DNA from: Pseudoalteromonas nigrifaciens
GTDB lineage: Bacteria > Pseudomonadota > Gammaproteobacteria > Enterobacterales > Alteromonadaceae
Direction: 5' to 3'
NCBI RefSeq assembly: GCF_002221505.1
Contig: NZ_CP011036.1
Span: forward strand, 1,674,001-1,738,000
DNA length: 64,000 bases
A program made the translations under genes and the position numbers. Under the pieces are notes generated by a model. It searched no databases. It was not told where the DNA came from and saw only the letters and a list, made by a program, of their open reading frames with translations. Every line of letters starts with the position of its first letter. Positions within the stretch are counted from its first letter, which is position 1. Of this stretch, positions 1 through 64,000 are shown in pieces.

Positions 1-77
1 TCGAGTAAAGTGCCATCTAAGTCAAATAAAAAAGCATCGTACTCTATAGTAGGTGACGTTGATTGAGAGCTAGCCAT
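1..77 (-). CDS. HAD-superfamily phosphatase, N-terminal fragment (MupP/Gph-like)
   Basis: Only the first 25 or so codons are in the window; the gene runs off the left edge. The start ATG (77-75) overlaps the ubiG stop by one base (TAATG), so the two are translationally coupled. The visible protein carries FLFDLDGTLL, which is HAD motif I with the nucleophilic Asp and the acid/base Asp. A phosphatase directly after ubiG in pseudomonads is MupP (N-acetylmuramic acid 6-phosphate phosphatase); phosphoglycolate phosphatase (Gph) is the usual automatic label. Which one applies cannot be decided from 25 residues. Confidence 0.8.
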   Translation of the reverse strand, partial: MASSQSTSPTIEYDAFLFDLDGTLL

Positions 78-787
78 TACGCTAACTTCTCAAAATGCAG
101 AATATAATTTACGCTTACGTCGGTATTAAGCGAGTACTGCTTAGATAATGGATTATAAGATAACCCAGCACTGGCGCGCACTTTTAAACCCGCTTGTTCA
201 GCCCAGGCAATTAACTGTGCTGGTTTAATAAACTTTTTGTGATCGTGAGTGCCTTCAGGCACCATTTTTAATAGCTTTTCTGCACCAATAATGGCGTACA
301 AATAGGCTTTAGGGGTTTTATTAAGTGTTGAAAAAAACACATCAGCGCCGGGTTTTGCAAGCTCTGCAACAGCATGAATAATAGAAGCCGGATCGGGTAC
401 ATGCTCCAGCATTTCCATACAGGTTACTACATCAAAGCGAGCAGGGTGCTCGGATGCATATTGTTCAGCAGGTACTTTAATATACTCTACATGTACGCCT
501 GTCTCTAGGCTGTGTAATTTGGCAACAGTTAAAGGCTCTTGCCCCATATCTATTCCAGTTACCTTTGCCCCCATGCGCGCCATGCTCTGGCTTAAAATAC
601 CGCCGCCACAACCTACATCTAGTGTTTCTTTGTCAAATAAACCGCCAGTTTTATTGGCTATAAAGTCTAAACGTAAGGGGTTTATTTCGTGAAGCGGTTT
701 AAATTCCCCGTCTAAATCCCACCACCGCTCTGCGATGGCCTCAAATTTTGCAATTTCTGCGTGATCTACATTTTGATGTTCGGTCAT
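77..787 (-). CDS. ubiG: Ubiquinone biosynthesis O-methyltransferase UbiG
   Basis: SAM-dependent methyltransferase that performs both O-methylation steps of ubiquinone synthesis. The protein is 236 aa, close to E. coli UbiG (240). The N-terminus [19 protein letters not shown] is the family signature, and the SAM-binding motif I is [11 protein letters not shown]. The frame stays open 19 codons further upstream, but the ATG at 787 is preferred: it is preceded by a GAGGAAG ribosome site and gives the standard UbiG N-terminus. It is transcribed divergently from gyrA and overlaps the downstream HAD phosphatase by one base. Confidence 0.96.
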
Positions 788-964
788 AAAATACTTCCTC
801 GTCAATCTGGGGGCATTATATAGGGCTAAATTGGTAAATCGCAAAGTTTTGCGCCTGTAAATCTAAATAAATTGTGGTAGCATGTTTCTTTAGCAATAAT
901 AACAAATTCTCTTGATACCTAATAGTGGGTGTTTAAGAGCTGATACTGAAGGAATGTGATATCA

Positions 965-3664
965 ATGACTGATCTCGCCCATGGCATTCTGCCAGTCAAT
1001 ATTGAAGACGAGTTAAAAAACTCCTACTTAGATTACGCAATGAGCGTAATTGTAGGACGTGCATTACCAGACGTGCGTGATGGCTTAAAACCTGTTCACC
1101 GCCGCGTTTTGTTTGCAATGAACGAGCTTAGTAATGATTGGAACAAGCCTTACAAAAAATCGGCACGTGTTGTCGGTGACGTAATCGGTAAATACCACCC
1201 ACACGGCGATAGTGCTGTTTACGACACTATAGTACGTATGGCACAGCCATTCTCACTGCGTTATATGCTAGTAGATGGTCAAGGTAACTTCGGTTCGGTT
1301 GATGGTGATTCAGCAGCGGCAATGCGTTATACAGAAGTACGTATGGCAAAAATGTCGCATGAATTATTAGCCGATCTTGAAAAAGAAACGGTTGATTTCG
1401 TTCCTAACTACGACGGCACTGAGCAAATCCCTGACGTTTTACCAACCAGAGTTCCTAACTTATTAGTAAACGGTTCATCGGGTATTGCGGTAGGTATGGC
1501 AACAAACATTCCACCTCATAACTTAACTGAAGTGGTAAATGGCTGTTTAGCACTCATTCAAAACCCTGAATTATCTATTTTAGAGTTAATGGATTATATC
1601 CCGGGCCCAGATTTCCCAACGGCTGCAATTATCAACGGTAAAAAAGGCATAGAGCAAGCCTATTTAACTGGCCGTGGTAAAGTGTACATGCGTGCCCGCG
1701 CTGAAATAGAAGTAGATGAAAAAACGCATCGTGAAACTATCATTGTTCACGAAATACCTTATCAAGTTAACAAAGCGCGCCTAATTGAAAAAATTGCTGA
1801 GCTGGTTAAAGATAAAAAAATTGAAGGTATTAGTGCGCTACGTGATGAATCAGATAAAGACGGTATGCGTATCGTTATTGAGATTAAACGTGGTGACGTA
1901 GGCGAAGTTATTTTAAATAATTTATATGCGCAAACGCAGTTACAAACTGTGTTTGGTATGAATATGGTTGCGTTAATTAACAACCAGCCTAAGTGCTTTA
2001 ATTTAAAAGAAATGCTTGAAGAGTTTATTATTCACCGCCGTGAAGTAGTAACTCGTCGTACTGTTTTTGATTTACGCAAAGCGCGTGACCGTGCGCATAT
2101 GCTAGAAGGTTTAGCAATTGCACTGGCAAACATCGACCCAATTATTGAGCTTATTCGTAATTCACCAACACCTGCTGAAGCAAAAGTTGCTTTAACAGCG
2201 CGTTCGTGGGAATTAGGTAACGTAAAAGCCATGCTTGATAAAGCAGGCGAAGACAACGTTGCCCGCCCAGATTGGTTAGCTGCTGAGTTAGGTATTCGCG
2301 ATGGTCAATACTTTATTTCTGAGCAACAAGCTCAAGCAATCCTAGATTTACGCTTACATAAGCTAACGGGTTTAGAACACGAAAAGATTCTAACTGAATA
2401 CCAATCGTTATTAGATTTAATTGCTGAGCTTTTACATATTTTGGCAACACCAGAGCGTTTAATGGAAGTTATTCGCGATGAGTTAGTTGAAATTAAAGCG
2501 CAATATGGTGATGAGCGTCGTACTGAAATAAATGCCGCAGCACACGATATCAGCCTTGAAGATTTAATTACCGAAGAAAACGTAGTAGTAACGCTTTCTC
2601 ACGAAGGTTATGTTAAGTATCAGGCTCTGTCTGATTACGAAGCGCAGCGTCGTGGTGGTAAAGGTAAATCGGCAACGAAGATGAAAGATGAAGATTTCAT
2701 TGAACGTTTATTAGTTGCTAATACGCACGATACTATATTGTGTTTCTCAACGGCTGGTCGTTTATATTGGCTTAAAGTGTATCAGTTACCACTTGCAAGT
2801 CGTGCAGCGCGCGGCAAACCAATTGTTAACTTATTACCACTTGAGGCAGATGAACGTATTACCGCTATATTACCAGTACGCGAGTATGCAGAAGATAAAT
2901 ACATCTTTATGGCAACCGCATTTGGTACAGTGAAGAAAACACCACTAACGGCATACAGTCGTCAACGTGCAAGCGGTATTATTGCGGTTAACCTAAATGA
3001 AGGCGATAGCCTAATTGGTGTTGATGTTACCGATGGCAGCAACGAAATTATGTTGTTTACCGATGCGGGTAAAGTAGTACGCTTTAAAGAAGCAGAAGAA
3101 ACAACGGTTGTTGATGAAAACGGTAACCCAGTACTAGACGAAGAAGGTAACCCTGAGATTCGCTTCAAAGGTGTTCGTCCTATGGGCCGTACAGCTACAG
3201 GTGTTCGTGGTATTAAAATGCCTGAAGGACAACGCGTAGTATCGTTAATTGTGCCTAAAACAGATGGTGCTATTTTAACCGTGACTGAAAACGGCTACGG
3301 TAAACGTACTTTACTTGAAGACTACCCAGCGAAGAGTCGTGCGACTCAAGGTGTAGTGTCTATTAAAGTAAGTGAGCGTAATGGTGCGGTTGTAGGTGCT
3401 GTACAAGTTGACGATAACGATGAAATAATGATTATTTCAAATCGTGGTACCTTAGTACGAACTCGTGTTAATGAAGTTTCTACGGTTGGACGTAATACGC
3501 AAGGTGTTATTTTGATCAGAACTATTGACGAAGAGCAAGTAGTTGGTTTACAACGTATAGAAGAGATTGAAGTTACCGAAAGTGACTTAATTGATATCGA
3601 AGACGTCGAAACAGTTGATACGGTTATTGATGAAGTAGCGGATGATAATCCTCCTTCAGAATAA
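965..3664 (+). CDS. gyrA: DNA gyrase subunit A
   Basis: Type II topoisomerase breakage-reunion subunit, which introduces negative supercoils together with GyrB. 899 aa. Visible landmarks: the quinolone-determining region GDSAVYDTI with the susceptible-type Ser and Asp, the catalytic Tyr in AAMRYTE about residue 120, and the GyrA box QRRGGKG at the start of the beta-pinwheel C-terminal domain. The acidic tail ([17 protein letters not shown]) is typical. A GTG lies in frame 9 bases earlier, but the GAAGGAA site at 948-954 is correctly spaced only for the ATG at 965. A clear terminator follows. Confidence 0.98.
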
Positions 3665-3671
3665 TTGAGAT

Positions 3672-3700
3672 TAAAAAAGCGGCCTTGGCCGCTTTTTTTA
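3672..3700 (+). terminator. Rho-independent terminator after gyrA
   Basis: A-run, then stem AAGCGGCC-TT-GGCCGCTT, then a run of T. The flanking A and T tracts make it potentially bidirectional, but only gyrA reads into it. Confidence 0.9.
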
Positions 3701-3988
3701 ATGGTGTTGAATAAAATTAATATTAATAATACTGCGCAATAAAATAATTTTTACAATAGCAAAAAGACTCAATTGCAAGACGTTAATTTATATATATAGT
3801 TGTTCTCAGTAATTGTTTTATATTGCTCTGTTTGCTGCATTAATGCAGCTTTATAGGTAATGAAGGCTTTAATACTATGAGTGAGGCTATAGCCCACTTA
3901 ATGATCACAGCTTTAATTTAGTGTGTATAACCTGATTGAATGGTAATCAGGTGTTTAATTTTTTAATTACTGGAATGAGGAAAAGGTA
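3701..3988 (+). promoter_or_regulatory. serC upstream region with a small hairpin
   Basis: This gene-free stretch separates the gyrA terminator from serC and must hold the serC-aroA promoter. It is very AT-rich. The only clear structure is a 7-bp dyad, CCTGATT / AATCAGG at 3931-3937 and 3945-3951, followed by a T-rich run just upstream of the serC ribosome site GAGGAAAAGG (3976-3985). It could be a weak attenuator-type hairpin. No confident -35/-10 pair was picked. Confidence 0.35.
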
Positions 3989-5071
3989 ATGAGTAAGTAT
4001 AATTTTTGTGCGGGGCCGGCCATGTTACCGCCAGCAGTAATGAAAAAAGCACAACAAGAATTTATAGATTGGCAAGGTTTGGGTGTATCGGTGATGGAAA
4101 TGAGTCACCGTAGTAAAGAGTTTTTAGCGCTCACTAAAAAATGTGAAGCGAGCCTGCGTCGTTTAATGAATATTAGCGATGAATTTGAAGTGCTGTTTAT
4201 GCATGGTGGCGGTCGCGGTCAATTTAGTGCTGTGCCATTAAATTTACATCAGGAAAATAAATCAGCGGTTTACTGCGAAAACGGCGTATGGTCAAAAAGT
4301 GCAACGGATGAAGCAAATAAGTTTACCCAAACTACTGCTATCGATGTTCGTAACGATACCGATGGTCAATTTTCGATTAAAGCAGTGGCTGACTGGCAGT
4401 TGCCTGCAGATGCGTCGTACATTCACTATTGCCCTAACGAAACCGTTGATGGCTTAGAGATTTTTGATGTACCGAGTCATCCAACAGCGCCAATTATCGC
4501 AGATATGTCGTCAACTATTTTATCGCGTGAAATTGACGTTAATCAATTTGATTTAATTTACGCTGGCGCACAAAAAAATATAGGTCCTTCGGGCATTGCA
4601 ATCGTTATCGTACGTAAAACATTACTAGCACGTGAAGGGCTTCCTAAACCAGGTATTTTAGATTATGCACTAGAGGCCAAGCAGGGCAGTATGTTTAATA
4701 CGCCACCAACATTTGCATGGTATTTAGCGGCTGAAGTATTCCAATGGCTTGAGCAAAATGGCGGTGTAAAAGCCATGGAAGCACAAAATATTGCAAAAGC
4801 TGAACTACTTTATAATTTTATCGATAATTCTGATTTTTATTCTAATAAAGTAGCTAAGCATAGTCGCTCGCGTATGAACGTCCCTTTTTGGTTAAATGAT
4901 GAAAGCTTAAACAGTAAGTTTGTTGCTCAATCAAACGAAGCGGGCTTGCTAGCACTCGAAGGCCATAGAATTGTAGGTGGAATGCGCGCCAGTATTTACA
5001 ACGCAATGCCACTTGAGGGCGTGCAAGCGCTTGTTGATTTTATGGCTGCTTTTGCAAAGGAAAATAGCTAA
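3989..5071 (+). CDS. serC: Phosphoserine aminotransferase
   Basis: PLP enzyme converting 3-phosphohydroxypyruvate to phosphoserine, and also acting in pyridoxal phosphate synthesis. 360 aa, the usual length. The N-terminus [12 protein letters not shown] and the PLP-lysine region [12 protein letters not shown] (about residue 198) are diagnostic; HGGGRGQF forms the phosphate-binding loop. The ATG at 3989 follows a GAGGAAAAGG site. The stop overlaps the aroA start (TAATG), giving a serC-aroA operon as in many gammaproteobacteria. The pheA/hisC genes found here in pseudomonads are absent. Confidence 0.97.
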
Positions 5072-6348
5072 TGGAACAATTACGCTTAGAACCTATTTCG
5101 CGTGTTAATGGCAGCGTCACTCTGCCGGGTTCAAAAAGCTTATCAAACCGTATATTGTTATTAGCGGCATTAGCAAATGGCACTACTGTTGTTGAAAACT
5201 TACTTGATAGCGACGATATACGCCATATGTTGGGCGCGTTACAATTATTAGGTGTTAACGTTAGTTTAAACCAAGAGCGAACAGTTGCTACAGTACAAGG
5301 TGTTGGTGGGGTATTTAAAACCCCAAGAGAGCCTTTGTTTTTAGGTAATGCAGGCACAGCTTACCGTCCTTTAACCGCTGTACTTGCTGCGGTTGCAGGT
5401 GAGTACGAACTGATTGGCGAGCCACGCATGGAAGAGCGCCCAATAGGGCATTTAGTCGATGCGCTGCAAGCACTTGGCGGTGATATTACTTACAGCAAAA
5501 ATAAAGATTACCCACCGCTTAAAATTATAGGTGGGCAAATTAACGGTGGTGAAGTTGCAATTGACGGCAGTATATCAAGTCAATTTTTAACTGCATTACT
5601 AATGGCTGCACCACTGTTTAATGGTGATACCAAAATAACGATTAAAGGCACTTTAGTATCTAAACCCTACATTGATATTACCCTTGATGTAATGGCACGC
5701 TTTGGAATAGAAGTTGAGCATAGTAATTATGCAACTTTTACCGTAAAAGGTGGTCAACAGTACCAGTCACTTGAACGTATTATGGTTGAAGGCGATGCGT
5801 CTTCTGCATCTTACTTTGTAGCTGCAGCTGCAATTGCCGGTGGCGAAATTGAAATTAAAGGTGTTGGTGCTAAATCGGTGCAAGGCGATATTGGCTTTGC
5901 TAAAGTAATGGAACAAGTGGGCGCTAAAATAGATTGGTATGATGAGCGCTTAGTTGTTCGTAAAGGCCAATTAAACGGTGTTGATATTGACGCAAATGCC
6001 ATACCTGATGCAGCAATGACATTAGCCACTGTGGCTCTGTTCGCTAAAGGGCCAACGGCTATTCGTAATATTTATAATTGGCGCGTAAAAGAAACCGATC
6101 GACTACACGCTATGGCAACTGAGCTCAGAAAAGTGGGCGCAGAAGTTGTAGAAGGGCACGATTTTATAGAAATCACTCCCCCGAAACACTTTAACGATGT
6201 AGCAATTGATACTTACGATGACCATCGCATTGCCATGTGTTTTGCTATGGTTGCCGTAGGTGGGAAGCCAATCACGATTAATGATCCTAAGTGTACTTAT
6301 AAAACATTTCCGACATTTTTCAATGTATTAGCATCAGTTAGTGAGTAG
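5071..6348 (+). CDS. aroA: 3-phosphoshikimate 1-carboxyvinyltransferase (EPSP synthase)
   Basis: Joins PEP to shikimate 3-phosphate, the sixth step of the shikimate pathway. 425 aa, class I length. The motifs [10 protein letters not shown] (residues 20-29) and [12 protein letters not shown] are present; the second has Tyr where E. coli has Met, while the Gly, Thr and Pro that matter for PEP binding are kept. [10 protein letters not shown] and [10 protein letters not shown] near the C-terminus are typical. It is coupled to serC by a one-base overlap. Confidence 0.97.
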
Positions 6349-6409
6349 GTTTTTGATGTTAATTAATAAAAAGTTACACACTAATAGCGATCTATTTAAA
6401 TAACTGACG

Positions 6410-6415
6410 TATAAT
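6410..6415 (+). promoter_or_regulatory. Possible -10 element for cmk
   Basis: A perfect TATAAT lies 38 bp upstream of the cmk start in the 105-bp gap after aroA. No convincing -35 at 16-18 bp was found, so this is a candidate only. Confidence 0.35.
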
Positions 6416-6453
6416 ATTGCGGTTTACTTAGGTGTGCATTGTAGGAGGTTTAA

Positions 6454-7164
6454 ATGCAGGCGTTATTAATGCCCGTGATCACCGTAGATGGCCCAAGTGG
6501 TTCAGGTAAGGGAACTGTTTGTCGCTTGTTAGCCGAAAAGTTGGGATGGGATGTACTTGATAGTGGCGCAATTTACCGCGTTTTATCTCTAGCGGCACTT
6601 CACCATCAAATCGCATTAGATAACGAAGATGCATTAGTTCCCTTAGCTGCTAACTTAGATGTGCAGTTTTTGGTAGATAGTCAAACTAATGCAGCAAAGG
6701 TTGTTTTAGAAGGTGAGGATGTAACCACTACAATCCGTAACGAAGAAGTAGGGGCTGCAGCATCAAAAGTAGCAGCACTACCTCGCGTACGCGAAGCGTT
6801 ATTACGTCGCCAACGCGCATTTAGAACTGAACGAGGTCTAATTGCTGATGGTCGTGATATGGGTACTGTGGTTTTTAAAGATGCACCGCTAAAAATATTT
6901 TTAACCGCCAGTGCACAAGAACGCGCCAAACGACGTTTTGTTGAGTTGAATGCTCGCGGTCTTAATGTTACACTGAGTGGTCTATTAAAAGACATTCAAG
7001 AGCGTGATGATCGCGATATGAATCGTGCCGTTGCGCCACTTGTGCCTGCAGAGGATGCTATTGAGCTTGATACTAGCGAGCTTAATGCACAGCAAGTATA
7101 TGATAAGGTATTAACTTTATTGGATACGGCTATCTCTGAAGGTCGGCTTCCTAAACGAAGCTAA
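6454..7164 (+). CDS. cmk: Cytidylate kinase
   Basis: Phosphorylates CMP and dCMP. 236 aa against 227 in E. coli. P-loop [12 protein letters not shown] (residues 10-21); the CMP-binding DSGAIYR and [12 protein letters not shown] follow. The ATG at 6454 is chosen because AGGAGGT ends about 5 bases upstream; a second in-frame ATG lies 15 bases later. cmk precedes rpsA in many gammaproteobacteria, and an rpsA promoter inside or after cmk is common. Confidence 0.95.
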
Positions 7165-7230
7165 ACACATTTTATGCACCAGCAGGATGCCAGTGCTATT
7201 TTAACAACCCCATGCAGCATGGTTGCTTAT

Positions 7231-7239
7231 TGGTATAAT
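7231..7239 (+). promoter_or_regulatory. Extended -10 motif before rpsA
   Basis: TGGTATAAT matches the extended -10 pattern TGnTATAAT and lies 20 bp before the rpsA ATG. If it is used, the leader is only about 15 nt and has no proper Shine-Dalgarno sequence (only a GAGA). The alternative is that the AT-rich stretch is just the unstructured initiation region that rpsA uses in place of a strong ribosome site, as in E. coli. Confidence 0.45.
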
Positions 7240-7259
7240 ATATAGAGACGTATATTCGT

Positions 7260-8927
7260 ATGTCAGAAAATTTTGCGCAGTTATTTGAAGAAAGCTTAAA
7301 GGGTTTTGAAGCAGAGCAAGGCTCTATCGTTAAAGGTACAGTAATCTCAATCGAGAACAACATTGTACTTGTAGATGCTGGTCTTAAATCAGAAAGTGCT
7401 ATCCCTGCTGAGCAGTTCAAAAATGCTGCTGGTGAACTTGAAGTTGCTGTTGGCGACGAAGTAGATGTTGCACTAGATGCAATTGAAGACGGTTTCGGTG
7501 AAACTATCCTTTCTCGTGAGAAAGCGAAGCGTCACGAAGCGTGGATCCGTCTTGAGAAAGCATGTGAAGAGCAAGAAACTGTTACTGGTGTTATCAACGG
7601 TAAAGTTAAAGGCGGTTTCACAGTTGAAGTTGATTCAATCCGTGCTTTCCTACCTGGTTCACTTGTTGATGTTCGTCCAGTACGTGACACAACTCACCTT
7701 GAAGGCAAAGAGCTTGAATTTAAAGTAATCAAGCTTGATCAAAAACGTAACAACGTTGTTGTTTCACGTCGTGCAGTTATCGAATCTGAAAACTCACAAG
7801 AACGTGAAGAGCTTCTTGCTAACCTTGTTGAAGGCCAAGAAGTTAAAGGTATCGTTAAGAACCTTACTGACTACGGTGCATTCGTTGACCTTGGTGGTGT
7901 TGATGGTCTACTACACATTACTGATATGGCGTGGAAGCGTGTTAAGCACCCTTCAGAAATCGTTAATGTTGGCGACGAAATCGCAGTTAAAGTTCTTAAA
8001 TTCGACAAAGATAAAACTCGTGTATCTCTAGGCCTTAAACAGCTTGGCGAAGATCCATGGGCAGCTATCGCTGGTCGTTACCCAGAAGGTTCTAAACTTT
8101 CTGGTCGTGTTACTAACCTTACAGATTACGGCTGTTTCGTGGAAATCGAAGAAGGCGTTGAAGGTTTAGTTCACGTTTCTGAAATGGATTGGACTAACAA
8201 GAACATCCATCCTTCAAAAGTTGTTAGCCTTGGCGACAGCGTTGAAGTTATGGTTCTTGAAATCGACGAAGAACGTCGTCGTATTTCTCTTGGTCTTAAG
8301 CAATGTATTGCTAATCCTTGGCAGGAATTTGCTCGTCTACAAAACAAAGGCGACCAAGTTACTGGTAAGATCAAATCAATCACTGACTTCGGTATCTTTA
8401 TCGGTCTTGACGGTGGTATTGATGGTCTTGTACACCTTTCAGACATTTCTTGGAATACACCTGGCGAAGACGCTGTACGTGAATTCAAGAAAGGCGACGA
8501 AATCACTGCTATCGTATTGCAAGTTGACCCAGAGCGCGAACGTATCTCTCTAGGTGTTAAGCAAATCGAAGCTGACCCATTCAATAACTACCTTGATGCA
8601 AACAAAAAAGGTGCTATTGTTAAAGGTAAAGTGACTGAAGTTGATGCTAAAGGCGCAACTATTGAACTTATCGAAGGCGTTGAAGGTTACATCCGTGTAG
8701 CTGATATCGCTCAAGAGCGCGTTGAAGATGCAACTACTGTTGTTTCTGTAGGCGACGAAATTGAAGTTAAATATGTTGGTGTTGATCGCAAGAACCGCAC
8801 TTTAAGCTTATCTGTTAAAGCTCTTTTCGAAGCTGAAGAGAAAGAAGTAATAGAAAAGCTTAAGAAAGACGAGCCAGTGTTTGAAAACGCAATGGCTGCT
8901 GCTTTCGCAAATGCACAAAAAGACTAA
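7260..8927 (+). CDS. rpsA: 30S ribosomal protein S1
   Basis: RNA-binding ribosomal protein needed to start translation on most mRNAs. 555 aa, matching E. coli (557). Six S1 repeats are visible: two divergent N-terminal repeats that bind the ribosome, then four with the G-x-V-x-x-x-x-x-[FY]-G-x-F-V pattern (for example [15 protein letters not shown] and [15 protein letters not shown]). Codon use is markedly biased toward highly expressed codons, unlike its neighbours. The start lacks a strong ribosome site, consistent with the known autogenous control of rpsA. Confidence 0.98.
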
Positions 8928-8944
8928 TTAATCAGTCTTTAATT

Positions 8945-8978
8945 GGAAGGGCAGTTTATGCCCTTCCATTATTTCTTT
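8945..8978 (+). terminator. Terminator between rpsA and ihfB
   Basis: Perfect 9-bp stem GGAAGGGCA / TGCCCTTCC with a 5-nt loop (8945-8967), followed by a T-rich tail. It lies 18 bp after the rpsA stop and overlaps the ihfB leader, so it may act as a partial terminator. Confidence 0.75.
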
Positions 8979-8990
8979 TAAGGAAATGCT

Positions 8991-9278
8991 ATGACTAAGT
9001 CAGAACTGATAGAAACACTTGCACAGCAACACGCACACGTTCCAGTGAAAGATGTTGAAAATGCAGTAAAAGAAATTCTTGAACAAATGGCCGGCTCATT
9101 ATCTTCTTCAGATCGTATTGAGATCAGAGGTTTTGGTAGTTTTTCTTTGCATTATCGCGCTCCACGTACCGGTCGTAACCCTAAGACTGGCGAAACAGTA
9201 GAGCTAGATGGTAAACATGTACCACATTTTAAACCAGGTAAAGAATTACGTGATCGTGTAAACGAGAGCATTGCCTAG
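8991..9278 (+). CDS. ihfB: Integration host factor subunit beta
   Basis: Nucleoid DNA-bending protein that pairs with IhfA. 95 aa, the normal size. N-terminal [11 protein letters not shown] and the DNA-intercalating arm [16 protein letters not shown] identify the beta subunit. The order rpsA-ihfB-lapA-lapB-pyrF matches E. coli and related bacteria. Confidence 0.97.
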
Positions 9279-9300
9279 TTAACTTATTGGAGTAGGGTAC

Positions 9301-9582
9301 TTGTTTAAGGTATTAAAAATTATTCTGGTTGCACTTTGCTTGATCAGTGCATTTGTATTGGGTTCTCAAAATCCACAATTAGTACAAATAAACTATATTA
9401 TAGCCAGCAATACATTGCCTTTAGCCGTTATAATAAGTATTTGCTTTTTATTAGGTGTTGTAATTGGTTGTTTTGTAAGCTTTAAATTGTTTTCACAACT
9501 TAAGTGGCAAAATTATCGTTTAAAAAAACAGTTAGCACCTGAACAAAATAAAAAAAAGCCTGCTGCTGATAAAGACTCATAA
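9301..9582 (+). CDS. lapA: Lipopolysaccharide assembly protein LapA domain protein
   Basis: Inner-membrane partner of LapB in control of LPS synthesis. 93 aa with two hydrophobic segments (about residues 4-21 and 37-61) and a basic cytoplasmic tail. The motif SQNPQLVQINY between the helices is typical of LapA. Translation starts at TTG (9301) with GGAGTAGGG just upstream; no ATG is available in frame at the right place. It is 2 bp from lapB. Confidence 0.88.
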   Translation: MFKVLKIILVALCLISAFVLGSQNPQLVQINYIIASNTLPLAVIISICFLLGVVIGCFVSFKLFSQLKWQNYRLKKQLAPEQNKKKPAADKDS

Positions 9583-9584
9583 TT

Positions 9585-10721
9585 ATGATTGAGCTGTTAT
9601 TTTTACTACTTCCTGTGGCTGCCGGTTACGGCTGGATAATGGGAAAAAACAGTGCTAAAAATCAAGCTCATCAATTTAATCGGCAGATCACCTCTGAATA
9701 TAGTAAAGGCTTAAAGTTTTTACTCGACAGGGAAGAAGATCAAGGCCTTGAACATTTAATTAATTTACTAGAAGTTGCAGCTGACTCGGTTGAACATTAT
9801 TCAACGCTTGCAACTATGTTTCGCCGCAGAGGCGAGCTAGACCGCGCAATAAAAATTCACGAACTCCTTTTAAAACACCCAAGCCTTAATGAGCAACAAG
9901 CTGCTGCTAGTCGTTTAGAATTAGCAGAAGATTATGTTATGGCTGGGCTATTAGATAGTGCCGAAGAGCATTTAGTTTGGCTTGTTAAAATGGACCACAG
10001 TGAAGCATTAGATCCTATTATCACTCTATATTCGCAAACCCGAGAGTGGCAAAAAGGGATTAATATGTTTGAAGCGCATAGTGAATTATTTTCAAAAGAA
10101 CAACACTTTAAAGCCATAGCTAACTTTTACTGTGAGCTGGCGTTAAGTGATAATAACCCCTCATTAATGCGCAAAGCCATTAGTTTGAATCATAAAGCGA
10201 TACGTCCTTTATATGAACTTGGTTTGTCTGCATATACTAAAGAAGACTACGTAAAGGCAATTTACTATTGGCGCGAATTAATTTGCCAATTTACATTTTT
10301 TGCTCCTTTATTTGTCGATAAATTAGCACATTGTTATAAGCATCTAAATTTAACTCATCAATTTCATCAGCTGATCAGTGAGTTACTCGACAAAGGTGGA
10401 GTGCTAATAAAAATACAACATTGCCAAGCTTTGTTAGAGCAAGGTAATACAGAGCAAGCTTTTGAGTTTTTAACTGATAGCTTAAAGCGCCAACCAACCA
10501 TACGCGGGTTTAGTTTTTTATTACAACTAATGGGCGCTCAAGATAAAAATACTAAAGAGGTGCTCGACCAAATAGATAAACTGGTCACTTCTTATATTGC
10601 CACCAAACCAGACTTTCAATGTCAGCATTGTGGCTTTACTAGTTATACAATTTATTGGAATTGTCCTTCTTGTAAGCATTGGGAAACTACTGTACCAAGC
10701 AAGGGCTTAGACGGATTTTAA
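9585..10721 (+). CDS. lapB: Lipopolysaccharide assembly protein LapB (YciM)
   Basis: TPR protein that regulates LpxC turnover and so balances LPS and phospholipid synthesis. 378 aa: an N-terminal membrane anchor (residues 1-20), a tandem TPR region, and a C-terminal rubredoxin-like metal site made of CQHCGF and CPSCKHW. All four cysteines are present. It lies directly after lapA and before pyrF, the conserved arrangement. Confidence 0.95.
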   Translation: MIELLFLLLPVAAGYGWIMGKNSAKNQAHQFNRQITSEYSKGLKFLLDREEDQGLEHLINLLEVAADSVEHYSTLATMFRRRGELDRAIKIHELLLKHPSLNEQQAAASRLELAEDYVMAGLLDSAEEHLVWLVKMDHSEALDPIITLYSQTREWQKGINMFEAHSELFSKEQHFKAIANFYCELALSDNNPSLMRKAISLNHKAIRPLYELGLSAYTKEDYVKAIYYWRELICQFTFFAPLFVDKLAHCYKHLNLTHQFHQLISELLDKGGVLIKIQHCQALLEQGNTEQAFEFLTDSLKRQPTIRGFSFLLQLMGAQDKNTKEVLDQIDKLVTSYIATKPDFQCQHCGFTSYTIYWNCPSCKHWETTVPSKGLDGF

Positions 10722-10766
10722 TCTTTTAGTTTTCAAATAACACTTTCGCTATAAAGTAGGATAGTT

Positions 10767-11471
10767 ATGCCTTTCGAAAAATCAAAAAAAATTCTTATTG
10801 CACTCGATTACGATGATCAGCAAGCCGCTTTAGACTTTGTAAAACAGCTATCACCCGATTCATGTCGCCTTAAAGTAGGCAAAGAAATGTTTACTTACTT
10901 TGGCCCTGCATTTGTAAAAGAGTTAATTGATTTAGGTTTTGATGTATTTTTAGATTTAAAATTTCATGATATTCCTAACACAGTGGCAAAAGCAGTGACT
11001 GCGGCGGCAAAAATGGGTGTATGGATGGTTAATGTGCATGCAAGTGGTGGCTTTGAGATGATGAGCAAAGCTAAACAAGCACTAGCTCCATTTGGCGATA
11101 AAGCCCCATTATTAATTGCTGTTACCGTGCTAACGAGTATGGATGAGACAGAGTTAAAGCGTTTAGGCGTAGAAAAAACACCACAAGAGCAAGTTATTTA
11201 TTTAGCGAAGTTGGCAAAAGAAGCAGGACTTGATGGTGTTGTTTGCTCTGCTCAAGAAGCACAACAATTAAAAGCAGAGTTAGGCGCAGGCTTTAAGCTA
11301 GTAACGCCTGGTATTCGCCCAGTAGGGAGTGATGCTGGCGATCAAAAACGCATTATGACTCCTAAACAAGCTATAGATGCAGGCAGCGATTACTTGGTGA
11401 TCGGACGTCCAATTACTCAAGCAGACAATCCTGTTGCTGTTTTGGCAGATGTTAATAAATCTATAGAATAA
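10767..11471 (+). CDS. pyrF: Orotidine 5'-phosphate decarboxylase
   Basis: Last step of UMP synthesis. 234 aa, the usual size for the bacterial short form. The catalytic Asp-Lys array is in [12 protein letters not shown] (about residues 58-69); VTPGIRP and YLVIGRPIT form the phosphate-binding end of the barrel. TAGGATAG serves as ribosome site before the ATG at 10767. Confidence 0.97.
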
Positions 11472-11564
11472 TTTAACAAAAGTTCAGACTTTATTGCCAG
11501 AACCCTTGCGAGATGTTTGTTTTATGTTACATTAATAAAATCAAAATGCAGTAAGGGTTTTATT

Positions 11565-11939
11565 TTGAGACTAATGTTAGGTTCTATAGTGATTATTGTT
11601 GCTGGATTTTCAGTAAACAAATATGTTTTTTCTAGTAAAGTGTATGATGGAGTAACGACAGTTACGGATATTGTTGCTATATATCCCGTAAATATATTCG
11701 ATTTTAAACAAACATTGCAAAATTACGCTTATCACCTTTGTTATAAAAATGAGGATAGATTAAGTCAACAGCATGTAACTTCACACGAATGTGTAGATAG
11801 CCATGATAGCCTTAAACGAGATTGTGAAGATAAAGTATTTCGTTTAGCGCCATTAAATTTGCAAAATAAAGAAGAAGTGCTCAATTACGCTAAGCAATAT
11901 ACACAATGTACTTTGCCGTATAAATATATTATTGGGTAG
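11565..11939 (+). CDS. Small membrane-anchored protein, unknown function
   Basis: Not recognised. The protein has one N-terminal hydrophobic segment (LGSIVIIVAGFSV) followed by about 100 mostly polar residues with five cysteines, suggesting a periplasmic domain with disulfides. Start choice is uncertain. TTG at 11565 has TAAGGG about 8 bases upstream; ATG at 11574 is also possible; the frame is open back to a TTG at 11517. It stands alone between pyrF and a converging gene. Confidence 0.55.
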   Translation: MRLMLGSIVIIVAGFSVNKYVFSSKVYDGVTTVTDIVAIYPVNIFDFKQTLQNYAYHLCYKNEDRLSQQHVTSHECVDSHDSLKRDCEDKVFRLAPLNLQNKEEVLNYAKQYTQCTLPYKYIIG

Positions 11940-11959
11940 TGAAAGGTTAGTTATAAGCG

Positions 11960-11976
11960 CTAAGTGCAGCACTTAG
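11960..11976. terminator. Hairpin between convergent genes
   Basis: CTAAGTGC-A-GCACTTAG, a perfect 8-bp dyad in the gap between the unknown protein on plus and the cvfB-like gene on minus. There is no clear T-run on either side, so its role as terminator is inferred from position only. Confidence 0.35.
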
Positions 11977-12004
11977 GCTACACTCAACGCATAATAATAA
12001 ATTG

Positions 12005-12835
12005 TTATTTTAAGCGAATGGATTTCGCTTCAATTTCTATTAATCCTAGTTTAAATAATCCACCAATTGCCTTTTTATAATTAGCTTTACTGGTCGAAAA
12101 TATTTTCTTAATTGTTTCAGGATCAGACTTATCACCTAAAGCAATAACGCCACCTTCCTCTTTTAGCTTTTCCATTATAACATCGCCAAGATTACTAACT
12201 TTAGCCATACCTGGTTTTTCTAATACAACGTCAATTTTGCCATCTTCACGTACTTTTTGAATAAAGCCTTTTAGTTTTTGACCTACAAATAAGCTTTTAA
12301 ATACCATATTGTAAAAAATAACACCAAAGTGAGATTCTTCAATAAGGACTTTGTAACCAATGTCAGTTTTACCCGCTATGATCAAATCGACTTCTTGTAA
12401 ATGGGTGTATTGCGGCTCATCTTTAGATAAAAAACGATTAAAGTTATTTGATGCACAAATACGCTTACTGGCATTGTCTAGGTACAAACGCACTAAATAC
12501 GAATGACCTTCTTGCATACGCGGTTTTTGCTCATTAAACGGCGCTAGTACATCTTTTTCTAAGCCCCAATCTAAAAAGGCACCAATACTATTAATTTCTT
12601 TAACACGCAGTAGGGCATATTCACCTACTTGTGCATGAGGCTTTTTAATTGTTGCTGTAGGTAAATTAGCATTATCTAAAAATATAAATACGCTAATACT
12701 ATCACCAGCTTCAAGCTCATGTTTTATTTCTTGTTTTGGTAAAAATACTTCGCCTAAATCGTGGCCGTCTAGGTAAGCACCTTCGTTACTAACTTCTTTT
12801 ACAAATAAGGTTTGTGTGGTTCCAAGGTAACTCAT
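12005..12835 (-). CDS. CvfB-family S1 RNA-binding protein
   Basis: 276 aa with tandem S1-like OB folds in the first two thirds (for example GEYALLRVKEINSIGAFLDWG and GQKLKGFIQKVREDGKIDV) and a C-terminal winged-helix part (PETIKKIFSTSKANYKKAIGGL). This is the layout of CvfB/YitL, described as an RNA-binding regulator of virulence factor expression in Staphylococcus. The role in gammaproteobacteria is not established. It sits 2 bp after the DEAD-box helicase stop, so an RNA-related operon is likely. Confidence 0.85.
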   Translation of the reverse strand: MSYLGTTQTLFVKEVSNEGAYLDGHDLGEVFLPKQEIKHELEAGDSISVFIFLDNANLPTATIKKPHAQVGEYALLRVKEINSIGAFLDWGLEKDVLAPFNEQKPRMQEGHSYLVRLYLDNASKRICASNNFNRFLSKDEPQYTHLQEVDLIIAGKTDIGYKVLIEESHFGVIFYNMVFKSLFVGQKLKGFIQKVREDGKIDVVLEKPGMAKVSNLGDVIMEKLKEEGGVIALGDKSDPETIKKIFSTSKANYKKAIGGLFKLGLIEIEAKSIRLK

Positions 12836-12837
12836 AA

Positions 12838-14160
12838 TTATTCCTGTTCAGGCTTTTTTCTGCGGCGCATAGGAGTATCGCCATCAATATTAATAGGGGC
12901 TTTAATGGGAGCTGATGGTTTTTTAGGCTTAGCTTTGCGTTTAAACACTGGCTTTTTAGCTGCTACTGTTTTTTCTGTGGCTAAAACTGCAACTGGTTTC
13001 TTTTCTTTAATCCCTTTAAATTTAGCTTTTAAACCATCAACGCTATCAAACTTTAATTCATCATTTAAGAATGCTTTAATTGCTAAATAACTTGGCCAAT
13101 CTTTAGGGCCTACTAACGACAGTGCGCTGCCTTTAAAACCAGCTCGACCTGTACGCCCAATTCGGTGAACATATTCTTCAGCGTGTTTAGGTAAATCAAA
13201 ATTTATAACATGGGTAACACTGAGTAAATCTAAGCCACGTGACGCAACATCTGTGGTTATTAATATTTTGAAGTTTTCGCGGCTAAATGCATCCATAATA
13301 TCGAGACGCTTATTTTGTGCTAAATCACCTGCTAATGGCTGTGCTTTAAAACCTTTAGCGCAAAGCGCTTCGCTCAAACGGCTGGTATCTGCACGGGTAG
13401 CTGTAAATATAATACATTGGCCAACATCGTCTTGATTCAAAAAGTGCTCAAGTAAGGCTTCTTTATGATCAAGATGATCAGCAAGATATAAGCTTTGTTT
13501 AATATCTGAGTGTTGCTCGTTTGCAGCGCTGAGCATTATTTGCTTAGGCTTTTTTAATAAGTTGCGTGATAGTGCATCTACTTGTGCATGATCTAGTGTA
13601 GCCGAAAACAATAATGTTTGGCGCAGGCGATGATCGGCCAAGTCATTAATCATTTTAAGTTGTTCGGTAAAGCCTAAATCTAGGATACGGTCTGCTTCAT
13701 CAAAAATAAGTAGCTCAAGACCGCTCAATTGTAACGTACGCTTTGTAAGGTGATCGGCTAGACGACCTGGTGTTGCAACTACAAACTGCGGATCGTTTCT
13801 AAGCGCTTTAATTTGGTCATTAAAATTTTCGCCGCCGAGTATTTTTACGGCTTTAATGTTTGTACCTGCGATTAATAAACGCAGTTGTGTAAATACTTGC
13901 GTAGCAAGCTCACGTGTTGGAGCAACAATAAGTACCCGAGGATCGCGTTTACTGAGTGCTTTTTGTTTCATTACTCGTTGAACAGCGGGTAATAAAAACG
14001 CCAAGGTTTTGCCTGACCCTGTTTTAGACTGGGCGAAAATGTCATGCCCTGCAAGTGCTGTAGGCACTGCATGTGCTTGAATGTCGGTAGGCTGGGTGAT
14101 CCCTTGATGTGCTAGTTGTGTTTCAAGGCGATTATCAATCCCAAGATCAGTAAAGTGCAA
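12838..14160 (-). CDS. DEAD-box ATP-dependent RNA helicase
   Basis: 440 aa RNA helicase of the RhlE/SrmB-like group. Motifs in order: Q motif GITQPTDIQ, I AQSKTGSGKT, Ia PTRELA, II DEADR, III SATLD, V TTDVASRGLD, VI HRIGRTGRAG. The tail is a lysine-rich basic extension (KKPVFKRKAKPKKP). The likely start is TTG at 14160, with GGAG 9 bases upstream. A longer frame begins with GTG at 14220, but that codon overlaps a TATAAT (14212-14217 on minus) that fits the promoter. It is probably cotranscribed with the cvfB-like gene. Confidence 0.93.
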   Translation of the reverse strand: MHFTDLGIDNRLETQLAHQGITQPTDIQAHAVPTALAGHDIFAQSKTGSGKTLAFLLPAVQRVMKQKALSKRDPRVLIVAPTRELATQVFTQLRLLIAGTNIKAVKILGGENFNDQIKALRNDPQFVVATPGRLADHLTKRTLQLSGLELLIFDEADRILDLGFTEQLKMINDLADHRLRQTLLFSATLDHAQVDALSRNLLKKPKQIMLSAANEQHSDIKQSLYLADHLDHKEALLEHFLNQDDVGQCIIFTATRADTSRLSEALCAKGFKAQPLAGDLAQNKRLDIMDAFSRENFKILITTDVASRGLDLLSVTHVINFDLPKHAEEYVHRIGRTGRAGFKGSALSLVGPKDWPSYLAIKAFLNDELKFDSVDGLKAKFKGIKEKKPVAVLATEKTVAAKKPVFKRKAKPKKPSAPIKAPINIDGDTPMRRRKKPEQE

Positions 14161-14356
14161 GGTGTGTTTCTCCAAAATGAGCAAGTTATATCTTAATTCT
14201 ATCGGCGCATTATAGCCCACAGAGGCGTATGGCTAACAGTAAAATGCAAATTATAAGGCTAATTTTTGCATTTAATCACAAAAAGCGTAAAATACGCGCC
14301 CAAGATGCGCCGGATTTACGATTCGGTATATATTAAAAAGCAAAATAGGAATAAAT

Positions 14357-15364
14357 ATGACGGCTGTTCATAAAGACAATTTAACCAGCGAGCACTTTAT
14401 AGTGTGTGCACTGTATAAATTTGTAGCATTACCTGAGTTTGAAGCGCTTAGAAAACCATTACTAGATGTAATGGAGGCAAATGAAATTCGCGGTACTTTA
14501 CTAATCGCCTCTGAGGGTATTAATGGTACGGTTTCAGCTAAACGTGCTGGCATAGATAATCTTCTTAAATGGCTTGAACAACAGCCAAGCCTTAATAACA
14601 TTGTTACTAAAGAATCTTACGATGACGAATGCCCATTTTACCGCACCAAAGTAAAACTAAAAAAAGAAATTGTGACTATGGGGGTTGAGGGCATCGATCC
14701 GCTAAAAGTAGTGGGTAGTTATGTTAAGCCAAATGAATGGAACGCATTAATTTCAGACCCAGAAGTGATACTTATAGATACCCGCAACGATTACGAAATT
14801 GAAATAGGTACCTTTCAAAACGCAGTTGATCCTAACACCAAAACATTCCGTGAATTTCCGCAGTGGGCTAAAGAAAACCTTGATCCAAGCAAGCATAAAA
14901 AAGTAGCTATGTTTTGTACTGGCGGTATCCGCTGTGAAAAATCAACAGCGTATATGAAAGAGCAAGGCTTTGATGAAGTGTACCATCTTGAAGGCGGTAT
15001 TTTAAAATACCTTGAAGAAGTACCAAAAGATGAAACCATGTGGGAAGGCGAATGTTTTGTATTTGATAATCGTGTAGCGGTTAATCACGACTTACAAAAA
15101 GGCTCGTATGACCAATGTCATGCGTGTCGTATGCCAATCACCGAAGACGAAAAGTTAAAAGCTGAATATATGGAAGGCGTGTCGTGTCACCATTGTATTG
15201 ATAATGTAAGCGATGAGCAGAGAGAACGTTTTGCTGAGCGACAAAAGCAAATAGAGCTTGCACAAGCGCGTGGCGAAGGCCACATTGGTAATGAAGCACA
15301 AGCTATTTTACAGCAACGTAAAGAGGCTAAAAACGCTAAAAAACAAGCCCAACGTAGTAAATAA
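14357..15364 (+). CDS. trhO: tRNA uridine-34 hydroxylase TrhO
   Basis: Rhodanese-family enzyme (old name YceA) that makes 5-hydroxyuridine at tRNA position 34. 335 aa. N-terminal acylphosphatase-like domain with [13 protein letters not shown]; central rhodanese domain with active-site loop [10 protein letters not shown] (about residues 194-203); C-terminal CHACR / CHHC cysteine pairs resembling a metal knuckle; lysine-rich tail. A terminator follows. Confidence 0.95.
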
Positions 15365-15383
15365 TATTTTATTAAATTAATTT

Positions 15384-15411
15384 AAAAAGAGTCATTATTG
15401 ACTCTTTTTTT
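15384..15411 (+). terminator. Terminator after trhO
   Basis: Stem AAAAAGAGTCA / TGACTCTTTTT with a 4-nt loop and T-run, 20 bp after the trhO stop. Confidence 0.88.
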
Positions 15412-15521
15412 GTATCCACTATATGTTTTAACCTAAGATTGGTAATGTTAGTCTTTAGGTAATACCAATTGCATTAAATTAGTATAAAACACATCATAAT
15501 ATCGCTATGTAGGAAGCAACT

Positions 15522-17417
15522 ATGCAAGCCGAACAAATAGAAATAGCGCAGTTTTTAGCACAGCATCCCCCTTTTAACGATTTACCCATTAAAGCGCTTA
15601 ACGAGCTGGCGCAACAAGTTGAAGTTGCTTACTTTAGAGCGCAAACAGAGATTTTACAGTTAGGCCAAGATATTGCCGACTTGTACGTTATAAGAAGCGG
15701 CTCGGTAGAAATGTATCGCCGTAATGGCGAGCTTTATAATCGTTTAGCCGTGGGTGGAATATTTGGCCAAATGGGCCTATTGATGAACCGCAAAGTGCGT
15801 TTTCCGGCCACTGCACTAGAAGACACATTGGTTTACTGCATTAATGTTGAACTGTTTAATCGTTATTGCGATGAGTTTGATGCATTTGCTGATTACTTTG
15901 AAACCGATGGCAATGTACGTTTGCACCAAGCTATTGTTGAGCAAGCCGACAGTAACGATTTAACGACAGCAAAAGTAAAGTCGCTTATTCATCGTGATGT
16001 AGTGACGGTATTAACCACTTCTACGGTGCAAGATGTTGCTAAATTAATGAGTGAAGAAGCGGTTTCATCAGTACTGGTTACAGATATAAATAAGCCCGTT
16101 AACGACGACCCGGAAGAGGATGATGGCCAAGTAGTTGGCATAATTACCGACCGAGATTTACGTAATAAAGTGGTTGCGCCAGGGTTGTCGTTTGATACTC
16201 AAGCACAGCATATTATGTCTACTAACTTAGTAATTTTAGATGCTAATGCCTACGTTTTCGAAGCTGTATTAGCTATGTTAAGAGACAGCCTGCATCATTT
16301 GCCGGTAGTGCAAAAACGCAGGCCGATTGGGGTAATATCACTGTCTGATATTTTACGTTACGAGTCGCAAAGTAGCTTGTTATTAGTGCGTGGTATTTTG
16401 GCCCAGCAATCAGTGGAAGACTTAACCCATTATGCCCGCCAGTTACCTAATGTATTTGTGCGTATGGTTAACGAAGATGCAAACTCTCATATGGTTGGTA
16501 CAGCCATGGCAGTGATTGGCCGTACTTTTAAGCAAAGGTTATTAATATTAGCTGAAGAAAAGTATGGGCCAGCTCCCGTGCCTTATTGTTTTATTGCTTT
16601 AGGCTCCATGGCGCGCGATGAGCAACTTATAGTAACGGATCAAGATAATGCGCTTATTTTAGATGACAGTTACAACGATGAGTTACATAACGAGTACTTT
16701 CAAAACATTGCTGATTTTGTTTGTGATGGTTTAGCACAATGCGGCTACACCTATTGCGATGGCGAAATTATGGCGTCATTTAAAAAGTGGCGTAAAACTC
16801 GCTCTCAATGGTTTGAGCAATTTGCAGATTGGATAGCAAAACCAAAACCACAAACGTTATTACACAGCTCTATATTTTTTGATTTGGACGGCGTTTGGGG
16901 TAAAACAAAATGGGCCGATGAGCTCAAAGTCTTTGTTGCTAAACAAAGTAAAGCAAATAGGGTGTTTTTGGCAAATATGGCTGCTAATGCACGTAATCGA
17001 ACGCCGCCTCTTGGGTTCTTCAAAGGTTTTGTTTTAGAGCATAACGGCCAGCATAAGCACTCAATGAACTTAAAACGCCGTGGTACCGCACCACTTTCGG
17101 ATGTTATACGGGTGCATGCATTAGCGATTGGTTCACGCAAACAAAACTCGTTTGACCGCCTTGAGGATATAATTGCCGCAAAAAGTTTACCCGAGGGTAA
17201 AGCACAAGATTTACGAGATGCGCTGGAGTATATAGCTATGATGCGAATTCGTCATCAAGCATTACAAATAGAGCAAGGTGAAGAGCCCGATAATAATTTA
17301 GATCCGCATCAACTTTCACCGTTTGAGCAGCGTAATTTAAAAGAGGCATTTGCGATTCTTGAAAAAGCGCAAAACTATCTAAAATTTAGCTTTATTTCAA
17401 ATACAAATGTGAAGTGA
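15522..17417 (+). CDS. Cyclic-nucleotide/CBS/DUF294 putative nucleotidyltransferase
   Basis: 631 aa signalling protein. Residues about 10-135 form a cyclic-nucleotide-binding-like domain (GGIFGQMGLLMN). Two CBS domains follow, about 155-285 (ITDRDLRNKVV; PIGVISLSDIL). Then DUF294, a nucleotidyltransferase-like region with GSMARDEQLIVTDQDNALI, which holds the G-S...D-x-D pattern, and a C-terminal DUF294_C helical part. The substrate is unknown. It lies 7 bp before a DnaQ-like exonuclease, a pairing common in marine gammaproteobacteria. Confidence 0.9.
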   Translation: MQAEQIEIAQFLAQHPPFNDLPIKALNELAQQVEVAYFRAQTEILQLGQDIADLYVIRSGSVEMYRRNGELYNRLAVGGIFGQMGLLMNRKVRFPATALEDTLVYCINVELFNRYCDEFDAFADYFETDGNVRLHQAIVEQADSNDLTTAKVKSLIHRDVVTVLTTSTVQDVAKLMSEEAVSSVLVTDINKPVNDDPEEDDGQVVGIITDRDLRNKVVAPGLSFDTQAQHIMSTNLVILDANAYVFEAVLAMLRDSLHHLPVVQKRRPIGVISLSDILRYESQSSLLLVRGILAQQSVEDLTHYARQLPNVFVRMVNEDANSHMVGTAMAVIGRTFKQRLLILAEEKYGPAPVPYCFIALGSMARDEQLIVTDQDNALILDDSYNDELHNEYFQNIADFVCDGLAQCGYTYCDGEIMASFKKWRKTRSQWFEQFADWIAKPKPQTLLHSSIFFDLDGVWGKTKWADELKVFVAKQSKANRVFLANMAANARNRTPPLGFFKGFVLEHNGQHKHSMNLKRRGTAPLSDVIRVHALAIGSRKQNSFDRLEDIIAAKSLPEGKAQDLRDALEYIAMMRIRHQALQIEQGEEPDNNLDPHQLSPFEQRNLKEAFAILEKAQNYLKFSFISNTNVK

Positions 17418-17424
17418 TTTTTCT

Positions 17425-18135
17425 ATGAGCAAGCAAAAGCAAGCAATAGTTGACTGGTCGCTTAGGTATCAGCAATTAGCAAATAGCAGTGAAAATGCAT
17501 TGTTACAGCAATTTTATGCATCGGCTTTTAATCAGCCTGCTGCAGCAATAGCTGATGTGCCATTTGTAGCGATGGATTTTGAAACCACCGGCTTAGATAG
17601 CGAAGCAGATGACATAGTGAGTGTGGGTTTAGTGCCTTTTAACTTACAGCGAATATACTGCAAGCACAGCCGCCATTGGGTAGTACAACCGCGCAGAAAC
17701 TTACATGAAGAATCAATAATCATTCATGGTATTACGCACTCAGAGGTTGATGATGCACCAGACTTTAATCGTATTATTGAGCCTTTGCTTGCCGCGCTAA
17801 GCGGTAAAGTCGTGGTGGTACATTATGCAGCAATTGAGCGGCCATTTTTAAATAATGCGTTGTTACTTAGGCTGCACGAAGGCATAGAGTTTGCGTTAGT
17901 TGATACTATGGATATTGAAAAAAGAGCATTAACAGCACGCCAGGGTTTAATAGGGCGGTTATTTAACTCTAAAATAGGCTCGTTGCGATTAAATGATTGT
18001 CGTAAGCGCTACTCACTTCCTGCCTATAATAACCATAATGCCCTAACTGATGCATTAGCCACAGCTGAGTTGTTACAAGCACAGCTGAGTCATCATTATC
18101 GCTTAGATACGCCGATAGATGATTTGTGGATATAA
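17425..18135 (+). CDS. DnaQ-like 3'-5' exonuclease
   Basis: 236 aa DEDDh exonuclease related to the DNA polymerase III epsilon proofreading domain. Exo I FVAMDFETTGLD (Asp and Glu ligands), Exo II VVVHYAAIERPFL, and Exo III with HNALTDALATAELL (His and Asp). About 45 residues precede the nuclease core. It follows the DUF294 gene by 7 bp and so is in the same operon; a terminator closes the unit. Confidence 0.9.
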   Translation: MSKQKQAIVDWSLRYQQLANSSENALLQQFYASAFNQPAAAIADVPFVAMDFETTGLDSEADDIVSVGLVPFNLQRIYCKHSRHWVVQPRRNLHEESIIIHGITHSEVDDAPDFNRIIEPLLAALSGKVVVVHYAAIERPFLNNALLLRLHEGIEFALVDTMDIEKRALTARQGLIGRLFNSKIGSLRLNDCRKRYSLPAYNNHNALTDALATAELLQAQLSHHYRLDTPIDDLWI

Positions 18136-18153
18136 ACTTTATTTTATAGCTAT

Positions 18154-18183
18154 AAAAAACGCCGCATAATTTGCGGCGTTTTT
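18154..18183 (+). terminator. Terminator after exonuclease gene
   Basis: AAAAAACGCCGCA, short AT loop, TGCGGCGTTTTT. A strong GC stem with A and T tracts on both sides, so it may also serve the BCCT gene on minus that ends at 18226. Confidence 0.9.
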
Positions 18184-18225
18184 ATTAGTACTTTTTATAA
18201 TTACCAGTAAGGGTAGTAAGTACGG

Positions 18226-19806
18226 TTACTTTTTAGTACGAGGCTCAGTACGTAAGCCCAACAGTAAGCTTAAACACATAAACAACAATACAATAGTAAA
18301 AGGTAACCCGGCAGATATAGCGCCAGCTTGCAGCGCTTGTATAGCTTCAGTTCCACCTATCCAAAGTAGTGCGGCAGCTACCGCACCTTGGGTTACAGCC
18401 CAAAAGATACGTTGTGGTACAGGTGCATCAATTTTGCCACCAGCCGTGATCGAATCAATTACCAATGAACCAGAATCCGATGACGTAATAAAAAACACCA
18501 ATACTAAAATAATCGCTACAAACGATAAAATGTTAGACAAAGGTAATGCATCAAACATTTGGAACATAGCAAGTGGTACTTCAGTAAGGCCGTTAGTACC
18601 TAGCTCACCTACATTATTAACCACCTGATCAATAGCAATACCGCCGTATATAGACATCCATAAAATAGTAACAGCAGTAGGCACTAGTAATACCGCAATT
18701 AAAAATTCACGTATAGTACGACCACGAGAAACACGCGCAATAAACATACCTACAAACGGTGACCAGGAAATCCACCATGCCCAGTACGATACAGTCCAGC
18801 CATGCATCCAAGTTTCATCTTCACGACCATGAGGATTACTTAAGGGAATAATATTTTCTACATAGCCCATTATGGTAGTAGGAACATTACCTATAGCAAC
18901 AGCAAAGCCAACTAAAAATACAAACACAAGTAAAACCAAGGCAATTAACATATTGGCATTACTAAGTACTTTTACTCCGCCATCAATCCCTCTAACTACC
19001 GAAATAATAGCTAAAAGTGAAACCCCAATAATAACTAAAATTTGTGAACCAACACCACCAGAGGTACCAAATACATGATCTATACCTGCAGAGGCTTGTT
19101 GTGCTCCTAGCCCTAGTGAAGTTGCAAGACCAAAGAGTGTTGCAAGCACAGCTAAAATGTCGATAAGGTGGCCAGGCCATCCCCACGCTCTATCACCTAA
19201 AATAGGATAAAAAATAGAACGGATAGACAGTGGTAAGCCTTTGTTATAAGTAAAGAATGCAAGTGAAAGTGCGACAACTGCATAAATAGCCCACGGATGT
19301 AGACCCCAATGGAACATAGTTGCGCCCATTGCTAGTTTTGCAGCCTCTGGTGTATTAGGAGCTACATTTAAAGGTGTTTCAAACCAGCCAGTATAATAAG
19401 CAAGCGGTTCTGCAACACCCCAAAACATTAAGCCAATACCCATACCTGCAGCAAATAACATAGCTAACCATGAAAGGCGAGAGTGAGTAGGTACTGCATC
19501 ATCTCCCCCTAAACGTATTTTACCGTAAGGCGATACAATAAGTGCTAAACAAAAAATAACGAAAAAGTTAGCAGCCCACATAAATAAGGCATCAAAGTTA
19601 TTAATAATATCTGTTTTTATACTATCAAGTGCAGACTTAGCTGTTTGTGGATCGGTAACTAAAATAGCGATCAAAAAGATGACAATCAGACCAGCACTTA
19701 TGCCGAAAACAGAGTTATGTATATCTAACCCCCATTTTTGTACGTTGTCTTGACCTACGGTATAGTCCGTACTATCAATACTATATTTGTCATGCTCTTC
19801 GCTCAT
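18226..19806 (-). CDS. BCCT-family betaine/choline/carnitine transporter
   Basis: 526 aa with about 12 membrane segments. Family signatures: GMGIGLMFWGVAEPLAYY and the tryptophan segment WAWWISWSPFVGMFIARVSRGRTIREF. These transporters take up glycine betaine, choline or related osmolytes, usually with sodium. The substrate is not determined from sequence. The ATG at 19806 is chosen because TGAGGT lies 6 bases upstream; an ATG 12 bases earlier overlaps that site. Confidence 0.92.
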   Translation of the reverse strand: MSEEHDKYSIDSTDYTVGQDNVQKWGLDIHNSVFGISAGLIVIFLIAILVTDPQTAKSALDSIKTDIINNFDALFMWAANFFVIFCLALIVSPYGKIRLGGDDAVPTHSRLSWLAMLFAAGMGIGLMFWGVAEPLAYYTGWFETPLNVAPNTPEAAKLAMGATMFHWGLHPWAIYAVVALSLAFFTYNKGLPLSIRSIFYPILGDRAWGWPGHLIDILAVLATLFGLATSLGLGAQQASAGIDHVFGTSGGVGSQILVIIGVSLLAIISVVRGIDGGVKVLSNANMLIALVLLVFVFLVGFAVAIGNVPTTIMGYVENIIPLSNPHGREDETWMHGWTVSYWAWWISWSPFVGMFIARVSRGRTIREFLIAVLLVPTAVTILWMSIYGGIAIDQVVNNVGELGTNGLTEVPLAMFQMFDALPLSNILSFVAIILVLVFFITSSDSGSLVIDSITAGGKIDAPVPQRIFWAVTQGAVAAALLWIGGTEAIQALQAGAISAGLPFTIVLLFMCLSLLLGLRTEPRTKK

Positions 19807-20302
19807 GCAATACCTCATTTGTTGTTCTAACCCTGGATGTTACCCAGTGTCGTAATTAATTATATTAGTCTTGTAATTATATTAGTTTAAACACAAATAA
19901 TTAGAAGACTAACTAATCTGATTTTTGATCATTAACTTTACTAGTGTATGAGTTAAATACTAAATGTAAATGATTTTGTATTTAGACTGCTGATATTATA
20001 GTCAAAATGATGATATTTGTTGCTTTTAAGTATAAAAAACAAACACTCTCTAACTTGTTAAATTAGTTTACTATTTACTAATACATATACGAGAACACTT
20101 ATAAATCAGCGCATATTATCCGAAATCAGAATTATAAAAACACATAGGTAAATAATTACTGTCACGGAGTATGTAAATACTAATAAGCTGCTAATTAAAG
20201 GTGCCTAATATAAACGCCCCTTTAACCTAGGAATACTTAGTATATGATTTAACATTAGGTTATATTTTAACAGTAAAGTAGTTAAAGGAGTAAATTGCGA
20301 CT
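19807..20302. promoter_or_regulatory. Divergent control region, BCCT gene / egtB
   Basis: About 500 bp of AT-rich DNA with no gene. A 13-bp direct repeat, TAATTATATTAGT, occurs at 19857-19869 and 19874-19886 (17 bp apart, two turns would be 21), and AGACTAACTAAT at 19906-19917 is a partial inverted copy of the ATTAGTCTT in between. These lie 50-110 bp upstream of the transporter and may be an operator. Nothing else is clear toward egtB. Confidence 0.4.
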
Positions 20303-21577
20303 ATGACTAATGATATTAAACATTTAGTTGGAAAAAATGAGCTTAGTGAGCATTTTAAATCGGTACGTAAATATAGCCTATCACTCATTAGTGCGTTAAG
20401 TGCAGAAGACTGTCAATTACAAGCAATGGCCGACGTAAGCCCAAGTAAATGGCATCTTGCGCATACCAGTTGGTTTTTTGAAACATTTTTACTCTGCATT
20501 CATAGCCGTAATTACAAAGTATTTAACCCTGAGTTTAAAATATTATTTAATTCTTACTACAACGGAATTGGTGAGCAATTTAAGCGGGGCAACAGAGGCA
20601 GCCTATCGAGGCCGAGTCTTGATGACGTAATAGCATACAGACGATATATTGATGAAGCTGTTATAAGCGTGTTAAATACTGCAATAACCCCAGAAATAGA
20701 GCAAATAATTACTCTTGGCCTAAATCACGAGCAACAACACCAAGAGCTAATGTTGATGGATATTAAGTATAACTTTTCTATTAACCCAATATTTCCTGCG
20801 TACCAATCACTAAAGCCAACTCAAGTACCAAACCAGCAATCCAGTGCCGCTATAAAGTTTATAAACTTTGACCAAGCAATTATAAATATAGGGAGCAATG
20901 CTGAAAACCAATTTGCCTACGATAACGAACAACCTAAGCACTCTGTGCTGGTTCATCCATTTAGCTTTGCTAATAGATTAGTGACTAATGCAGAGTATTT
21001 AGGCTTTATTAATAGCTCAGGCTATAGCAACCCGCAACATTGGCTAAGTGACGGCTGGGCACATATACAGGCTAATAATTTAACACAGCCATTGTATTGG
21101 CATTATATAAACGGGGAGTGGTTTGAGTTTACCCATTACGGATTATTACCCCTTAACTTAGCCGCGCCGGTTTGTCATGTTAGTTATTATGAGGCCAGCG
21201 CTTATGCAAGTTTTGTTAATGCACGCCTGCCCACAGAGTTTGAATGGGAATATGCAGCCCAGCAACACGCACCAAGTAATACAGCGCACACGTCACTTTT
21301 ATTGCCAAATATGGCCGATAGTAGCGCTGCTATTGGGCAGCTTACAGATAGCTGCTGGCAATGGACAAACAGTGCTTATTTACCTTACCCAGGTTTTAAG
21401 CCAATTGCAGGCGTGGCAGGAGAGTACAATGGTAAGTTTATGAGCAATCAAATGGTATTACGTGGCGGTTGTGTGTTAACTCCTGCTAATCATTTACGTA
21501 CAACCTACAGAAACTTTTATTATCCCCATCAAGCCTGGATGTGTAGTGGTATAAGACTCGCTAAGGATAAAACATGA
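20303..21577 (+). CDS. egtB: Ergothioneine biosynthesis sulfoxide synthase EgtB
   Basis: Non-haem iron enzyme that joins hercynine to a thiol (cysteine or gamma-glutamylcysteine) with oxygen. 424 aa. N-terminal DinB_2 domain with SKWHLAHTSWFFE and the iron-ligand motif LNHEQQHQELM (H-x3-H-x-E); C-terminal formylglycine-generating-enzyme fold ending LRGGCVLTPANHLRTTYRNFY...GIRLA. The stop overlaps the egtD start by four bases (ATGA). The single-domain architecture, without a fused methyltransferase, separates it from OvoA. Confidence 0.92.
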   Translation: MTNDIKHLVGKNELSEHFKSVRKYSLSLISALSAEDCQLQAMADVSPSKWHLAHTSWFFETFLLCIHSRNYKVFNPEFKILFNSYYNGIGEQFKRGNRGSLSRPSLDDVIAYRRYIDEAVISVLNTAITPEIEQIITLGLNHEQQHQELMLMDIKYNFSINPIFPAYQSLKPTQVPNQQSSAAIKFINFDQAIINIGSNAENQFAYDNEQPKHSVLVHPFSFANRLVTNAEYLGFINSSGYSNPQHWLSDGWAHIQANNLTQPLYWHYINGEWFEFTHYGLLPLNLAAPVCHVSYYEASAYASFVNARLPTEFEWEYAAQQHAPSNTAHTSLLLPNMADSSAAIGQLTDSCWQWTNSAYLPYPGFKPIAGVAGEYNGKFMSNQMVLRGGCVLTPANHLRTTYRNFYYPHQAWMCSGIRLAKDKT

Positions 21578-22560
21578 GCCAAATGACAACAATAAAGCAG
21601 TGCAGTATAAATACCTCTATAAGCAACTGTGAGTTTTTAACAGATGTAATAAGTGGCTTAACCCAGCAACAAAAATCACTCCCCTGTAAATATTTTTATG
21701 ACGACAAGGGGGCTGCATTATTTGAGCAAATAACAAGGCTGCAAGAGTATTACGTAACCCGTACTGAGCTGGCTATTTTAGAAAGGTACTCAAAAGAGAT
21801 TGCACAAATCCTACCTGAAAGCTTATCAATAATAGAACCCGGTTGTGGTTCAGGCAAAAAAATTGCCCACTTATTAGCTCATATGAGCAAAGTAAAAACG
21901 TTTGTACCGTTCGAAATATCTACAGAAATGCTTAACTATTCATTAGCGCATTTATCGCCATTATTCCCTGAACTAGTTATTGCTCCGTTATTAGGCGACT
22001 TTACCGATAGCGCAATGGTTAAACAGCTTATTAAAGAAACCGCCCTCGATAGCCAAACTAATTTAGTGTATTTCCCGGGCTCCACCTTAGGTAATTTTAA
22101 CACGCTTAAAGCCATTGAAATAATGAGAAACTTTCAGCATTTATGTGGTGTAAATGGCTATGTTTTAATCGGGATTGACTTGGTAAAACAGCGCCAAGTA
22201 CTGTTAGATGCATACGACGATAAACTCGGTGTAACCGCTGCATTTAATAAAAACTTATTACAACGAATCAATGACGAACTAAATGGATCATTTAATTTAG
22301 CCAATTTTAACCATGAATCACGTTATAACGAGCAGCATAACCGCATAGAAATGCACTTAGTGAGCCTTTGCGAGCAAACAGTGATAATTAATAACCAACA
22401 AATTAATTTTAAACAAGGTGAAAGTATTCATACCGAAAATTCTCATAAGTACACCCTAGAATCGTTTAAACAGCTTGCGGCACAAGCTAATTTAAGTTTA
22501 GAGCAAACATGGCAAGACGATAATAATTACTTTGCCTTATGCTTATTAAGGCCGCTATAA
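21574..22560 (+). CDS. egtD: L-histidine N-alpha-methyltransferase EgtD
   Basis: Makes hercynine (histidine betaine) from histidine and three SAM. 328 aa. N-terminal KYFYDDKGAALFEQITRLQEYYVTRTE and the SAM site IIEPGCGSGKKIAHLL are characteristic, as is YFPGSTLGNF. Overlaps egtB by four bases. Neither egtA, egtC nor egtE is nearby, so sulfur may come from cysteine and the final C-S lyase must be encoded elsewhere. Confidence 0.94.
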   Translation: MSQMTTIKQCSINTSISNCEFLTDVISGLTQQQKSLPCKYFYDDKGAALFEQITRLQEYYVTRTELAILERYSKEIAQILPESLSIIEPGCGSGKKIAHLLAHMSKVKTFVPFEISTEMLNYSLAHLSPLFPELVIAPLLGDFTDSAMVKQLIKETALDSQTNLVYFPGSTLGNFNTLKAIEIMRNFQHLCGVNGYVLIGIDLVKQRQVLLDAYDDKLGVTAAFNKNLLQRINDELNGSFNLANFNHESRYNEQHNRIEMHLVSLCEQTVIINNQQINFKQGESIHTENSHKYTLESFKQLAAQANLSLEQTWQDDNNYFALCLLRPL

Positions 22561-22564
22561 ATTA

Positions 22565-23350
22565 TTAGTAAATAACAACTTGGCCGTTGTTAAGTTCATA
22601 GTTTAACAACGCGCCATTAGGCGATTGCTGTATAAGCGTAACTTTATTTAAACCGTATAGTCTAAATAATAAGGGTGCAATAACCGATACTGCTGAACCC
22701 GTTGCGGTATCTTCGTTTACACCAAACTGCGGGGCAAAGTATCTAAAATGTGCAATGGCATTTTGTGCTTGAGTATTTTGTACTGTTAGCGCAATAACCG
22801 CATTTTTATGCAGGTGACTTAGGGCATTAAAATCAACTTGTAAGCGTGTTAAATCGTCTTGTGCATTGAACAATAACAAGGTGTAACCGTTTTTATTGGC
22901 ACTGCTGTACGCGGCTTTTATTGATAATGAAAATACTCGCTGTAATTTACAGTAGCAGGGGGACTTTATCGACTCAATACTTGCTAATACCAACTGAGCC
23001 TGTTGCCTGTTAATTTTTATTTTAAAACGCTCATTACAGCTTGTAATAAATACCTGTGGGCAATAAGAAAAATAATGAAGTAAAAAGTTAGCTGCAGCCA
23101 AAGTGCCATGCCCACAGCGCTTAATTTCACTTGTTTGGTTAAACCAGCGAATTTTACAATAAGGTTGAGTTATCTCATTTTGATTTAAAAATACAGTCGC
23201 AGGATGATTCGATTTTGACGCAATATATTGCATTAATTTAGAGGTTAAGCCCTTTTTATAAATAACAATTAAAGCACTTGAACCGGCTAAGTTAGCTGTG
23301 TGGTTATAAAAAACAGCTTGGGACGATGCGAGTGTTATAAAGCGCCACAC
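22565..23350 (-). CDS. PhzF-family isomerase-like protein, atypical active site
   Basis: About 261 aa with the PhzF/diaminopimelate-epimerase-like fold. The C-terminal signature RYFAPQFGVNEDTATGSA is well kept, as is RCGHGTLAAANFL. At the position of the catalytic Glu (usually S-E-T-A-F) the protein reads NHPATVF, so the acid is apparently missing. No ATG fits: a GTG at 23350 gives a sensible beginning but lies inside a 35-bp hairpin. The frame stays open back into asnB. It could be a diverged non-catalytic member or a decaying gene. Confidence 0.65.
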   Translation of the reverse strand: MWRFITLASSQAVFYNHTANLAGSSALIVIYKKGLTSKLMQYIASKSNHPATVFLNQNEITQPYCKIRWFNQTSEIKRCGHGTLAAANFLLHYFSYCPQVFITSCNERFKIKINRQQAQLVLASIESIKSPCYCKLQRVFSLSIKAAYSSANKNGYTLLLFNAQDDLTRLQVDFNALSHLHKNAVIALTVQNTQAQNAIAHFRYFAPQFGVNEDTATGSAVSVIAPLLFRLYGLNKVTLIQQSPNGALLNYELNNGQVVIY

Positions 23351-23375
23351 AAGCCATGCTGGCTTGTGTGGCGCT
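23341..23375. terminator. Perfect 16-bp hairpin between asnB and the phzF-like gene
   Basis: AGCGCCACACAAGCCA, 3-nt loop, then its exact complement. It lies 12 bp after the asnB stop. It is a likely terminator or processing hairpin for asnB on minus, though no good T-run follows. The best start codon of the phzF-like gene lies within the second arm. Confidence 0.6.
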
Positions 23376-23387
23376 AAGCAAATTCGC

Positions 23388-25061
23388 TTAGCTTTTGCTA
23401 GCATACGCATCGTTATGAATAAGCGCGGCACGTCCAGAAGGGTCAGCATTATTTTGAAACGACGCATCCCATGCCAGCGCTTCGGGCGTAGAGCACGCTA
23501 CCGATTTGCCATAAGGCACACATTTAGCGGCGGCATCACCAGGAAAGTGAGATTCAAAAATAGCGCGGTAATAATATGCTTCTTTAGAATCGGGGGTATT
23601 TATAGGGTATTTAAACTTTGCATTGGCAAGCTCTTGATCGCTCACTTGCTCGTTTACAAACACTTTTAAGGTATCAATCCAGTTATAACCTACACCGTCT
23701 GAAAACTGCTCCTTTTGACGCCATAATACTTCCTCTGGTAAATAATCTGCAAAGCCTTCGCGTAAAATTTGCTTTTCTATTTTTCCCTCTGTACACATTT
23801 TAGCTTGTGGGTTAATACGCATTGCCACATCCACAAACTCTTTATCTAAAAATGGTACGCGAGCTTCAACTCCCCATGCTGCCATCGACTTATTGGCACG
23901 TAGGCAATCAAACATATGCAGTTTAGATACTTTACGGTTAAGCTCTTCATGAAACTCTTGTGCATTCGGCGCTTTATGAAAATACAAATAGCCACCAAAC
24001 AGTTCATCTGCTCCTTCGCCCGATAGCACCATTTTAATACCCATGGCTTTAATTTGTCGGGCCATTAAATACATAGGAGTAGAGGCACGAATAGTGGTTA
24101 CATCGTATGTTTCTATGTGATAAATCACTTCGCGCAGGGCATCTATACCTTGCTCAATAGTAAATATAATAGGGTGATGAATAGTGCCTATCATATCGGC
24201 TACTTTTTTAGCCGCGGCTAAATCAGGTGAGCCCTCAAGGCCAACAGAAAAAGAATGCAATTTAGGCCACCATGCATCGCTTTCGTCGTTATCTTCAATT
24301 CGTTTTGCCGCAAAACGCTGGGTTATAGCCGATATAAGCGACGAATCTAAGCCACCAGAGAGTAATACGCCATAAGGCACGTCGCACATAAGCTGGCGTT
24401 TAACGGCAGCCTCTAGTGCGCTTTTCACATCTTCGGCCTTTGCGCTGTTATTTTTAACGGCGTCAAAGCTTTGCCAATCGCGTTTGTAATACGCTTTAAG
24501 CTTGCCATCTTTACTGCTTAGGTAGTGCCCAGGCGGAAATTCTTCAATGTGCTTACAAATTGGTGAAAGGGCTTTTAGCTCTGAGGCCACGTAAAAGTTA
24601 CCGTGTTCATCGTGTCCGGTGTAAAGCGGAATAATACCAATATGATCGCGGCCAATAAGGTAACTGTCATTTTCTTCATCGTATAAACAAAAGGCAAAAA
24701 TGCCATTTAAGTCATCTAAAAAGTCGGCACCTTTTTGTTTGTAAAGCGCTAAAATAACTTCGCAGTCAGATTCTGTTTGAAAGGTAAAATCGGTGGTTAA
24801 ATTTGCCGCTAATTCTTTATGGTTATAAATTTCACCGTTTACCGCTAAAATATGTGTTTTTTCTGGATTATATAAAGGCTGTGCACCGCTAGAAACCCCT
24901 ACAATAGCTAAGCGTTCATGTACTAAAATTGCTTTTTTCGATGCATAAACACCCGACCAATCAGGGCCGCGGTGCCTTAATAACTTCGACATTTCGATGG
25001 CTTGCGTACGTAACTGTACGGGATCAGATTTAATATCTAACACCCCAAAAATTGAACACAT
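23388..25061 (-). CDS. asnB: Asparagine synthetase B (glutamine-hydrolysing)
   Basis: Makes asparagine from aspartate, glutamine and ATP. 557 aa (E. coli AsnB 554). N-terminal MCSIFGV supplies the catalytic Cys2 of the glutaminase domain; RHRGPDWSGVY and NGEIYNHKEL line the glutamine site. The synthetase domain has the PP-loop LLSGGLDSSLIS (about residues 230-241) and GEGADELFGGYLYFH. C-terminal PYGKSVACSTPEALAWD is typical. Confidence 0.97.
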   Translation of the reverse strand: MCSIFGVLDIKSDPVQLRTQAIEMSKLLRHRGPDWSGVYASKKAILVHERLAIVGVSSGAQPLYNPEKTHILAVNGEIYNHKELAANLTTDFTFQTESDCEVILALYKQKGADFLDDLNGIFAFCLYDEENDSYLIGRDHIGIIPLYTGHDEHGNFYVASELKALSPICKHIEEFPPGHYLSSKDGKLKAYYKRDWQSFDAVKNNSAKAEDVKSALEAAVKRQLMCDVPYGVLLSGGLDSSLISAITQRFAAKRIEDNDESDAWWPKLHSFSVGLEGSPDLAAAKKVADMIGTIHHPIIFTIEQGIDALREVIYHIETYDVTTIRASTPMYLMARQIKAMGIKMVLSGEGADELFGGYLYFHKAPNAQEFHEELNRKVSKLHMFDCLRANKSMAAWGVEARVPFLDKEFVDVAMRINPQAKMCTEGKIEKQILREGFADYLPEEVLWRQKEQFSDGVGYNWIDTLKVFVNEQVSDQELANAKFKYPINTPDSKEAYYYRAIFESHFPGDAAAKCVPYGKSVACSTPEALAWDASFQNNADPSGRAALIHNDAYASKS

Positions 25062-25218
25062 AGACTACCCCTCATTCTTGTTTTTATGTGTATTGCAAAG
25101 CAAAATAGCCCTGCGACTCACCTTTGTTTTAGCAGAATTAATAACGTAAGTCACACCGCATTTACAAAATAATAAGAATAATTTATGCACCAATATAGCC
25201 CGTATTGCACCAAAATGA

Positions 25219-25887
25219 TTAATGTGTGGTGCTGGTTGCTATTTTTACATCGCGCTCATTACTCAAAGCTTCGGCTATCATTACTTTTAGCGCATTTATT
25301 ACCGCTTCTTCACTCATGCTTGGTGCGCCATTGTGGTGCACAGCTTGGCTTGGAAAATAAGGAATATGAATGAAGCCGCCTTTCATTTTTGTATAGTTTT
25401 CGTTTATATAATGCAGCAAACCATACATCACATGGTTACACACATAAGTACCGGCAGTATTAGAAATGGCCGCGGGAATATCGCTTTCATGTAAGGCGCT
25501 TAACATGCGTTTTATTGGTAAATTGCTAAAATAAGCATCGGGGCCATTTTTTGCAATTGGGGTATCAATAGGTTGCTTACCGGCATTATCTTTAATGCGA
25601 GCGTCGTCTATATTAATCGCAATGCGCTCTATAGATATTTCGCTGCGTCCACCGCCTTGGCCAACACATAAAACTATCGCCGGATTATGCGCTTCTATCG
25701 CGTGGTGTAGTTGTGCAATAGAGGTATTAAACTCACACGATAATTCAATAGCGCATACTCTATGCTTCATTATTATATGGTCGTCGAGTTTTTGCACTGC
25801 TTGCCAAGAGGGGTTAATGCTTTCGCCATCAAAAGGAGCAAAACCGGTAATTAACACGCACGCCATAGGGTAAGTTGATTTAGTCAT
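25219..25887 (-). CDS. pcp: Pyroglutamyl-peptidase I (pyrrolidone carboxyl peptidase)
   Basis: Cysteine peptidase C15 that removes N-terminal 5-oxoproline from peptides. 222 aa. LITGFAPFDGESINPS at the start; the catalytic Glu is in SEISIERIAIN, the Cys in NTAGTYVCNHVMYG, and the His in GFIHIPYFPSQ. An alternative start is the Met seven codons in. It lies beside genes for 5-oxoprolinase subunits (pxpC, pxpB), which would process the product. Confidence 0.92.
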   Translation of the reverse strand: MTKSTYPMACVLITGFAPFDGESINPSWQAVQKLDDHIIMKHRVCAIELSCEFNTSIAQLHHAIEAHNPAIVLCVGQGGGRSEISIERIAINIDDARIKDNAGKQPIDTPIAKNGPDAYFSNLPIKRMLSALHESDIPAAISNTAGTYVCNHVMYGLLHYINENYTKMKGGFIHIPYFPSQAVHHNGAPSMSEEAVINALKVMIAEALSNERDVKIATSTTH

Positions 25888-25995
25888 TGCACACCACGCT
25901 ATACATTAAATAATATTAACGGCAAGTAAGGTTACTGCCGTAGGAATTTGTACTTTTATTACACGGTATCTATATTTAAATCGAGCATAACCGTC

Positions 25996-26934
25996 CTATT
26001 TTTTATTATTGCTATTATTGAGTGCTAAACTGAGCTGATATAAATGAGCATTTTGTTTATGTTGGGCTGTGCGTGCTTGCTCTAGGGTTACATATTCAAA
26101 TTCTATATTATCGGCTGCTCTAAACTGTGCAAATTGATGTAAGTCAGCACTGATCACTGTACCTAGTAGCGGATAGCCGCCGGTAGTTTGGCCATCATTA
26201 AGTAATACTATGGGCTCTCCGTTGGGGGGCAATTGTATGCTCCCTGGGTTCACAGCCACAGAAGGTAATGAATGTGTGTGCATCAGATTATCTGTATTAT
26301 TTACTAACCTTACGCCCATTCTATTACTGTTAGGGCTGGCTTTAAATTTACCCGAAGTAAAGCTATGCAAAAGTGTTTTACCTAATAACTTTGCGTGTGG
26401 GCTAGGGTGCAAGCGGATAATTTTACGTTGCGGTGGAGCAATAGCCCCCATTTTTATAAAAGGGCCATTAAAAGGCTTAATTGGAATGCAGTCACCACTG
26501 CTGAGTGCTTTGCCATCGAGCCCACCAAAGCATGCATTTAAATCAGTTGCTCGAGAGCCCATTATTAGTGGGCACTGCACGCCGTCTTTTACTGCAATAT
26601 ATGCTCTTAACCCCGCTCGTCCTGTGGCAAAGCTTAATACTTGTTTATTTTTAATAGCGTATGTCCAACCTGGGTAAATCGGCTGTTCATCAAGCTTTGC
26701 CTGTAAATCAGCGCCTTGGATGGCAATGACAGTATCGCAGTTAAATTCAAGCTCACATAAGCCCACAGTTACTTCAAGCACCGCATCGTTGTCGTTATTA
26801 CCAAGGAGTCGATTAGCTATTAATTGTGCACAGGGGTCTAAGCTGCCAGCTTTACTTACTCCTAAATGACGATAGCCAATTCGGCCAAAATCTTGAATAG
26901 TGAGTTGTACGCCTGGTTTTAGTACTTTTATCAT
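25996..26934 (-). CDS. pxpC: 5-oxoprolinase subunit C (biotin-dependent carboxyltransferase family)
   Basis: 312 aa protein of the AHS2/KipA family. QLTIQDFGRIGYRHLGVSKAGSLDP at the start and GRAGLRAYIAVKDG in the middle are family marks; VLLNDGQTTGGYPLLGTV completes the fold. With PxpA and PxpB it makes an ATP-dependent 5-oxoprolinase. It overlaps pxpB by four bases. Urea-amidolyase relatives share the domain, but the pcp and pxpB neighbours favour oxoprolinase. Confidence 0.88.
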   Translation of the reverse strand: MIKVLKPGVQLTIQDFGRIGYRHLGVSKAGSLDPCAQLIANRLLGNNDNDAVLEVTVGLCELEFNCDTVIAIQGADLQAKLDEQPIYPGWTYAIKNKQVLSFATGRAGLRAYIAVKDGVQCPLIMGSRATDLNACFGGLDGKALSSGDCIPIKPFNGPFIKMGAIAPPQRKIIRLHPSPHAKLLGKTLLHSFTSGKFKASPNSNRMGVRLVNNTDNLMHTHSLPSVAVNPGSIQLPPNGEPIVLLNDGQTTGGYPLLGTVISADLHQFAQFRAADNIEFEYVTLEQARTAQHKQNAHLYQLSLALNNSNNKK

Positions 26935-27593
26935 GCGCCTGCTCCTTGGTTTTTTAGCGCTACAAACTCAAGGGTATCGCCTGGTTGCATTAAGCAAGGT
27001 TGCGAATGAGAGCTATTAAATAATGTGGTATTGGTATGGCCAATAATATGCCAGCCACCGGGAGTGTCGCTAGGGTAAATACCGGTTTGGGCAGCGCCAA
27101 TAGCCACCGCACCTTTAGGTACTTTAATGCGAGGCTCAGCGCGCCTTGGGGTATGTAGGCGTGTATCTAAACCATGTAAATAGGCAAATCCGGGCTGAAA
27201 GCCTAAAAACAAAACGTGATACTGAGCTTTGCTATGTATACTAATTACCTCATCAATACTTAAATTATGAAAGCTGGCTACATAAGCAAGATCTTCACCC
27301 TCGTATAGGGTCTCTATTAAATGGTGTTTACCAGTAAAAGTACTGCTTTTAAGCTCATCCCATAATAATGGTAATGCCTCTAGCCATTTAGTTAAGCCCG
27401 CAGATGACTTTAAATACAAGGTGAGGGAATTCATTCCTGCAACTAAGTCGGTAAACTCTGCGGTGTTTTTACAGTGCGCAGCTAAAGCCCAAATTTTTTT
27501 TTGTATAGTTAATACATTGTTTGCGTCTAAATGTGCTGCATCTATCAATAAGCTATTGTTACTAAGTGCATAAATTATAGGAGCCGAACTCAT
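26931..27593 (-). CDS. pxpB: 5-oxoprolinase subunit B
   Basis: 220 aa protein of the AHS1/KipI family. GFQPGFAYLHGLDTRLHTPRRAEPRIKVPKGAVAIG is the signature region, and PSDTPGGWHIIGHT follows. Partner of PxpC in 5-oxoprolinase. The third subunit, PxpA (LamB/YcsF), is not in the window although it is usually in the same operon. Transcription order is pxpB, pxpC, then pcp after a 108-bp gap. Confidence 0.88.
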   Translation of the reverse strand: MSSAPIIYALSNNSLLIDAAHLDANNVLTIQKKIWALAAHCKNTAEFTDLVAGMNSLTLYLKSSAGLTKWLEALPLLWDELKSSTFTGKHHLIETLYEGEDLAYVASFHNLSIDEVISIHSKAQYHVLFLGFQPGFAYLHGLDTRLHTPRRAEPRIKVPKGAVAIGAAQTGIYPSDTPGGWHIIGHTNTTLFNSSHSQPCLMQPGDTLEFVALKNQGAGA

Positions 27594-27844
27594 AAAACAA
27601 ACCTGTTAATACAACATGTTTCAAAGCTAACATAGTTATATTGATTTATTTACACCATTGCGACCAGCAAAATGGATTAAGAGATAAAATATAAACCTTA
27701 TAGGCCGCTCACTCGTATTTAATTACTTACCAAGTTGAAATAATAATTCAACAGGTAAGGTCTTTATTAAAGCCTGTTACTATTTTTTGTTAAAAATACA
27801 TTCGCAACAGTAACCGGCCTTAGCATTTATTTAAGAGGTAGTTT

Positions 27845-29128
27845 ATGTCGTATCAGGGTTTAATTTATTTATCTAGCGTTGCTATTTTATTTAGCGCAAG
27901 CAGTGTTGCTTTATCAATGGAAAAAGTCGTGCAAAGTAATGTTCAAGCGACTATGCACGTAGAAACACTAGTACTTGGCTCAGGTTGCTTTTGGGGCGCT
28001 GAAAAACGCTACGAAGCACTTAATGGTGTTATTGATGCTGAGTCAGGTTATGCCGATGGAAACGGCTTTAAAGCCACTTACAGCAATATAACCAGTCAAT
28101 CACGTCGCTTTGACGAGGACAATTACGCCGAAGTTGTGCAAGTTACCTATAACAGCAATATTATTAGCGCAAAGGAGCTACTCGAAAACTACTTTGAAAG
28201 CCACGACCCAACACAAAAAAATCGCCAAGGTAACGATGTAGGCACTCAGTATCGCTCAATTATTTTAACTACCACCACTGAGCAAGCGAAAGTAGCAAAG
28301 CAAGTTAAATCGCAATATCAACAACTGCTTACGCAAGCAGAGTACGGCACTATAGCCACTATTATTAAGCCACTTGACACTTTTTATGCAGCAGAAGAAT
28401 ATCATCAAAATTATTTAGAAAAAAATCCAAATGGCTATTGTCCCGATCACTCAACTGGCGTGGTGTTTAACAAAAAACCGCCCGAACAAGTAGATAACTC
28501 CGCTTTACTAATGGGTAAACAAATAGTGGTATTAGACTCACGCGAATACTGCCCATACTGTGAAAAATTTAAAAGCACTGTAGCTAACGACTACAAAGGC
28601 AGTATTGCTATGAGCTTTCGCCACGCCGATCAACTCCAAGGTTTAACCATTAAGTCGGCAACCTGGGCAACCCCCACTATTTTATTTTTAGAAAATGGCA
28701 CTGAAGTATACGGACGTCAAGGCTATGCAAGCCCAGAGGTGTTTTATAAAGCCCTTGGCGCATTTAAACTAGGCGATAGTGAGGCCTATAAAGTTGCATT
28801 TAATTCAAAAACCGATCGCGCTTATTGCAAAGAATACAAAATTTTTAAAAATACACCCGATGGCACCTTTGTCGATAAGCTCAGTGGCGAGCCGCTATTT
28901 GATACCCGCGATAGGTTTAACTCTGGAACTGGCTGGTTATCGTTTACGCATCCAATAAAAAGTAGCGTTACTGAACATGACGACAGTAGCTGGGGAATGA
29001 CTCGTATTGAGCTGCGCTCTAAAAGTACTGGCATACACTTAGGGCATTTATTCCCCGGGGAAGGCCCACGCAGTACAGACCGTTATTGTATCAATGCTAC
29101 GGTTCTTGAATTTATACCAAGGGATTAA
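27845..29128 (+). CDS. Exported MsrA-thioredoxin-MsrB fusion methionine sulfoxide reductase
   Basis: 427 aa. Residues 1-25 form a hydrophobic export signal or anchor. MsrA spans about 38-215 with GSGCFWGAEKRYE (catalytic Cys) and NGYCPDHSTGV (recycling Cys). A thioredoxin-like insert spans about 225-310 with DSREYCPYCEKF (CPYC). MsrB spans about 320-427 with SGTGWLSF, GIHLGHLFPGEGP and the catalytic Cys in DRYCINAT; the zinc-binding CxxC pairs of many MsrB are absent. It should repair both methionine sulfoxide epimers in the periplasm with a built-in redox relay. A terminator follows. Confidence 0.9.
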   Translation: MSYQGLIYLSSVAILFSASSVALSMEKVVQSNVQATMHVETLVLGSGCFWGAEKRYEALNGVIDAESGYADGNGFKATYSNITSQSRRFDEDNYAEVVQVTYNSNIISAKELLENYFESHDPTQKNRQGNDVGTQYRSIILTTTTEQAKVAKQVKSQYQQLLTQAEYGTIATIIKPLDTFYAAEEYHQNYLEKNPNGYCPDHSTGVVFNKKPPEQVDNSALLMGKQIVVLDSREYCPYCEKFKSTVANDYKGSIAMSFRHADQLQGLTIKSATWATPTILFLENGTEVYGRQGYASPEVFYKALGAFKLGDSEAYKVAFNSKTDRAYCKEYKIFKNTPDGTFVDKLSGEPLFDTRDRFNSGTGWLSFTHPIKSSVTEHDDSSWGMTRIELRSKSTGIHLGHLFPGEGPRSTDRYCINATVLEFIPRD

Positions 29129-29144
29129 AAATACGTGAGATATA

Positions 29145-29183
29145 CAAAAGCCCAGTAAACTTAACTTTTACTGGGCTTTTTAA
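29145..29183 (+). terminator. Terminator after the msrAB fusion
   Basis: AAAAGCCCAGTAAA, 6-nt loop, TTTTACTGGGCTTTTT. Long stem with T-run, 17 bp after the stop. Confidence 0.9.
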
Positions 29184-29455
29184 TTAAGGCTGTAGCTAAA
29201 AAGCAGTATTAAAGCCTAATTTATTTTTAGTAAATATTATGTGGATTGCCTAAAAATAAAAACAGTTCAAGCCAAGTCACCACCTAACTTGAACCGTTTT
29301 TTACACTGACAACATCTTACACACACAATATAAGATTCTTTTACCAGCTTAATTATCAAACCTTAAATTAAGCTGCGATACTTTCGATAGGTGAACTTTA
29401 GATTTATTGAGCATTAATCACAAACGATAAAAATACACCCAATGAGTGAAATAAA
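29184..29455 (-). terminator. Intergenic region with LysR-gene terminator hairpin
   Basis: The gap between the two converging units. At about 29265-29303 the dyad GTTCAAG / CTTGAAC with an A-tract and T-tract around it reads as a terminator on the minus strand, about 150 bp after the LysR gene. The rest is AT-rich without other visible features. Confidence 0.55.
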
Positions 29456-30349
29456 TTAATCTATAGGTTTGGTTTGTGTATTTTTAAAAGTAGCTATAAC
29501 CCACTTAGCAAATAAATCAAGCGGATGATTTACATTACTTGGCTCGTGTTGCACTAAATAGTACTTGTCTTTAGTGGTCAGCGGGCGCTCGAATAGTTTA
29601 TATAACCAGAGTTCGTCTAGCCAGCTTTGGCTTATAGGCAGAGGAATAAGCGCAATCCCCATACCTTGCTGCGCTGCTCGTGCTACACCAAACATGCTGT
29701 CAATTTGTATAATTTGAGTTGGCGAAAAGTCAACTATTCCGGCTTTCTCGGCCCACTGATGCCATGCCCAAGGGCGTGCTTTGTGTAATATAAGCGGCAC
29801 TTGATTAAGGGCTTTACAATGATCATCCTTCCATTGTGCTAACAAATTTTTATTGCAAGCAGGTATATACTCTAAGTTAAACAGCTCTGTTACAACGCCT
29901 TCGGTTGGCTTATTCGAGGACAGCACTATTGATAAGTCGCTATGTCGGGTTAGCTCTTTACGGGTTTTAAGCGTATCCATTTGTAAATTAATATTAGGGT
30001 GCGCCGACGTCCATTCGCGCAATCTAGGCATTAGCAACTCGCTTGCAAAAAACTCAGGCAAGGTAATCGTTAAATTTGTATTTTGCTGCATTTGGCTAAA
30101 TTCATTAATTGTGCTCTCAAGCGTACTAACTATTGGCGATATAGCTTCAAAAAAGTCCTTTCCAGCTGCAGTTAAACTAATCGAGCGGGTTTTACGCACA
30201 AAAAGCTCAATGCCAAGTTGTTCTTCTAGTTGTTTAATTTGATGGCTTACAGCCGAAGGCGTTAAATACAGCTCATTTGCTGCATGTTTAAAGCTTAAAC
30301 TTCGCGCCGCGAAGCAAAATGAACGAAGACCACGTATAGGAGTTTGCAT
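29456..30349 (-). CDS. LysR-family transcriptional regulator (GcvA-like)
   Basis: 297 aa. N-terminal winged HTH: IRGLRSFCFAARSLSFKHAANELYLTPSAVSHQIKQLEEQLGIELFVR, the standard LysR pattern. A substrate-binding domain of about 200 residues follows. The ATG at 30349 is preferred over an upstream TTG at 30403 because it gives the normal LysR N-terminus. The target is unknown; it is not divergent from any gene, so the usual neighbour rule does not help. Confidence 0.88.
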   Translation of the reverse strand: MQTPIRGLRSFCFAARSLSFKHAANELYLTPSAVSHQIKQLEEQLGIELFVRKTRSISLTAAGKDFFEAISPIVSTLESTINEFSQMQQNTNLTITLPEFFASELLMPRLREWTSAHPNINLQMDTLKTRKELTRHSDLSIVLSSNKPTEGVVTELFNLEYIPACNKNLLAQWKDDHCKALNQVPLILHKARPWAWHQWAEKAGIVDFSPTQIIQIDSMFGVARAAQQGMGIALIPLPISQSWLDELWLYKLFERPLTTKDKYYLVQHEPSNVNHPLDLFAKWVIATFKNTQTKPID

Positions 30350-30646
30350 GTTTTCCAATATAAAGTTGTTTGAGTCGCCTATATAAGGCAATAACTGAAC
30401 CAATTATTAAAATCAATAATATCAGAAGGTTGAAACTTTTACTGCAATAAGTTCACAATAATGGTGCAACAAGGTAACAAGGTGGTGCAGGGGAGTTACA
30501 AGTTAGCGCTAAATTTCAGCACCTTAAATAATAATAAAACTCAGAAAAATAGGCAAAAAAAATCCCTCTTGCGAGGGATTTTGGGTAACTCAGCGCCATT
30601 GGCACTGGGAATGAGGTCGGTACAAGGTAAAGTTTAAACCTAGGGC
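30350..30646 (-). terminator. Terminator of the leucine catabolic operon and LysR upstream region
   Basis: The hairpin AAATCCCTC / GAGGGATTT at 30560-30581 has a T-run on its minus-strand side (the A-run at 30555-30562), so it ends the liu operon about 65 bp after the CoA-transferase B stop. The remainder is the upstream region of the LysR gene. Confidence 0.75.
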
Positions 30647-31303
30647 TTAAAACACCATTTCTGGTACTTCACCGTCAACAAGTAATTTACCTGCTGTTTT
30701 ACTAATAATTTCATCTACAGATACGCCCGGAGCACGCTCTAACAGATGAAATGCGCCGTCTTTAACTTCTAGTACGGCTAAATCTGTGACTATTTTTTTA
30801 ACGCAATTAACGCCGGTAAGCGGTAATGTGCAGGCCTCTAATAGCTTTGAGTCGCCGTGCTTACTAGCGTGGGTCATGGTTACAATTATATTTTGTGCGC
30901 CTGCAACTAAGTCCATTGCGCCGCCCATGCCTTTAATTAGCTTTTTAGGGATCATCCACGACGCTATGCTACCGTTTTGATCTACCTCAAAAGCACCCAG
31001 AACTGTTAAGTCTACATGACCACCGCGTATCATGGCAAAACTATCTGCACTATTAAATATGGCTGCACCTTTCGCAGCTGTCACGGTTTCTTTACCCGCG
31101 TTAATCATATCGGCGTCTAGCTCTGCTTTAGTCGGGTATGGTCCCATGCCTAACAAGCCATTTTCGGACTGTAACATAACTTCAATATCGTCTGGAACAT
31201 AGTTTGCGACGAGTGTCGGAATTCCTATGCCTAAATTAACGTAATAGCCATCTTCTAGCTCTTGTGCAACGCGCATTGCAACTTGTTCACGTGATAATGC
31301 CAT
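30647..31303 (-). CDS. 3-oxoacid CoA-transferase subunit B
   Basis: 218 aa small subunit that with subunit A moves CoA from succinyl-CoA to acetoacetate. The catalytic Glu is in LQSENGLLGMG (about residue 47); GGHVDLTVLGAFEVDQNGSIASW is conserved. Last gene of the leucine operon, 17 bp after subunit A, where it activates acetoacetate released by HMG-CoA lyase. Often called liuG, scoB or atoA. Confidence 0.93.
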   Translation of the reverse strand: MALSREQVAMRVAQELEDGYYVNLGIGIPTLVANYVPDDIEVMLQSENGLLGMGPYPTKAELDADMINAGKETVTAAKGAAIFNSADSFAMIRGGHVDLTVLGAFEVDQNGSIASWMIPKKLIKGMGGAMDLVAGAQNIIVTMTHASKHGDSKLLEACTLPLTGVNCVKKIVTDLAVLEVKDGAFHLLERAPGVSVDEIISKTAGKLLVDGEVPEMVF

Positions 31304-31320
31304 AATATTAATGCTCCTGC

Positions 31321-32019
31321 TTAATCTCGTGTAGTAACACGCTCAATGCGTTTTTCAAAGTTGCCTTTAATAACGCGGTTTACATAAATGCCAGGGGTAT
31401 GAATTTGGCTTGGCTCAAGTTCACCCGGCTCTACAATTTCTTCTACTTCGGCTACCGTAATTTTACCAGCGGTTGCGGCAAGTGGATTAAAGTTCATTGC
31501 AGTGTGGCGAAACACTAAATTTCCGTAACGGTCGGCTTTCCATGCTTTAACAATAGCAAATTCACCGGTTATCGACTCTTCTAAAATATAAGGGCGACCA
31601 TTAAATTCTTTTACATCTTTACCTTCGGCAACGGGCGTACCGTAACCTGTTGCGGTGTAAAACGCCGGAATACCCGCACCACCAGCACGCATTTTTTCTG
31701 CCAATGTACCTTGTGGTGTAAGCTCTACGTCAATTTCACCACTGAGTAACTGTTGCTCAAATAGGGCGTTTTCACCAACGTATGAGGCAATTACTTTTTT
31801 AATTTGTTTGTCTTGTAATAAAATGCCCAAACCAAAGTCATCAACGCCGCAGTTATTAGACACCACAGTGAGCTCTTTGGTTTTCATTTGCTTAATTTGT
31901 TTAATTAAGCCCTCAGGAATACCACATAAACCAAAACCACCGGCAATTACGGTATCGCCGTCTTTTAATCCTGCCATTGCAGCTTCGTAACTAGAAACTA
32001 CCTTATCAAATCCGGCCAT
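31321..32019 (-). CDS. 3-oxoacid CoA-transferase subunit A
   Basis: 232 aa partner subunit. [16 protein letters not shown] near the N-terminus is the CoA-transferase family 1 signature, and [16 protein letters not shown] follows. It precedes subunit B by 17 bp. The 88-bp gap separating it from the HMG-CoA lyase gene holds a perfect 10-bp dyad and may allow separate control of the CoA-transferase pair. Confidence 0.93.
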
Positions 32020-32051
32020 GAGTCACTCCTCATTGTGTGCTTAAATTGTTT

Positions 32052-32074
32052 AACTAACTATATGATAGTTAGTT
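32052..32074. promoter_or_regulatory. Perfect dyad inside the leucine operon
   Basis: AACTAACTAT-ATG-ATAGTTAGTT, 10-bp arms with a 3-nt spacer, in the gap between the HMG-CoA lyase and CoA-transferase A genes. No T-run, so it is more like an operator or an mRNA-stabilising hairpin than a terminator. Confidence 0.5.
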
Positions 32075-32107
32075 TATAAATACTTTGTATAAAAATTATT
32101 GGGGATG

Positions 32108-33004
32108 TTATTTCGCTTGCAATGCAATCGACACTTTACTTACGGGTTGTTTGCCAAGCGCTTTTGTTATTTGCCATCCTGCATCACTAAGCCTTTGTAA
32201 ATCAATTGCGTGCTCAATGCCAAGCCCTTGCAGTAAGTAAACTACATCTTCGGTGGCAACATTTCCTGACGCCCCTTTAGCGTAAGGGCAACCACCAAGG
32301 CCTGCTACTGCCGCGTCAACCGTTGCTATACCTAAGTTTAGTGCCGCGTAAATATTTGTGAGCGCTTGGCCGTAAGTGTCATGAAAATGCACTGCAAGCT
32401 GCGACTTATCAATGTGCTGTAATAGCAAAGTAAGTAACTCAGTTACCTTTTTAGCCGTGCCTACACCTATGGTATCGCCAAGGCTTATTTCATAACAGCC
32501 CAGTGCGAGTAGCTTTTGGCTAACATAAAGTACAGCTTGAGGGTCTATTTCGCCTTCATACGGGCAACCTAAAACACAACTTACATAGCCGCGTACTTTA
32601 ATGTTATGCGCTTTAGCAAACTCCATAACGTCGCTAAAACGCTCAATACTTTGCTCAATACTGCAGTTAATGTTTTTTTGACAAAACGATTCGCTAGCCG
32701 CTGTAAATATGGCAAATTCTTTAATTCCAGCGGCATGCGCAGCTTGTGCGCCTTTTAAGTTAGGGGTTAACGCACTTAAGTTTACATCGGGCAAATTAAG
32801 AGCCGATATCACATCAGCTGAGTCTGCCATTTGCGGCACCCATTTAGGGGATACAAACGCACCGGCTTCAATGTCTTTTAAACCCGCAGCAGCAAGCGCG
32901 TTAATAAGCGCTACTTTGTCGGCAGTGGTTACTGCTTTTTCGTTTTGTAGGCCATCGCGCGCGCCTACTTCAACAATACGCACTTTTTGCGGAAAAACGC
33001 TCAT
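32108..33004 (-). CDS. mvaB: Hydroxymethylglutaryl-CoA lyase
   Basis: Splits HMG-CoA to acetyl-CoA and acetoacetate, the end of leucine breakdown. 298 aa TIM-barrel. VGARDGLQNE at the start carries metal and substrate residues; HFHDTYGQALTN supplies metal-binding histidines; GLGGCPYAKGASGNVATED holds the catalytic Cys. Its ATG overlaps the stop of the MCC alpha gene by one base. Also called liuE. Confidence 0.96.
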   Translation of the reverse strand: MSVFPQKVRIVEVGARDGLQNEKAVTTADKVALINALAAAGLKDIEAGAFVSPKWVPQMADSADVISALNLPDVNLSALTPNLKGAQAAHAAGIKEFAIFTAASESFCQKNINCSIEQSIERFSDVMEFAKAHNIKVRGYVSCVLGCPYEGEIDPQAVLYVSQKLLALGCYEISLGDTIGVGTAKKVTELLTLLLQHIDKSQLAVHFHDTYGQALTNIYAALNLGIATVDAAVAGLGGCPYAKGASGNVATEDVVYLLQGLGIEHAIDLQRLSDAGWQITKALGKQPVSKVSIALQAK

Positions 33005-35007
33005 TATGCGCCTCCCTCAGTAGGGTCACTTGCAGCTGTCGTATCTTCAACAATAGCCAATAACGCGCCATGGCTTACCAGTTCACCTTCGGCAAAACAA
33101 TAGCTTTGTAAAATACCATCGTGCGGGGCGTTGAGCGTATATTCCATTTTCATCGCTTCAATAATAACCACAGGGTCACCTTTGGTAATACTACTGCCCA
33201 GCTCAACTAAGTGTTTTACTACCGTACCATTAAGTGGCGCAGCTAAAGGCAGGGCATCACTTTGGTGATCGCTAATATAGTGCTTATTTACTAGCTCTAG
33301 GCGAGTTTGTAGTGCTTTGTGCATTACGGTGATCACGTTATTAACGCGACTTACGTGGGCTGTGTGTTTTTCGCCGTTTATAAATACACTACAAAGGCCA
33401 TTATTTAAACTGCCTTGAACATTAAATACGTGCTCATTATGGGTAATACTGTAGCCATTATTCGTTTTAACCGCATTAAGGGTTAAATCAACAAACGCAA
33501 TTTTAACGCTTTGCGGTGCATTTAGAGCAAAGCCACTGAGTTGTTGCCAAGGGCTTGTATTTGGCGCTTCTTGAGTGCTAACTAGCTGCTCTAAATAAGT
33601 AAAGGCTGCAATAAGCTGGCTTGCTTGGCGCAGAGATTGATCAACCGCCACTAACGAATCGCCTTGCTCGGCAATAAAGTGAGTGCTAGGCGCGCCTTGT
33701 TTAAAGCTAGGGTGCACAGCTAAGTTATGTAAAAAGCCAATGTTAGTACTAAAGCCCGCTAAGTGAAATTGCTCAAGCGCGTGTTGTAAAAGGCTCAGCG
33801 CTTGTTCGCGATTATCATCATGCACAATTAACTTGGCTATCATGGGGTCGTAATATGGGCTAATTTCGTCGCCGGCTGCAATGCCAGTATCAATGCGCAC
33901 AAACTCACTGTTTAGCGGAGTATAAAGTGCTTCAATTGTGCCTGAGCACGGAATAAACTCATTAGCAGGGTCTTCAGCGTAAATACGCGCTTCAAAGCTG
34001 TGGCCTTGCAATTTAATATCAGCTTGTTTGAATGGCAGTGTTTGCCCGCCCGCAATATTAATTTGCCACGTAACTAAGTCAACACCAGTAACCATTTCGG
34101 TAACCGGGTGCTCTACTTGCAGACGCGTGTTCATTTCCATAAAGAAGAACTCATCGCCACACAGTAAAAACTCAACTGTACCTGCACCGCGATAGTTTAT
34201 TGCAAGAGCGCAACGCACCGCGGCTTCACCCATTTCTTTGCGCAACTCGTCTGATAAACCCGGGGCAGGGGCTTCTTCAATTACTTTTTGATGACGACGT
34301 TGCAACGAGCAGTCACGATCGCCTAAATAAACACAGTTACCGTGGTTATCGGCAAACACTTGTACTTCTACGTGGCGTGGTTGGTTAACGTAACGCTCTA
34401 GCAATACAAGGTCATTACCAAAACCAGCAACGGCTTCACGCTGTGCGCCTTCAAGTGCGCTAATAAATTCATTAGCATTATTTACCACGCGCATGCCTTT
34501 ACCACCGCCACCAAATGCTGCTTTGATCAGTACCGGGTAGCCAATTTTTTCGGCCTCTGCTTGTAAAAAAGCAGGATCTTGCTTGTCGCCATAATAACCA
34601 GGTACTAATGGCACATTAGCCGCGGCCATAATTTCTTTAGCACGCGTTTTAGAGCCCATAGCTTCAATGCTGCTTGCTGGTGGTCCAACAAATACAATAT
34701 TATTTGCTTCACATGCGTTGGCAAACGTGCTGTTTTCAGACAAAAACCCATAACCAGGGTGAATACAATCTGCGCCGCTGTCTTTTGCTACTTGCAGTAT
34801 TTTATCGGCAACTAAATACGAGTCTTTACTTGGCGCTGGGCCAATGTGGTAGGCTTCGTCAGCCATTTTTACATGCTGCGCGTGTTTATCAGCATCGGAA
34901 TACACAGCAACTGTGGTTAAGCCCATTAATTTAGCACTGCGCATTATTCTGCATGCTATTTCACCACGGTTAGCAATGAGTATTTTTTGTAATTTATTTA
35001 CGTTCAT
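33004..35007 (-). CDS. Methylcrotonyl-CoA carboxylase alpha subunit (biotin carboxylase)
   Basis: 667 aa: biotin carboxylase domain (KILIANRGEIACRI at the start; GGGGKGMRVV ATP loop; FLEMNTRLQVEHPVTE written here as FFMEMNTRLQVEHP), a linker, and a C-terminal biotinyl domain with the acceptor lysine in IEAMKMEYTL. The ATG at 35007 has TAGGAT upstream; the frame is open 7 codons further into the preceding gene. With the beta subunit at 35799-37406 it carboxylates 3-methylcrotonyl-CoA in leucine catabolism (liuD). Confidence 0.95.
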   Translation of the reverse strand: MNVNKLQKILIANRGEIACRIMRSAKLMGLTTVAVYSDADKHAQHVKMADEAYHIGPAPSKDSYLVADKILQVAKDSGADCIHPGYGFLSENSTFANACEANNIVFVGPPASSIEAMGSKTRAKEIMAAANVPLVPGYYGDKQDPAFLQAEAEKIGYPVLIKAAFGGGGKGMRVVNNANEFISALEGAQREAVAGFGNDLVLLERYVNQPRHVEVQVFADNHGNCVYLGDRDCSLQRRHQKVIEEAPAPGLSDELRKEMGEAAVRCALAINYRGAGTVEFLLCGDEFFFMEMNTRLQVEHPVTEMVTGVDLVTWQINIAGGQTLPFKQADIKLQGHSFEARIYAEDPANEFIPCSGTIEALYTPLNSEFVRIDTGIAAGDEISPYYDPMIAKLIVHDDNREQALSLLQHALEQFHLAGFSTNIGFLHNLAVHPSFKQGAPSTHFIAEQGDSLVAVDQSLRQASQLIAAFTYLEQLVSTQEAPNTSPWQQLSGFALNAPQSVKIAFVDLTLNAVKTNNGYSITHNEHVFNVQGSLNNGLCSVFINGEKHTAHVSRVNNVITVMHKALQTRLELVNKHYISDHQSDALPLAAPLNGTVVKHLVELGSSITKGDPVVIIEAMKMEYTLNAPHDGILQSYCFAEGELVSHGALLAIVEDTTAASDPTEGGA

Positions 35008-35015
35008 AATTAATC

Positions 35016-35786
35016 CTACAGTTGCCATTGTGGTGGACGTTTGTCAAAAAAAGCGCTTAAGCCTTCTTGGCCTTCATCCGATACACGAATTTTGGCAATA
35101 CGATGAGCGGTAAGCTCAATTAGCTCATCGGTTATTTCTTTATTTGCTACATCGTTAATAAGTGCTTTTGCCGCTTTTACTGCAACCGGGCCATTATCAA
35201 TCAATGTTTGCAGCATAGCGTCGAGCGCACATTCTAAATTACCGGTTACTTGATGAATTAACCCAAGTTGCTTAGCAGTATGCGCATCAAATACCTCAGC
35301 AGTTAAAAAGTATCTACGCGCTGCACGTTCACCAATGGCTTTAATTACATAAGGGCTAATAACCGCAGGAATAAGCCCCAGCTTTACTTCGCTTAGGCAA
35401 AATTGTGCATTGTCTTGGCATATTGCAATGTCGCAACAGGCAATTAAACCTAAAGCGCCGCCAAACGCAGCGCCTTGCACGGCACAAATAGTAGGGTGCG
35501 GGCTTGTTGCTAACACTTGCATTAATTTAGCTAACTGCATTGAATCGGCTAAATTATCGTTAACATTGTTATCTGCCATCGATTTCATCCAGGCTAAATC
35601 GGCACCGGCTGAAAAATGTTTGCCCTCAGTTTTTAACACCAAGGCGCGAATATCGAGCGTATTAGCATGTTCAATACATTTTATAAGCTCTTGAATGACT
35701 TCGCTGTTAAATGCATTGCGTTTTTCGGGGCGGCTTAAAACGAGTACCGCCACATTTGATTTTGTTATTTGTAGAGTAACTGACAT
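35016..35786 (-). CDS. Methylglutaconyl-CoA hydratase (enoyl-CoA hydratase family)
   Basis: 256 aa crotonase-fold enzyme. HFSAGADLAWMKSM forms part of the oxyanion hole and is typical of the leucine-pathway hydratase; AAFGGALGLIACCDIAIC and SEVKLGLIPAVISPYV follow. It hydrates 3-methylglutaconyl-CoA to HMG-CoA (liuC). It lies between the two MCC subunits, the standard liu arrangement. Confidence 0.93.
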   Translation of the reverse strand: MSVTLQITKSNVAVLVLSRPEKRNAFNSEVIQELIKCIEHANTLDIRALVLKTEGKHFSAGADLAWMKSMADNNVNDNLADSMQLAKLMQVLATSPHPTICAVQGAAFGGALGLIACCDIAICQDNAQFCLSEVKLGLIPAVISPYVIKAIGERAARRYFLTAEVFDAHTAKQLGLIHQVTGNLECALDAMLQTLIDNGPVAVKAAKALINDVANKEITDELIELTAHRIAKIRVSDEGQEGLSAFFDKRPPQWQL

Positions 35787-35798
35787 TTTACGCTCCGA

Positions 35799-37406
35799 TT
35801 ACATTCTAAATACGCCAAATTTTGACTCTTGCACTGGTGCATTACTAGCGGCACTTAAGGCAAGTCCTAAAACGCTACGTGTGTCGGCAGGATCAATAAT
35901 GCCGTCATCCCATAAGCGGGCGCTGGCATAATACGGATGTCCTTGCTCTTCGTACTGAGCAATAATTGGCTGTTTAAAGTCACTTACTTCTTGCTCGTTC
36001 ATGCTTTGGCCTTTACGGGCTAAACCGTCTTGCTTAACTTGCGTCATTACACCGGCTGCTTGCTCGCCGCCCATTACAGAAATACGCGCATTGGGCCACA
36101 TCCACATCATGGTAGGTTCAAATGCACGGCCACACATGCCGTAATTACCTGCGCCATATGAGCCACCAATCAGTACGGTAAATTTAGGCACATCGGCGCA
36201 CGATACCGCCATAACCATTTTAGCGCCGTGTTTAGCTATACCTTCGGCTTCGTATTTTTTACCTACCATAAAGCCGGTTACGTTTTGTAAAAACACTAAA
36301 GGAATGTTGCGCTGCGTACATAGCTGAATAAAGTGCGCGCCTTTTTGCGCCGACTCACTAAACAAAATACCGTTGTTAGCGACTATGCCCACTGGGTGGC
36401 CATAAATACTCGCAAACCCCGTTACTAGGGTTTCGCCAAAGTAGCGTTTAAATTCGTCAAACGATGAGTCATCAACTGTGCGCGCTATTACTTCGCGTAC
36501 ATCAAATGGCTTTTTAAGATCGGTGCCAACAATGCCGTAAAGCTCGTTAATATCATAACGAGGTGGTTTAACTTCCTCTAGCAACGGCGCAGTAGGGCGG
36601 GTGTAATTAATACGCGCTATACATTGGCGCGCAATCGACAACGCATGTTCGTCATTTTGCGCGTAATGATCGGCAACCCCCGATGTTTTACAGTGCACGT
36701 CGGCACCACCAAGCTCTTCGGCGGTTACTACTTCACCGGTTGCAGCTTTAACAAGAGGCGGACCCGCTAAAAATATAGTGCCTTGATCTTTTACAATTAT
36801 GCTTTCATCGGCCATGGCCGGTACATAGGCACCGCCTGCGGTACATAAACCCATAACCACAGCAATTTGTGGAATACCTTTACCCGACATACGGGCTTGG
36901 TTGTAAAATATACGGCCAAAATGCAGCTTATCTGGAAATACATCATCTTGCTCTGGCAAGTTTGCACCGCCCGAATCAACTAAATAAATGCAAGGTAAAT
37001 GGCAACGTTCAGCAATATCTTGCGCGCGTAAATGCTTTTTAACCGTTAGCGGAAAGTAAGTACCGCCTTTAACCGTGGCATCGTTTGCAATAATCATGCA
37101 TTCAACACCTTTAACACGGCCAATACCTGCTACTACACCGGCACACGCAATTTCTTGCTCGTAAACACCAAAGGCGGCAAATTGCGAAATTTCTAAAAAT
37201 GGCGAACCTTCGTCAATTAAAGTGCTAATACGGTCGCGTACAAATAATTTACCGCGGCCTTCGTGGCGCTCTTTTAATGCAGCGCCGCCACCTTGGCTAA
37301 TGGTTGCCACTTTATTACGTAAATCATCTACCAACGCCGACATATTTTTATGGTTTTGTACAAACGTTGGATCGTGAGGATTAACGCTCGATGTTAAAAT
37401 CGTCAT
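35799..37406 (-). CDS. Methylcrotonyl-CoA carboxylase beta subunit (carboxyltransferase)
   Basis: 535 aa carboxyltransferase of the AccD-like family. [20 protein letters not shown] and [16 protein letters not shown] at the N-terminus, [18 protein letters not shown] and [18 protein letters not shown] further on, are characteristic. Forms the holoenzyme with the biotin-bearing alpha subunit (liuB). Ten bp after the isovaleryl-CoA dehydrogenase stop. Confidence 0.96.
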
Positions 37407-37416
37407 TATTTAATCC

Positions 37417-38592
37417 TTAACGGCTTTCAGTGAAAAGTTCGCGGCCAATTAGCATACGGCGTATTTCTGAGGTACCTGCACCAATTTCATATAATTTGGC
37501 GTCACGTAATAGGCGGCCCGTTGCGTATTCATTTATATAACCATTGCCACCTAAAATTTGAATGGCATCTAGCGCCATTTTAGTTGCCAGCTCGGCTGCA
37601 TATAAAATAGCACCGGCAGCATCTTTACGGGTGGTTTCACCGCGATCACACGAGCGAGCCACTGTATATACATACGAGCGTGCGGCGTTCATTTGCGTAT
37701 ACATGTCGGCTACTTTACCTTGAATTAACTGAAACTGACCAATAGGCGTATCAAACTGTTTGCGCTCATGAATATAAGGTACAACAATATCCATACACGC
37801 TTGCATAATACCCAGTGGGCCTGCTGCAAGTACTACGCGCTCGTAGTCTAGGCCGCTCATTAATACCTTAACGCCTTCGTTTAAGTTACCTAAAATGTTT
37901 TCTTCGGGTACTTCGCAGTTTTCAAATACCAGTTCACAGGTATTTGAGCCACGCATACCAAGTTTGTCGAGCTTTTGCGCGGTTGAAAAACCAGGAAAGT
38001 CGCTCTCTACAATAAATGCAGTAATACCTTTTGCGCCGGCAGTTAAATCGGTTTTAGCGTAAATAACTAAAGTATGCGCATCTGGGCCATTGGTGATCCA
38101 CATTTTATTACCGTTTAAAATGTACTTATCGCCTTTTTTCTCGGCTTTAAGTTTCATTGAAACTACGTCTGAACCCGCATTTGGCTCGCTCATAGCAAGG
38201 GCACCAATGTGCTCACCGCTAATAAGCTTAGGCAAGTATTTTTCTTTTTGGGCTTGCGTGCCGTTACGATTAATTTGGTTTACACACAGGTTTGAATGCG
38301 CACCATAGCTTAGGCCAATAGAAGCACTTGCACGGCTAATTTCTTCCATGGCAATAACATGCTCTAAATAACCTAAACCAGCACCGCCAAATTCTTCAGC
38401 TACTGTCATTCCCAATAAACCCATTTCGCCCATTTGTGGCCAAAGTTGATTTGGGAAAGCGTTATCAAGGTCAGTTTTTTCGGCTAGTGGGGCAATTTCT
38501 TGGCTGGCAAAGCTGTTTACATGTCCGCGGATCATATCGGCGGTTTCGCCAAGGCCAAAGTTCATTTCTTTATATAGTGAAATAGTGCTCAT
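37417..38592 (-). CDS. Isovaleryl-CoA dehydrogenase
   Basis: FAD-dependent acyl-CoA dehydrogenase catalysing the first committed step after leucine decarboxylation. 391 aa. [19 protein letters not shown] and the C-terminal [41 protein letters not shown] are family marks; the catalytic Glu of this subfamily lies in the [15 protein letters not shown] helix. Directly after the MerR regulator, at the head of the liu structural genes (liuA). Confidence 0.95.
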
Positions 38593-38631
38593 GATTCATT
38601 CCTGTGTGATTGATTAAGTTAATACCGCGTA

Positions 38632-39066
38632 TTACTCATCTATTTTATTAAGTGCGTCGCGGCAACGGCGCTCGGCTGTTACCAATTCCATAAGAACAAC
38701 TTTAATGTCGTCCATTTGTTGTGATAGGTCGGCTTTTTTCTCGCTAATAAGGTCCAGCATAGTTACCAGCTGCTTAGCACTTGATTTGTCGGCGTCGTAA
38801 AGTTCAAACAAACGTCCTGTTTCTGCCAGCGTAAAACCTAAGCGTTTACCACGTAAAATTAATTTTAAGCGTACTTTATCGCGTTTAGAGTAAATACGGG
38901 TTTGGCCATTTCTACTTGGCGTAACAAGCCCTTGGTCTTCATAAAAGCGGATAGAGCGGGTGGTAATGTCAAACTCCTTTGCGAGTTCGCTAATACTAAA
39001 AGTTTGTTCGTTATTGGCAGGCACAGTGGCCGACGTTGCAAAGCTTGATTGATTATCTGGTTTCAT
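38632..39066 (-). CDS. liuR: MerR-family regulator LiuR
   Basis: 144 aa. After a 20-residue disordered start comes the MerR HTH FSISELAKEFDITTRSIRFYEDQGLV, a wing with NGQTRIYSKRDKVRLKLI, and a dimerisation helix. LiuR controls leucine and related acyl-CoA catabolism in gammaproteobacteria. First gene of the operon it is expected to regulate. A 16-bp dyad lies 44 bp upstream of its start and a second one precedes the divergent thiolase operon. Confidence 0.9.
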   Translation of the reverse strand: MKPDNQSSFATSATVPANNEQTFSISELAKEFDITTRSIRFYEDQGLVTPSRNGQTRIYSKRDKVRLKLILRGKRLGFTLAETGRLFELYDADKSSAKQLVTMLDLISEKKADLSQQMDDIKVVLMELVTAERRCRDALNKIDE

Positions 39067-39396
39067 AATAGTGTTTTACCTCATTCGAATAACCCCAATA
39101 TAAGTGAAGTTTACGTAAAGGTAAAGTAAGATGTTTGTGTAATACTTTAGACTAATGAAAATGGCGAGTAAACTTTCATTAAAGTTAGGCTTTAAAGCCT
39201 GCGTAGGCGTTTTTACTGAAGTGTAATGAAACATAATACAAATAAGTTTACAGTTTTTACAGTCAACTAAAAGTTGATTTTAGATTTACGTTGGCGTAAA
39301 CGTAAATATTATGTATGCTCGTAAACAGATTATAAATAAATTGTTTGGTTCAGCGCATTAAATTGCACGGTGCCAATTACTAAATGGAGCCTTTTT
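39067..39396. promoter_or_regulatory. Divergent liuR / thiolase control region
   Basis: 330 bp without a gene. Two sites share the pattern TTTACG-N4-[CG]GTAAA: 39110-39125 (TTTACGTAAAGGTAAA) next to liuR and 39285-39300 (TTTACGTTGGCGTAAA) toward the thiolase, the latter followed at once by another CGTAAA. Position and symmetry fit MerR-type operators for LiuR. A TATGCT at 39314-39319 is 17 bp from TTGGCG inside the second site, which would place the operator over the promoter. Binding is inferred. Confidence 0.65.
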
Positions 39397-40578
39397 ATGA
39401 CTACTGAAGCCGTTGTTATTGTAGCAGCAAAACGCACCCCTATGGGTGGATTTATGGGCGCACTTAATGATGCGCAATCAACTGAGCTGGGGGCAACCGC
39501 TATTGCTAGTGCATTGGCAGAAACAGGCCTAAGCACAGATGCTATTGATGAAGTAATTATGGGCTGTGTATTACCTGCTGGTGTAGGCCAAGCGCCTGCT
39601 CGTCAAGCAATGTTAAAAGCAGGCCTAGCACTTAGCACGGGCGCTACCACTATAAATAAAGTGTGTGGCTCTGGCTTAAAAGCGGCAATGTTGGCACATG
39701 ATCTAATTAAAGCGGGCTCTATAAACTCAGCAGTGGCTGGTGGCATGGAAAGTATGAGTAATGCACCGTACTTTATTCCCAAAGCTCGCGGCGGCATGCG
39801 CATGGGGCATGGCGAAATTAAAGATCACATGATGAGCGATGGCCTTGAAGATGCTTACGACAACAAAGCTATGGGTTGTTTTGCACAAGACACCGCCGAT
39901 GAATACGGTATAGGCCGTGAACAAATGGATAACTTTGCACTAAGCTCGCTTACCAAAGCAAAAGCCGCAATTGAAAACGGCAGCTTTAATAACGAAGTTG
40001 CACCGCACACTATGCAAACACGCAAAGGCGACGTTACCGTTGCCATTGACGAGCAGCCAGGTAATGCCCGCCCAGAAAAAATCCCGAGCCTGCGTGCTGC
40101 ATTTAAAAAAGACGGCACTATTACAGCCGCTAACTCATCGTCAATTTCAGACGGTGGCGCAGCACTTATTTTAATGAGCGAGTCAAAAGCCAAAGAGCAG
40201 GGCTTAACCCCGCTTTGTAAAATTGTAGCGCACAGCACACATTCTCAAAAACCAAGCGAATTTACAGTAGCGCCAGTGGGCGCAATGAACAAGGTACTAG
40301 AAAAAGCCGGTTGGACTACAGCCGATGTTGACCTGTGGGAAATTAACGAAGCGTTTGCCATGGTTACTATGCTTGCTATTAACGAGCTTAAACTAGATGA
40401 AAGCAAAGTAAACGTAAATGGCGGTGCTTGTGCATTGGGCCATCCAATTGGTGCAAGCGGCGCACGTATATTAGTAACGCTTATTCATGCACTTAAAAAT
40501 CGCGGCCTTAAAAAAGGCGTAGCGTCTTTATGTATTGGTGGCGGTGAAGCCGTTGCCATGGCAGTAGAAACACTTTAA
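39397..40578 (+). CDS. Acetyl-CoA acetyltransferase (thiolase)
   Basis: 393 aa. Active-site Cys in NKVCGSGLKAAM (about residue 90), NEAFAMVTM, and GGACALGHPIGASGARI with the His; the second Cys is in SLCIGGGEAVAM. In this context it likely cleaves 2-methylacetoacetyl-CoA (isoleucine) and acetoacetyl-CoA (leucine). The ATG at 39397 follows TGGAG; the frame is open 9 codons earlier without a ribosome site. First gene of the plus-strand valine/isoleucine operon. Confidence 0.94.
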   Translation: MTTEAVVIVAAKRTPMGGFMGALNDAQSTELGATAIASALAETGLSTDAIDEVIMGCVLPAGVGQAPARQAMLKAGLALSTGATTINKVCGSGLKAAMLAHDLIKAGSINSAVAGGMESMSNAPYFIPKARGGMRMGHGEIKDHMMSDGLEDAYDNKAMGCFAQDTADEYGIGREQMDNFALSSLTKAKAAIENGSFNNEVAPHTMQTRKGDVTVAIDEQPGNARPEKIPSLRAAFKKDGTITAANSSSISDGGAALILMSESKAKEQGLTPLCKIVAHSTHSQKPSEFTVAPVGAMNKVLEKAGWTTADVDLWEINEAFAMVTMLAINELKLDESKVNVNGGACALGHPIGASGARILVTLIHALKNRGLKKGVASLCIGGGEAVAMAVETL

Positions 40579-40662
40579 TTTTTCATCACAAAATAATAAT
40601 CAATGCAGCGCTAATTATAATAATAAAGCTGCACTAACACTCTTATAAAACAGGATTTAATT

Positions 40663-42153
40663 ATGCACCAAGTACCACTACTGATTAATGGCGAATTTAT
40701 TCAATCAAGCTCAAAAGAACTTATTGACGTAATAAACCCAGCCAACCAAGAAGTGCTAGCCCAAGTACCTTGCACCACAGATGCAGAAATGGATGCAGCT
40801 ATTGCCTCGGCTTCAGAAACGTTTAAAACGTGGAAAGATGTGCCAATTACTGAGCGCGCGCGCATTATGATGAAATACGCTGCGCTATTAAAAGAGCACC
40901 ACGACGAGCTTGCCACTATTATTTGTCATGAGCTGGGTAAAACCTTTGAAGACGCTAAAGGCGATGTATGGCGTGGTATTGAAGTAGTTGAGCAAGCGGC
41001 TAACGCACCGTCATTAATGATGGGCGAAACCATGGAAAACGTAGCGCGTAAAATCGATACTTATTCTTACATGCAACCCTTAGGTGTGTGTGCGGGTATT
41101 ACGCCGTTTAACTTTCCGGCAATGATCCCATTATGGATGTTTCCGCTGGCAATTGTGTGTGGTAACACCTTTATTTTAAAACCGTCTGAACAAGATCCAC
41201 TTACGCCAATGCGCTTAGCTGAGTTATTTATGGAAGCTGGCGCGCCAAAAGGCGTGTTACAAGTAGTACATGGTACAAAACCACAAGTAGATCGCATATT
41301 AGAGGACAAAGCAGTACGCGCTATTTCGTTTGTTGGCTCGTGTGGCGTTGGCGCTTATATTTATTCAAAAGGCACAGCAAATCTTAAACGCGTACAAGCG
41401 TGTGTGGGTGCTAAAAACCACATGGTTATTATGCCAGATGCCAGCAAATCGCATGTGGTAAATAACTTAGTTGGCGCGTCGGTTGGTGCAGCTGGCCAGC
41501 GCTGTATGGGTATCTCGGTTGCGGTATTTGTTGGCCAAGCAAAAGACTGGGTTGATGAAATTAAAGCAGGTTTTGAAGGTGTACGCCCAGGCGTATGGGA
41601 TGATGCAGGCGCAGCGTATGGTCCGCAAACATCACCGGCTGCCAAAGCACGTATTTTATCGCTTATTGCCGGTGGTAAAGAGCAAGGTGCTAAATGTTTA
41701 ATTGACGGCTCAAACTTTACGGTTGAAGGCTACGAGCAAGGTAACTGGGTAGGCCCAACCTTGTTTACCGATGTAACTAAAGACATGGACTTATATAAAG
41801 AAGAAATTTTTGGTCCCGTACTGGCGTGTATGTTTGTAGATACATTAGATGAAGCCATTGCCCTAATAAACGACAGCCCATACGGTAACGGCACATCGCT
41901 GTTTACCTCAAGCGGCGCAGTTGCACGTAAGTTCCAACACGAAATTGAAGTAGGCCAAGTAGGTATTAACGTGCCAATTCCGGTGCCACTGCCGTTCTTT
42001 TCGTTTACTGGTTGGAAAGGCTCGTTTTATGGCGACACTCACACTTACGGTAAGCAAGGTATTCGTTTTTATACCGAAACTAAAACCATTACTTCACGTT
42101 GGTTTGAAGACGACATAGCGTCGGGTCCAAATATGAGCATTAACTTAAAGTAA
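40663..42153 (+). CDS. mmsA: Methylmalonate-semialdehyde dehydrogenase (CoA-acylating)
   Basis: 496 aa aldehyde dehydrogenase. [23 protein letters not shown] and the active-site Cys in [17 protein letters not shown] identify MmsA. Converts methylmalonate semialdehyde to propionyl-CoA, the last step of valine breakdown. An 84-bp gap follows the thiolase gene. The unusual [28 protein letters not shown] near the C-terminus is conserved in the family. Confidence 0.95.
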
Positions 42154-42197
42154 TTACTCATAATAAATAGTTTATAAAAAGCATAATTAATAATAAA

Positions 42198-42237
42198 GAA
42201 GGGCACGAAGGTAACTCCTATTACCTTCGTTGCTCTT
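42198..42237 (+). promoter_or_regulatory. Long hairpin between mmsA and the acyl-CoA dehydrogenase gene
   Basis: Perfect inner stem ACGAAGGTAA / TTACCTTCGT (42205-42214 and 42221-42230), extended by a partly matched GAAGGGC / TGCTCTTC. No T-run follows, so it probably tunes mRNA stability or partial termination within the operon. Confidence 0.5.
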
Positions 42238-42280
42238 CACTAATCACCTAGACAACACATAACTAATTGAAGAGGTCTAT

Positions 42281-43438
42281 ATGGACTTTAATTTATCAGA
42301 TGATCAGCAAGCATTTGCTCAAACAGCACGTCAGTTTGCTGACTCAGAACTCGCACCTTACGCTGCTAAGTGGGACCGCGAACATATTTTTCCTAAAGAC
42401 ACGATTAAAGCTGCAGGCGAACTAGGTTTTTGTGGCCTTTACACGCCAGAAGAAGCCGGTGGCCTTGGCTTATCGCGCTTAGATTCAAGCATTATATTTG
42501 AACAACTTGCTATGGGCTGTACCGCAACAACAGCCATGTTAACCATACATAATATGGCCACTTGGATGGTAGCAAGCTTTGGTACTGACGCCGCTAAAGA
42601 CAAATACTGCGAACAACTGGTTACTGGCGATTTACTGGCATCGTATTGTTTAACCGAGCCAGGCTCAGGTTCAGACGCCGCATCGCTAAAAACTAAAGCA
42701 GTACGCGATGGCGACGAATACGTAATTAACGGCTCAAAAATGTTTATTTCGGGCGCGGGCGAAACCGAAGTATTAGTCGTGATGGCGCGCACCGGATGCG
42801 ATGGCCCTAAAGGTATTTCGGCCTTTATAGTACCTGCCGACGCTAAAGGTGTTGAATACGGTAAAGCCGAAGAGAAAATGGGCTGGAACGCACAACCTAC
42901 ACGCTTAATTAGTTTTGAAGATGTGCGTATTCCGGCGCATAACTTATTAGGTGCAGAAGGCGAAGGTTTTAAATTTGCTATGCAAGGCCTTGATGGCGGG
43001 CGCATAAATATTGCAACCTGTTCAATTGGCACGGCGCAAGCGGCGCTTAATACGGCTCGCGAATATTTAAAAGAACGTACTCAGTTTGGTAAACCACTGG
43101 CCGCGTTTCAAGCGCTGCAGTTTAAAATTGCCGATATGAACACCGAGCTTGTAGCCGCGCGCCAAATGGTAAGGCTGGCTGCGTTTAAGCTTGATAATAA
43201 CGACAGCGAAAAAACCACGTATTGTGCTATGGCAAAACGTTTTGCAACCGATGTGGGCTTTACCGTATGTAACGACGCCCTGCAAATTCATGGTGGCTAT
43301 GGTTATATTAAAGAATACCCATTAGAGCGCCATGTACGTGATGTACGTGTACACCAAATTTTAGAAGGCACTAACGAAATTATGCGCGTTATTATAGCGC
43401 GTCGTATTTTAGCAGAGTCAGCCAGCGAAGTTTTATAA
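42281..43438 (+). CDS. Acyl-CoA dehydrogenase (isobutyryl-/2-methylbutyryl-CoA type)
   Basis: 385 aa flavoenzyme. CLTEPGSGSDAASLKTKAVRDG and the C-terminal IHGGYGYIKEYPLERHVRDVRVHQILEGTNEIMRVIIARRIL are typical. The operon points to isobutyryl-CoA or 2-methylbutyryl-CoA as substrate, since MmsA and MmsB flank it; the exact chain preference is inferred. 10 bp before the enoyl-CoA hydratase. Confidence 0.9.
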   Translation: MDFNLSDDQQAFAQTARQFADSELAPYAAKWDREHIFPKDTIKAAGELGFCGLYTPEEAGGLGLSRLDSSIIFEQLAMGCTATTAMLTIHNMATWMVASFGTDAAKDKYCEQLVTGDLLASYCLTEPGSGSDAASLKTKAVRDGDEYVINGSKMFISGAGETEVLVVMARTGCDGPKGISAFIVPADAKGVEYGKAEEKMGWNAQPTRLISFEDVRIPAHNLLGAEGEGFKFAMQGLDGGRINIATCSIGTAQAALNTAREYLKERTQFGKPLAAFQALQFKIADMNTELVAARQMVRLAAFKLDNNDSEKTTYCAMAKRFATDVGFTVCNDALQIHGGYGYIKEYPLERHVRDVRVHQILEGTNEIMRVIIARRILAESASEVL

Positions 43439-43448
43439 GGAGTTATTT

Positions 43449-44246
43449 ATGTCAGAGTCAAATACTAAGTCTAATCCTAGCATTGAATTAACGACCGAAG
43501 GTCATGTAGCCATATTAACTATGTCAAACCCGCCAGCAAATACCTGGACCAAAGACACATTAATTGCCTTAAAAAACACCGTTAATAAGCTAAACAAAAA
43601 TAAAAATATTTATGCACTAGTGCTTACCGGCGAAGGCGAAAAGTTTTTTAGTGCCGGTGCCGACTTAAACTTGTTTGCCGGTGGCGATAAAGGCGTAGCC
43701 GCCGAAATGTCGCGCGTATTTGGCGAAGCATTTGAAGCACTTAGTAACTTTAGGGGCGTGTCGGTTGCGGCTATTAATGGCTATGCCATGGGCGGTGGTT
43801 TAGAAGTAGCACTCGCGTGTGATATTCGTATTGCTGAAGAGCAAGCACAAATGGCGCTTCCTGAAGCTAAAGTAGGTTTACTACCGTGTGCTGGTGGTAC
43901 ACAAAACCTAGCATGGTTAGTAGGCGAAGGCTGGGCAAAACGCATGATTTTATGTGGCGAGCGCTTAAAAGCCGACAAAGCACTGCAAATTGGCTTAATT
44001 GAAGAAGTTGTTCCACAAGGCGAAAGCTTTGCTGCAGCACTTAAACTAGCTAACCAAGTGGCCGATCAAAGTCCGTCTTCGGTTGCAGCATGTAAAACAT
44101 TGATTCAAAAAGGGCGTCATCAGCCTATGGCGAGCATTTTACCGCTAGAACGTGAGTTATTTGTGGCCTTATTTGACACCGAAGATCAGCAAGAAGGTGT
44201 AAGTGCCTTTTTAGAAAAGCGTCGTGCAAATTGGGTGAACGGCTAA
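43449..44246 (+). CDS. Enoyl-CoA hydratase/isomerase family protein
   Basis: 265 aa crotonase. FFSAGADLNLFAGG and GYAMGGGLEVALACDIRIAEEQAQMALPEAKVGLLPCAGGTQNL form the CoA pocket and the active-site loop. Expected to hydrate methacrylyl-CoA and tiglyl-CoA in valine and isoleucine catabolism. Its stop overlaps the next start by one base. Confidence 0.92.
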   Translation: MSESNTKSNPSIELTTEGHVAILTMSNPPANTWTKDTLIALKNTVNKLNKNKNIYALVLTGEGEKFFSAGADLNLFAGGDKGVAAEMSRVFGEAFEALSNFRGVSVAAINGYAMGGGLEVALACDIRIAEEQAQMALPEAKVGLLPCAGGTQNLAWLVGEGWAKRMILCGERLKADKALQIGLIEEVVPQGESFAAALKLANQVADQSPSSVAACKTLIQKGRHQPMASILPLERELFVALFDTEDQQEGVSAFLEKRRANWVNG

Positions 44247-45388
44247 TGAGCGGCTTAACATTATTAAATCATGCAGATGACGCAGTCGTATTCGAAACGG
44301 CAACCGCGTCAAACGGTGCTTTAATAGCGTTTGCTACGCTAAATGCACCAAAGTCGTTAAACGCCCTTAATTTTGAAATGATCAAACTATTAGAGCCGCA
44401 ACTAAAAGCTTGGGCGCAAGACAGCAGTATTGCCATGGTGGTGTTAAAAGGCGCAGGCGACAAAGCCTTTTGTGCTGGCGGCGATGTTGTAAGTTTGCAC
44501 CACGCTATGGCTCAAGGCAGCGCAAGCGACTTAGTAGAGGATTTTTTTACGCAAGAGTATCGCCTTGACTATTTAATTCATTGTTACGAAAAACCATTAT
44601 TAGTGTGGGGTAACGGTATTGTAATGGGCGGCGGTTTAGGCTTAATGGCTGGTGCAAGCCACCGCGTAGTAACCGAAACATCGCGTATAGCAATGCCTGA
44701 GCAAACTATTGGCTTATACCCAGATGTTGGCGGCAGTTATTTTTTACATAAAATGCCTCACAGTGTTGGGTTGTTTTTAGGGCTTACGTCAGCGTCTATA
44801 AATTGCGACGATGCCCGTTTTGTTGCCCTTGCCGATCACTATGTAAAAGCAGACAAATACGATGCACTTTTAGTGGGTTTACTCAGCATTAAATGGGGTA
44901 AAACGGCCAGTTTAAATCACGAAAAACTTACTACGCTGTTAACTGATTTAGATCAGCAATCAGGGCGTTTGCCTAAAGGTAATATCAAAGCAAATTTGGC
45001 AACTATTCAAGAACTTGCTGAGTTTACTACGCTACAACAACAGGTTGACTATATTTTAAACTTAAACACAGACGACAAATGGCTACTAAAAGCGCAAAAA
45101 TCGCTTAAGCATGGTTGTCCGCTAAGTTGTGCGTTAGTAAGTCGCCAATTAAAAACCAGTAAAGGCAAAAGCCTTGCTGAGTGTTTTAGAATGGAGCTAG
45201 GTATGTCGGTACGTGCCGGCGAAGTGGGTGAGTTTCAAGAAGGTGTACGTGCATTGTTAATCGACAAAGACGGTGCGCCAAACTGGCAATACAAAACACT
45301 CAGCGACGTGCCAAGCTCAGTGGTAGATAGCTTTTTTGAAGATCGCTATGGCAATAACCACCCACTTAAACAATTACAACAAGGCTAA
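44246..45388 (+). CDS. 3-hydroxyisobutyryl-CoA hydrolase
   Basis: 380 aa crotonase-fold hydrolase. KAFCAGGDVVSLHHAM, GIVMGGGLGLMAGASHRVVTE and AMPEQTIGLYPDVGGSYFL (Glu and Asp active-site residues) match the HIBCH family, which is longer than simple hydratases. Frees 3-hydroxyisobutyrate for MmsB. The ATG at 44246 overlaps the upstream stop (TAATG); an earlier in-frame start would overlap the preceding gene. Confidence 0.93.
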   Translation: MSGLTLLNHADDAVVFETATASNGALIAFATLNAPKSLNALNFEMIKLLEPQLKAWAQDSSIAMVVLKGAGDKAFCAGGDVVSLHHAMAQGSASDLVEDFFTQEYRLDYLIHCYEKPLLVWGNGIVMGGGLGLMAGASHRVVTETSRIAMPEQTIGLYPDVGGSYFLHKMPHSVGLFLGLTSASINCDDARFVALADHYVKADKYDALLVGLLSIKWGKTASLNHEKLTTLLTDLDQQSGRLPKGNIKANLATIQELAEFTTLQQQVDYILNLNTDDKWLLKAQKSLKHGCPLSCALVSRQLKTSKGKSLAECFRMELGMSVRAGEVGEFQEGVRALLIDKDGAPNWQYKTLSDVPSSVVDSFFEDRYGNNHPLKQLQQG

Positions 45389-45392
45389 AGCT

Positions 45393-46283
45393 ATGAGCAA
45401 ACTCAATATAGGATTTATTGGTTTAGGCAACATGGGTGGGCCCATGGCGGCAAACCTTATTAAAGCAGGGCACACAGTAAGTGTGTTCGACTTAAACCAA
45501 AATACAGTTAACGAGCTAAAAAGCAAAGGTGCAAACGCAGCCGCAGATGCAACGCAATGTGCCAACAACGTAGACATACTTATTAGCATGTTGCCTGCTG
45601 GCAAGCATGTTAAAGCGCTTTATTTGGGCGAAAACGGGCTAATTAACAGCTTAAGCAAAACCACCTTAGTTATTGATTGCTCAACCATAGATGCCGAATC
45701 GGCGCGCGTGGTTGGTAAAGAGTTAGCACAGCAAGGTATTAGCTTTGTAGATGCACCGGTATCGGGTGGCGTTGCAGGCGCAACCGCCGGCACACTTACC
45801 TTTATTGTAGGCGGCGATAAAGCCGCGTTCGACAAAGCCAATACTGTGCTGGTTGATATGGGCAAAAATATTTTTCATGCAGGCGACATTGGCGCAGGGC
45901 AAGTTGCAAAAATATGTAATAACATGCTGTTGAGCATTTTAATGGCAGGCACCAGCGAAGCACTACAAATGGGCATAAATAATGGCCTAGATCCTAAAGT
46001 ACTTAGCGACATAATGACCGCAAGCTCAGGGCGTAACTGGACGTTAGAGTTATATAACCCGTGTCCGGGTGTAATGGAGTCGGCTCCTGCAAGTAACGAA
46101 TACAAACCAGGCTTTATGGTCGATCTAATGGCGAAAGATCTAGGCTTGGCAATGGAAGCAGCAAAACAAAGTAAATCAGCCACGCCAATGGGTTCAATGG
46201 CCAACGACTTATACGCTACATTGCAGCACCAAGGTGCGGGTACTGAAGATTTTAGTGCCATATTTAAATTATTTTCGAAGTAG
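45393..46283 (+). CDS. mmsB: 3-hydroxyisobutyrate dehydrogenase
   Basis: 296 aa. NAD-binding GFIGLGNMGGPMAANLIKAGH, substrate motif DAPVSGGVAGATAGTLTFIVGG, and the catalytic Lys in GQVAKICNNMLL. Oxidises 3-hydroxyisobutyrate to methylmalonate semialdehyde, the substrate of MmsA. Starts 4 bp after the hydrolase; the frame is open upstream but only through that gene. Confidence 0.95.
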   Translation: MSKLNIGFIGLGNMGGPMAANLIKAGHTVSVFDLNQNTVNELKSKGANAAADATQCANNVDILISMLPAGKHVKALYLGENGLINSLSKTTLVIDCSTIDAESARVVGKELAQQGISFVDAPVSGGVAGATAGTLTFIVGGDKAAFDKANTVLVDMGKNIFHAGDIGAGQVAKICNNMLLSILMAGTSEALQMGINNGLDPKVLSDIMTASSGRNWTLELYNPCPGVMESAPASNEYKPGFMVDLMAKDLGLAMEAAKQSKSATPMGSMANDLYATLQHQGAGTEDFSAIFKLFSK

Positions 46284-46292
46284 GGGTAACGC

Positions 46293-47063
46293 GTGGAAAT
46301 TAAAAATAACACGGTAGTAATAACCGGTGGCGCACAAGGCTTGGGTTTTGCCATGGCGCAAAAGTTTGCAAAAATGGGCGCAAACATTGCCCTAATCGAT
46401 ATGGCGCAAGATGCACTTAACACAGCAACTGAGCAATTAAGTCAACTTGACGGCGTAACTACGCGTATTCAAGGCTACGCTGCCAACGTTACCAACGAGA
46501 GCGAAATGGAAGCGGTATTTAACACCATTAATAGCGACTTTGGCCATATTGGTGTATTGATCAACAACGCCGGTATTTTACGCGATGGCATGTTTATTAA
46601 AGCTAAAGACGGCATAGTAGTTAAAAAAATGTCGCTTGAGCAATTTCAATCAGTAATAGACGTAAACCTTACTGGCGTGTTTTTGGCAGGCCGAGAAGCT
46701 GCCAGCCATATGATTGAGTCGGGCAAAGGTGGCGTTATTGTAAATATGTCGAGCGTAGCGCGCGCCGGAAACATAGGGCAAACAAACTACGCAGCCTCTA
46801 AAGCAGGCGTTGTAGCGCTTACTACTACATGGGCTAAAGAGCTTGGCCGTTTTGGTATTCGCGTAGGCGCAATTGCACCAGGTGTTATAAGCACCGCAAT
46901 GACCGACGTAATGAAACCAGAAGCTAAAGAGCGCATGCTTAGCGTAACCCCAGTAGGGCGTTTAGGTGAAACTGCAGAAATAGCCCATACCGCACAATAT
47001 ATTATCGAAAACGATTTTTTTACCGGTCGCGTAGTAGAAATAGACGGCGGCATTCGTTTGTAA
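46293..47063 (+). CDS. SDR-family 3-hydroxyacyl-CoA dehydrogenase
   Basis: 256 aa short-chain dehydrogenase. TGGAQGLGFAMAQKFA cofactor loop, NNAG, and catalytic Ser-Tyr-Lys in NMSSVARAGNIGQTNYAASKAG. The position suggests oxidation of 2-methyl-3-hydroxybutyryl-CoA in isoleucine breakdown (IvdG in Shewanella-type operons); FabG-like labels are common but less likely. It starts with GTG at 46293 preceded by AGGGG. Last gene of the operon. Confidence 0.9.
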   Translation: MEIKNNTVVITGGAQGLGFAMAQKFAKMGANIALIDMAQDALNTATEQLSQLDGVTTRIQGYAANVTNESEMEAVFNTINSDFGHIGVLINNAGILRDGMFIKAKDGIVVKKMSLEQFQSVIDVNLTGVFLAGREAASHMIESGKGGVIVNMSSVARAGNIGQTNYAASKAGVVALTTTWAKELGRFGIRVGAIAPGVISTAMTDVMKPEAKERMLSVTPVGRLGETAEIAHTAQYIIENDFFTGRVVEIDGGIRL

Positions 47064-47086
47064 AATGAGTTGGTTTAAGATTAATT

Positions 47087-47120
47087 AAAAAAGCATAACT
47101 CGTGTGGGTTGTGCTTTTTT
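47087..47120 (+). terminator. Terminator after the valine/isoleucine operon
   Basis: AAAAAAGCATAAC, 8-nt loop, GTTGTGCTTTTTT. It also lies directly downstream of the intI stop on minus and can serve both. Confidence 0.85.
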
Positions 47121-47137
47121 GTTTTAAATAGAGAAGT

Positions 47138-48100
47138 TTATAATCTTGAAAAAGGGCTAATAACACCATTAGCACCTTGCTGTAAAACATGGGTATATAT
47201 TTGTGTAGTACGAACGTCACTGTGCCCGAGTTGTGTTTGTACTGTGCGTATATCAGCGCCGCTTTGCAGTAAGTGCGTAGCGAATGAGTGGCGCAAAGTA
47301 TGTGGCGTAACGTGTTTATTAATGTGTGCATTAAAAGCCGCTTTTTTTACAGCGCGCTGTAATTGCTTTTCATCAATATGATGGCGCCTTAGCTGTTTAC
47401 TCTCAGGATCAATACTGAGTTTATAAGATGGAAATAAATATTGCCAACCCAGCTGTTTGTTATGATTTGGATATTTTTTACGTAATAAATGCGGCATATA
47501 CACGCCACAAAACAGCGGGTTATTTAGGTCTAATTGTAAATAATTATCGACTAATTGAATTTGTGTTCGTATTTGTGGTATCAGTTCTCCTGCAAGCGTT
47601 ACAACACGATTTTTGCCCCCTTTACCATCCCAAATTCGAACACAGTTATAATCAAAATCAATATCTTGTGTCCGCAAACGTAGTACCTCCATTAACCGCA
47701 TACCGCTACCATAAAGTAGTGCACACGCTAAATAATGCTTTGTAATACAGTGTTTAAATAACGCTGAAACTTCTGTTTGTGTAAGCACAACAGGTAATTT
47801 TCTAGGGCGTTCACTTTTTACAAAATCTAATGATAATGAGAGAGGACTTTTAATTATTTCCTTATATAGAAAACTTAGCGCATTCAATGCCTGGGCTTGT
47901 GTGCCTTGCGCTACATTTTGCGAGTTTACTAAATGATTTAAATATAATTCCACTTGAGTATCCCCCATAGAGCTTGGGTGTTGCATATTATTAAAGCGGA
48001 TATAGGCAGCTATCCAAAACAAATAAGCTTCAATAGTGCTCTTTGCATAACGCTTGCTATACATATGATCTTTAATCATGGTTAGAAAGAGAGATTTCAT
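47138..48100 (-). CDS. intI: Integron integrase IntI
   Basis: 320 aa tyrosine recombinase of the integron class. Catalytic residues are all visible: Arg in GSGMRLMEVLRLR, His-Arg in HTLRHSFATHLLQSG, His in LGHSDVRTTQ and nucleophile Tyr in IYTHV. The IntI-specific insert is present (LGWQYLFPSYKLSIDPESKQLRRHHIDEKQLQRAVKKA), which other tyrosine recombinases lack. No frameshift or truncation. It points away from the cassettes, as in all integrons. Its promoter carries a LexA box. Confidence 0.95.
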   Translation of the reverse strand: MKSLFLTMIKDHMYSKRYAKSTIEAYLFWIAAYIRFNNMQHPSSMGDTQVELYLNHLVNSQNVAQGTQAQALNALSFLYKEIIKSPLSLSLDFVKSERPRKLPVVLTQTEVSALFKHCITKHYLACALLYGSGMRLMEVLRLRTQDIDFDYNCVRIWDGKGGKNRVVTLAGELIPQIRTQIQLVDNYLQLDLNNPLFCGVYMPHLLRKKYPNHNKQLGWQYLFPSYKLSIDPESKQLRRHHIDEKQLQRAVKKAAFNAHINKHVTPHTLRHSFATHLLQSGADIRTVQTQLGHSDVRTTQIYTHVLQQGANGVISPFSRL

Positions 48101-48129
48101 AAATGATATTCAATTATTTAAACTCGACA

Positions 48130-48145
48130 CTGTATATATAGACAG
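48130..48145 (-). promoter_or_regulatory. LexA (SOS) box upstream of intI
   Basis: CTGTATATATAGACAG fits CTGT-N8-ACAG exactly and lies 30 bp upstream of the intI start. LexA control of integron integrases is established in Vibrio and class 1 integrons, so cassette shuffling here should be induced by DNA damage. Confidence 0.85.
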
Positions 48146-48179
48146 TTATTTGTATTTTGTCCAATAACATTATTAAAAG

Positions 48180-48330
48180 TCGTTTTGGGGTATTTTAACT
48201 ACGGTAACTTTATAACATACGTAATTACTTGTTTACATTGTAGTTATTTAGTGGAACTATTGAGCCATGTAATATACGCCGTTTTGGGGTGTTATAAACC
48301 CCCAAAGTGGTGTTCAATAAGCTGTTATGT
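48180..48330 (+). other. attI recombination site
   Basis: Region between intI and the first cassette. The core GTTATGT at 48324-48330 gives the crossover point between G48324 and T48325. Two copies of CGTTTTGGGGTRTT lie about 100 bp apart (48181 and 48280), the second followed by ACCCCCAAAG as a partial inverted copy; these resemble the extra IntI-binding repeats of attI sites. The exact left limit is not known. Confidence 0.7.
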
Positions 48331-48345
48331 GCACAAGGAGACAAA

Positions 48346-48732
48346 GTGAACATCAGACATTTTTTATTACTCGTTATTATCTTATTTATCTCTGGTTGTA
48401 CTACGTCAGGTCAGCTTTATTATGTTGATGCTAAAGGTAATGAGAAACTTGGTTGTAAAGCAGAATTTGTAGGTATGCCAAGTGTCGATAAATTTGCTGT
48501 TGAATATGCTTTAAGCCTTTGCGCTAAAAGCATTGTCAAAAAAGGCGGTGTGATTCAGGAAGAACACCTTTTAATGGTTGATACAGCTATTCCCTTAGCT
48601 CCATGTGAAAAAGCTTGGACTCACGAATTAGCTAAGCAACAATATCAGTCTAAAAAGTTAACTAAGAAAGAGTATGGCTATATTGTTGCAAATATTGATT
48701 TAGGTTTAGCAACAGTCAACAAGTGCACATAA
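48346..48732 (+). CDS. Cassette 1: small lipoprotein, unknown function
   Basis: 128 aa. Signal peptide followed by lipobox LFISGC, so the mature protein starts at Cys and is membrane-anchored. Four more cysteines in the mature part (GCKAEF, LCAKS, PCEKA, NKCT) suggest disulfides. It starts with GTG at 48346, with AAGGAG 5 bases upstream; an upstream frame opening lies outside the cassette. The stop codon TAA spans the intron insertion point: the intron's terminal A supplies its last base. Confidence 0.7.
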   Translation: MNIRHFLLLVIILFISGCTTSGQLYYVDAKGNEKLGCKAEFVGMPSVDKFAVEYALSLCAKSIVKKGGVIQEEHLLMVDTAIPLAPCEKAWTHELAKQQYQSKKLTKKEYGYIVANIDLGLATVNKCT

Positions 48733-48800
48733 TCGGGTAGCCGGAGGTCTCTAACCTCCAGCCCCCACACCACCCATCATGCGGGTCCGCAATGGGCGGT

Positions 48801-50155
48801 TCATCTCCCGTAATGAATATTGATCCAAATATCTTTCAATGACACTAAACCTTGTGATGCTAAATAGTCATTACCTAGCGCAATGTTAATTCCTTTTGTT
48901 TTTGAGCTTCTACAAGGGCCTTTACTGGTGATACCACAGGCTATGGCGAGTCGCTCGCTAACACCCAATTTCATTAAACTGCGTACTTTGGTGCGAGGTT
49001 TACGCCATTGCCGCCAGTAGCACATTCTTATCCTACGACGGATCCAATGATCTAAATCCACTGTTAGTTGATAAGCGTTGGCTATTAGGTAGTAGTGTCC
49101 CCAGCCGCGTAAATACTGCGTGAGTTTATGAATTTGTAGGGTCATTGAGATCCCCCAGTTGCGGTTAGTGAGTTCTCTTACATTTGCTTTAAATTTCTTT
49201 AGCGCCTGTTCGTGGATCTGCACTTGAGCGTAACGGAATGTGAACCCGAGAAATTTCGAGCCTGATACGGGACCGACTCGACTTTTCGATTCATTCACTT
49301 TGAGTTTTAATCGCTGAGTGATAAACGCAGTAATTTCCCGTTGGATTATGAGTCCTTCGCTTTTCGTTTTTACTAAAATGATTATGTCATCAGCGTAACG
49401 TGCAAACTTAAGGTGTTTGTAGGTTAGCTTCTTATCTAATTCATCGAGTAAAATATTGGAAAGTAAAGGGGATAATGGCCCACCTTGAGGGACTCCTTTG
49501 GTTGACTCAAACCACAGACCCGTTTCGCGCTCTGCGATCCCCGCTCGGAGGTATTTACCAAGTAGGCGCATGAGTGCTTTGTCTTTGACTTTACGACCAA
49601 CACGATTCATCAGCATGTCATGGTTTACTTCATCAAAGAACTTAGACAAGTCAATATCAACTGCTGTTTTATAACCTTGTTTAACACAAGATTGAACATG
49701 ATTTACTGCTTGGCTGGCTCTTTTATGAGGGCGATAACCATAACTATGTGGTGAAAATAGAGGCTCAAAGTAAGGGCTAATCACTTGAGCAATAGCTTGT
49801 TGGATCACTCTGTCGATAACAGAAGGGATCCAAGCATTCGCTCACCGCCATCGGGTTTGGGTATCATCACGCGTTTGACTGGCAAGGGTTGATAAGTGCC
49901 GCTAAGTAATTGTTGTTTAATACCCAGCCAATGTAACTTAGCGAAGTGATTAAATTCCTCAATACTCATATTATCAATACCCGCAGCCCCTTTATTGCGC
50001 TTAACATGTTGCCATGCTGCACCAATATTGTGGTTGCTCAGTACCCTTGCCATCAGGTCACGATCTGTTTGGTTGTATTCATTCGAGGTATTATTCACAG
50101 TCGAACGCTGTTCATCACTATCACAACACGGTGATCTATGTGAATTCAAGTTCAT
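48801..50155 (-). pseudogene. Group II intron reverse transcriptase/maturase, frameshifted
   Basis: Two overlapping frames make one RT: an N-terminal part (49805-50155, 116 aa) ending in KPDGGERMLG and a C-terminal part (48801-49808, 335 aa) beginning IQQAIAQVISPYFEPLFSPHSYGYRPHK. Near 49830 the DNA reads CTTGGATCCCT where one more A would give the expected GERMLGIPSVIDRVIQQ, so a single-base deletion explains the break. The catalytic FARYADDIIIL box and maturase domain X are intact. There is no HNH endonuclease domain, as in group IIC. The stop lies at the edge of domain V. Confidence 0.88.
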
Positions 50156-50699
50156 TTGTAGTATCTCCTCTGGTTAAGATGTTCAGGCCTTCACCGTGTC
50201 CCCTCCATTACGATGGGCGTTTGGCTACTATGCCGTCTGCTGACTTCTGATAAATCACTCTAGCGATTACTCGATAAAGCGCGTCGAAACTAACGCTTGT
50301 TTACTGCTATTTCGCTCGCTGTAGGTCGCAGCAACCAAAGCGCCAAGGGTTGAACAACCAGTCCCTAACTGGTAATCTCCAAGCGTTAGCGCGGATGCGT
50401 GTTTATCAGATCTCCCCGAATAAGGTGCATCGACTTTCTCTGCACAACTGCATCATTTACGGTGGCCGTTAGATCACATGACTTCGCTATCTTGTGCTAG
50501 CTCGTCTCCAGCCTACGCCTCATATGATGTTTTTGTTCATCAGCTCACAGATTTGCTAGCGGCTTCCTCTAGACTATCTCTCGCGATTTAGCCCTTGCCA
50601 TTCGCTAGTAGTTATCGTTTAATAACAGTGTGTTATTTAAACGGTGATCTTCCTACAGAGGACTTTCACCCCATAAGTCAATGCCCATGTCGGGCGTAC
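50156..50699 (-). other. Group II intron domain I region
   Basis: No protein is encoded in this 540-bp stretch. It is the structured 5' part of the intron RNA upstream of the RT frame. Its outer 130 bp (about 50553-50699) is repeated, imperfectly, at 52836-52971. Confidence 0.7.
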
Positions 50700-50793
50700 A
50701 CAAGCTGTTAAACAAGGACAAAAAACAGTTTGCTGTTTTCGTTCCTCAACATTTTAGCAAACTATTTTATTGCCTGTTAACAGGGCGTTAGCA
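50700..50793 (+). other. attC1, main part (split by the intron)
   Basis: Starts ACAAGCTGTTAAACAAGG after the intron and ends CAGGGCGTTAGCA. The missing first bases, GCACATA, lie left of the intron at 48725-48731. The R' core is GTTAGCA, crossover at 50787/50788. It resembles attC5 closely, which has no intron. Confidence 0.8.
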
Positions 50794-50815
50794 TTCTCCT
50801 ATTAAGAGGATCGTG

Positions 50816-51616
50816 ATGAACACTAAACCTCAAATATTATTTTTGTCTCATGGCGGCGGGCCGATGCCACTTCTAGGTGATGTTGGGCATAAAGAAATGA
50901 TTGATTGCTTGCAAAAAATCTCATCTATTTTGCGTAAGCCATCAGCCATTTTAGTGGTAAGTGCGCACTGGGAAGAAAAAATCCCAACCATTACTTCGGG
51001 CGCCAACCCTTCCCTTATTTACGATTACTATGGATTTCCAGAAAAGTCTTATAGTATTACCTATCCTTGTCAGGGAGAGCCATCACTGGCGGAGCAGACC
51101 TATAAGCGGCTGGAGCATTCAGGTATTTCCGCAAAACTTGATGAGCAGCGCGGTTTTGACCACGGTCTATTTATTCCTCTGAAAATCATGTACCCGGAGG
51201 CAGATATTCCGTGCATTCAGCTCTCTCTTGTCGATAATCTCAGTCCAGCAGCTCATGTCGGGATAGGGCGAGCAATCCAAGACTTGGAGTATGAAAATTT
51301 ACTTATAATTGGTTCTGGTTTCTCCTTTCATAATATGAAAGCATTTTTTTCATCTGAAACCAGTGAATCAAAAACTTTAAATGAATCTTTTGAAGCGTGG
51401 CTGCTAGAGACTTGCACTAACAGTAGTATTACTGAAGAAGAAAGAGAACAAAGATTTATCCAATGGGAAAAAGCCCCCGGTGCTCGTTACTGTCACCCAA
51501 GAGAAGAGCATTTATTGCCGTTGCACGTTTGCTATGGAATAGCTAATAGTGTTTGCACTAAGTCGTTTGAGCTAAAGATTCTAAATAAAAAATCGAGCAT
51601 GTACATCTGGTCATAA
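50816..51616 (+). CDS. Cassette 2: LigB/DODA-type extradiol dioxygenase
   Basis: 266 aa protein of the class III extradiol ring-cleavage family (4,5-DOPA dioxygenase/YgiD group). Metal-ligand region LFLSHGGGP at the N-terminus, ILVVSAHWEE, FDHGLFIPLKIMYPEADIPCIQLS, and the late YCHPREEHLLPLHV. YgiD-type proteins bind iron or zinc; the natural substrate is unknown. ATG at 50816 follows AAGAGGA. Cassette limits are 50788-51673. Confidence 0.85.
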   Translation: MNTKPQILFLSHGGGPMPLLGDVGHKEMIDCLQKISSILRKPSAILVVSAHWEEKIPTITSGANPSLIYDYYGFPEKSYSITYPCQGEPSLAEQTYKRLEHSGISAKLDEQRGFDHGLFIPLKIMYPEADIPCIQLSLVDNLSPAAHVGIGRAIQDLEYENLLIIGSGFSFHNMKAFFSSETSESKTLNESFEAWLLETCTNSSITEEEREQRFIQWEKAPGARYCHPREEHLLPLHVCYGIANSVCTKSFELKILNKKSSMYIWS

Positions 51617-51617
51617 A

Positions 51618-51679
51618 ATGCTAACAAACGCGTCAATTAGGACGCTCGCAAGCTCTTGCCTATTACCCGGGCGTTATGC
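51618..51679 (+). other. attC2
   Basis: R'' TGCTAAC (51619-51625) and R' GTTATGC in GGGCGTTATGCC (51671-51680), with a GC-rich folded centre GGACGC...GCTCGCAAGC. About 60 bp, a short classic attC. Crossover 51673/51674. Confidence 0.85.
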
Positions 51680-51692
51680 CTAAAAGGAATCT

Positions 51693-52028
51693 ATGCAATT
51701 CATATACGATCTAATACAGGAAAACCCTGAATATTACATATGGGTATTCGGGGTGATTAATGCGTTGTGGCTAGGTTTTGTTTATTTCAATAAACAAACC
51801 CATGAAAAGAATCTTAAACAACTAGAACAAGACTTACGCTACAGAGCAGGCAGGAGGCTAAAAATATTTGATCTAAAAGCGTCTGAATACGGTAAGTACG
51901 TTACAGACTTGGATGCCTTTGGTAGAAAAAATGAAATTGAGATGCCTGAGCGAATGCAGCCTATTTTTGACGAGTATCTTCAGCGCTATCTAGCTGCTGC
52001 CGAAGCTGAGGATAAAGAACAGGAGTGA
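51693..52028 (+). CDS. Cassette 3, first ORF: membrane-anchored protein, unknown function
   Basis: 111 aa. Acidic N-terminus, one transmembrane segment (YYIWVFGVINALWLGFVYF, about residues 14-32), then a charged cytoplasmic-type helix region with EKNLKQLEQDLRYRAGRRLKIFD. AAAAGGA precedes the ATG. Not recognised as a known family. The second ORF of this cassette follows in the same frame after the TGA stop. Confidence 0.65.
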   Translation: MQFIYDLIQENPEYYIWVFGVINALWLGFVYFNKQTHEKNLKQLEQDLRYRAGRRLKIFDLKASEYGKYVTDLDAFGRKNEIEMPERMQPIFDEYLQRYLAAAEAEDKEQE

Positions 52029-52034
52029 ATAGTA

Positions 52035-52355
52035 ATTGGTTGGCTTAGTTCGCAAATATCCGGGTTAATGCAAGAAGGTTTGAAAGATGTCCTAATACTG
52101 AAATCTGAATCTAATCGACTCAAACTGATTGCTACTGATGAAATGCTTGAAACATTTGACCGACTTGAGGCATTAACTCAAGAGTCAATGGATTGTACTA
52201 ATGAATACATGAATAATTTTACAGAAATTATTTTTAACCAACAAAATGAAAAAACAGAAGCTTTTAAAGTGAAGGCAGCAGAGCTTGGCGCTGAGATTCA
52301 GAAGAATTCAAAAGAGCTATTAAATCAAATGAGGCGAGAGCTTAGTGATATTTAG
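52035..52355 (+). CDS. Cassette 3, second ORF: helical protein, unknown function
   Basis: From the first ATG (52068) the protein has 95 aa, but the frame continues protein-like upstream to the previous stop: IGWLSSQISGL precedes the Met. AGGAG at 52021-52025 is well spaced for an ATT at 52035 and badly placed for 52068, so a rare AUU start is possible and is used for the limits given; otherwise 52068 applies. Highly charged and helical (EIIFNQQNEKTEAFKVKAAE), probably coiled coil. It likely works with the first ORF. Confidence 0.5.
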   Translation: MGWLSSQISGLMQEGLKDVLILKSESNRLKLIATDEMLETFDRLEALTQESMDCTNEYMNNFTEIIFNQQNEKTEAFKVKAAELGAEIQKNSKELLNQMRRELSDI

Positions 52356-52439
52356 GCATAACAAAGCAAGGCACAACCGCACAGCAAACTGTGCCGGACT
52401 CGCTCATTCTTCGCTCGCCTGTGCTTGCAAGCGTTAGCA
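52356..52439 (+). other. attC3
   Basis: R'' GCATAAC (52356-52362) and R' GTTAGCA in CAAGCGTTAGCA, crossover 52433/52434. Between them lie the imperfect dyad GGCACA...TGTGCC and GC-rich DNA. It begins directly after the TAG stop of the second ORF. Confidence 0.85.
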
Positions 52440-52494
52440 GGCTTAAATCATTAGAGTTTTATTAGCCTGTATTGATTAATTAAAAAGGATTTTT

Positions 52495-52701
52495 ATGTTT
52501 GCTCAAATTTTCTTAGCTATTTTGGCTGTATTTCTTTTCTATTTAGGTATTGTTGAAAAATCTATTCTCAATATTGGAATAGGTTTTATTTTAATAGTGG
52601 TATCAGTTGCTAGATTTTATGCCGCAAAATCGGGTTCATCTAGTCAAGAGGAATTTGATAAATGGCGCGTAAAACGTGAGAATAAAATAAACGATGATTA
52701 G
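52495..52701 (+). CDS. Cassette 4: small membrane protein, unknown function
   Basis: 68 aa with two closely spaced hydrophobic helices (residues 2-19 and 23-44) and a charged tail (EEFDKWRVKRENKINDD). AAAAGGA lies upstream of the ATG. No family recognised. Confidence 0.6.
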   Translation: MFAQIFLAILAVFLFYLGIVEKSILNIGIGFILIVVSVARFYAAKSGSSSQEEFDKWRVKRENKINDD

Positions 52702-52773
52702 CAACATCGGTGCTAACAACACGCCCTGAAGCTGCTAAATACGTCGATTCATCGTAGGGTGTATTCGTTTTTC

Positions 52774-52837
52774 AACACTTAAACACGATCCTTATCCATT
52801 TAAATGCCTGTGATCTAATAATGCTGTTATGCGGTTT
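52774..52837 (+). repeat. 64-bp repeat, copy 1
   Basis: Matches 54559-54622 with five differences by eye. Ends GCTGTTATGCGG, so a core site GTTATGC sits at its 3' end. Confidence 0.8.
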
Positions 52838-52971
52838 CCTTCGGTCTATTTCTCACTATTTAGCTCTTGCCATTCGCTGGTGGTTATCGTTAAATAACAG
52901 TATGTTATTTAAACGGTGATCTTCCTTCAGAGGGCATTCACGTTATAAGTTGATGCCCATGTCGGGCGTAC
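52836..52971 (-). mobile_element. 5' fragment of a second group II intron
   Basis: Imperfect copy of the first 130 bp of the intron at 48732-50699, same orientation, including the shared end TGCCCATGTCGGGCGTAC. The 5' exon again ends TTGT on minus. Everything downstream (ORF, domains V and VI) is gone. Confidence 0.75.
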
Positions 52972-53040
52972 ACAAAAAACTCTGCGCCTGTTAGCTAAGC
53001 GTTAGTTTTACTTTAAGCTCAGAGTGTTAATGGAATATTT

Positions 53041-53283
53041 ATGCCAATAAAAAAATGGATTGTTCAATACGCTATAGCTCTACCAATTGTTTTTTCTCTG
53101 CTGACAAGCGTTCAATACTTAAAAGGCAGAAGTCTAGAATACTCTATTGAATTTGGTATTTTGTGGGCCTGGGTATCGGTAACCATTTTTGCTATTAGGC
53201 GTTTCTACAATTATCGCAAAAACATTAATTGTGCTGTTTGCAATGATTTACCTGATAAGAATCAAGATTCTGGTGGTAGTTAA
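53041..53283 (+). CDS. Cassette 5: small membrane protein, unknown function
   Basis: 80 aa with two hydrophobic helices (about 9-24 and 37-52) and a polar tail containing a CxxC-like pair (NCAVC). No family recognised. Cassette limits 53002-53373. Confidence 0.6.
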   Translation: MPIKKWIVQYAIALPIVFSLLTSVQYLKGRSLEYSIEFGILWAWVSVTIFAIRRFYNYRKNINCAVCNDLPDKNQDSGGS

Positions 53284-53379
53284 ACATAACAAACTGTTAA
53301 ATAAGGATAAAAAAAGTTAGTTGTTTCGTTTCTCAACATTATAGCCAGCAATTTTTTGCCTCTGAATGAGGCGTTATGT
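53284..53379 (+). other. attC5
   Basis: R'' ACATAAC (53284-53290), then AAACTGTTAAATAAGG, and R' GTTATGT in GAGGCGTTATGT, crossover 53373/53374. It is the intact counterpart of attC1 and shows what the intron target looked like before insertion. Confidence 0.85.
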
Positions 53380-53397
53380 ACTCAAAGGAATGTTGAA

Positions 53398-54417
53398 ATG
53401 CTCTACAAAATAGAAGAACAAGCTGACGTATTTGAAAAACTAGAACCAGTCGAGTTCAAAGATTTTTCTAGTTTCGGAAAGCTTGAGAAAGATTTGGAAA
53501 ACTTAATTGCAAATAGCATTTTAGATGTATTGTTTGAGGATGCTAGGTTAATGCCTGTTTTTCAAGAAAGGCAATGGCAAGCAGAAGCTGATATATATGC
53601 ACTCAATGAAAATGGTGAATTGGTTATATTTGAGTTAAAGCGTGCATCTGCTGGTAAAGATGCTGTTCATCAAGCACTAAGGTACGCACAAGACGCAGGC
53701 CAATGGAGCTACCAAAAGTTAGAAAGAAGGTTCAAAGAATATAGCAAAAGCAAAATGTCGCTGGTTGAAGCTCACAGAGAAGCTTTTAACCTAGAGCATG
53801 AATTAGAACCAAAAGAAATAAATAATAAGCAACACCTATTGGTTATCGGTAGTGCAGCCGATGAGTCATTAATATCATCCATAGATTACTGGAAGAAAAA
53901 TGGAATATCTATTGATTTCTTGCCATATCGAGTTTATGAACTTGCTGGAGAAAAGTACTTTGAGTTCTTCGCTCTCCCATACGATAAACATAAAAATCCA
54001 AGTGATGTAAAAGGTGTATTATTTGACACAAATCGTAGTTGGGATGAAAACTCTATTTGGTCAATGATGGATAATAGCCGTCTTGAAGCCTATGGTGACG
54101 CAAAGAGGTTCGTTCATCATGTTCATGTGGGAGATATTGTTTTCTTTTCGCACAAATGGTGTGGCTTAATAGCTGCTGCAAAAGTTAAAGGTGAAGTCAA
54201 AGCTCCAGACAGCGATACTTTGTATCGAGATGTGGATTTTCTAACTCCTATTCCGAGCCGCAAAGATAATATAGTGTCGGCTATGCCTTTTTCTGAGGTT
54301 AGCTCAAAAACAGGTAAAAGTTTCTTTTGGGCACGAACGATAAAAGTGCCTTATCTTACAAAAAGTGAAGCGCTTGAATTGGTTGATGAGCTTAACAATT
54401 ACCTGCGGCGCACATAA
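53398..54417 (+). CDS. Cassette 6: PD-(D/E)xK nuclease with PUA/EVE-like C-terminus
   Basis: 339 aa. The nuclease core is about residues 20-110: EADIYAL (Asp), LVIFELKRASAG (E-x-K) and HQALRYAQ (the Q-x3-Y motif of RecB/NucS-like nucleases). After a middle region (LLVIGSAADESLISSIDYWKKNGISIDFLPYRVY) comes FDTNRSWDENSIWSMM and VGDIVFFSHKWCGLIAAAKVKGE, which resembles PUA/EVE-type base-reading domains. ATG at 53398 follows AAAGGA; an earlier frame start lies across attC5. A defence role against modified or foreign DNA is inferred. Confidence 0.7.
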   Translation: MLYKIEEQADVFEKLEPVEFKDFSSFGKLEKDLENLIANSILDVLFEDARLMPVFQERQWQAEADIYALNENGELVIFELKRASAGKDAVHQALRYAQDAGQWSYQKLERRFKEYSKSKMSLVEAHREAFNLEHELEPKEINNKQHLLVIGSAADESLISSIDYWKKNGISIDFLPYRVYELAGEKYFEFFALPYDKHKNPSDVKGVLFDTNRSWDENSIWSMMDNSRLEAYGDAKRFVHHVHVGDIVFFSHKWCGLIAAAKVKGEVKAPDSDTLYRDVDFLTPIPSRKDNIVSAMPFSEVSSKTGKSFFWARTIKVPYLTKSEALELVDELNNYLRRT

Positions 54418-54526
54418 CAAATCAGAATATAAACACTGGTTAGGTGGTATATTTGTTGAGCCTTCTAAGCGAATTAATAGTGTTTCAAGCTTATTGATTT
54501 CCGAAGCTAAAAAAAGAAAAATAAAA

Positions 54527-54552
54527 GGACAGGCATAAAATATTGCCTGTCC
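54527..54552. repeat. REP-like hairpin with GGACAGGCA stem
   Basis: GGACAGGCA, 8-nt loop, TGCCTGTCC. The half-sequence GACAGGCATAAAA recurs at 60515-60527 and 60554-60566, just upstream of the broken REP-associated transposase gene. Confidence 0.65.
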
Positions 54553-54558
54553 CTTTCT

Positions 54559-54622
54559 AACACCTAAATACAATCCTTATCCATTTAAATGCCAGTGATC
54601 TAATAATGCTGTTATGTGGTTT
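54559..54622 (+). repeat. 64-bp repeat, copy 2
   Basis: Partner of 52774-52837. Ends GCTGTTATGTGG with a core GTTATGT. No cassette follows it here. Confidence 0.8.
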
Positions 54623-54774
54623 ACTTTTGGCTTTGTTACTTAAAATACACTGTGCTGAATTCAATCAGCTATTTACAACCCCCCAGCCTGCACAGCTGGT
54701 TTGTACTAAACATGCGGGTAGGATAACGCGCTTATGAGCCCACACTGTGCATTTAATTTGGTTATGGGTTATGG

Positions 54775-55659
54775 TTATGTTGTTTTTTTTGCTTGGGCAA
54801 TAAAGTCATTTAAGTAGTCTATATGCTGCTCGTTGTTACGAATACCGACAAATATTTGTTTGTTAATACCTTGCTCTCCAAACCTTAGGCTTTTGATAGG
54901 CATTGTTTTAGAATACTCGTCTACTAGCCAGCCTGGTAAAGCACAAATACCGCGACCCGCAGCGACCATTTGTAGCATGATTTCGGTTGTTTCAATGGTT
55001 TTGTGTTTTTTTACTGAGCACTTTGCTGGATTAAGAAACTGGCTAAAAATATCAAGCCTTAGCGGCTCTACAGGGTAACTAAACAATACTTCTTCGCTTA
55101 GTTGCTCGGGTAATACAAACTCTTGTGTAGCAAGTTTATGGGATTTAGCAACTACGAGTCTGTGTTCGTAGTTAAACACAGGTATATAGCTTATTTTAGG
55201 TTTAAAGAGTGGATCGGGAGTTATTAGTACGTCAATTTCGTAACTTAGTAATGCACCTAAAGCACCAAACTGAAACTCCTGCTTTACGTCAATGTCTATG
55301 TCTGGCCAATGCTCTAAATAGGGCTCAATTACTCTAAGTAACCATTGGTAACATGGGTGGCACTCCATGCCAATGCGTAGCGAGCCTAGTTCACCTTTGG
55401 CAATTTGATTTAATAATAATTCAGTATGTACAAACTGCGGTAATACTCTGTTTGCCAGTGTTTGAATGTGCTCACCAGCCGCTGTAAGGCGCAAATTTCG
55501 ACCGTCTTTTTTCCATATTGGCGTACCAACTTGGCCTTCTAGTTTTTTTATACTATGACTTAGTGCCGATTGCGATAAGTACAACGAATTTGCTGCCTTA
55601 GTTAGGGTTCCATGTTCTTTTATGGCGGTTAGTATTTCTAAGTGGATCCTTTCCAGCAC
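54775..55659 (-). CDS. LysR-family regulator, MetR-like
   Basis: 294 aa. HTH region MLERIHLEILTAIKEHGTLTKAANSLYLSQSALSHSIKKLEGQVGTPIWKKDGRNLRLTAAG resembles MetR more than other LysR proteins. The effector domain follows to the end. Divergent from the TSUP exporter and near the mesD/mesX genes, so control of methionine or sulfur functions is a reasonable inference. A 26-bp imperfect dyad lies 52 bp upstream. Confidence 0.85.
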   Translation of the reverse strand: MLERIHLEILTAIKEHGTLTKAANSLYLSQSALSHSIKKLEGQVGTPIWKKDGRNLRLTAAGEHIQTLANRVLPQFVHTELLLNQIAKGELGSLRIGMECHPCYQWLLRVIEPYLEHWPDIDIDVKQEFQFGALGALLSYEIDVLITPDPLFKPKISYIPVFNYEHRLVVAKSHKLATQEFVLPEQLSEEVLFSYPVEPLRLDIFSQFLNPAKCSVKKHKTIETTEIMLQMVAAGRGICALPGWLVDEYSKTMPIKSLRFGEQGINKQIFVGIRNNEQHIDYLNDFIAQAKKTT

Positions 55660-55710
55660 AAGTTAACTCCTATCTATAATTTAGCTTTAATGATGACTGA
55701 TATTCATTGG

Positions 55711-55736
55711 TTGATGAAATTATATCATTTTATCAA
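55711..55736. promoter_or_regulatory. Candidate LysR-type operator
   Basis: TTGATGAAAT-N6-ATTTTATCAA, nearly perfect 10-bp arms, in the divergent gap between the MetR-like gene and the TSUP exporter. It contains the TGAA...T-rich pattern of LysR boxes. Confidence 0.5.
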
Positions 55737-55930
55737 GCAAACAAGTTTATTTACTATTAAGGTGGGAATAACTAATTATAACAAAGCGTTATATTAAACT
55801 TAGCGAGAGCTGAGTTTGTAAGGCATGCTAACGTGATTGTTTTATTTAAAAACCTAAAAGCAGGGGCTGTAATTACCTCGTAAATTGACTGAAAGGTCTT
55901 TGTTGTGATTAAAAATAGAAGTAATAATTA

Positions 55931-56761
55931 ATGAATATCATTGAATTTATAACAAGTAATATATCTACTTTGTTGGCACTGGTAGCCACAGGCGTATTTG
56001 CTGGTATTTTAGCAGGCTTACTCGGTGTGGGCGGTGGAATTGTAATTGTGCCTGTGTTGTTTTTTTTGTTTCAGAGCTTTGGGGTATCGCCCGAGTCTGC
56101 AATGTTAATTGCAACAGCCACGTCTTTGGCAACCATAGTGCCTACATCTATTAGTTCAATTAGGTCTCACAATAAAAAAGGCAATGTGGACTTTGACCTT
56201 TTAAAACGTTGGGCTGCATTTATTCTTATAGGTGTATTGCTGGGTAGCTGGTTAGTTACTCGGGTTGATGGCAAGTTGCTTACGGTATTGTTTGGGGCAA
56301 TAGCGCTGTTATCTGCACTTAATATGCTGTTTAGAACGGGCAAGTCGGCGTTGTATCAAAAACTACCTGGTAAAGTAGGGCAAAGTGTTATGGGCGCATT
56401 TATTGGCTTTTTAAGCTCTATGGTGGGAATTGGTGGCGGCACTATTTCGGTGCCATTACTTACTTTATATAACTATCCTGCTCACAAGGCCGTTGGTACA
56501 GCTGCAGCAATTGGGTTAATTATTTCATTGCCTGGTGCGCTAACTATGTTGATATTGGGCAGTACGCCAATTGATGCGCCCGCGGGTACGTTTGGTTTGG
56601 TTAATTTATTTGGCTTTGCGTGTATTGTACCGCTAACTGTGTTGTTTGCGCCTGTAGGGGCGTCGTTAGCTGCAAAATTAGATGCAGGTAAACTGAAGAA
56701 GGTATTTGCTTGTGTACTATTAATTACTGGTTTACGCATGTTAGCGCAAGTGTTTTTATAG
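55931..56761 (+). CDS. TSUP-family (TauE/SafE) membrane transporter
   Basis: 276 aa with about eight membrane segments. Two copies of the family motif: GILAGLLGVGGGIVIVPVLFF near residue 30 and FLSSMVGIGGGTISVPLLTLY near residue 165. TSUP proteins export sulfite, sulfonates or other sulfur anions. Position opposite a MetR-like regulator suggests a sulfur-related cargo, which is inferred. Confidence 0.9.
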   Translation: MNIIEFITSNISTLLALVATGVFAGILAGLLGVGGGIVIVPVLFFLFQSFGVSPESAMLIATATSLATIVPTSISSIRSHNKKGNVDFDLLKRWAAFILIGVLLGSWLVTRVDGKLLTVLFGAIALLSALNMLFRTGKSALYQKLPGKVGQSVMGAFIGFLSSMVGIGGGTISVPLLTLYNYPAHKAVGTAAAIGLIISLPGALTMLILGSTPIDAPAGTFGLVNLFGFACIVPLTVLFAPVGASLAAKLDAGKLKKVFACVLLITGLRMLAQVFL

Positions 56762-56787
56762 GTTTTTAATTTAGTTATTGTTTGTTT

Positions 56788-56833
56788 AAAAAAGAATGCC
56801 CGGCATAGGAGCTCTATACCGGGCATTCTTTTA
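56788..56833. terminator. Bidirectional terminator between TSUP gene and mesD
   Basis: AAAAAAGAATGCCCGG ... CCGGGCATTCTTTT, a 14-bp stem with A and T tracts on both sides, between two convergent genes. Confidence 0.92.
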
Positions 56834-56884
56834 TAAAACTATATTGAAGTGCTAATACTAGTTAGATTATGCAGATTTATTGGA

Positions 56885-57934
56885 CTAACGTTTGTTAGCT
56901 AGTTCTTTGCGGATTATTTCTGCTCCTGCACTTAAGGCATTTAACTTAGCGTTTGCTACATTACGCGCTAAAGGAGCCATACCACAGTTAGTACAAGGGT
57001 AGAGCTTGTCGGCATCAACATATTTAAGCGCTTCGCGTAGGGTATTAGCAACTTCTTCGGGTGTTTCTATGGTGTCGGTTGCCACATCAATAGCGCCTAC
57101 CATCACTTTTTTGCCGCGAATAAGTTCAAGTAGTTCCATTGGTACATGAGAGTTATGACATTCTAGCGAAATAATATCTATATTCGATTGCTGTAACTTA
57201 GGAAACGCTTCTTCGTATTGGCGCCATTCTGAGCCTAATGTTTTTTTCCAATCGGTATTGGCTTTAATGCCGTAGCCGTAGCAAATATGCACCGCGGTTT
57301 CGCATTTTAGTCCTTCAATTGCGCGCTCTAAACAGGCAATACCCCAGTCATTAACTTCATCAAAAAATACATTAAATGCTGGTTCATCAAATTGGATAAT
57401 ATTTACCCCTGCAGCTTCTAGCTCTTTGGCCTCTTGATTAAGAATTATGGCAAATTCCCACGCAAGTTTTTCGCGACTTTTATAATGATCGTCATAAAGG
57501 GTATCTATCATTGTCATTGGGCCTGGCAAAGCCCATTTTATTGGCTGGTTAGTTTGCTGGCGTAAAAATTTAGCATCTTCAACAAAAACCGGCTTTTGTC
57601 GACTAACAGGGCCAACAACCGTTGGTACACTTGCATCGTACCTATCGCGAATTTTAACGGTTTTACGCTTTTCAAAATCAACACCGTTGAGGTGCTCAAT
57701 AAAGGTGGTAACAAAGTGTTGCCTGGTTTGCTCGCCATCACTGACAATATCAATGCCTGCTTGTAGCTGATCGTGTAATGACAAGCGAAGGGCGTCTTGC
57801 TTACCTTCAATTAGTTCATCGTCTTGTAATTTCCAAGGCGACCAAAGTGTTTGTGGTTGTGCAAGCCAAACCGGTTTAGGCAAACTGCCCGCAGTTGACG
57901 TAGGTAATAGTGTATTGCTAATAAGTGTTTTCAT
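56885..57934 (-). CDS. Core methionine synthase, MesD type
   Basis: 349 aa, only the catalytic C-terminal half of MetE-like enzymes. Zinc ligands: HICYG (His, Cys), ISLECHN (Glu) and YPCTNCGMAPL (Cys). The N-terminal folate-binding half of MetE is absent. Short proteins of this kind next to a DUF1852 gene were described as MesD, a folate-independent methionine synthase that needs MesX and oxygen. The DUF1852 gene is 70 bp upstream. The methyl donor is unknown. Confidence 0.88.
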   Translation of the reverse strand: MKTLISNTLLPTSTAGSLPKPVWLAQPQTLWSPWKLQDDELIEGKQDALRLSLHDQLQAGIDIVSDGEQTRQHFVTTFIEHLNGVDFEKRKTVKIRDRYDASVPTVVGPVSRQKPVFVEDAKFLRQQTNQPIKWALPGPMTMIDTLYDDHYKSREKLAWEFAIILNQEAKELEAAGVNIIQFDEPAFNVFFDEVNDWGIACLERAIEGLKCETAVHICYGYGIKANTDWKKTLGSEWRQYEEAFPKLQQSNIDIISLECHNSHVPMELLELIRGKKVMVGAIDVATDTIETPEEVANTLREALKYVDADKLYPCTNCGMAPLARNVANAKLNALSAGAEIIRKELANKR

Positions 57935-58004
57935 GATAAATAGTGCCGTATATTTAAAGTTATAATTGAACCTAGCTATTGAGCGAAACTGTTAAGCGCC
58001 GCTT

Positions 58005-58979
58005 TTAAACGTAATTGGCAGAGAATTGTTCAAGCACAGTTTGGTATGGCTTAATTAGGTGCTCTTCGGTAAATTTTCCCTGCTGGCTGGCCATTTGGCT
58101 ACGCTCTTCTCGATCATAAACAATTTGCGTTAATGAATGATCTTGGTTGTTCAAATTTGGTTGATAAGACTTTCCTGCTGGTGCATTTGCATTGTAAATT
58201 TCAGGTCGATAGATTTTCTGAAATGTTTCCATGGTACAAATAGTGCTTATAAGTTCAAGGTTAGTGTAATCATTAAGTAAGTCACCAAAAAAGAAAAATG
58301 CTAAAGGCGCTACACTGTTTGGTGGCATAAAATAACGTACCTGCAAGCCCATTTTTTTGAAATATTGCTCGGTTAAAGATGACTCATTTGGCAGGTATTC
58401 AACGCCTAAAATAGGGTGCTGGTTTTGAGTCTGATGATACGTTTTGTTATCAGAAACACTGATGCATATTACAGGTAGTTTATTAAAATTTAGTCTGTAA
58501 GTACTTGAGTTAACAAAATGCTGAAACAGCTTGCCGTGCAGCTCACCAAAGTTATCTGGGATACTAAATTTAGGTTGATTTTTATTATGATTTTGCAGCA
58601 ATACGCTAAAGTCATAATCGCGCACATAAGAGGAAAAGTTATTACCTACAATGCCTTCAATGCGTTTATTAGTTTTATGATCAACAATAATTGTTTTTAA
58701 TATTTCTATTGATGGAAAAGTATTACCACTGCCTTTAATATCTAAATCTACAGAAATAATCTCGAGTTCGACAGAGTAACGATCTCCTTTAGCGTTATCC
58801 CAATTCGCTAAAGCATTAAAGCGGTTATCAATCATTTTTAACGCGTTGCGCAAATTAGCTTGGCGGTATTTTCCTCTTGCCAAGTTAGCAAAGTTGGTTG
58901 TAAGGCGCGTATCGTTAGATGGCTGATAACTTTCATCAAGAGAAGTGCTCTTAATAGTAAATTTAAAGTCTTTTTTCAT
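58005..58979 (-). CDS. DUF1852 protein, MesX type
   Basis: 324 aa. Recognised as DUF1852 from its N-terminus (FKFTIKSTSLDESYQPSNDTRLTTNFANLARGKYRQANL) and its tight link with a core methionine synthase. MesX is required for MesD activity and has been proposed to be an oxygenase that supplies the methyl group. No cofactor motif is obvious. It is the first gene of the mesX-mesD operon. Confidence 0.85.
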   Translation of the reverse strand: MKKDFKFTIKSTSLDESYQPSNDTRLTTNFANLARGKYRQANLRNALKMIDNRFNALANWDNAKGDRYSVELEIISVDLDIKGSGNTFPSIEILKTIIVDHKTNKRIEGIVGNNFSSYVRDYDFSVLLQNHNKNQPKFSIPDNFGELHGKLFQHFVNSSTYRLNFNKLPVICISVSDNKTYHQTQNQHPILGVEYLPNESSLTEQYFKKMGLQVRYFMPPNSVAPLAFFFFGDLLNDYTNLELISTICTMETFQKIYRPEIYNANAPAGKSYQPNLNNQDHSLTQIVYDREERSQMASQQGKFTEEHLIKPYQTVLEQFSANYV

Positions 58980-59481
58980 GATTTTTGGTATCCATTTATA
59001 TAATTAAAGCTGAATTTTTTGTTTAACTTCTGAGGTTTTCGGTAATATCTTCAGATTTCCCTGTCAGTAGTCACCACAGTATTTTTTATTTTTACCTAAA
59101 GGCTTTGCGGCTAAAGGTAAAAGCAAGAATGTATTTTATACGTTGTTATTATTATGAATAAAATTGATTTAATTTCATTTATATATGAGGGATTCTCATT
59201 GATTGCTTTTCTCGCTAGTTTTGCTGCGTTTATTAGCGTGGCTGTAGGTTTGTGAGGTGCATTTTTGAGGAAGAATAAGTTAAGTGAAAGAATGTTTATT
59301 TAATCAAATAAAGCTAAGCAAAAGTATGTAGTAGCTGCTTATAAGTAAATAAACTTCTTTTTGTTTTATGTAAATAATTGAACTGAAATAGGAACTCGGC
59401 TATGGTTTATTTAGTAATAACAATAAATTAAAGCGAGTAGGTTTTAACACTCGTTAAGTAAAATCATATCAAGGATTAAAT
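58980..59481. other. Gap upstream of mesX
   Basis: 500 bp of AT-rich DNA. It must carry the mesX promoter on minus. No MetJ-type AGACGTCT repeat and no obvious riboswitch were seen. A 33-codon frame (59154-59255) is listed separately. Confidence 0.4.
59154..59255 (+). CDS. Possible 33-aa hydrophobic peptide
   Basis: ATG to TGA frame encoding a peptide with one hydrophobic helix (LIAFLASFAAFISVAVGL). No clear ribosome site, so this may be chance. Confidence 0.25.
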   Translation: MNKIDLISFIYEGFSLIAFLASFAAFISVAVGL

Positions 59482-59796
59482 ATGAAGATTCAAGCAAATG
59501 TAGGAACTATAGATATTTTAGGGCATTTAATACTGTGGTTTATTTTAATACTAATAACGTTTGGTATAGGCGCGTTCTTTTTTCCTTATTCGTTCTCTAA
59601 GTTTATTTTGAATCGCTCTGAGTTAATTGACGAACACGGTAATGCAAGAAAAATGGTTTGTAATACAGATATTTTTGGCAGCATTGGCCATGTAATTCTT
59701 TGGATTATAATTTCAATACTTACCTTTGGCCTTGGTTATGCCTTTTATTTTTATAAGGTGTGGAACTACTCTTTAAATAATACAACTATTGAGTAA
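59482..59796 (+). CDS. Small two-repeat membrane protein, unknown function
   Basis: 104 aa. Two similar halves: DILGHLILWFILILITFGIGAFFFPYSFSKFILNRSELID and DIFGSIGHVILWIIISILTFGLGYAFYFYKVWNYSLN, each with a G-H-x-I-L-W start, hydrophobic helix and Y/F-rich end. It looks like an internal duplication of one membrane unit. A terminator follows. Confidence 0.75.
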   Translation: MKIQANVGTIDILGHLILWFILILITFGIGAFFFPYSFSKFILNRSELIDEHGNARKMVCNTDIFGSIGHVILWIIISILTFGLGYAFYFYKVWNYSLNNTTIE

Positions 59797-59839
59797 TTAG
59801 CCTTTATACGGCGCATTCGTTTATTAAACAAACTAAATT

Positions 59840-59873
59840 AAAAAGCATAACTTTAATAGGGTTATGCTTTTTT
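59840..59873 (+). terminator. Terminator after the two-repeat membrane protein
   Basis: AAAAAGCATAAC, 9-nt loop, GTTATGCTTTTTT, 43 bp after the stop. Nearly the same hairpin as at 47087. Confidence 0.85.
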
Positions 59874-60133
59874 GTTTTAAGTAAAAAAGTTGAGGGTAAA
59901 TACCATAAAACGAATAAAGGAGCTAACCCCATAATAAGTAAGCACCTTATAATGCTTAAAAAGAGAAGTTTTATAAACAAAGTTTAATTTTAAATAATGC
60001 TATGTAGATATACAGCACGCTGTATTACAGGCTCAAGCGGAATAAACTCATTAGGTAAGTTACTGTTGATTGTTGCACTCAAACGCAGTGATTTATTATT
60101 AACCAAGCGTTATACGCTCAGGAACATATATTT
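59874..60133 (+). other. Gap before the CHMI-like gene
   Basis: AT-rich, no gene. A short perfect dyad ATACAGC-AC-GCTGTAT lies at 60010-60025. AAGCGTTATACGC at about 60105 looks like an attC end but has no matching partner. Confidence 0.35.
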
Positions 60134-60484
60134 ATGCCACACGTAGAAATAAAATATTCAGATAACTTAAAAATAAACACAAAAGAAGTTTTTGATGTTA
60201 TAGAGCAGATTATAAATAACAAAGACGCCAGTGCTGGGGTATGTAAGTCAAGAGGTTACCCATGCTTAGAATATAAGTACTCGCATATTCTCATTACAAT
60301 ATCGTTATTAACTAAGCCTCACCGAAATAAAGAATTTACATTAGCATTAAGTACTGAGCTAGAGGCATCTATAAAAAAACACCTTAAACAAAGCGTGTAT
60401 TTTTCGTTAAATATAGAATACAGCCAAGCTTATTACACCACCAATGTTCACCTTGTTGATGGCGATATTTTGGCAGAAACATAA
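60134..60484 (+). CDS. 5-carboxymethyl-2-hydroxymuconate isomerase-family protein
   Basis: 116 aa. Pro at position 2 (the catalytic Pro1 after Met removal), MPHVEIKYSDNL at the start, a central GVCKSRGYPCLEYKYS and a C-terminal TTNVHLVDGD match the CHMI branch of the tautomerase superfamily. No homoprotocatechuate pathway genes are near, so the substrate is open. Confidence 0.75.
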   Translation: MPHVEIKYSDNLKINTKEVFDVIEQIINNKDASAGVCKSRGYPCLEYKYSHILITISLLTKPHRNKEFTLALSTELEASIKKHLKQSVYFSLNIEYSQAYYTTNVHLVDGDILAET

Positions 60485-60628
60485 GGCTTATTACTATCTC
60501 CTCTTCGAATAAGGGACAGGCATAAAACTTATTTACAAGTAAATATAATAGTAGACAGGCATAAAAAATGGTAATTCCCTCGCTTTGAACTACTGTTTAT
60601 ATATACATGTAAAAACAGAGTGCTAAAC
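60485..60628 (+). repeat. REP-like repeats upstream of the broken transposase
   Basis: GGGACAGGCATAAAA at 60513-60527 and GACAGGCATAAAA at 60554-60566, each matching one arm of the hairpin at 54527. REP-type sequences near their transposase gene fit the RAYT model. Confidence 0.6.
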
Positions 60629-60733
60629 ATGACCCGTGCCTATTAAGCGACAATTACGGTGGCCGGTCTAGCGACAATTATCTTGGCCGGTTGATCTGAT
60701 AAGGTTCGGTACAGCAGAACGGAGGAGTTCACT

Positions 60734-62227
60734 GTGCCGGGAACACGAATCACTGATCAGCAGGTCACTATTTATATGAAACATAGAAAACGTAATAGCC
60801 AAGTTATCGCGGCTGCGAAAGCAGGTATTTCTGAACGTTCAGCAAGGCGCATTGATAAACTGGATGAGCAGCCATTGTCTAATAAACGCCAATGGCGAAC
60901 GCGTATAGATCCACTTGAGTCTATCTGGGACAGTATTGTTGTCCCTCTACTTCAAGGTGATGCAACGTTAACTCCGGTGGGAATTTTTGATCACCTTTGC
61001 GAGTTTCACACCGACAAATTTAACCCTAGCTCACGGCGTACATTAGAGCGTCGAATTCACAAATGGCGAGCACTGTATGGCTCAAGCAAAGAGGTCGTAT
61101 TCCTGCAAACACACGAGTATGGCCTATTAGGCATGTGTGATTTTACACATGTGAAGTCACCCGTTACCATTGCTAGTGAACCCTTAAAGCATATGTTGTT
61201 TCATTATCGTATGCCCGCCAGTGGCTGGGCTTATGCCCAAGTGATTTACGGCGGTGAAAGCTTTGCTGCTTTTTCTGATGGCGTGCAAAACGCATTTAAA
61301 GCAGCCGGCGGTGTGCCTAAAGAAGTGCGTACAGACAGTCTGAGTGCCGCCTATCGTAATCACACTAATGATAACGATTTTACAGAGCGCTTTAATGAAT
61401 TAGTCACCCATTATGGCTTTAAAGCGACCCGCAATAACCGTGGTATTGCGCATGAAAATGGGGCTATTGAGAGCCCTCATGGGCATCTTAAATCGCAACT
61501 GGAGCAAGCATTAAAAATCCGTGGTAGTTATGACTTTCAGACAAGAGAAGTCTATGAATCGTTTGTTGCCGACATTGTAGCTCGCCGTAATCGCCGTGTA
61601 AGTGATAAATACGCAGTAGAGCAGCGACAATTACATGCTTTACCACGGACGATGAGCGTCAATTACACCGAGCATTATCTAACGGTGTCACGTACGAGTA
61701 CTATTTCGTTGAAACGTGTTACCTATAGCGTCCCGTCACGCCTTATTGGTAGCCGATTACTTGTTCGTTTATATGACAACCGTTTAGAGCTGCGCTATGG
61801 CAGCGATTTAGTTCAAACGTTAGCGCGTGTCTATGCTTCTAAAGGATGCCGTGCACGTAATATTAGTTACTTGCATGTTATTGACGCACTGGTTAAAAAA
61901 CCATTGGCATTTCGCTACTCACAACTACGTGACGACTTACTTCCAAGCGACAATTACAAAGCTATTTGGGAATACGTTAATGCCCACCTTTTAGCGGATG
62001 AAGCGAGCTATTACATGGTGAAATTGCTCCATTTAGCGAAGCAAAGTGGGTGTGAACGTCAATTAGGACGATTTGTAGCAGCGTCAATTACTCAGCGACA
62101 ATTACCGGCCATCCGAGAATGTGAAGCGCAATTTTTAGTGATTGCATCAAACATACCCACAATAACAATAAAGCAACACAGCTTGAGCGCTTATAGCAGC
62201 ATGATACCGGGAGGTCTACATGGATAA
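60734..62227 (+). CDS. istA: IS21-family transposase IstA
   Basis: 497 aa. N-terminal HTH (SQVIAAAKAGISERSARRIDKL), DDE catalytic core with Asp in MCDFTHVK, Asp in VRTDSLSAAY and Glu in HENGAIESPHGHLK, then a beta-barrel-like C-terminal part. GTG start at 60734 with GGAGGAG upstream. Overlaps istB by 8 bp. Looks intact. Confidence 0.93.
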   Translation: MPGTRITDQQVTIYMKHRKRNSQVIAAAKAGISERSARRIDKLDEQPLSNKRQWRTRIDPLESIWDSIVVPLLQGDATLTPVGIFDHLCEFHTDKFNPSSRRTLERRIHKWRALYGSSKEVVFLQTHEYGLLGMCDFTHVKSPVTIASEPLKHMLFHYRMPASGWAYAQVIYGGESFAAFSDGVQNAFKAAGGVPKEVRTDSLSAAYRNHTNDNDFTERFNELVTHYGFKATRNNRGIAHENGAIESPHGHLKSQLEQALKIRGSYDFQTREVYESFVADIVARRNRRVSDKYAVEQRQLHALPRTMSVNYTEHYLTVSRTSTISLKRVTYSVPSRLIGSRLLVRLYDNRLELRYGSDLVQTLARVYASKGCRARNISYLHVIDALVKKPLAFRYSQLRDDLLPSDNYKAIWEYVNAHLLADEASYYMVKLLHLAKQSGCERQLGRFVAASITQRQLPAIRECEAQFLVIASNIPTITIKQHSLSAYSSMIPGGLHG

Positions 62228-62972
62228 CTTCACGGCCTCGTTACCTTTAATGCTGAAACAATTAAAGCTTAGCACCATGCTTCAACAGTGGAATACTCTG
62301 GGCAAAAAAGCGATAGAAGAACAATGGAGCCCACAGCAATACTTATCTGAGCTGTGCCATATTGAACTTGCGACACGCGATGACAAACGCCTTCAGCGGC
62401 TTTTAAAAGATGCAAAATTGCCCGTGGGTAAACACCTTAGCAGCTTCGACTTTACCCTTGTTGATGGGGTTAGTAAGCCCCTTGTTGCTGATTTAATAAA
62501 TCAGCCGGATTGGTTGAAGTACGGTGGCAATATATTGTTATTTGGCGCCAGTGGTCTTGGTAAAACGCATATCGCCAGTAGCATCGGTTATGGCCTTATC
62601 GAGCAGGGCCATAAAGTTAAGTTTGTTGCCGCGTCAGCGATTGTTCAACAACTCCAGCAAGCAAAGCGACATTTACGCTTGCAAGACGAACTTGTAAAGC
62701 TCGATAAATACAGCTTATTAATCGTTGATGACGTTGGTTACGTTCGAAAAACGGAACAGGAAACGAGTGTGCTGTTTGAATTGATAGCCCATCGCTATGA
62801 GCGACACAGCATGATCATCACATCAAACAAATCATTCGAACAATGGGATGAACTATTTGATGATTCAACGATGACTGTCGCGGCAATCGATCGCTTGGTT
62901 CATCATGCAACGATTATTCATTGCGAAGGTGAAAGTTACCGACGCAAAACAGCGCTCAATAAGAGCAAATAA
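62220..62972 (+). CDS. istB: IS21-family ATP-binding helper IstB
   Basis: 250 aa AAA+ protein. Walker A GASGLGKTHIASSIG (about residues 111-125), Walker B YSLLIVDDVGYV, and sensor region MIITSNKSFEQWDELF. Helps IstA choose target DNA. Looks intact. Confidence 0.93.
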   Translation: MDNFTASLPLMLKQLKLSTMLQQWNTLGKKAIEEQWSPQQYLSELCHIELATRDDKRLQRLLKDAKLPVGKHLSSFDFTLVDGVSKPLVADLINQPDWLKYGGNILLFGASGLGKTHIASSIGYGLIEQGHKVKFVAASAIVQQLQQAKRHLRLQDELVKLDKYSLLIVDDVGYVRKTEQETSVLFELIAHRYERHSMIITSNKSFEQWDELFDDSTMTVAAIDRLVHHATIIHCEGESYRRKTALNKSK

Positions 62973-63249
62973 AATTCGGTGTCAACCGGCCAAGATAATT
63001 GACGCGGAACCGGCCAAGTTAATTGACGCTAGATACGTGCCAGAAAATCACTCATAGATTTATCGGCAACACCTTATTACCACCTAATTGCGCGTTGTGT
63101 TCGCCGTGCTTTTTTGTGTGGCGATGATAAATACTCAGGCAAAAACTTTGACCACCGTAGGGAGTGGCTTGTTAAGCGGATGAAATTACTGAGCGATGTA
63201 TTTGCCATTGATATAGCTGCTTACGCTATTATGAGTAATCATTATCATG

Positions 63250-63465
63250 TTGTTGCATATTCTCATGCATCGCGATCACCTAATACTATCTAAGCCGATC
63301 ACCTAATACCATCCATCGAGATCACTCAATATCATCGATGCCGATCACTTTTCGGTCAAAATGGTATTGAGTGATCGGCTTGAATGGTATCGTTCAATTT
63401 GTACACGTTTTTGTCTAGCCAGTAGGTGTTTTTAACCGTTATTCTTTTCATTTTTGATGATGAGA
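63250..63465 (+). mobile_element. Left end of a second IS21-family element
   Basis: Four copies of a GATCACYYAATAYYATC-type motif: 63274, 63297 and 63320 direct, and one inverted at about 63362. These are the multiple terminal repeats of an IS21-type end. The precise left boundary is between 63255 and 63273; the right end is outside the window. Confidence 0.75.
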
Positions 63466-64000
63466 ATGACCATGCCAACGGCACCTATTTCAATGCGTAA
63501 ACTTAAAGAGATTTTAAGACTAAAATACAGCTGTAAACTCAGTCATCGTCAGATAGCAACAAGCTTATCTGTTTCACCCTCAATCGTGTCTAAATATGCC
63601 TGTAAATCAGCAGAGTTAGATATTACTTACTGGCCGCTTGATGAGAAGTGGGATGATCACGCTCTGCAACAAGCGTTCTTCAAAACAAAGCCTCGATTAA
63701 AGGGCTTTACCATTCCTGACTGGTCGTTAGTTCAGCAAGAGCTTCGGCCTAAAACCATGACGTTGTTGCTGCTTTGGGAAGAATACAAAGAGCGGCACGC
63801 GGAAGGTTTTTACAGTTACACTCACTTCTGCCGTCAGTACAAGGCATGGCTTAAATGCCAAAAACCCTCCATGCGACAAAATCATAAAGCAGGTGAAAAA
63901 CTGTTTGTGGATTACTGTGGCCCAACCATGAGTATTGTCGATACAAGTACAGGCGAATGTCGTACTGCACAAGTGTTCGTTGCGGTCATGGGTGCATCAA
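63466..64000 (+). CDS. IS21-family transposase IstA, partial (runs off window)
   Basis: Open to the last base, no stop seen. HTH region MRKLKEILRLKYSCKLSHRQIATSLSVSPSIVSKY, and the first DDE Asp in GEKLFVDYCGPTM. Different subgroup from the IstA at 60734. ATG at 63466 or 63472. Confidence 0.88.
   Translation, partial: MTMPTAPISMRKLKEILRLKYSCKLSHRQIATSLSVSPSIVSKYACKSAELDITYWPLDEKWDDHALQQAFFKTKPRLKGFTIPDWSLVQQELRPKTMTLLLLWEEYKERHAEGFYSYTHFCRQYKAWLKCQKPSMRQNHKAGEKLFVDYCGPTMSIVDTSTGECRTAQVFVAVMGAS

Follow-up and report, generated by a model that had tools for sequence, protein, structure and literature searches.

An integron cassette of Pseudoalteromonas nigrifaciens encodes a candidate modification-dependent nuclease with NucS-like and EVE/YTH-like domains

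The window analysed here is a stretch of 64,000 nucleotides from Pseudoalteromonas nigrifaciens (contig NZ_CP011036.1, positions 1,674,001 to 1,738,000; genome G000, 4.27 Mb). It contains a short cassette array read on the plus strand, ahead of which stands the integrase gene intI on the minus strand (Table 1). The integron integrase was confirmed by the strong TIGR02249 match of intI, and a LexA-box-like palindrome lies in front of it, in keeping with the SOS control originally proposed. As 0.66 SOS-box-like matches would be expected by chance in the window, it is the position of this palindrome upstream of intI that carries weight. The gene under study is the last of the array, and its open reading frame proved real, with the start, stop and length first proposed. 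A TTG at 53356 would add 14 residues; the ATG is favoured because the AAAGGA-like leader directly 5' of it is conserved in the homologous loci L001, L042 and L043. The nearest named copies are those of Pseudoalteromonas flavipulchra and Leucothrix pacifica, with 94% identity each. Elsewhere in the window, a transposase/ATPase pair of open reading frames occupies 60734-62972 and presumably resembles an IS21-type element.

Table 1. Features of the integron and of the last cassette gene (window coordinates)
Feature	Position	Strand	Details
Integron integrase intI	47138..48100	-	TIGR02249, 515 bits, E 5.8e-155
LexA (SOS) box-like palindrome CTGTATATATAGACAG	48130..48145		30 bases upstream of the intI start codon
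Group II intron, RF02001 and RF01998 parts	48735-50702	-	Inside the attC of the first cassette; outer ends read by eye
Preceding cassette gene, 80 aa	53041..53283	+	No family found in profile searches
attC of the preceding cassette	53284..53379	+	Exactly complementary outer boxes ACATAAC ... GTTATGT
Last cassette gene	53398..54417, stop codon included	+	339 aa; NucS-like PD-(D/E)xK nuclease and EVE/YTH-like domain
Nuclease part, about residues 30-190	53485..53967	+	NucS similarity; D65, E79-x-K81, Q92-x3-Y96
EVE/YTH-like (PUA superfamily) domain, residues 202-339	54001..54414	+	T211, W221, D246, F249, H252, F309, W311 nearly invariant
Start of the last cassette's own attC (ACATAACAAATCA)	54412..54430	+	Unlike the L001 and L042 hairpins after about a dozen bases

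On the 5' side, the cassette boundary coincides with the crossover point of the preceding attC, G/TT at 53373/53374. Upstream likeness among the window, L001 (Leucothrix) and L003 (Alteromonas) starts only at GGCGTTATGT, no more than 4 bases from the crossover. L042 and L043 have TTAGGTACTCAAAGGAATG in common upstream of the gene, the sequence before the boundary being different. At the level of sequence, the 5' boundary is as expected for integrase-mediated insertion of a cassette. On the 3' side, attC-like hairpins lie directly 3' of the stop codon in L001 and L042, and the inner arms of the L001 hairpin, TCAAGGCTG and CAGCTTGA, pair with one extra-helical G. The 3' attC of the window copy gave a scan score of 10.5, which is within the control level. 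The ACATAAC of this site, at 54412, pairs exactly with a GTTATGT at 54611-54617, a span of 206 bases, and a very long 3' attC running between the two is possible. The gene had been described as the last mobile cassette; it is indeed the last, but its mobility is doubtful because its 3' attC looks degenerate, and the cassette may no longer be excisable. A stretch of about 72 bases occurs, 90% alike, at 52770-52841 and 54554-54626, before and after the last two cassettes, and a third copy (86%) lies on the chromosome about 130 kb upstream. The second of these copies contains the GTTATGT just mentioned, which might serve the last cassette as a surrogate R' box.

We scanned both sides of 39 loci for attC sites. 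A strict detector reported a single site, upstream of L026, and 1/1000 control stretches. With a looser detector, scores at or above the 99th percentile (13.5; 2000 controls) were obtained upstream of L001 (13.5) and L026 (15.5) and downstream of L009 (14.5), L031 (13.5, probably false) and L034 (13.5), and the attC upstream of the gene in the window scored 12.5, at about the 95th-98th percentile of controls. Both detectors being poor, the cassette claim rests on the sequence boundary and not on the attC scan. Of the loci examined, L005 alone has an integrase close to the gene. An integrase was found somewhere in the genome (E ≤ 1e-40) for 8/9 close relatives (L001-L007, L014, L026) and 4/25 others, counts in which G034 and G109 are the same genome.

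Other elements of the array were also recorded. The group II intron resembles the IIC-attC introns of other integrons, and its maturase reverse transcriptase is split across two frames (49805-50155 and 48801-49808). The segment 52780-52973, read by eye, looks like the 5'-terminal part of an intron of this type and interrupts another attC, the one between the 68-aa and 80-aa cassettes. A further cassette gene, at 50813-51616, encodes a LigB-type aromatic ring-opening dioxygenase (PF02900, E 1.1e-28), an unusual cargo. Between 52700 and 54700 no promoter-like site was found on the coding strand; the one site detected in all, against 6.0 expected, was on the minus strand.

A search with the 339-residue protein returned 1076 homologues at E ≤ 1e-3. 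Conservation was assessed in the query plus 240 listed homologues, the best 120 of these 1076 and the best 120 of 740, a set biased to the closer ones. In these 241 sequences Asp65 and Gln92 are kept throughout, Tyr96 in 238, Glu79 in 235 (otherwise 5 D, 1 S) and Lys81 in 239 (otherwise 2 R). The full PD-(D/E)xK signature that had been proposed (Asp, E-x-K, Q-x3-Y) thus stands, and loss of the E-x-K lysine in homologues, named beforehand as an observation that would speak against the proposed defence gene, is confined to the two arginines. Since they are near-invariant in this set, the predicted catalytic residues are, as judged from the alignment, real and under constraint. Assignment of the nuclease to the NucS type is based on Pfam NucS_C in relatives, on the family profile and on Foldseek, the VIA-align rows all lying at residues 199-339. 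Pfam NucS_C matched the query below threshold (E 8.3e-4, residues 53-98) and 85/104 relatives at E ≤ 0.01; the family profile matched NucS 2vld in the PDB (E 2.3e-5), and the top Foldseek match of the predicted model was EndoMS 5gkj (E 5.7e-4). The AlphaFold model used (A2) has block-mean pLDDT values of about 69-80 at residues 21-70, lower confidence than in the C-terminal part; it superseded model A1, built from close homologues only (pLDDT 70.8). One relative, L069, matches the query up to residue 253 and then has a different C-terminus in a 487-aa open frame.

The C-terminal half had been suggested, from pattern, to be PUA/EVE-like, and the fold search of the predicted model bore this out: EVE and YTH domains were among the best matches, tied with each other, so that the domain also belongs with the YTH fold. 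Pfam EVE (PF01878) did not match the query at E ≤ 1, and matched 24/104 relatives at E ≤ 0.01. Two proteins scored above 23 bits (P0127, 23.9; P0189, 24.9), and eight others of the same scan were without a match at E ≤ 0.01. A search of the PDB with a C-terminal sequence profile (A3, 32 sequences) recovered neither EVE nor YTH chains. Its matches, four to dual-specificity phosphatase 19 (best E 0.015) and one to a ribonucleotide reductase, were put down to chance, being contradicted by the fold search and by the Pfam EVE matches of relatives. Among the candidate pocket residues, Thr211 and Trp221 are kept in all 241 sequences of the conservation set, Tyr276 in 231 and Trp311 in 238. A Foldseek search against viral models returned gp54 of Bacillus phage G (G3MBC4; 338 columns, E 8.8e-6, TM 0.32-0.36, rmsd 12.1), whose predicted model perhaps has the same two-domain plan.

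The gene is rare and patchily distributed. Full-length copies occur in 3/108 genomes of the genus (G000, G034, G044); a fourth has a 39-residue C-terminal piece and 13 more have distant matches only (23-31% identity). At E ≤ 1e-40 the family was found in 3/369 genomes of the class, and in the phyla of L027, L033 and L028 in 2/396, 3/387 and 5/395 genomes (all <1.5%). These samples contain their centre genomes; among the 3 of 387 is a broken copy (L068), and L073 and L074, which count among the 5, are relatives at 26% identity. Seven plasmids matched, two with coverage >80%, as did two IMG/VR contigs (L040, L041); tblastn against phage records gave no match. In a midpoint-rooted tree of 35 proteins, a copy from a Saprospiraceae MAG groups with eight gammaproteobacterial copies (support 100/100), and a separate group of six (100/99) comprises Acidobacteriota, Verrucomicrobiota (2), Nitrospirota and two lineages labelled delta-proteobacterial. 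Distribution and tree together have the pattern of a transferred accessory gene. Rough Nei-Gojobori counts gave dN/dS values for the window copy of 0.035, 0.038 and 0.033 against L042, L043 and L001, and of 0.098 against L003; L003 against the other three gave 0.24-0.32.

The flanks of all loci were inspected as raw sequence, and those that looked like Hsd genes were picked for scanning. The scans covered one to three flanking proteins at each locus. Three loci of the group of six, L027, L028 and L033, have the gene between HsdS (PF01420) and HsdR (PF04851, PF08463). The gaps to the HsdS and HsdR neighbours are 3 and 4 bases in L028, the gene overlaps the HsdS frame as called in L027, and in L033 an Mrr-type nuclease also lies between HsdS and HsdR. 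If genomes carry one hsd operon or a few, half of the six loci falling in this one type of operon seems far more than expected, by an uncontrolled estimate on loci that are not a random sample. Hsd fragments were found at L032 and at L030, the latter also adjoined by an SLFN_AlbA_2 protein; at L029 the gene adjoins RhuM, and an HsdR-like gene lies downstream of the broken copy L068. Elsewhere the gene adjoins a WYL regulator and a Sir2 protein (L020), an FRG protein and a kinase (L034) or T5orf172 (L036), lies 257 bases from a C-terminal piece of Shedu SduA (L015), or has an N6_Mtase nearby (viral contig L041). No clear known defence gene was seen among the scanned flanks of L007, L012, L013, L016, L017, L019, L021, L022, L024, L025, L031 and L035, and outside the type I loci most scanned flanking genes are not known defence genes.

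We consider it probable that this integron cassette encodes a modification-dependent restriction endonuclease (type IV-like) that consists of a single protein, one half probably recognising chemically altered viral DNA and the other cutting it. The C-terminal domain would flip bases of incoming phage DNA and test them; where it met a modification foreign to the host, the N-terminal NucS-like domain would cut nearby. No partner methyltransferase would be needed because the host would lack the mark. The cassette has one gene, and no methyltransferase was found among the cassette genes scanned. The analysis directly supports both domains with their conserved sites, the boundary of the cassette and its transfer, selection on the gene, and some defence neighbourhoods. 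That the substrate is DNA, that a base is flipped out, which mark is read, that phages are repelled and that the gene is expressed from the last place in the array are inferences. The earlier reading of the gene as a modification-dependent restriction or defence candidate is supported, well as to anatomy and moderately as to function.

The methyltransferases of the hosts bear on the target base. C5-methyltransferases (E ≤ 1e-20) are present in 20/37 carrier genomes (19/36 if G117 and G567, which look like one genome, are merged) versus 52/185 genomes of a class sample that includes the carriers G000, G567 and G697; the compared sets differ in taxa, and some of the genomes are MAGs. A MethyltransfD12 match, which we take to be Dam, was present in 7/7 carriers tested, weak and partial in G108; the window genome has the D12 match and lacks a C5 match. 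A reader of 5mC, the commonest EVE target, would avoid hosts with C5-methyltransferases, and since the carriers are not short of them plain 5mC is disfavoured as the target. Plain m6A is disfavoured likewise, because Dam-bearing hosts would be avoided. More likely targets are a hypermodified base, such as 5hmC with or without glucosylation, or a mark confined to a narrow sequence context.

The same counts would also fit an EVE/YTH-like domain that only docks DNA or a partner, leaving a plain or partner-controlled nuclease such as an accessory nuclease of type I complexes, as the position between HsdS and HsdR might suggest. The conservation of the putative pocket residues and the fact that the cassette form stands alone argue against this, and we regard it as unlikely. 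Similarly improbable is an abortive-infection or RNA-level effector, in which the YTH-like domain would read modified RNA and the nuclease would cut RNA or host DNA during infection: YTH is among the tied best fold matches and PD-(D/E)xK enzymes are versatile, but NucS relatives, like the type I restriction neighbours, act on DNA. Least probable is a DNA-repair nuclease like NucS/EndoMS whose C-terminal domain senses a damaged or deaminated base, since, NucS-like as the nuclease domain is, one would expect a repair enzyme to belong to the core genome, whereas this gene is rare, patchy, transferred as cassettes and found inside restriction operons, and its NCBIfam NucS score is far too low (below).

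Returning to the modification-dependent nuclease, we tentatively raise the possibility of one family with two defence layouts, a solo integron cassette and a third part of type I operons that catches hypermodified phages, with a reader whose base is made by neither Dam-type nor C5-methyltransferases. If this were so, hypermodified phage DNA immune to the type I enzyme would be caught by a built-in third part. Because neither kind of methyltransferase would make the base, the gene could move freely between hosts of many phyla, and its wide but thin spread would be accounted for. The family links an integron cassette to type I restriction operons in other phyla; that it coexists with methyltransferases of its hosts suggests hypermodified phage bases as the target, which would be useful for phage biology and as an enzyme tool, and the single-gene form makes testing simple.

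The protein resembles NucS/EndoMS in the sequence and fold of its nuclease domain. It differs in that NCBIfam NucS (NF003270) gave 34.6 bits versus a cut-off of 216, aligning query residues 22-99 to model positions 123-197 of 250, the nuclease part only. To our knowledge NucS has no EVE domain. The nuclease part is also homologous to that of PDC-S11, an uncharacterised phage defence candidate of PADLOC-DB: query residues 28-253 align to profile positions 23-242 of 358 (E 3.1e-24), and six relatives match partially (4.4e-19 to 2.0e-24), none to the profile end. By contrast, L046 and L047, of the same genus, match at full length (E 1.1e-152 and 8.6e-105) and have 23-24% identity to the query family; L052, also of the genus, is intermediate (E 5.8e-28), and the family border is not sharp. 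On these alignments the cassette family is best called a sister of PDC-S11, not a member. The C-terminal halves of the full-length proteins (L046:1172-2257, L047:1477-2556) look PUA/EVE-like by eye, so PDC-S11 itself may be a modification-dependent nuclease. One paper places PDC-S11 in 10 P. aeruginosa strains, 90% of them resistant, a figure that does not amount to a test of it.

The TgvAB proteins are not known to be related to the cassette protein. TgvAB is a GmrSD-like system that sits inside a type I locus (PMC12409362); as a modification-dependent enzyme lodged in such a restriction locus it resembles the family at L027, L028 and L033, modification dependence being a proposal for the family. 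CMoRE, an enzyme for 5hmC (PMC12923530), has a GIY-YIG nuclease in place of PD-(D/E)xK. YTH-McrB of Thermococcus gammatolerans couples a YTH/EVE-like reader of m6A in DNA to restriction (PMC7641849); there the reader is fused to a McrB-type motor, whereas the cassette protein is a single protein without one. VcaM4I (EVE-HNH), tested for restriction of T4gt in E. coli (PMC7897488), likewise joins an EVE reader and a nuclease in one protein, but its nuclease is HNH and its EVE domain N-terminal, not C-terminal as here. Literature searches for the cassette family or for cassette-borne defence returned no description of the family in the text accessible. The whole words EVE, DUF91, NucS and YTH are absent from the DefensePredictor main text (PMC13092281), and words starting NucS, DUF91 or integron from that of PMC7641849. 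The latter paper (Bell, Wolf and Koonin 2020) describes EVE joined to PD-(D/E)xK as a class of putative type IV restriction endonucleases, which shares with the cassette protein the PD-(D/E)xK nuclease, the EVE/YTH-like reader and defence contexts. The two-part design was thus already suspected of serving defence, and the cassette protein is a candidate from one branch of such proteins. It adds a testable candidate to the growing list of anti-phage integron cassettes, of which at least 16/179 in V. cholerae and 9/57 in V. parahaemolyticus are reviewed in PMC12409362.
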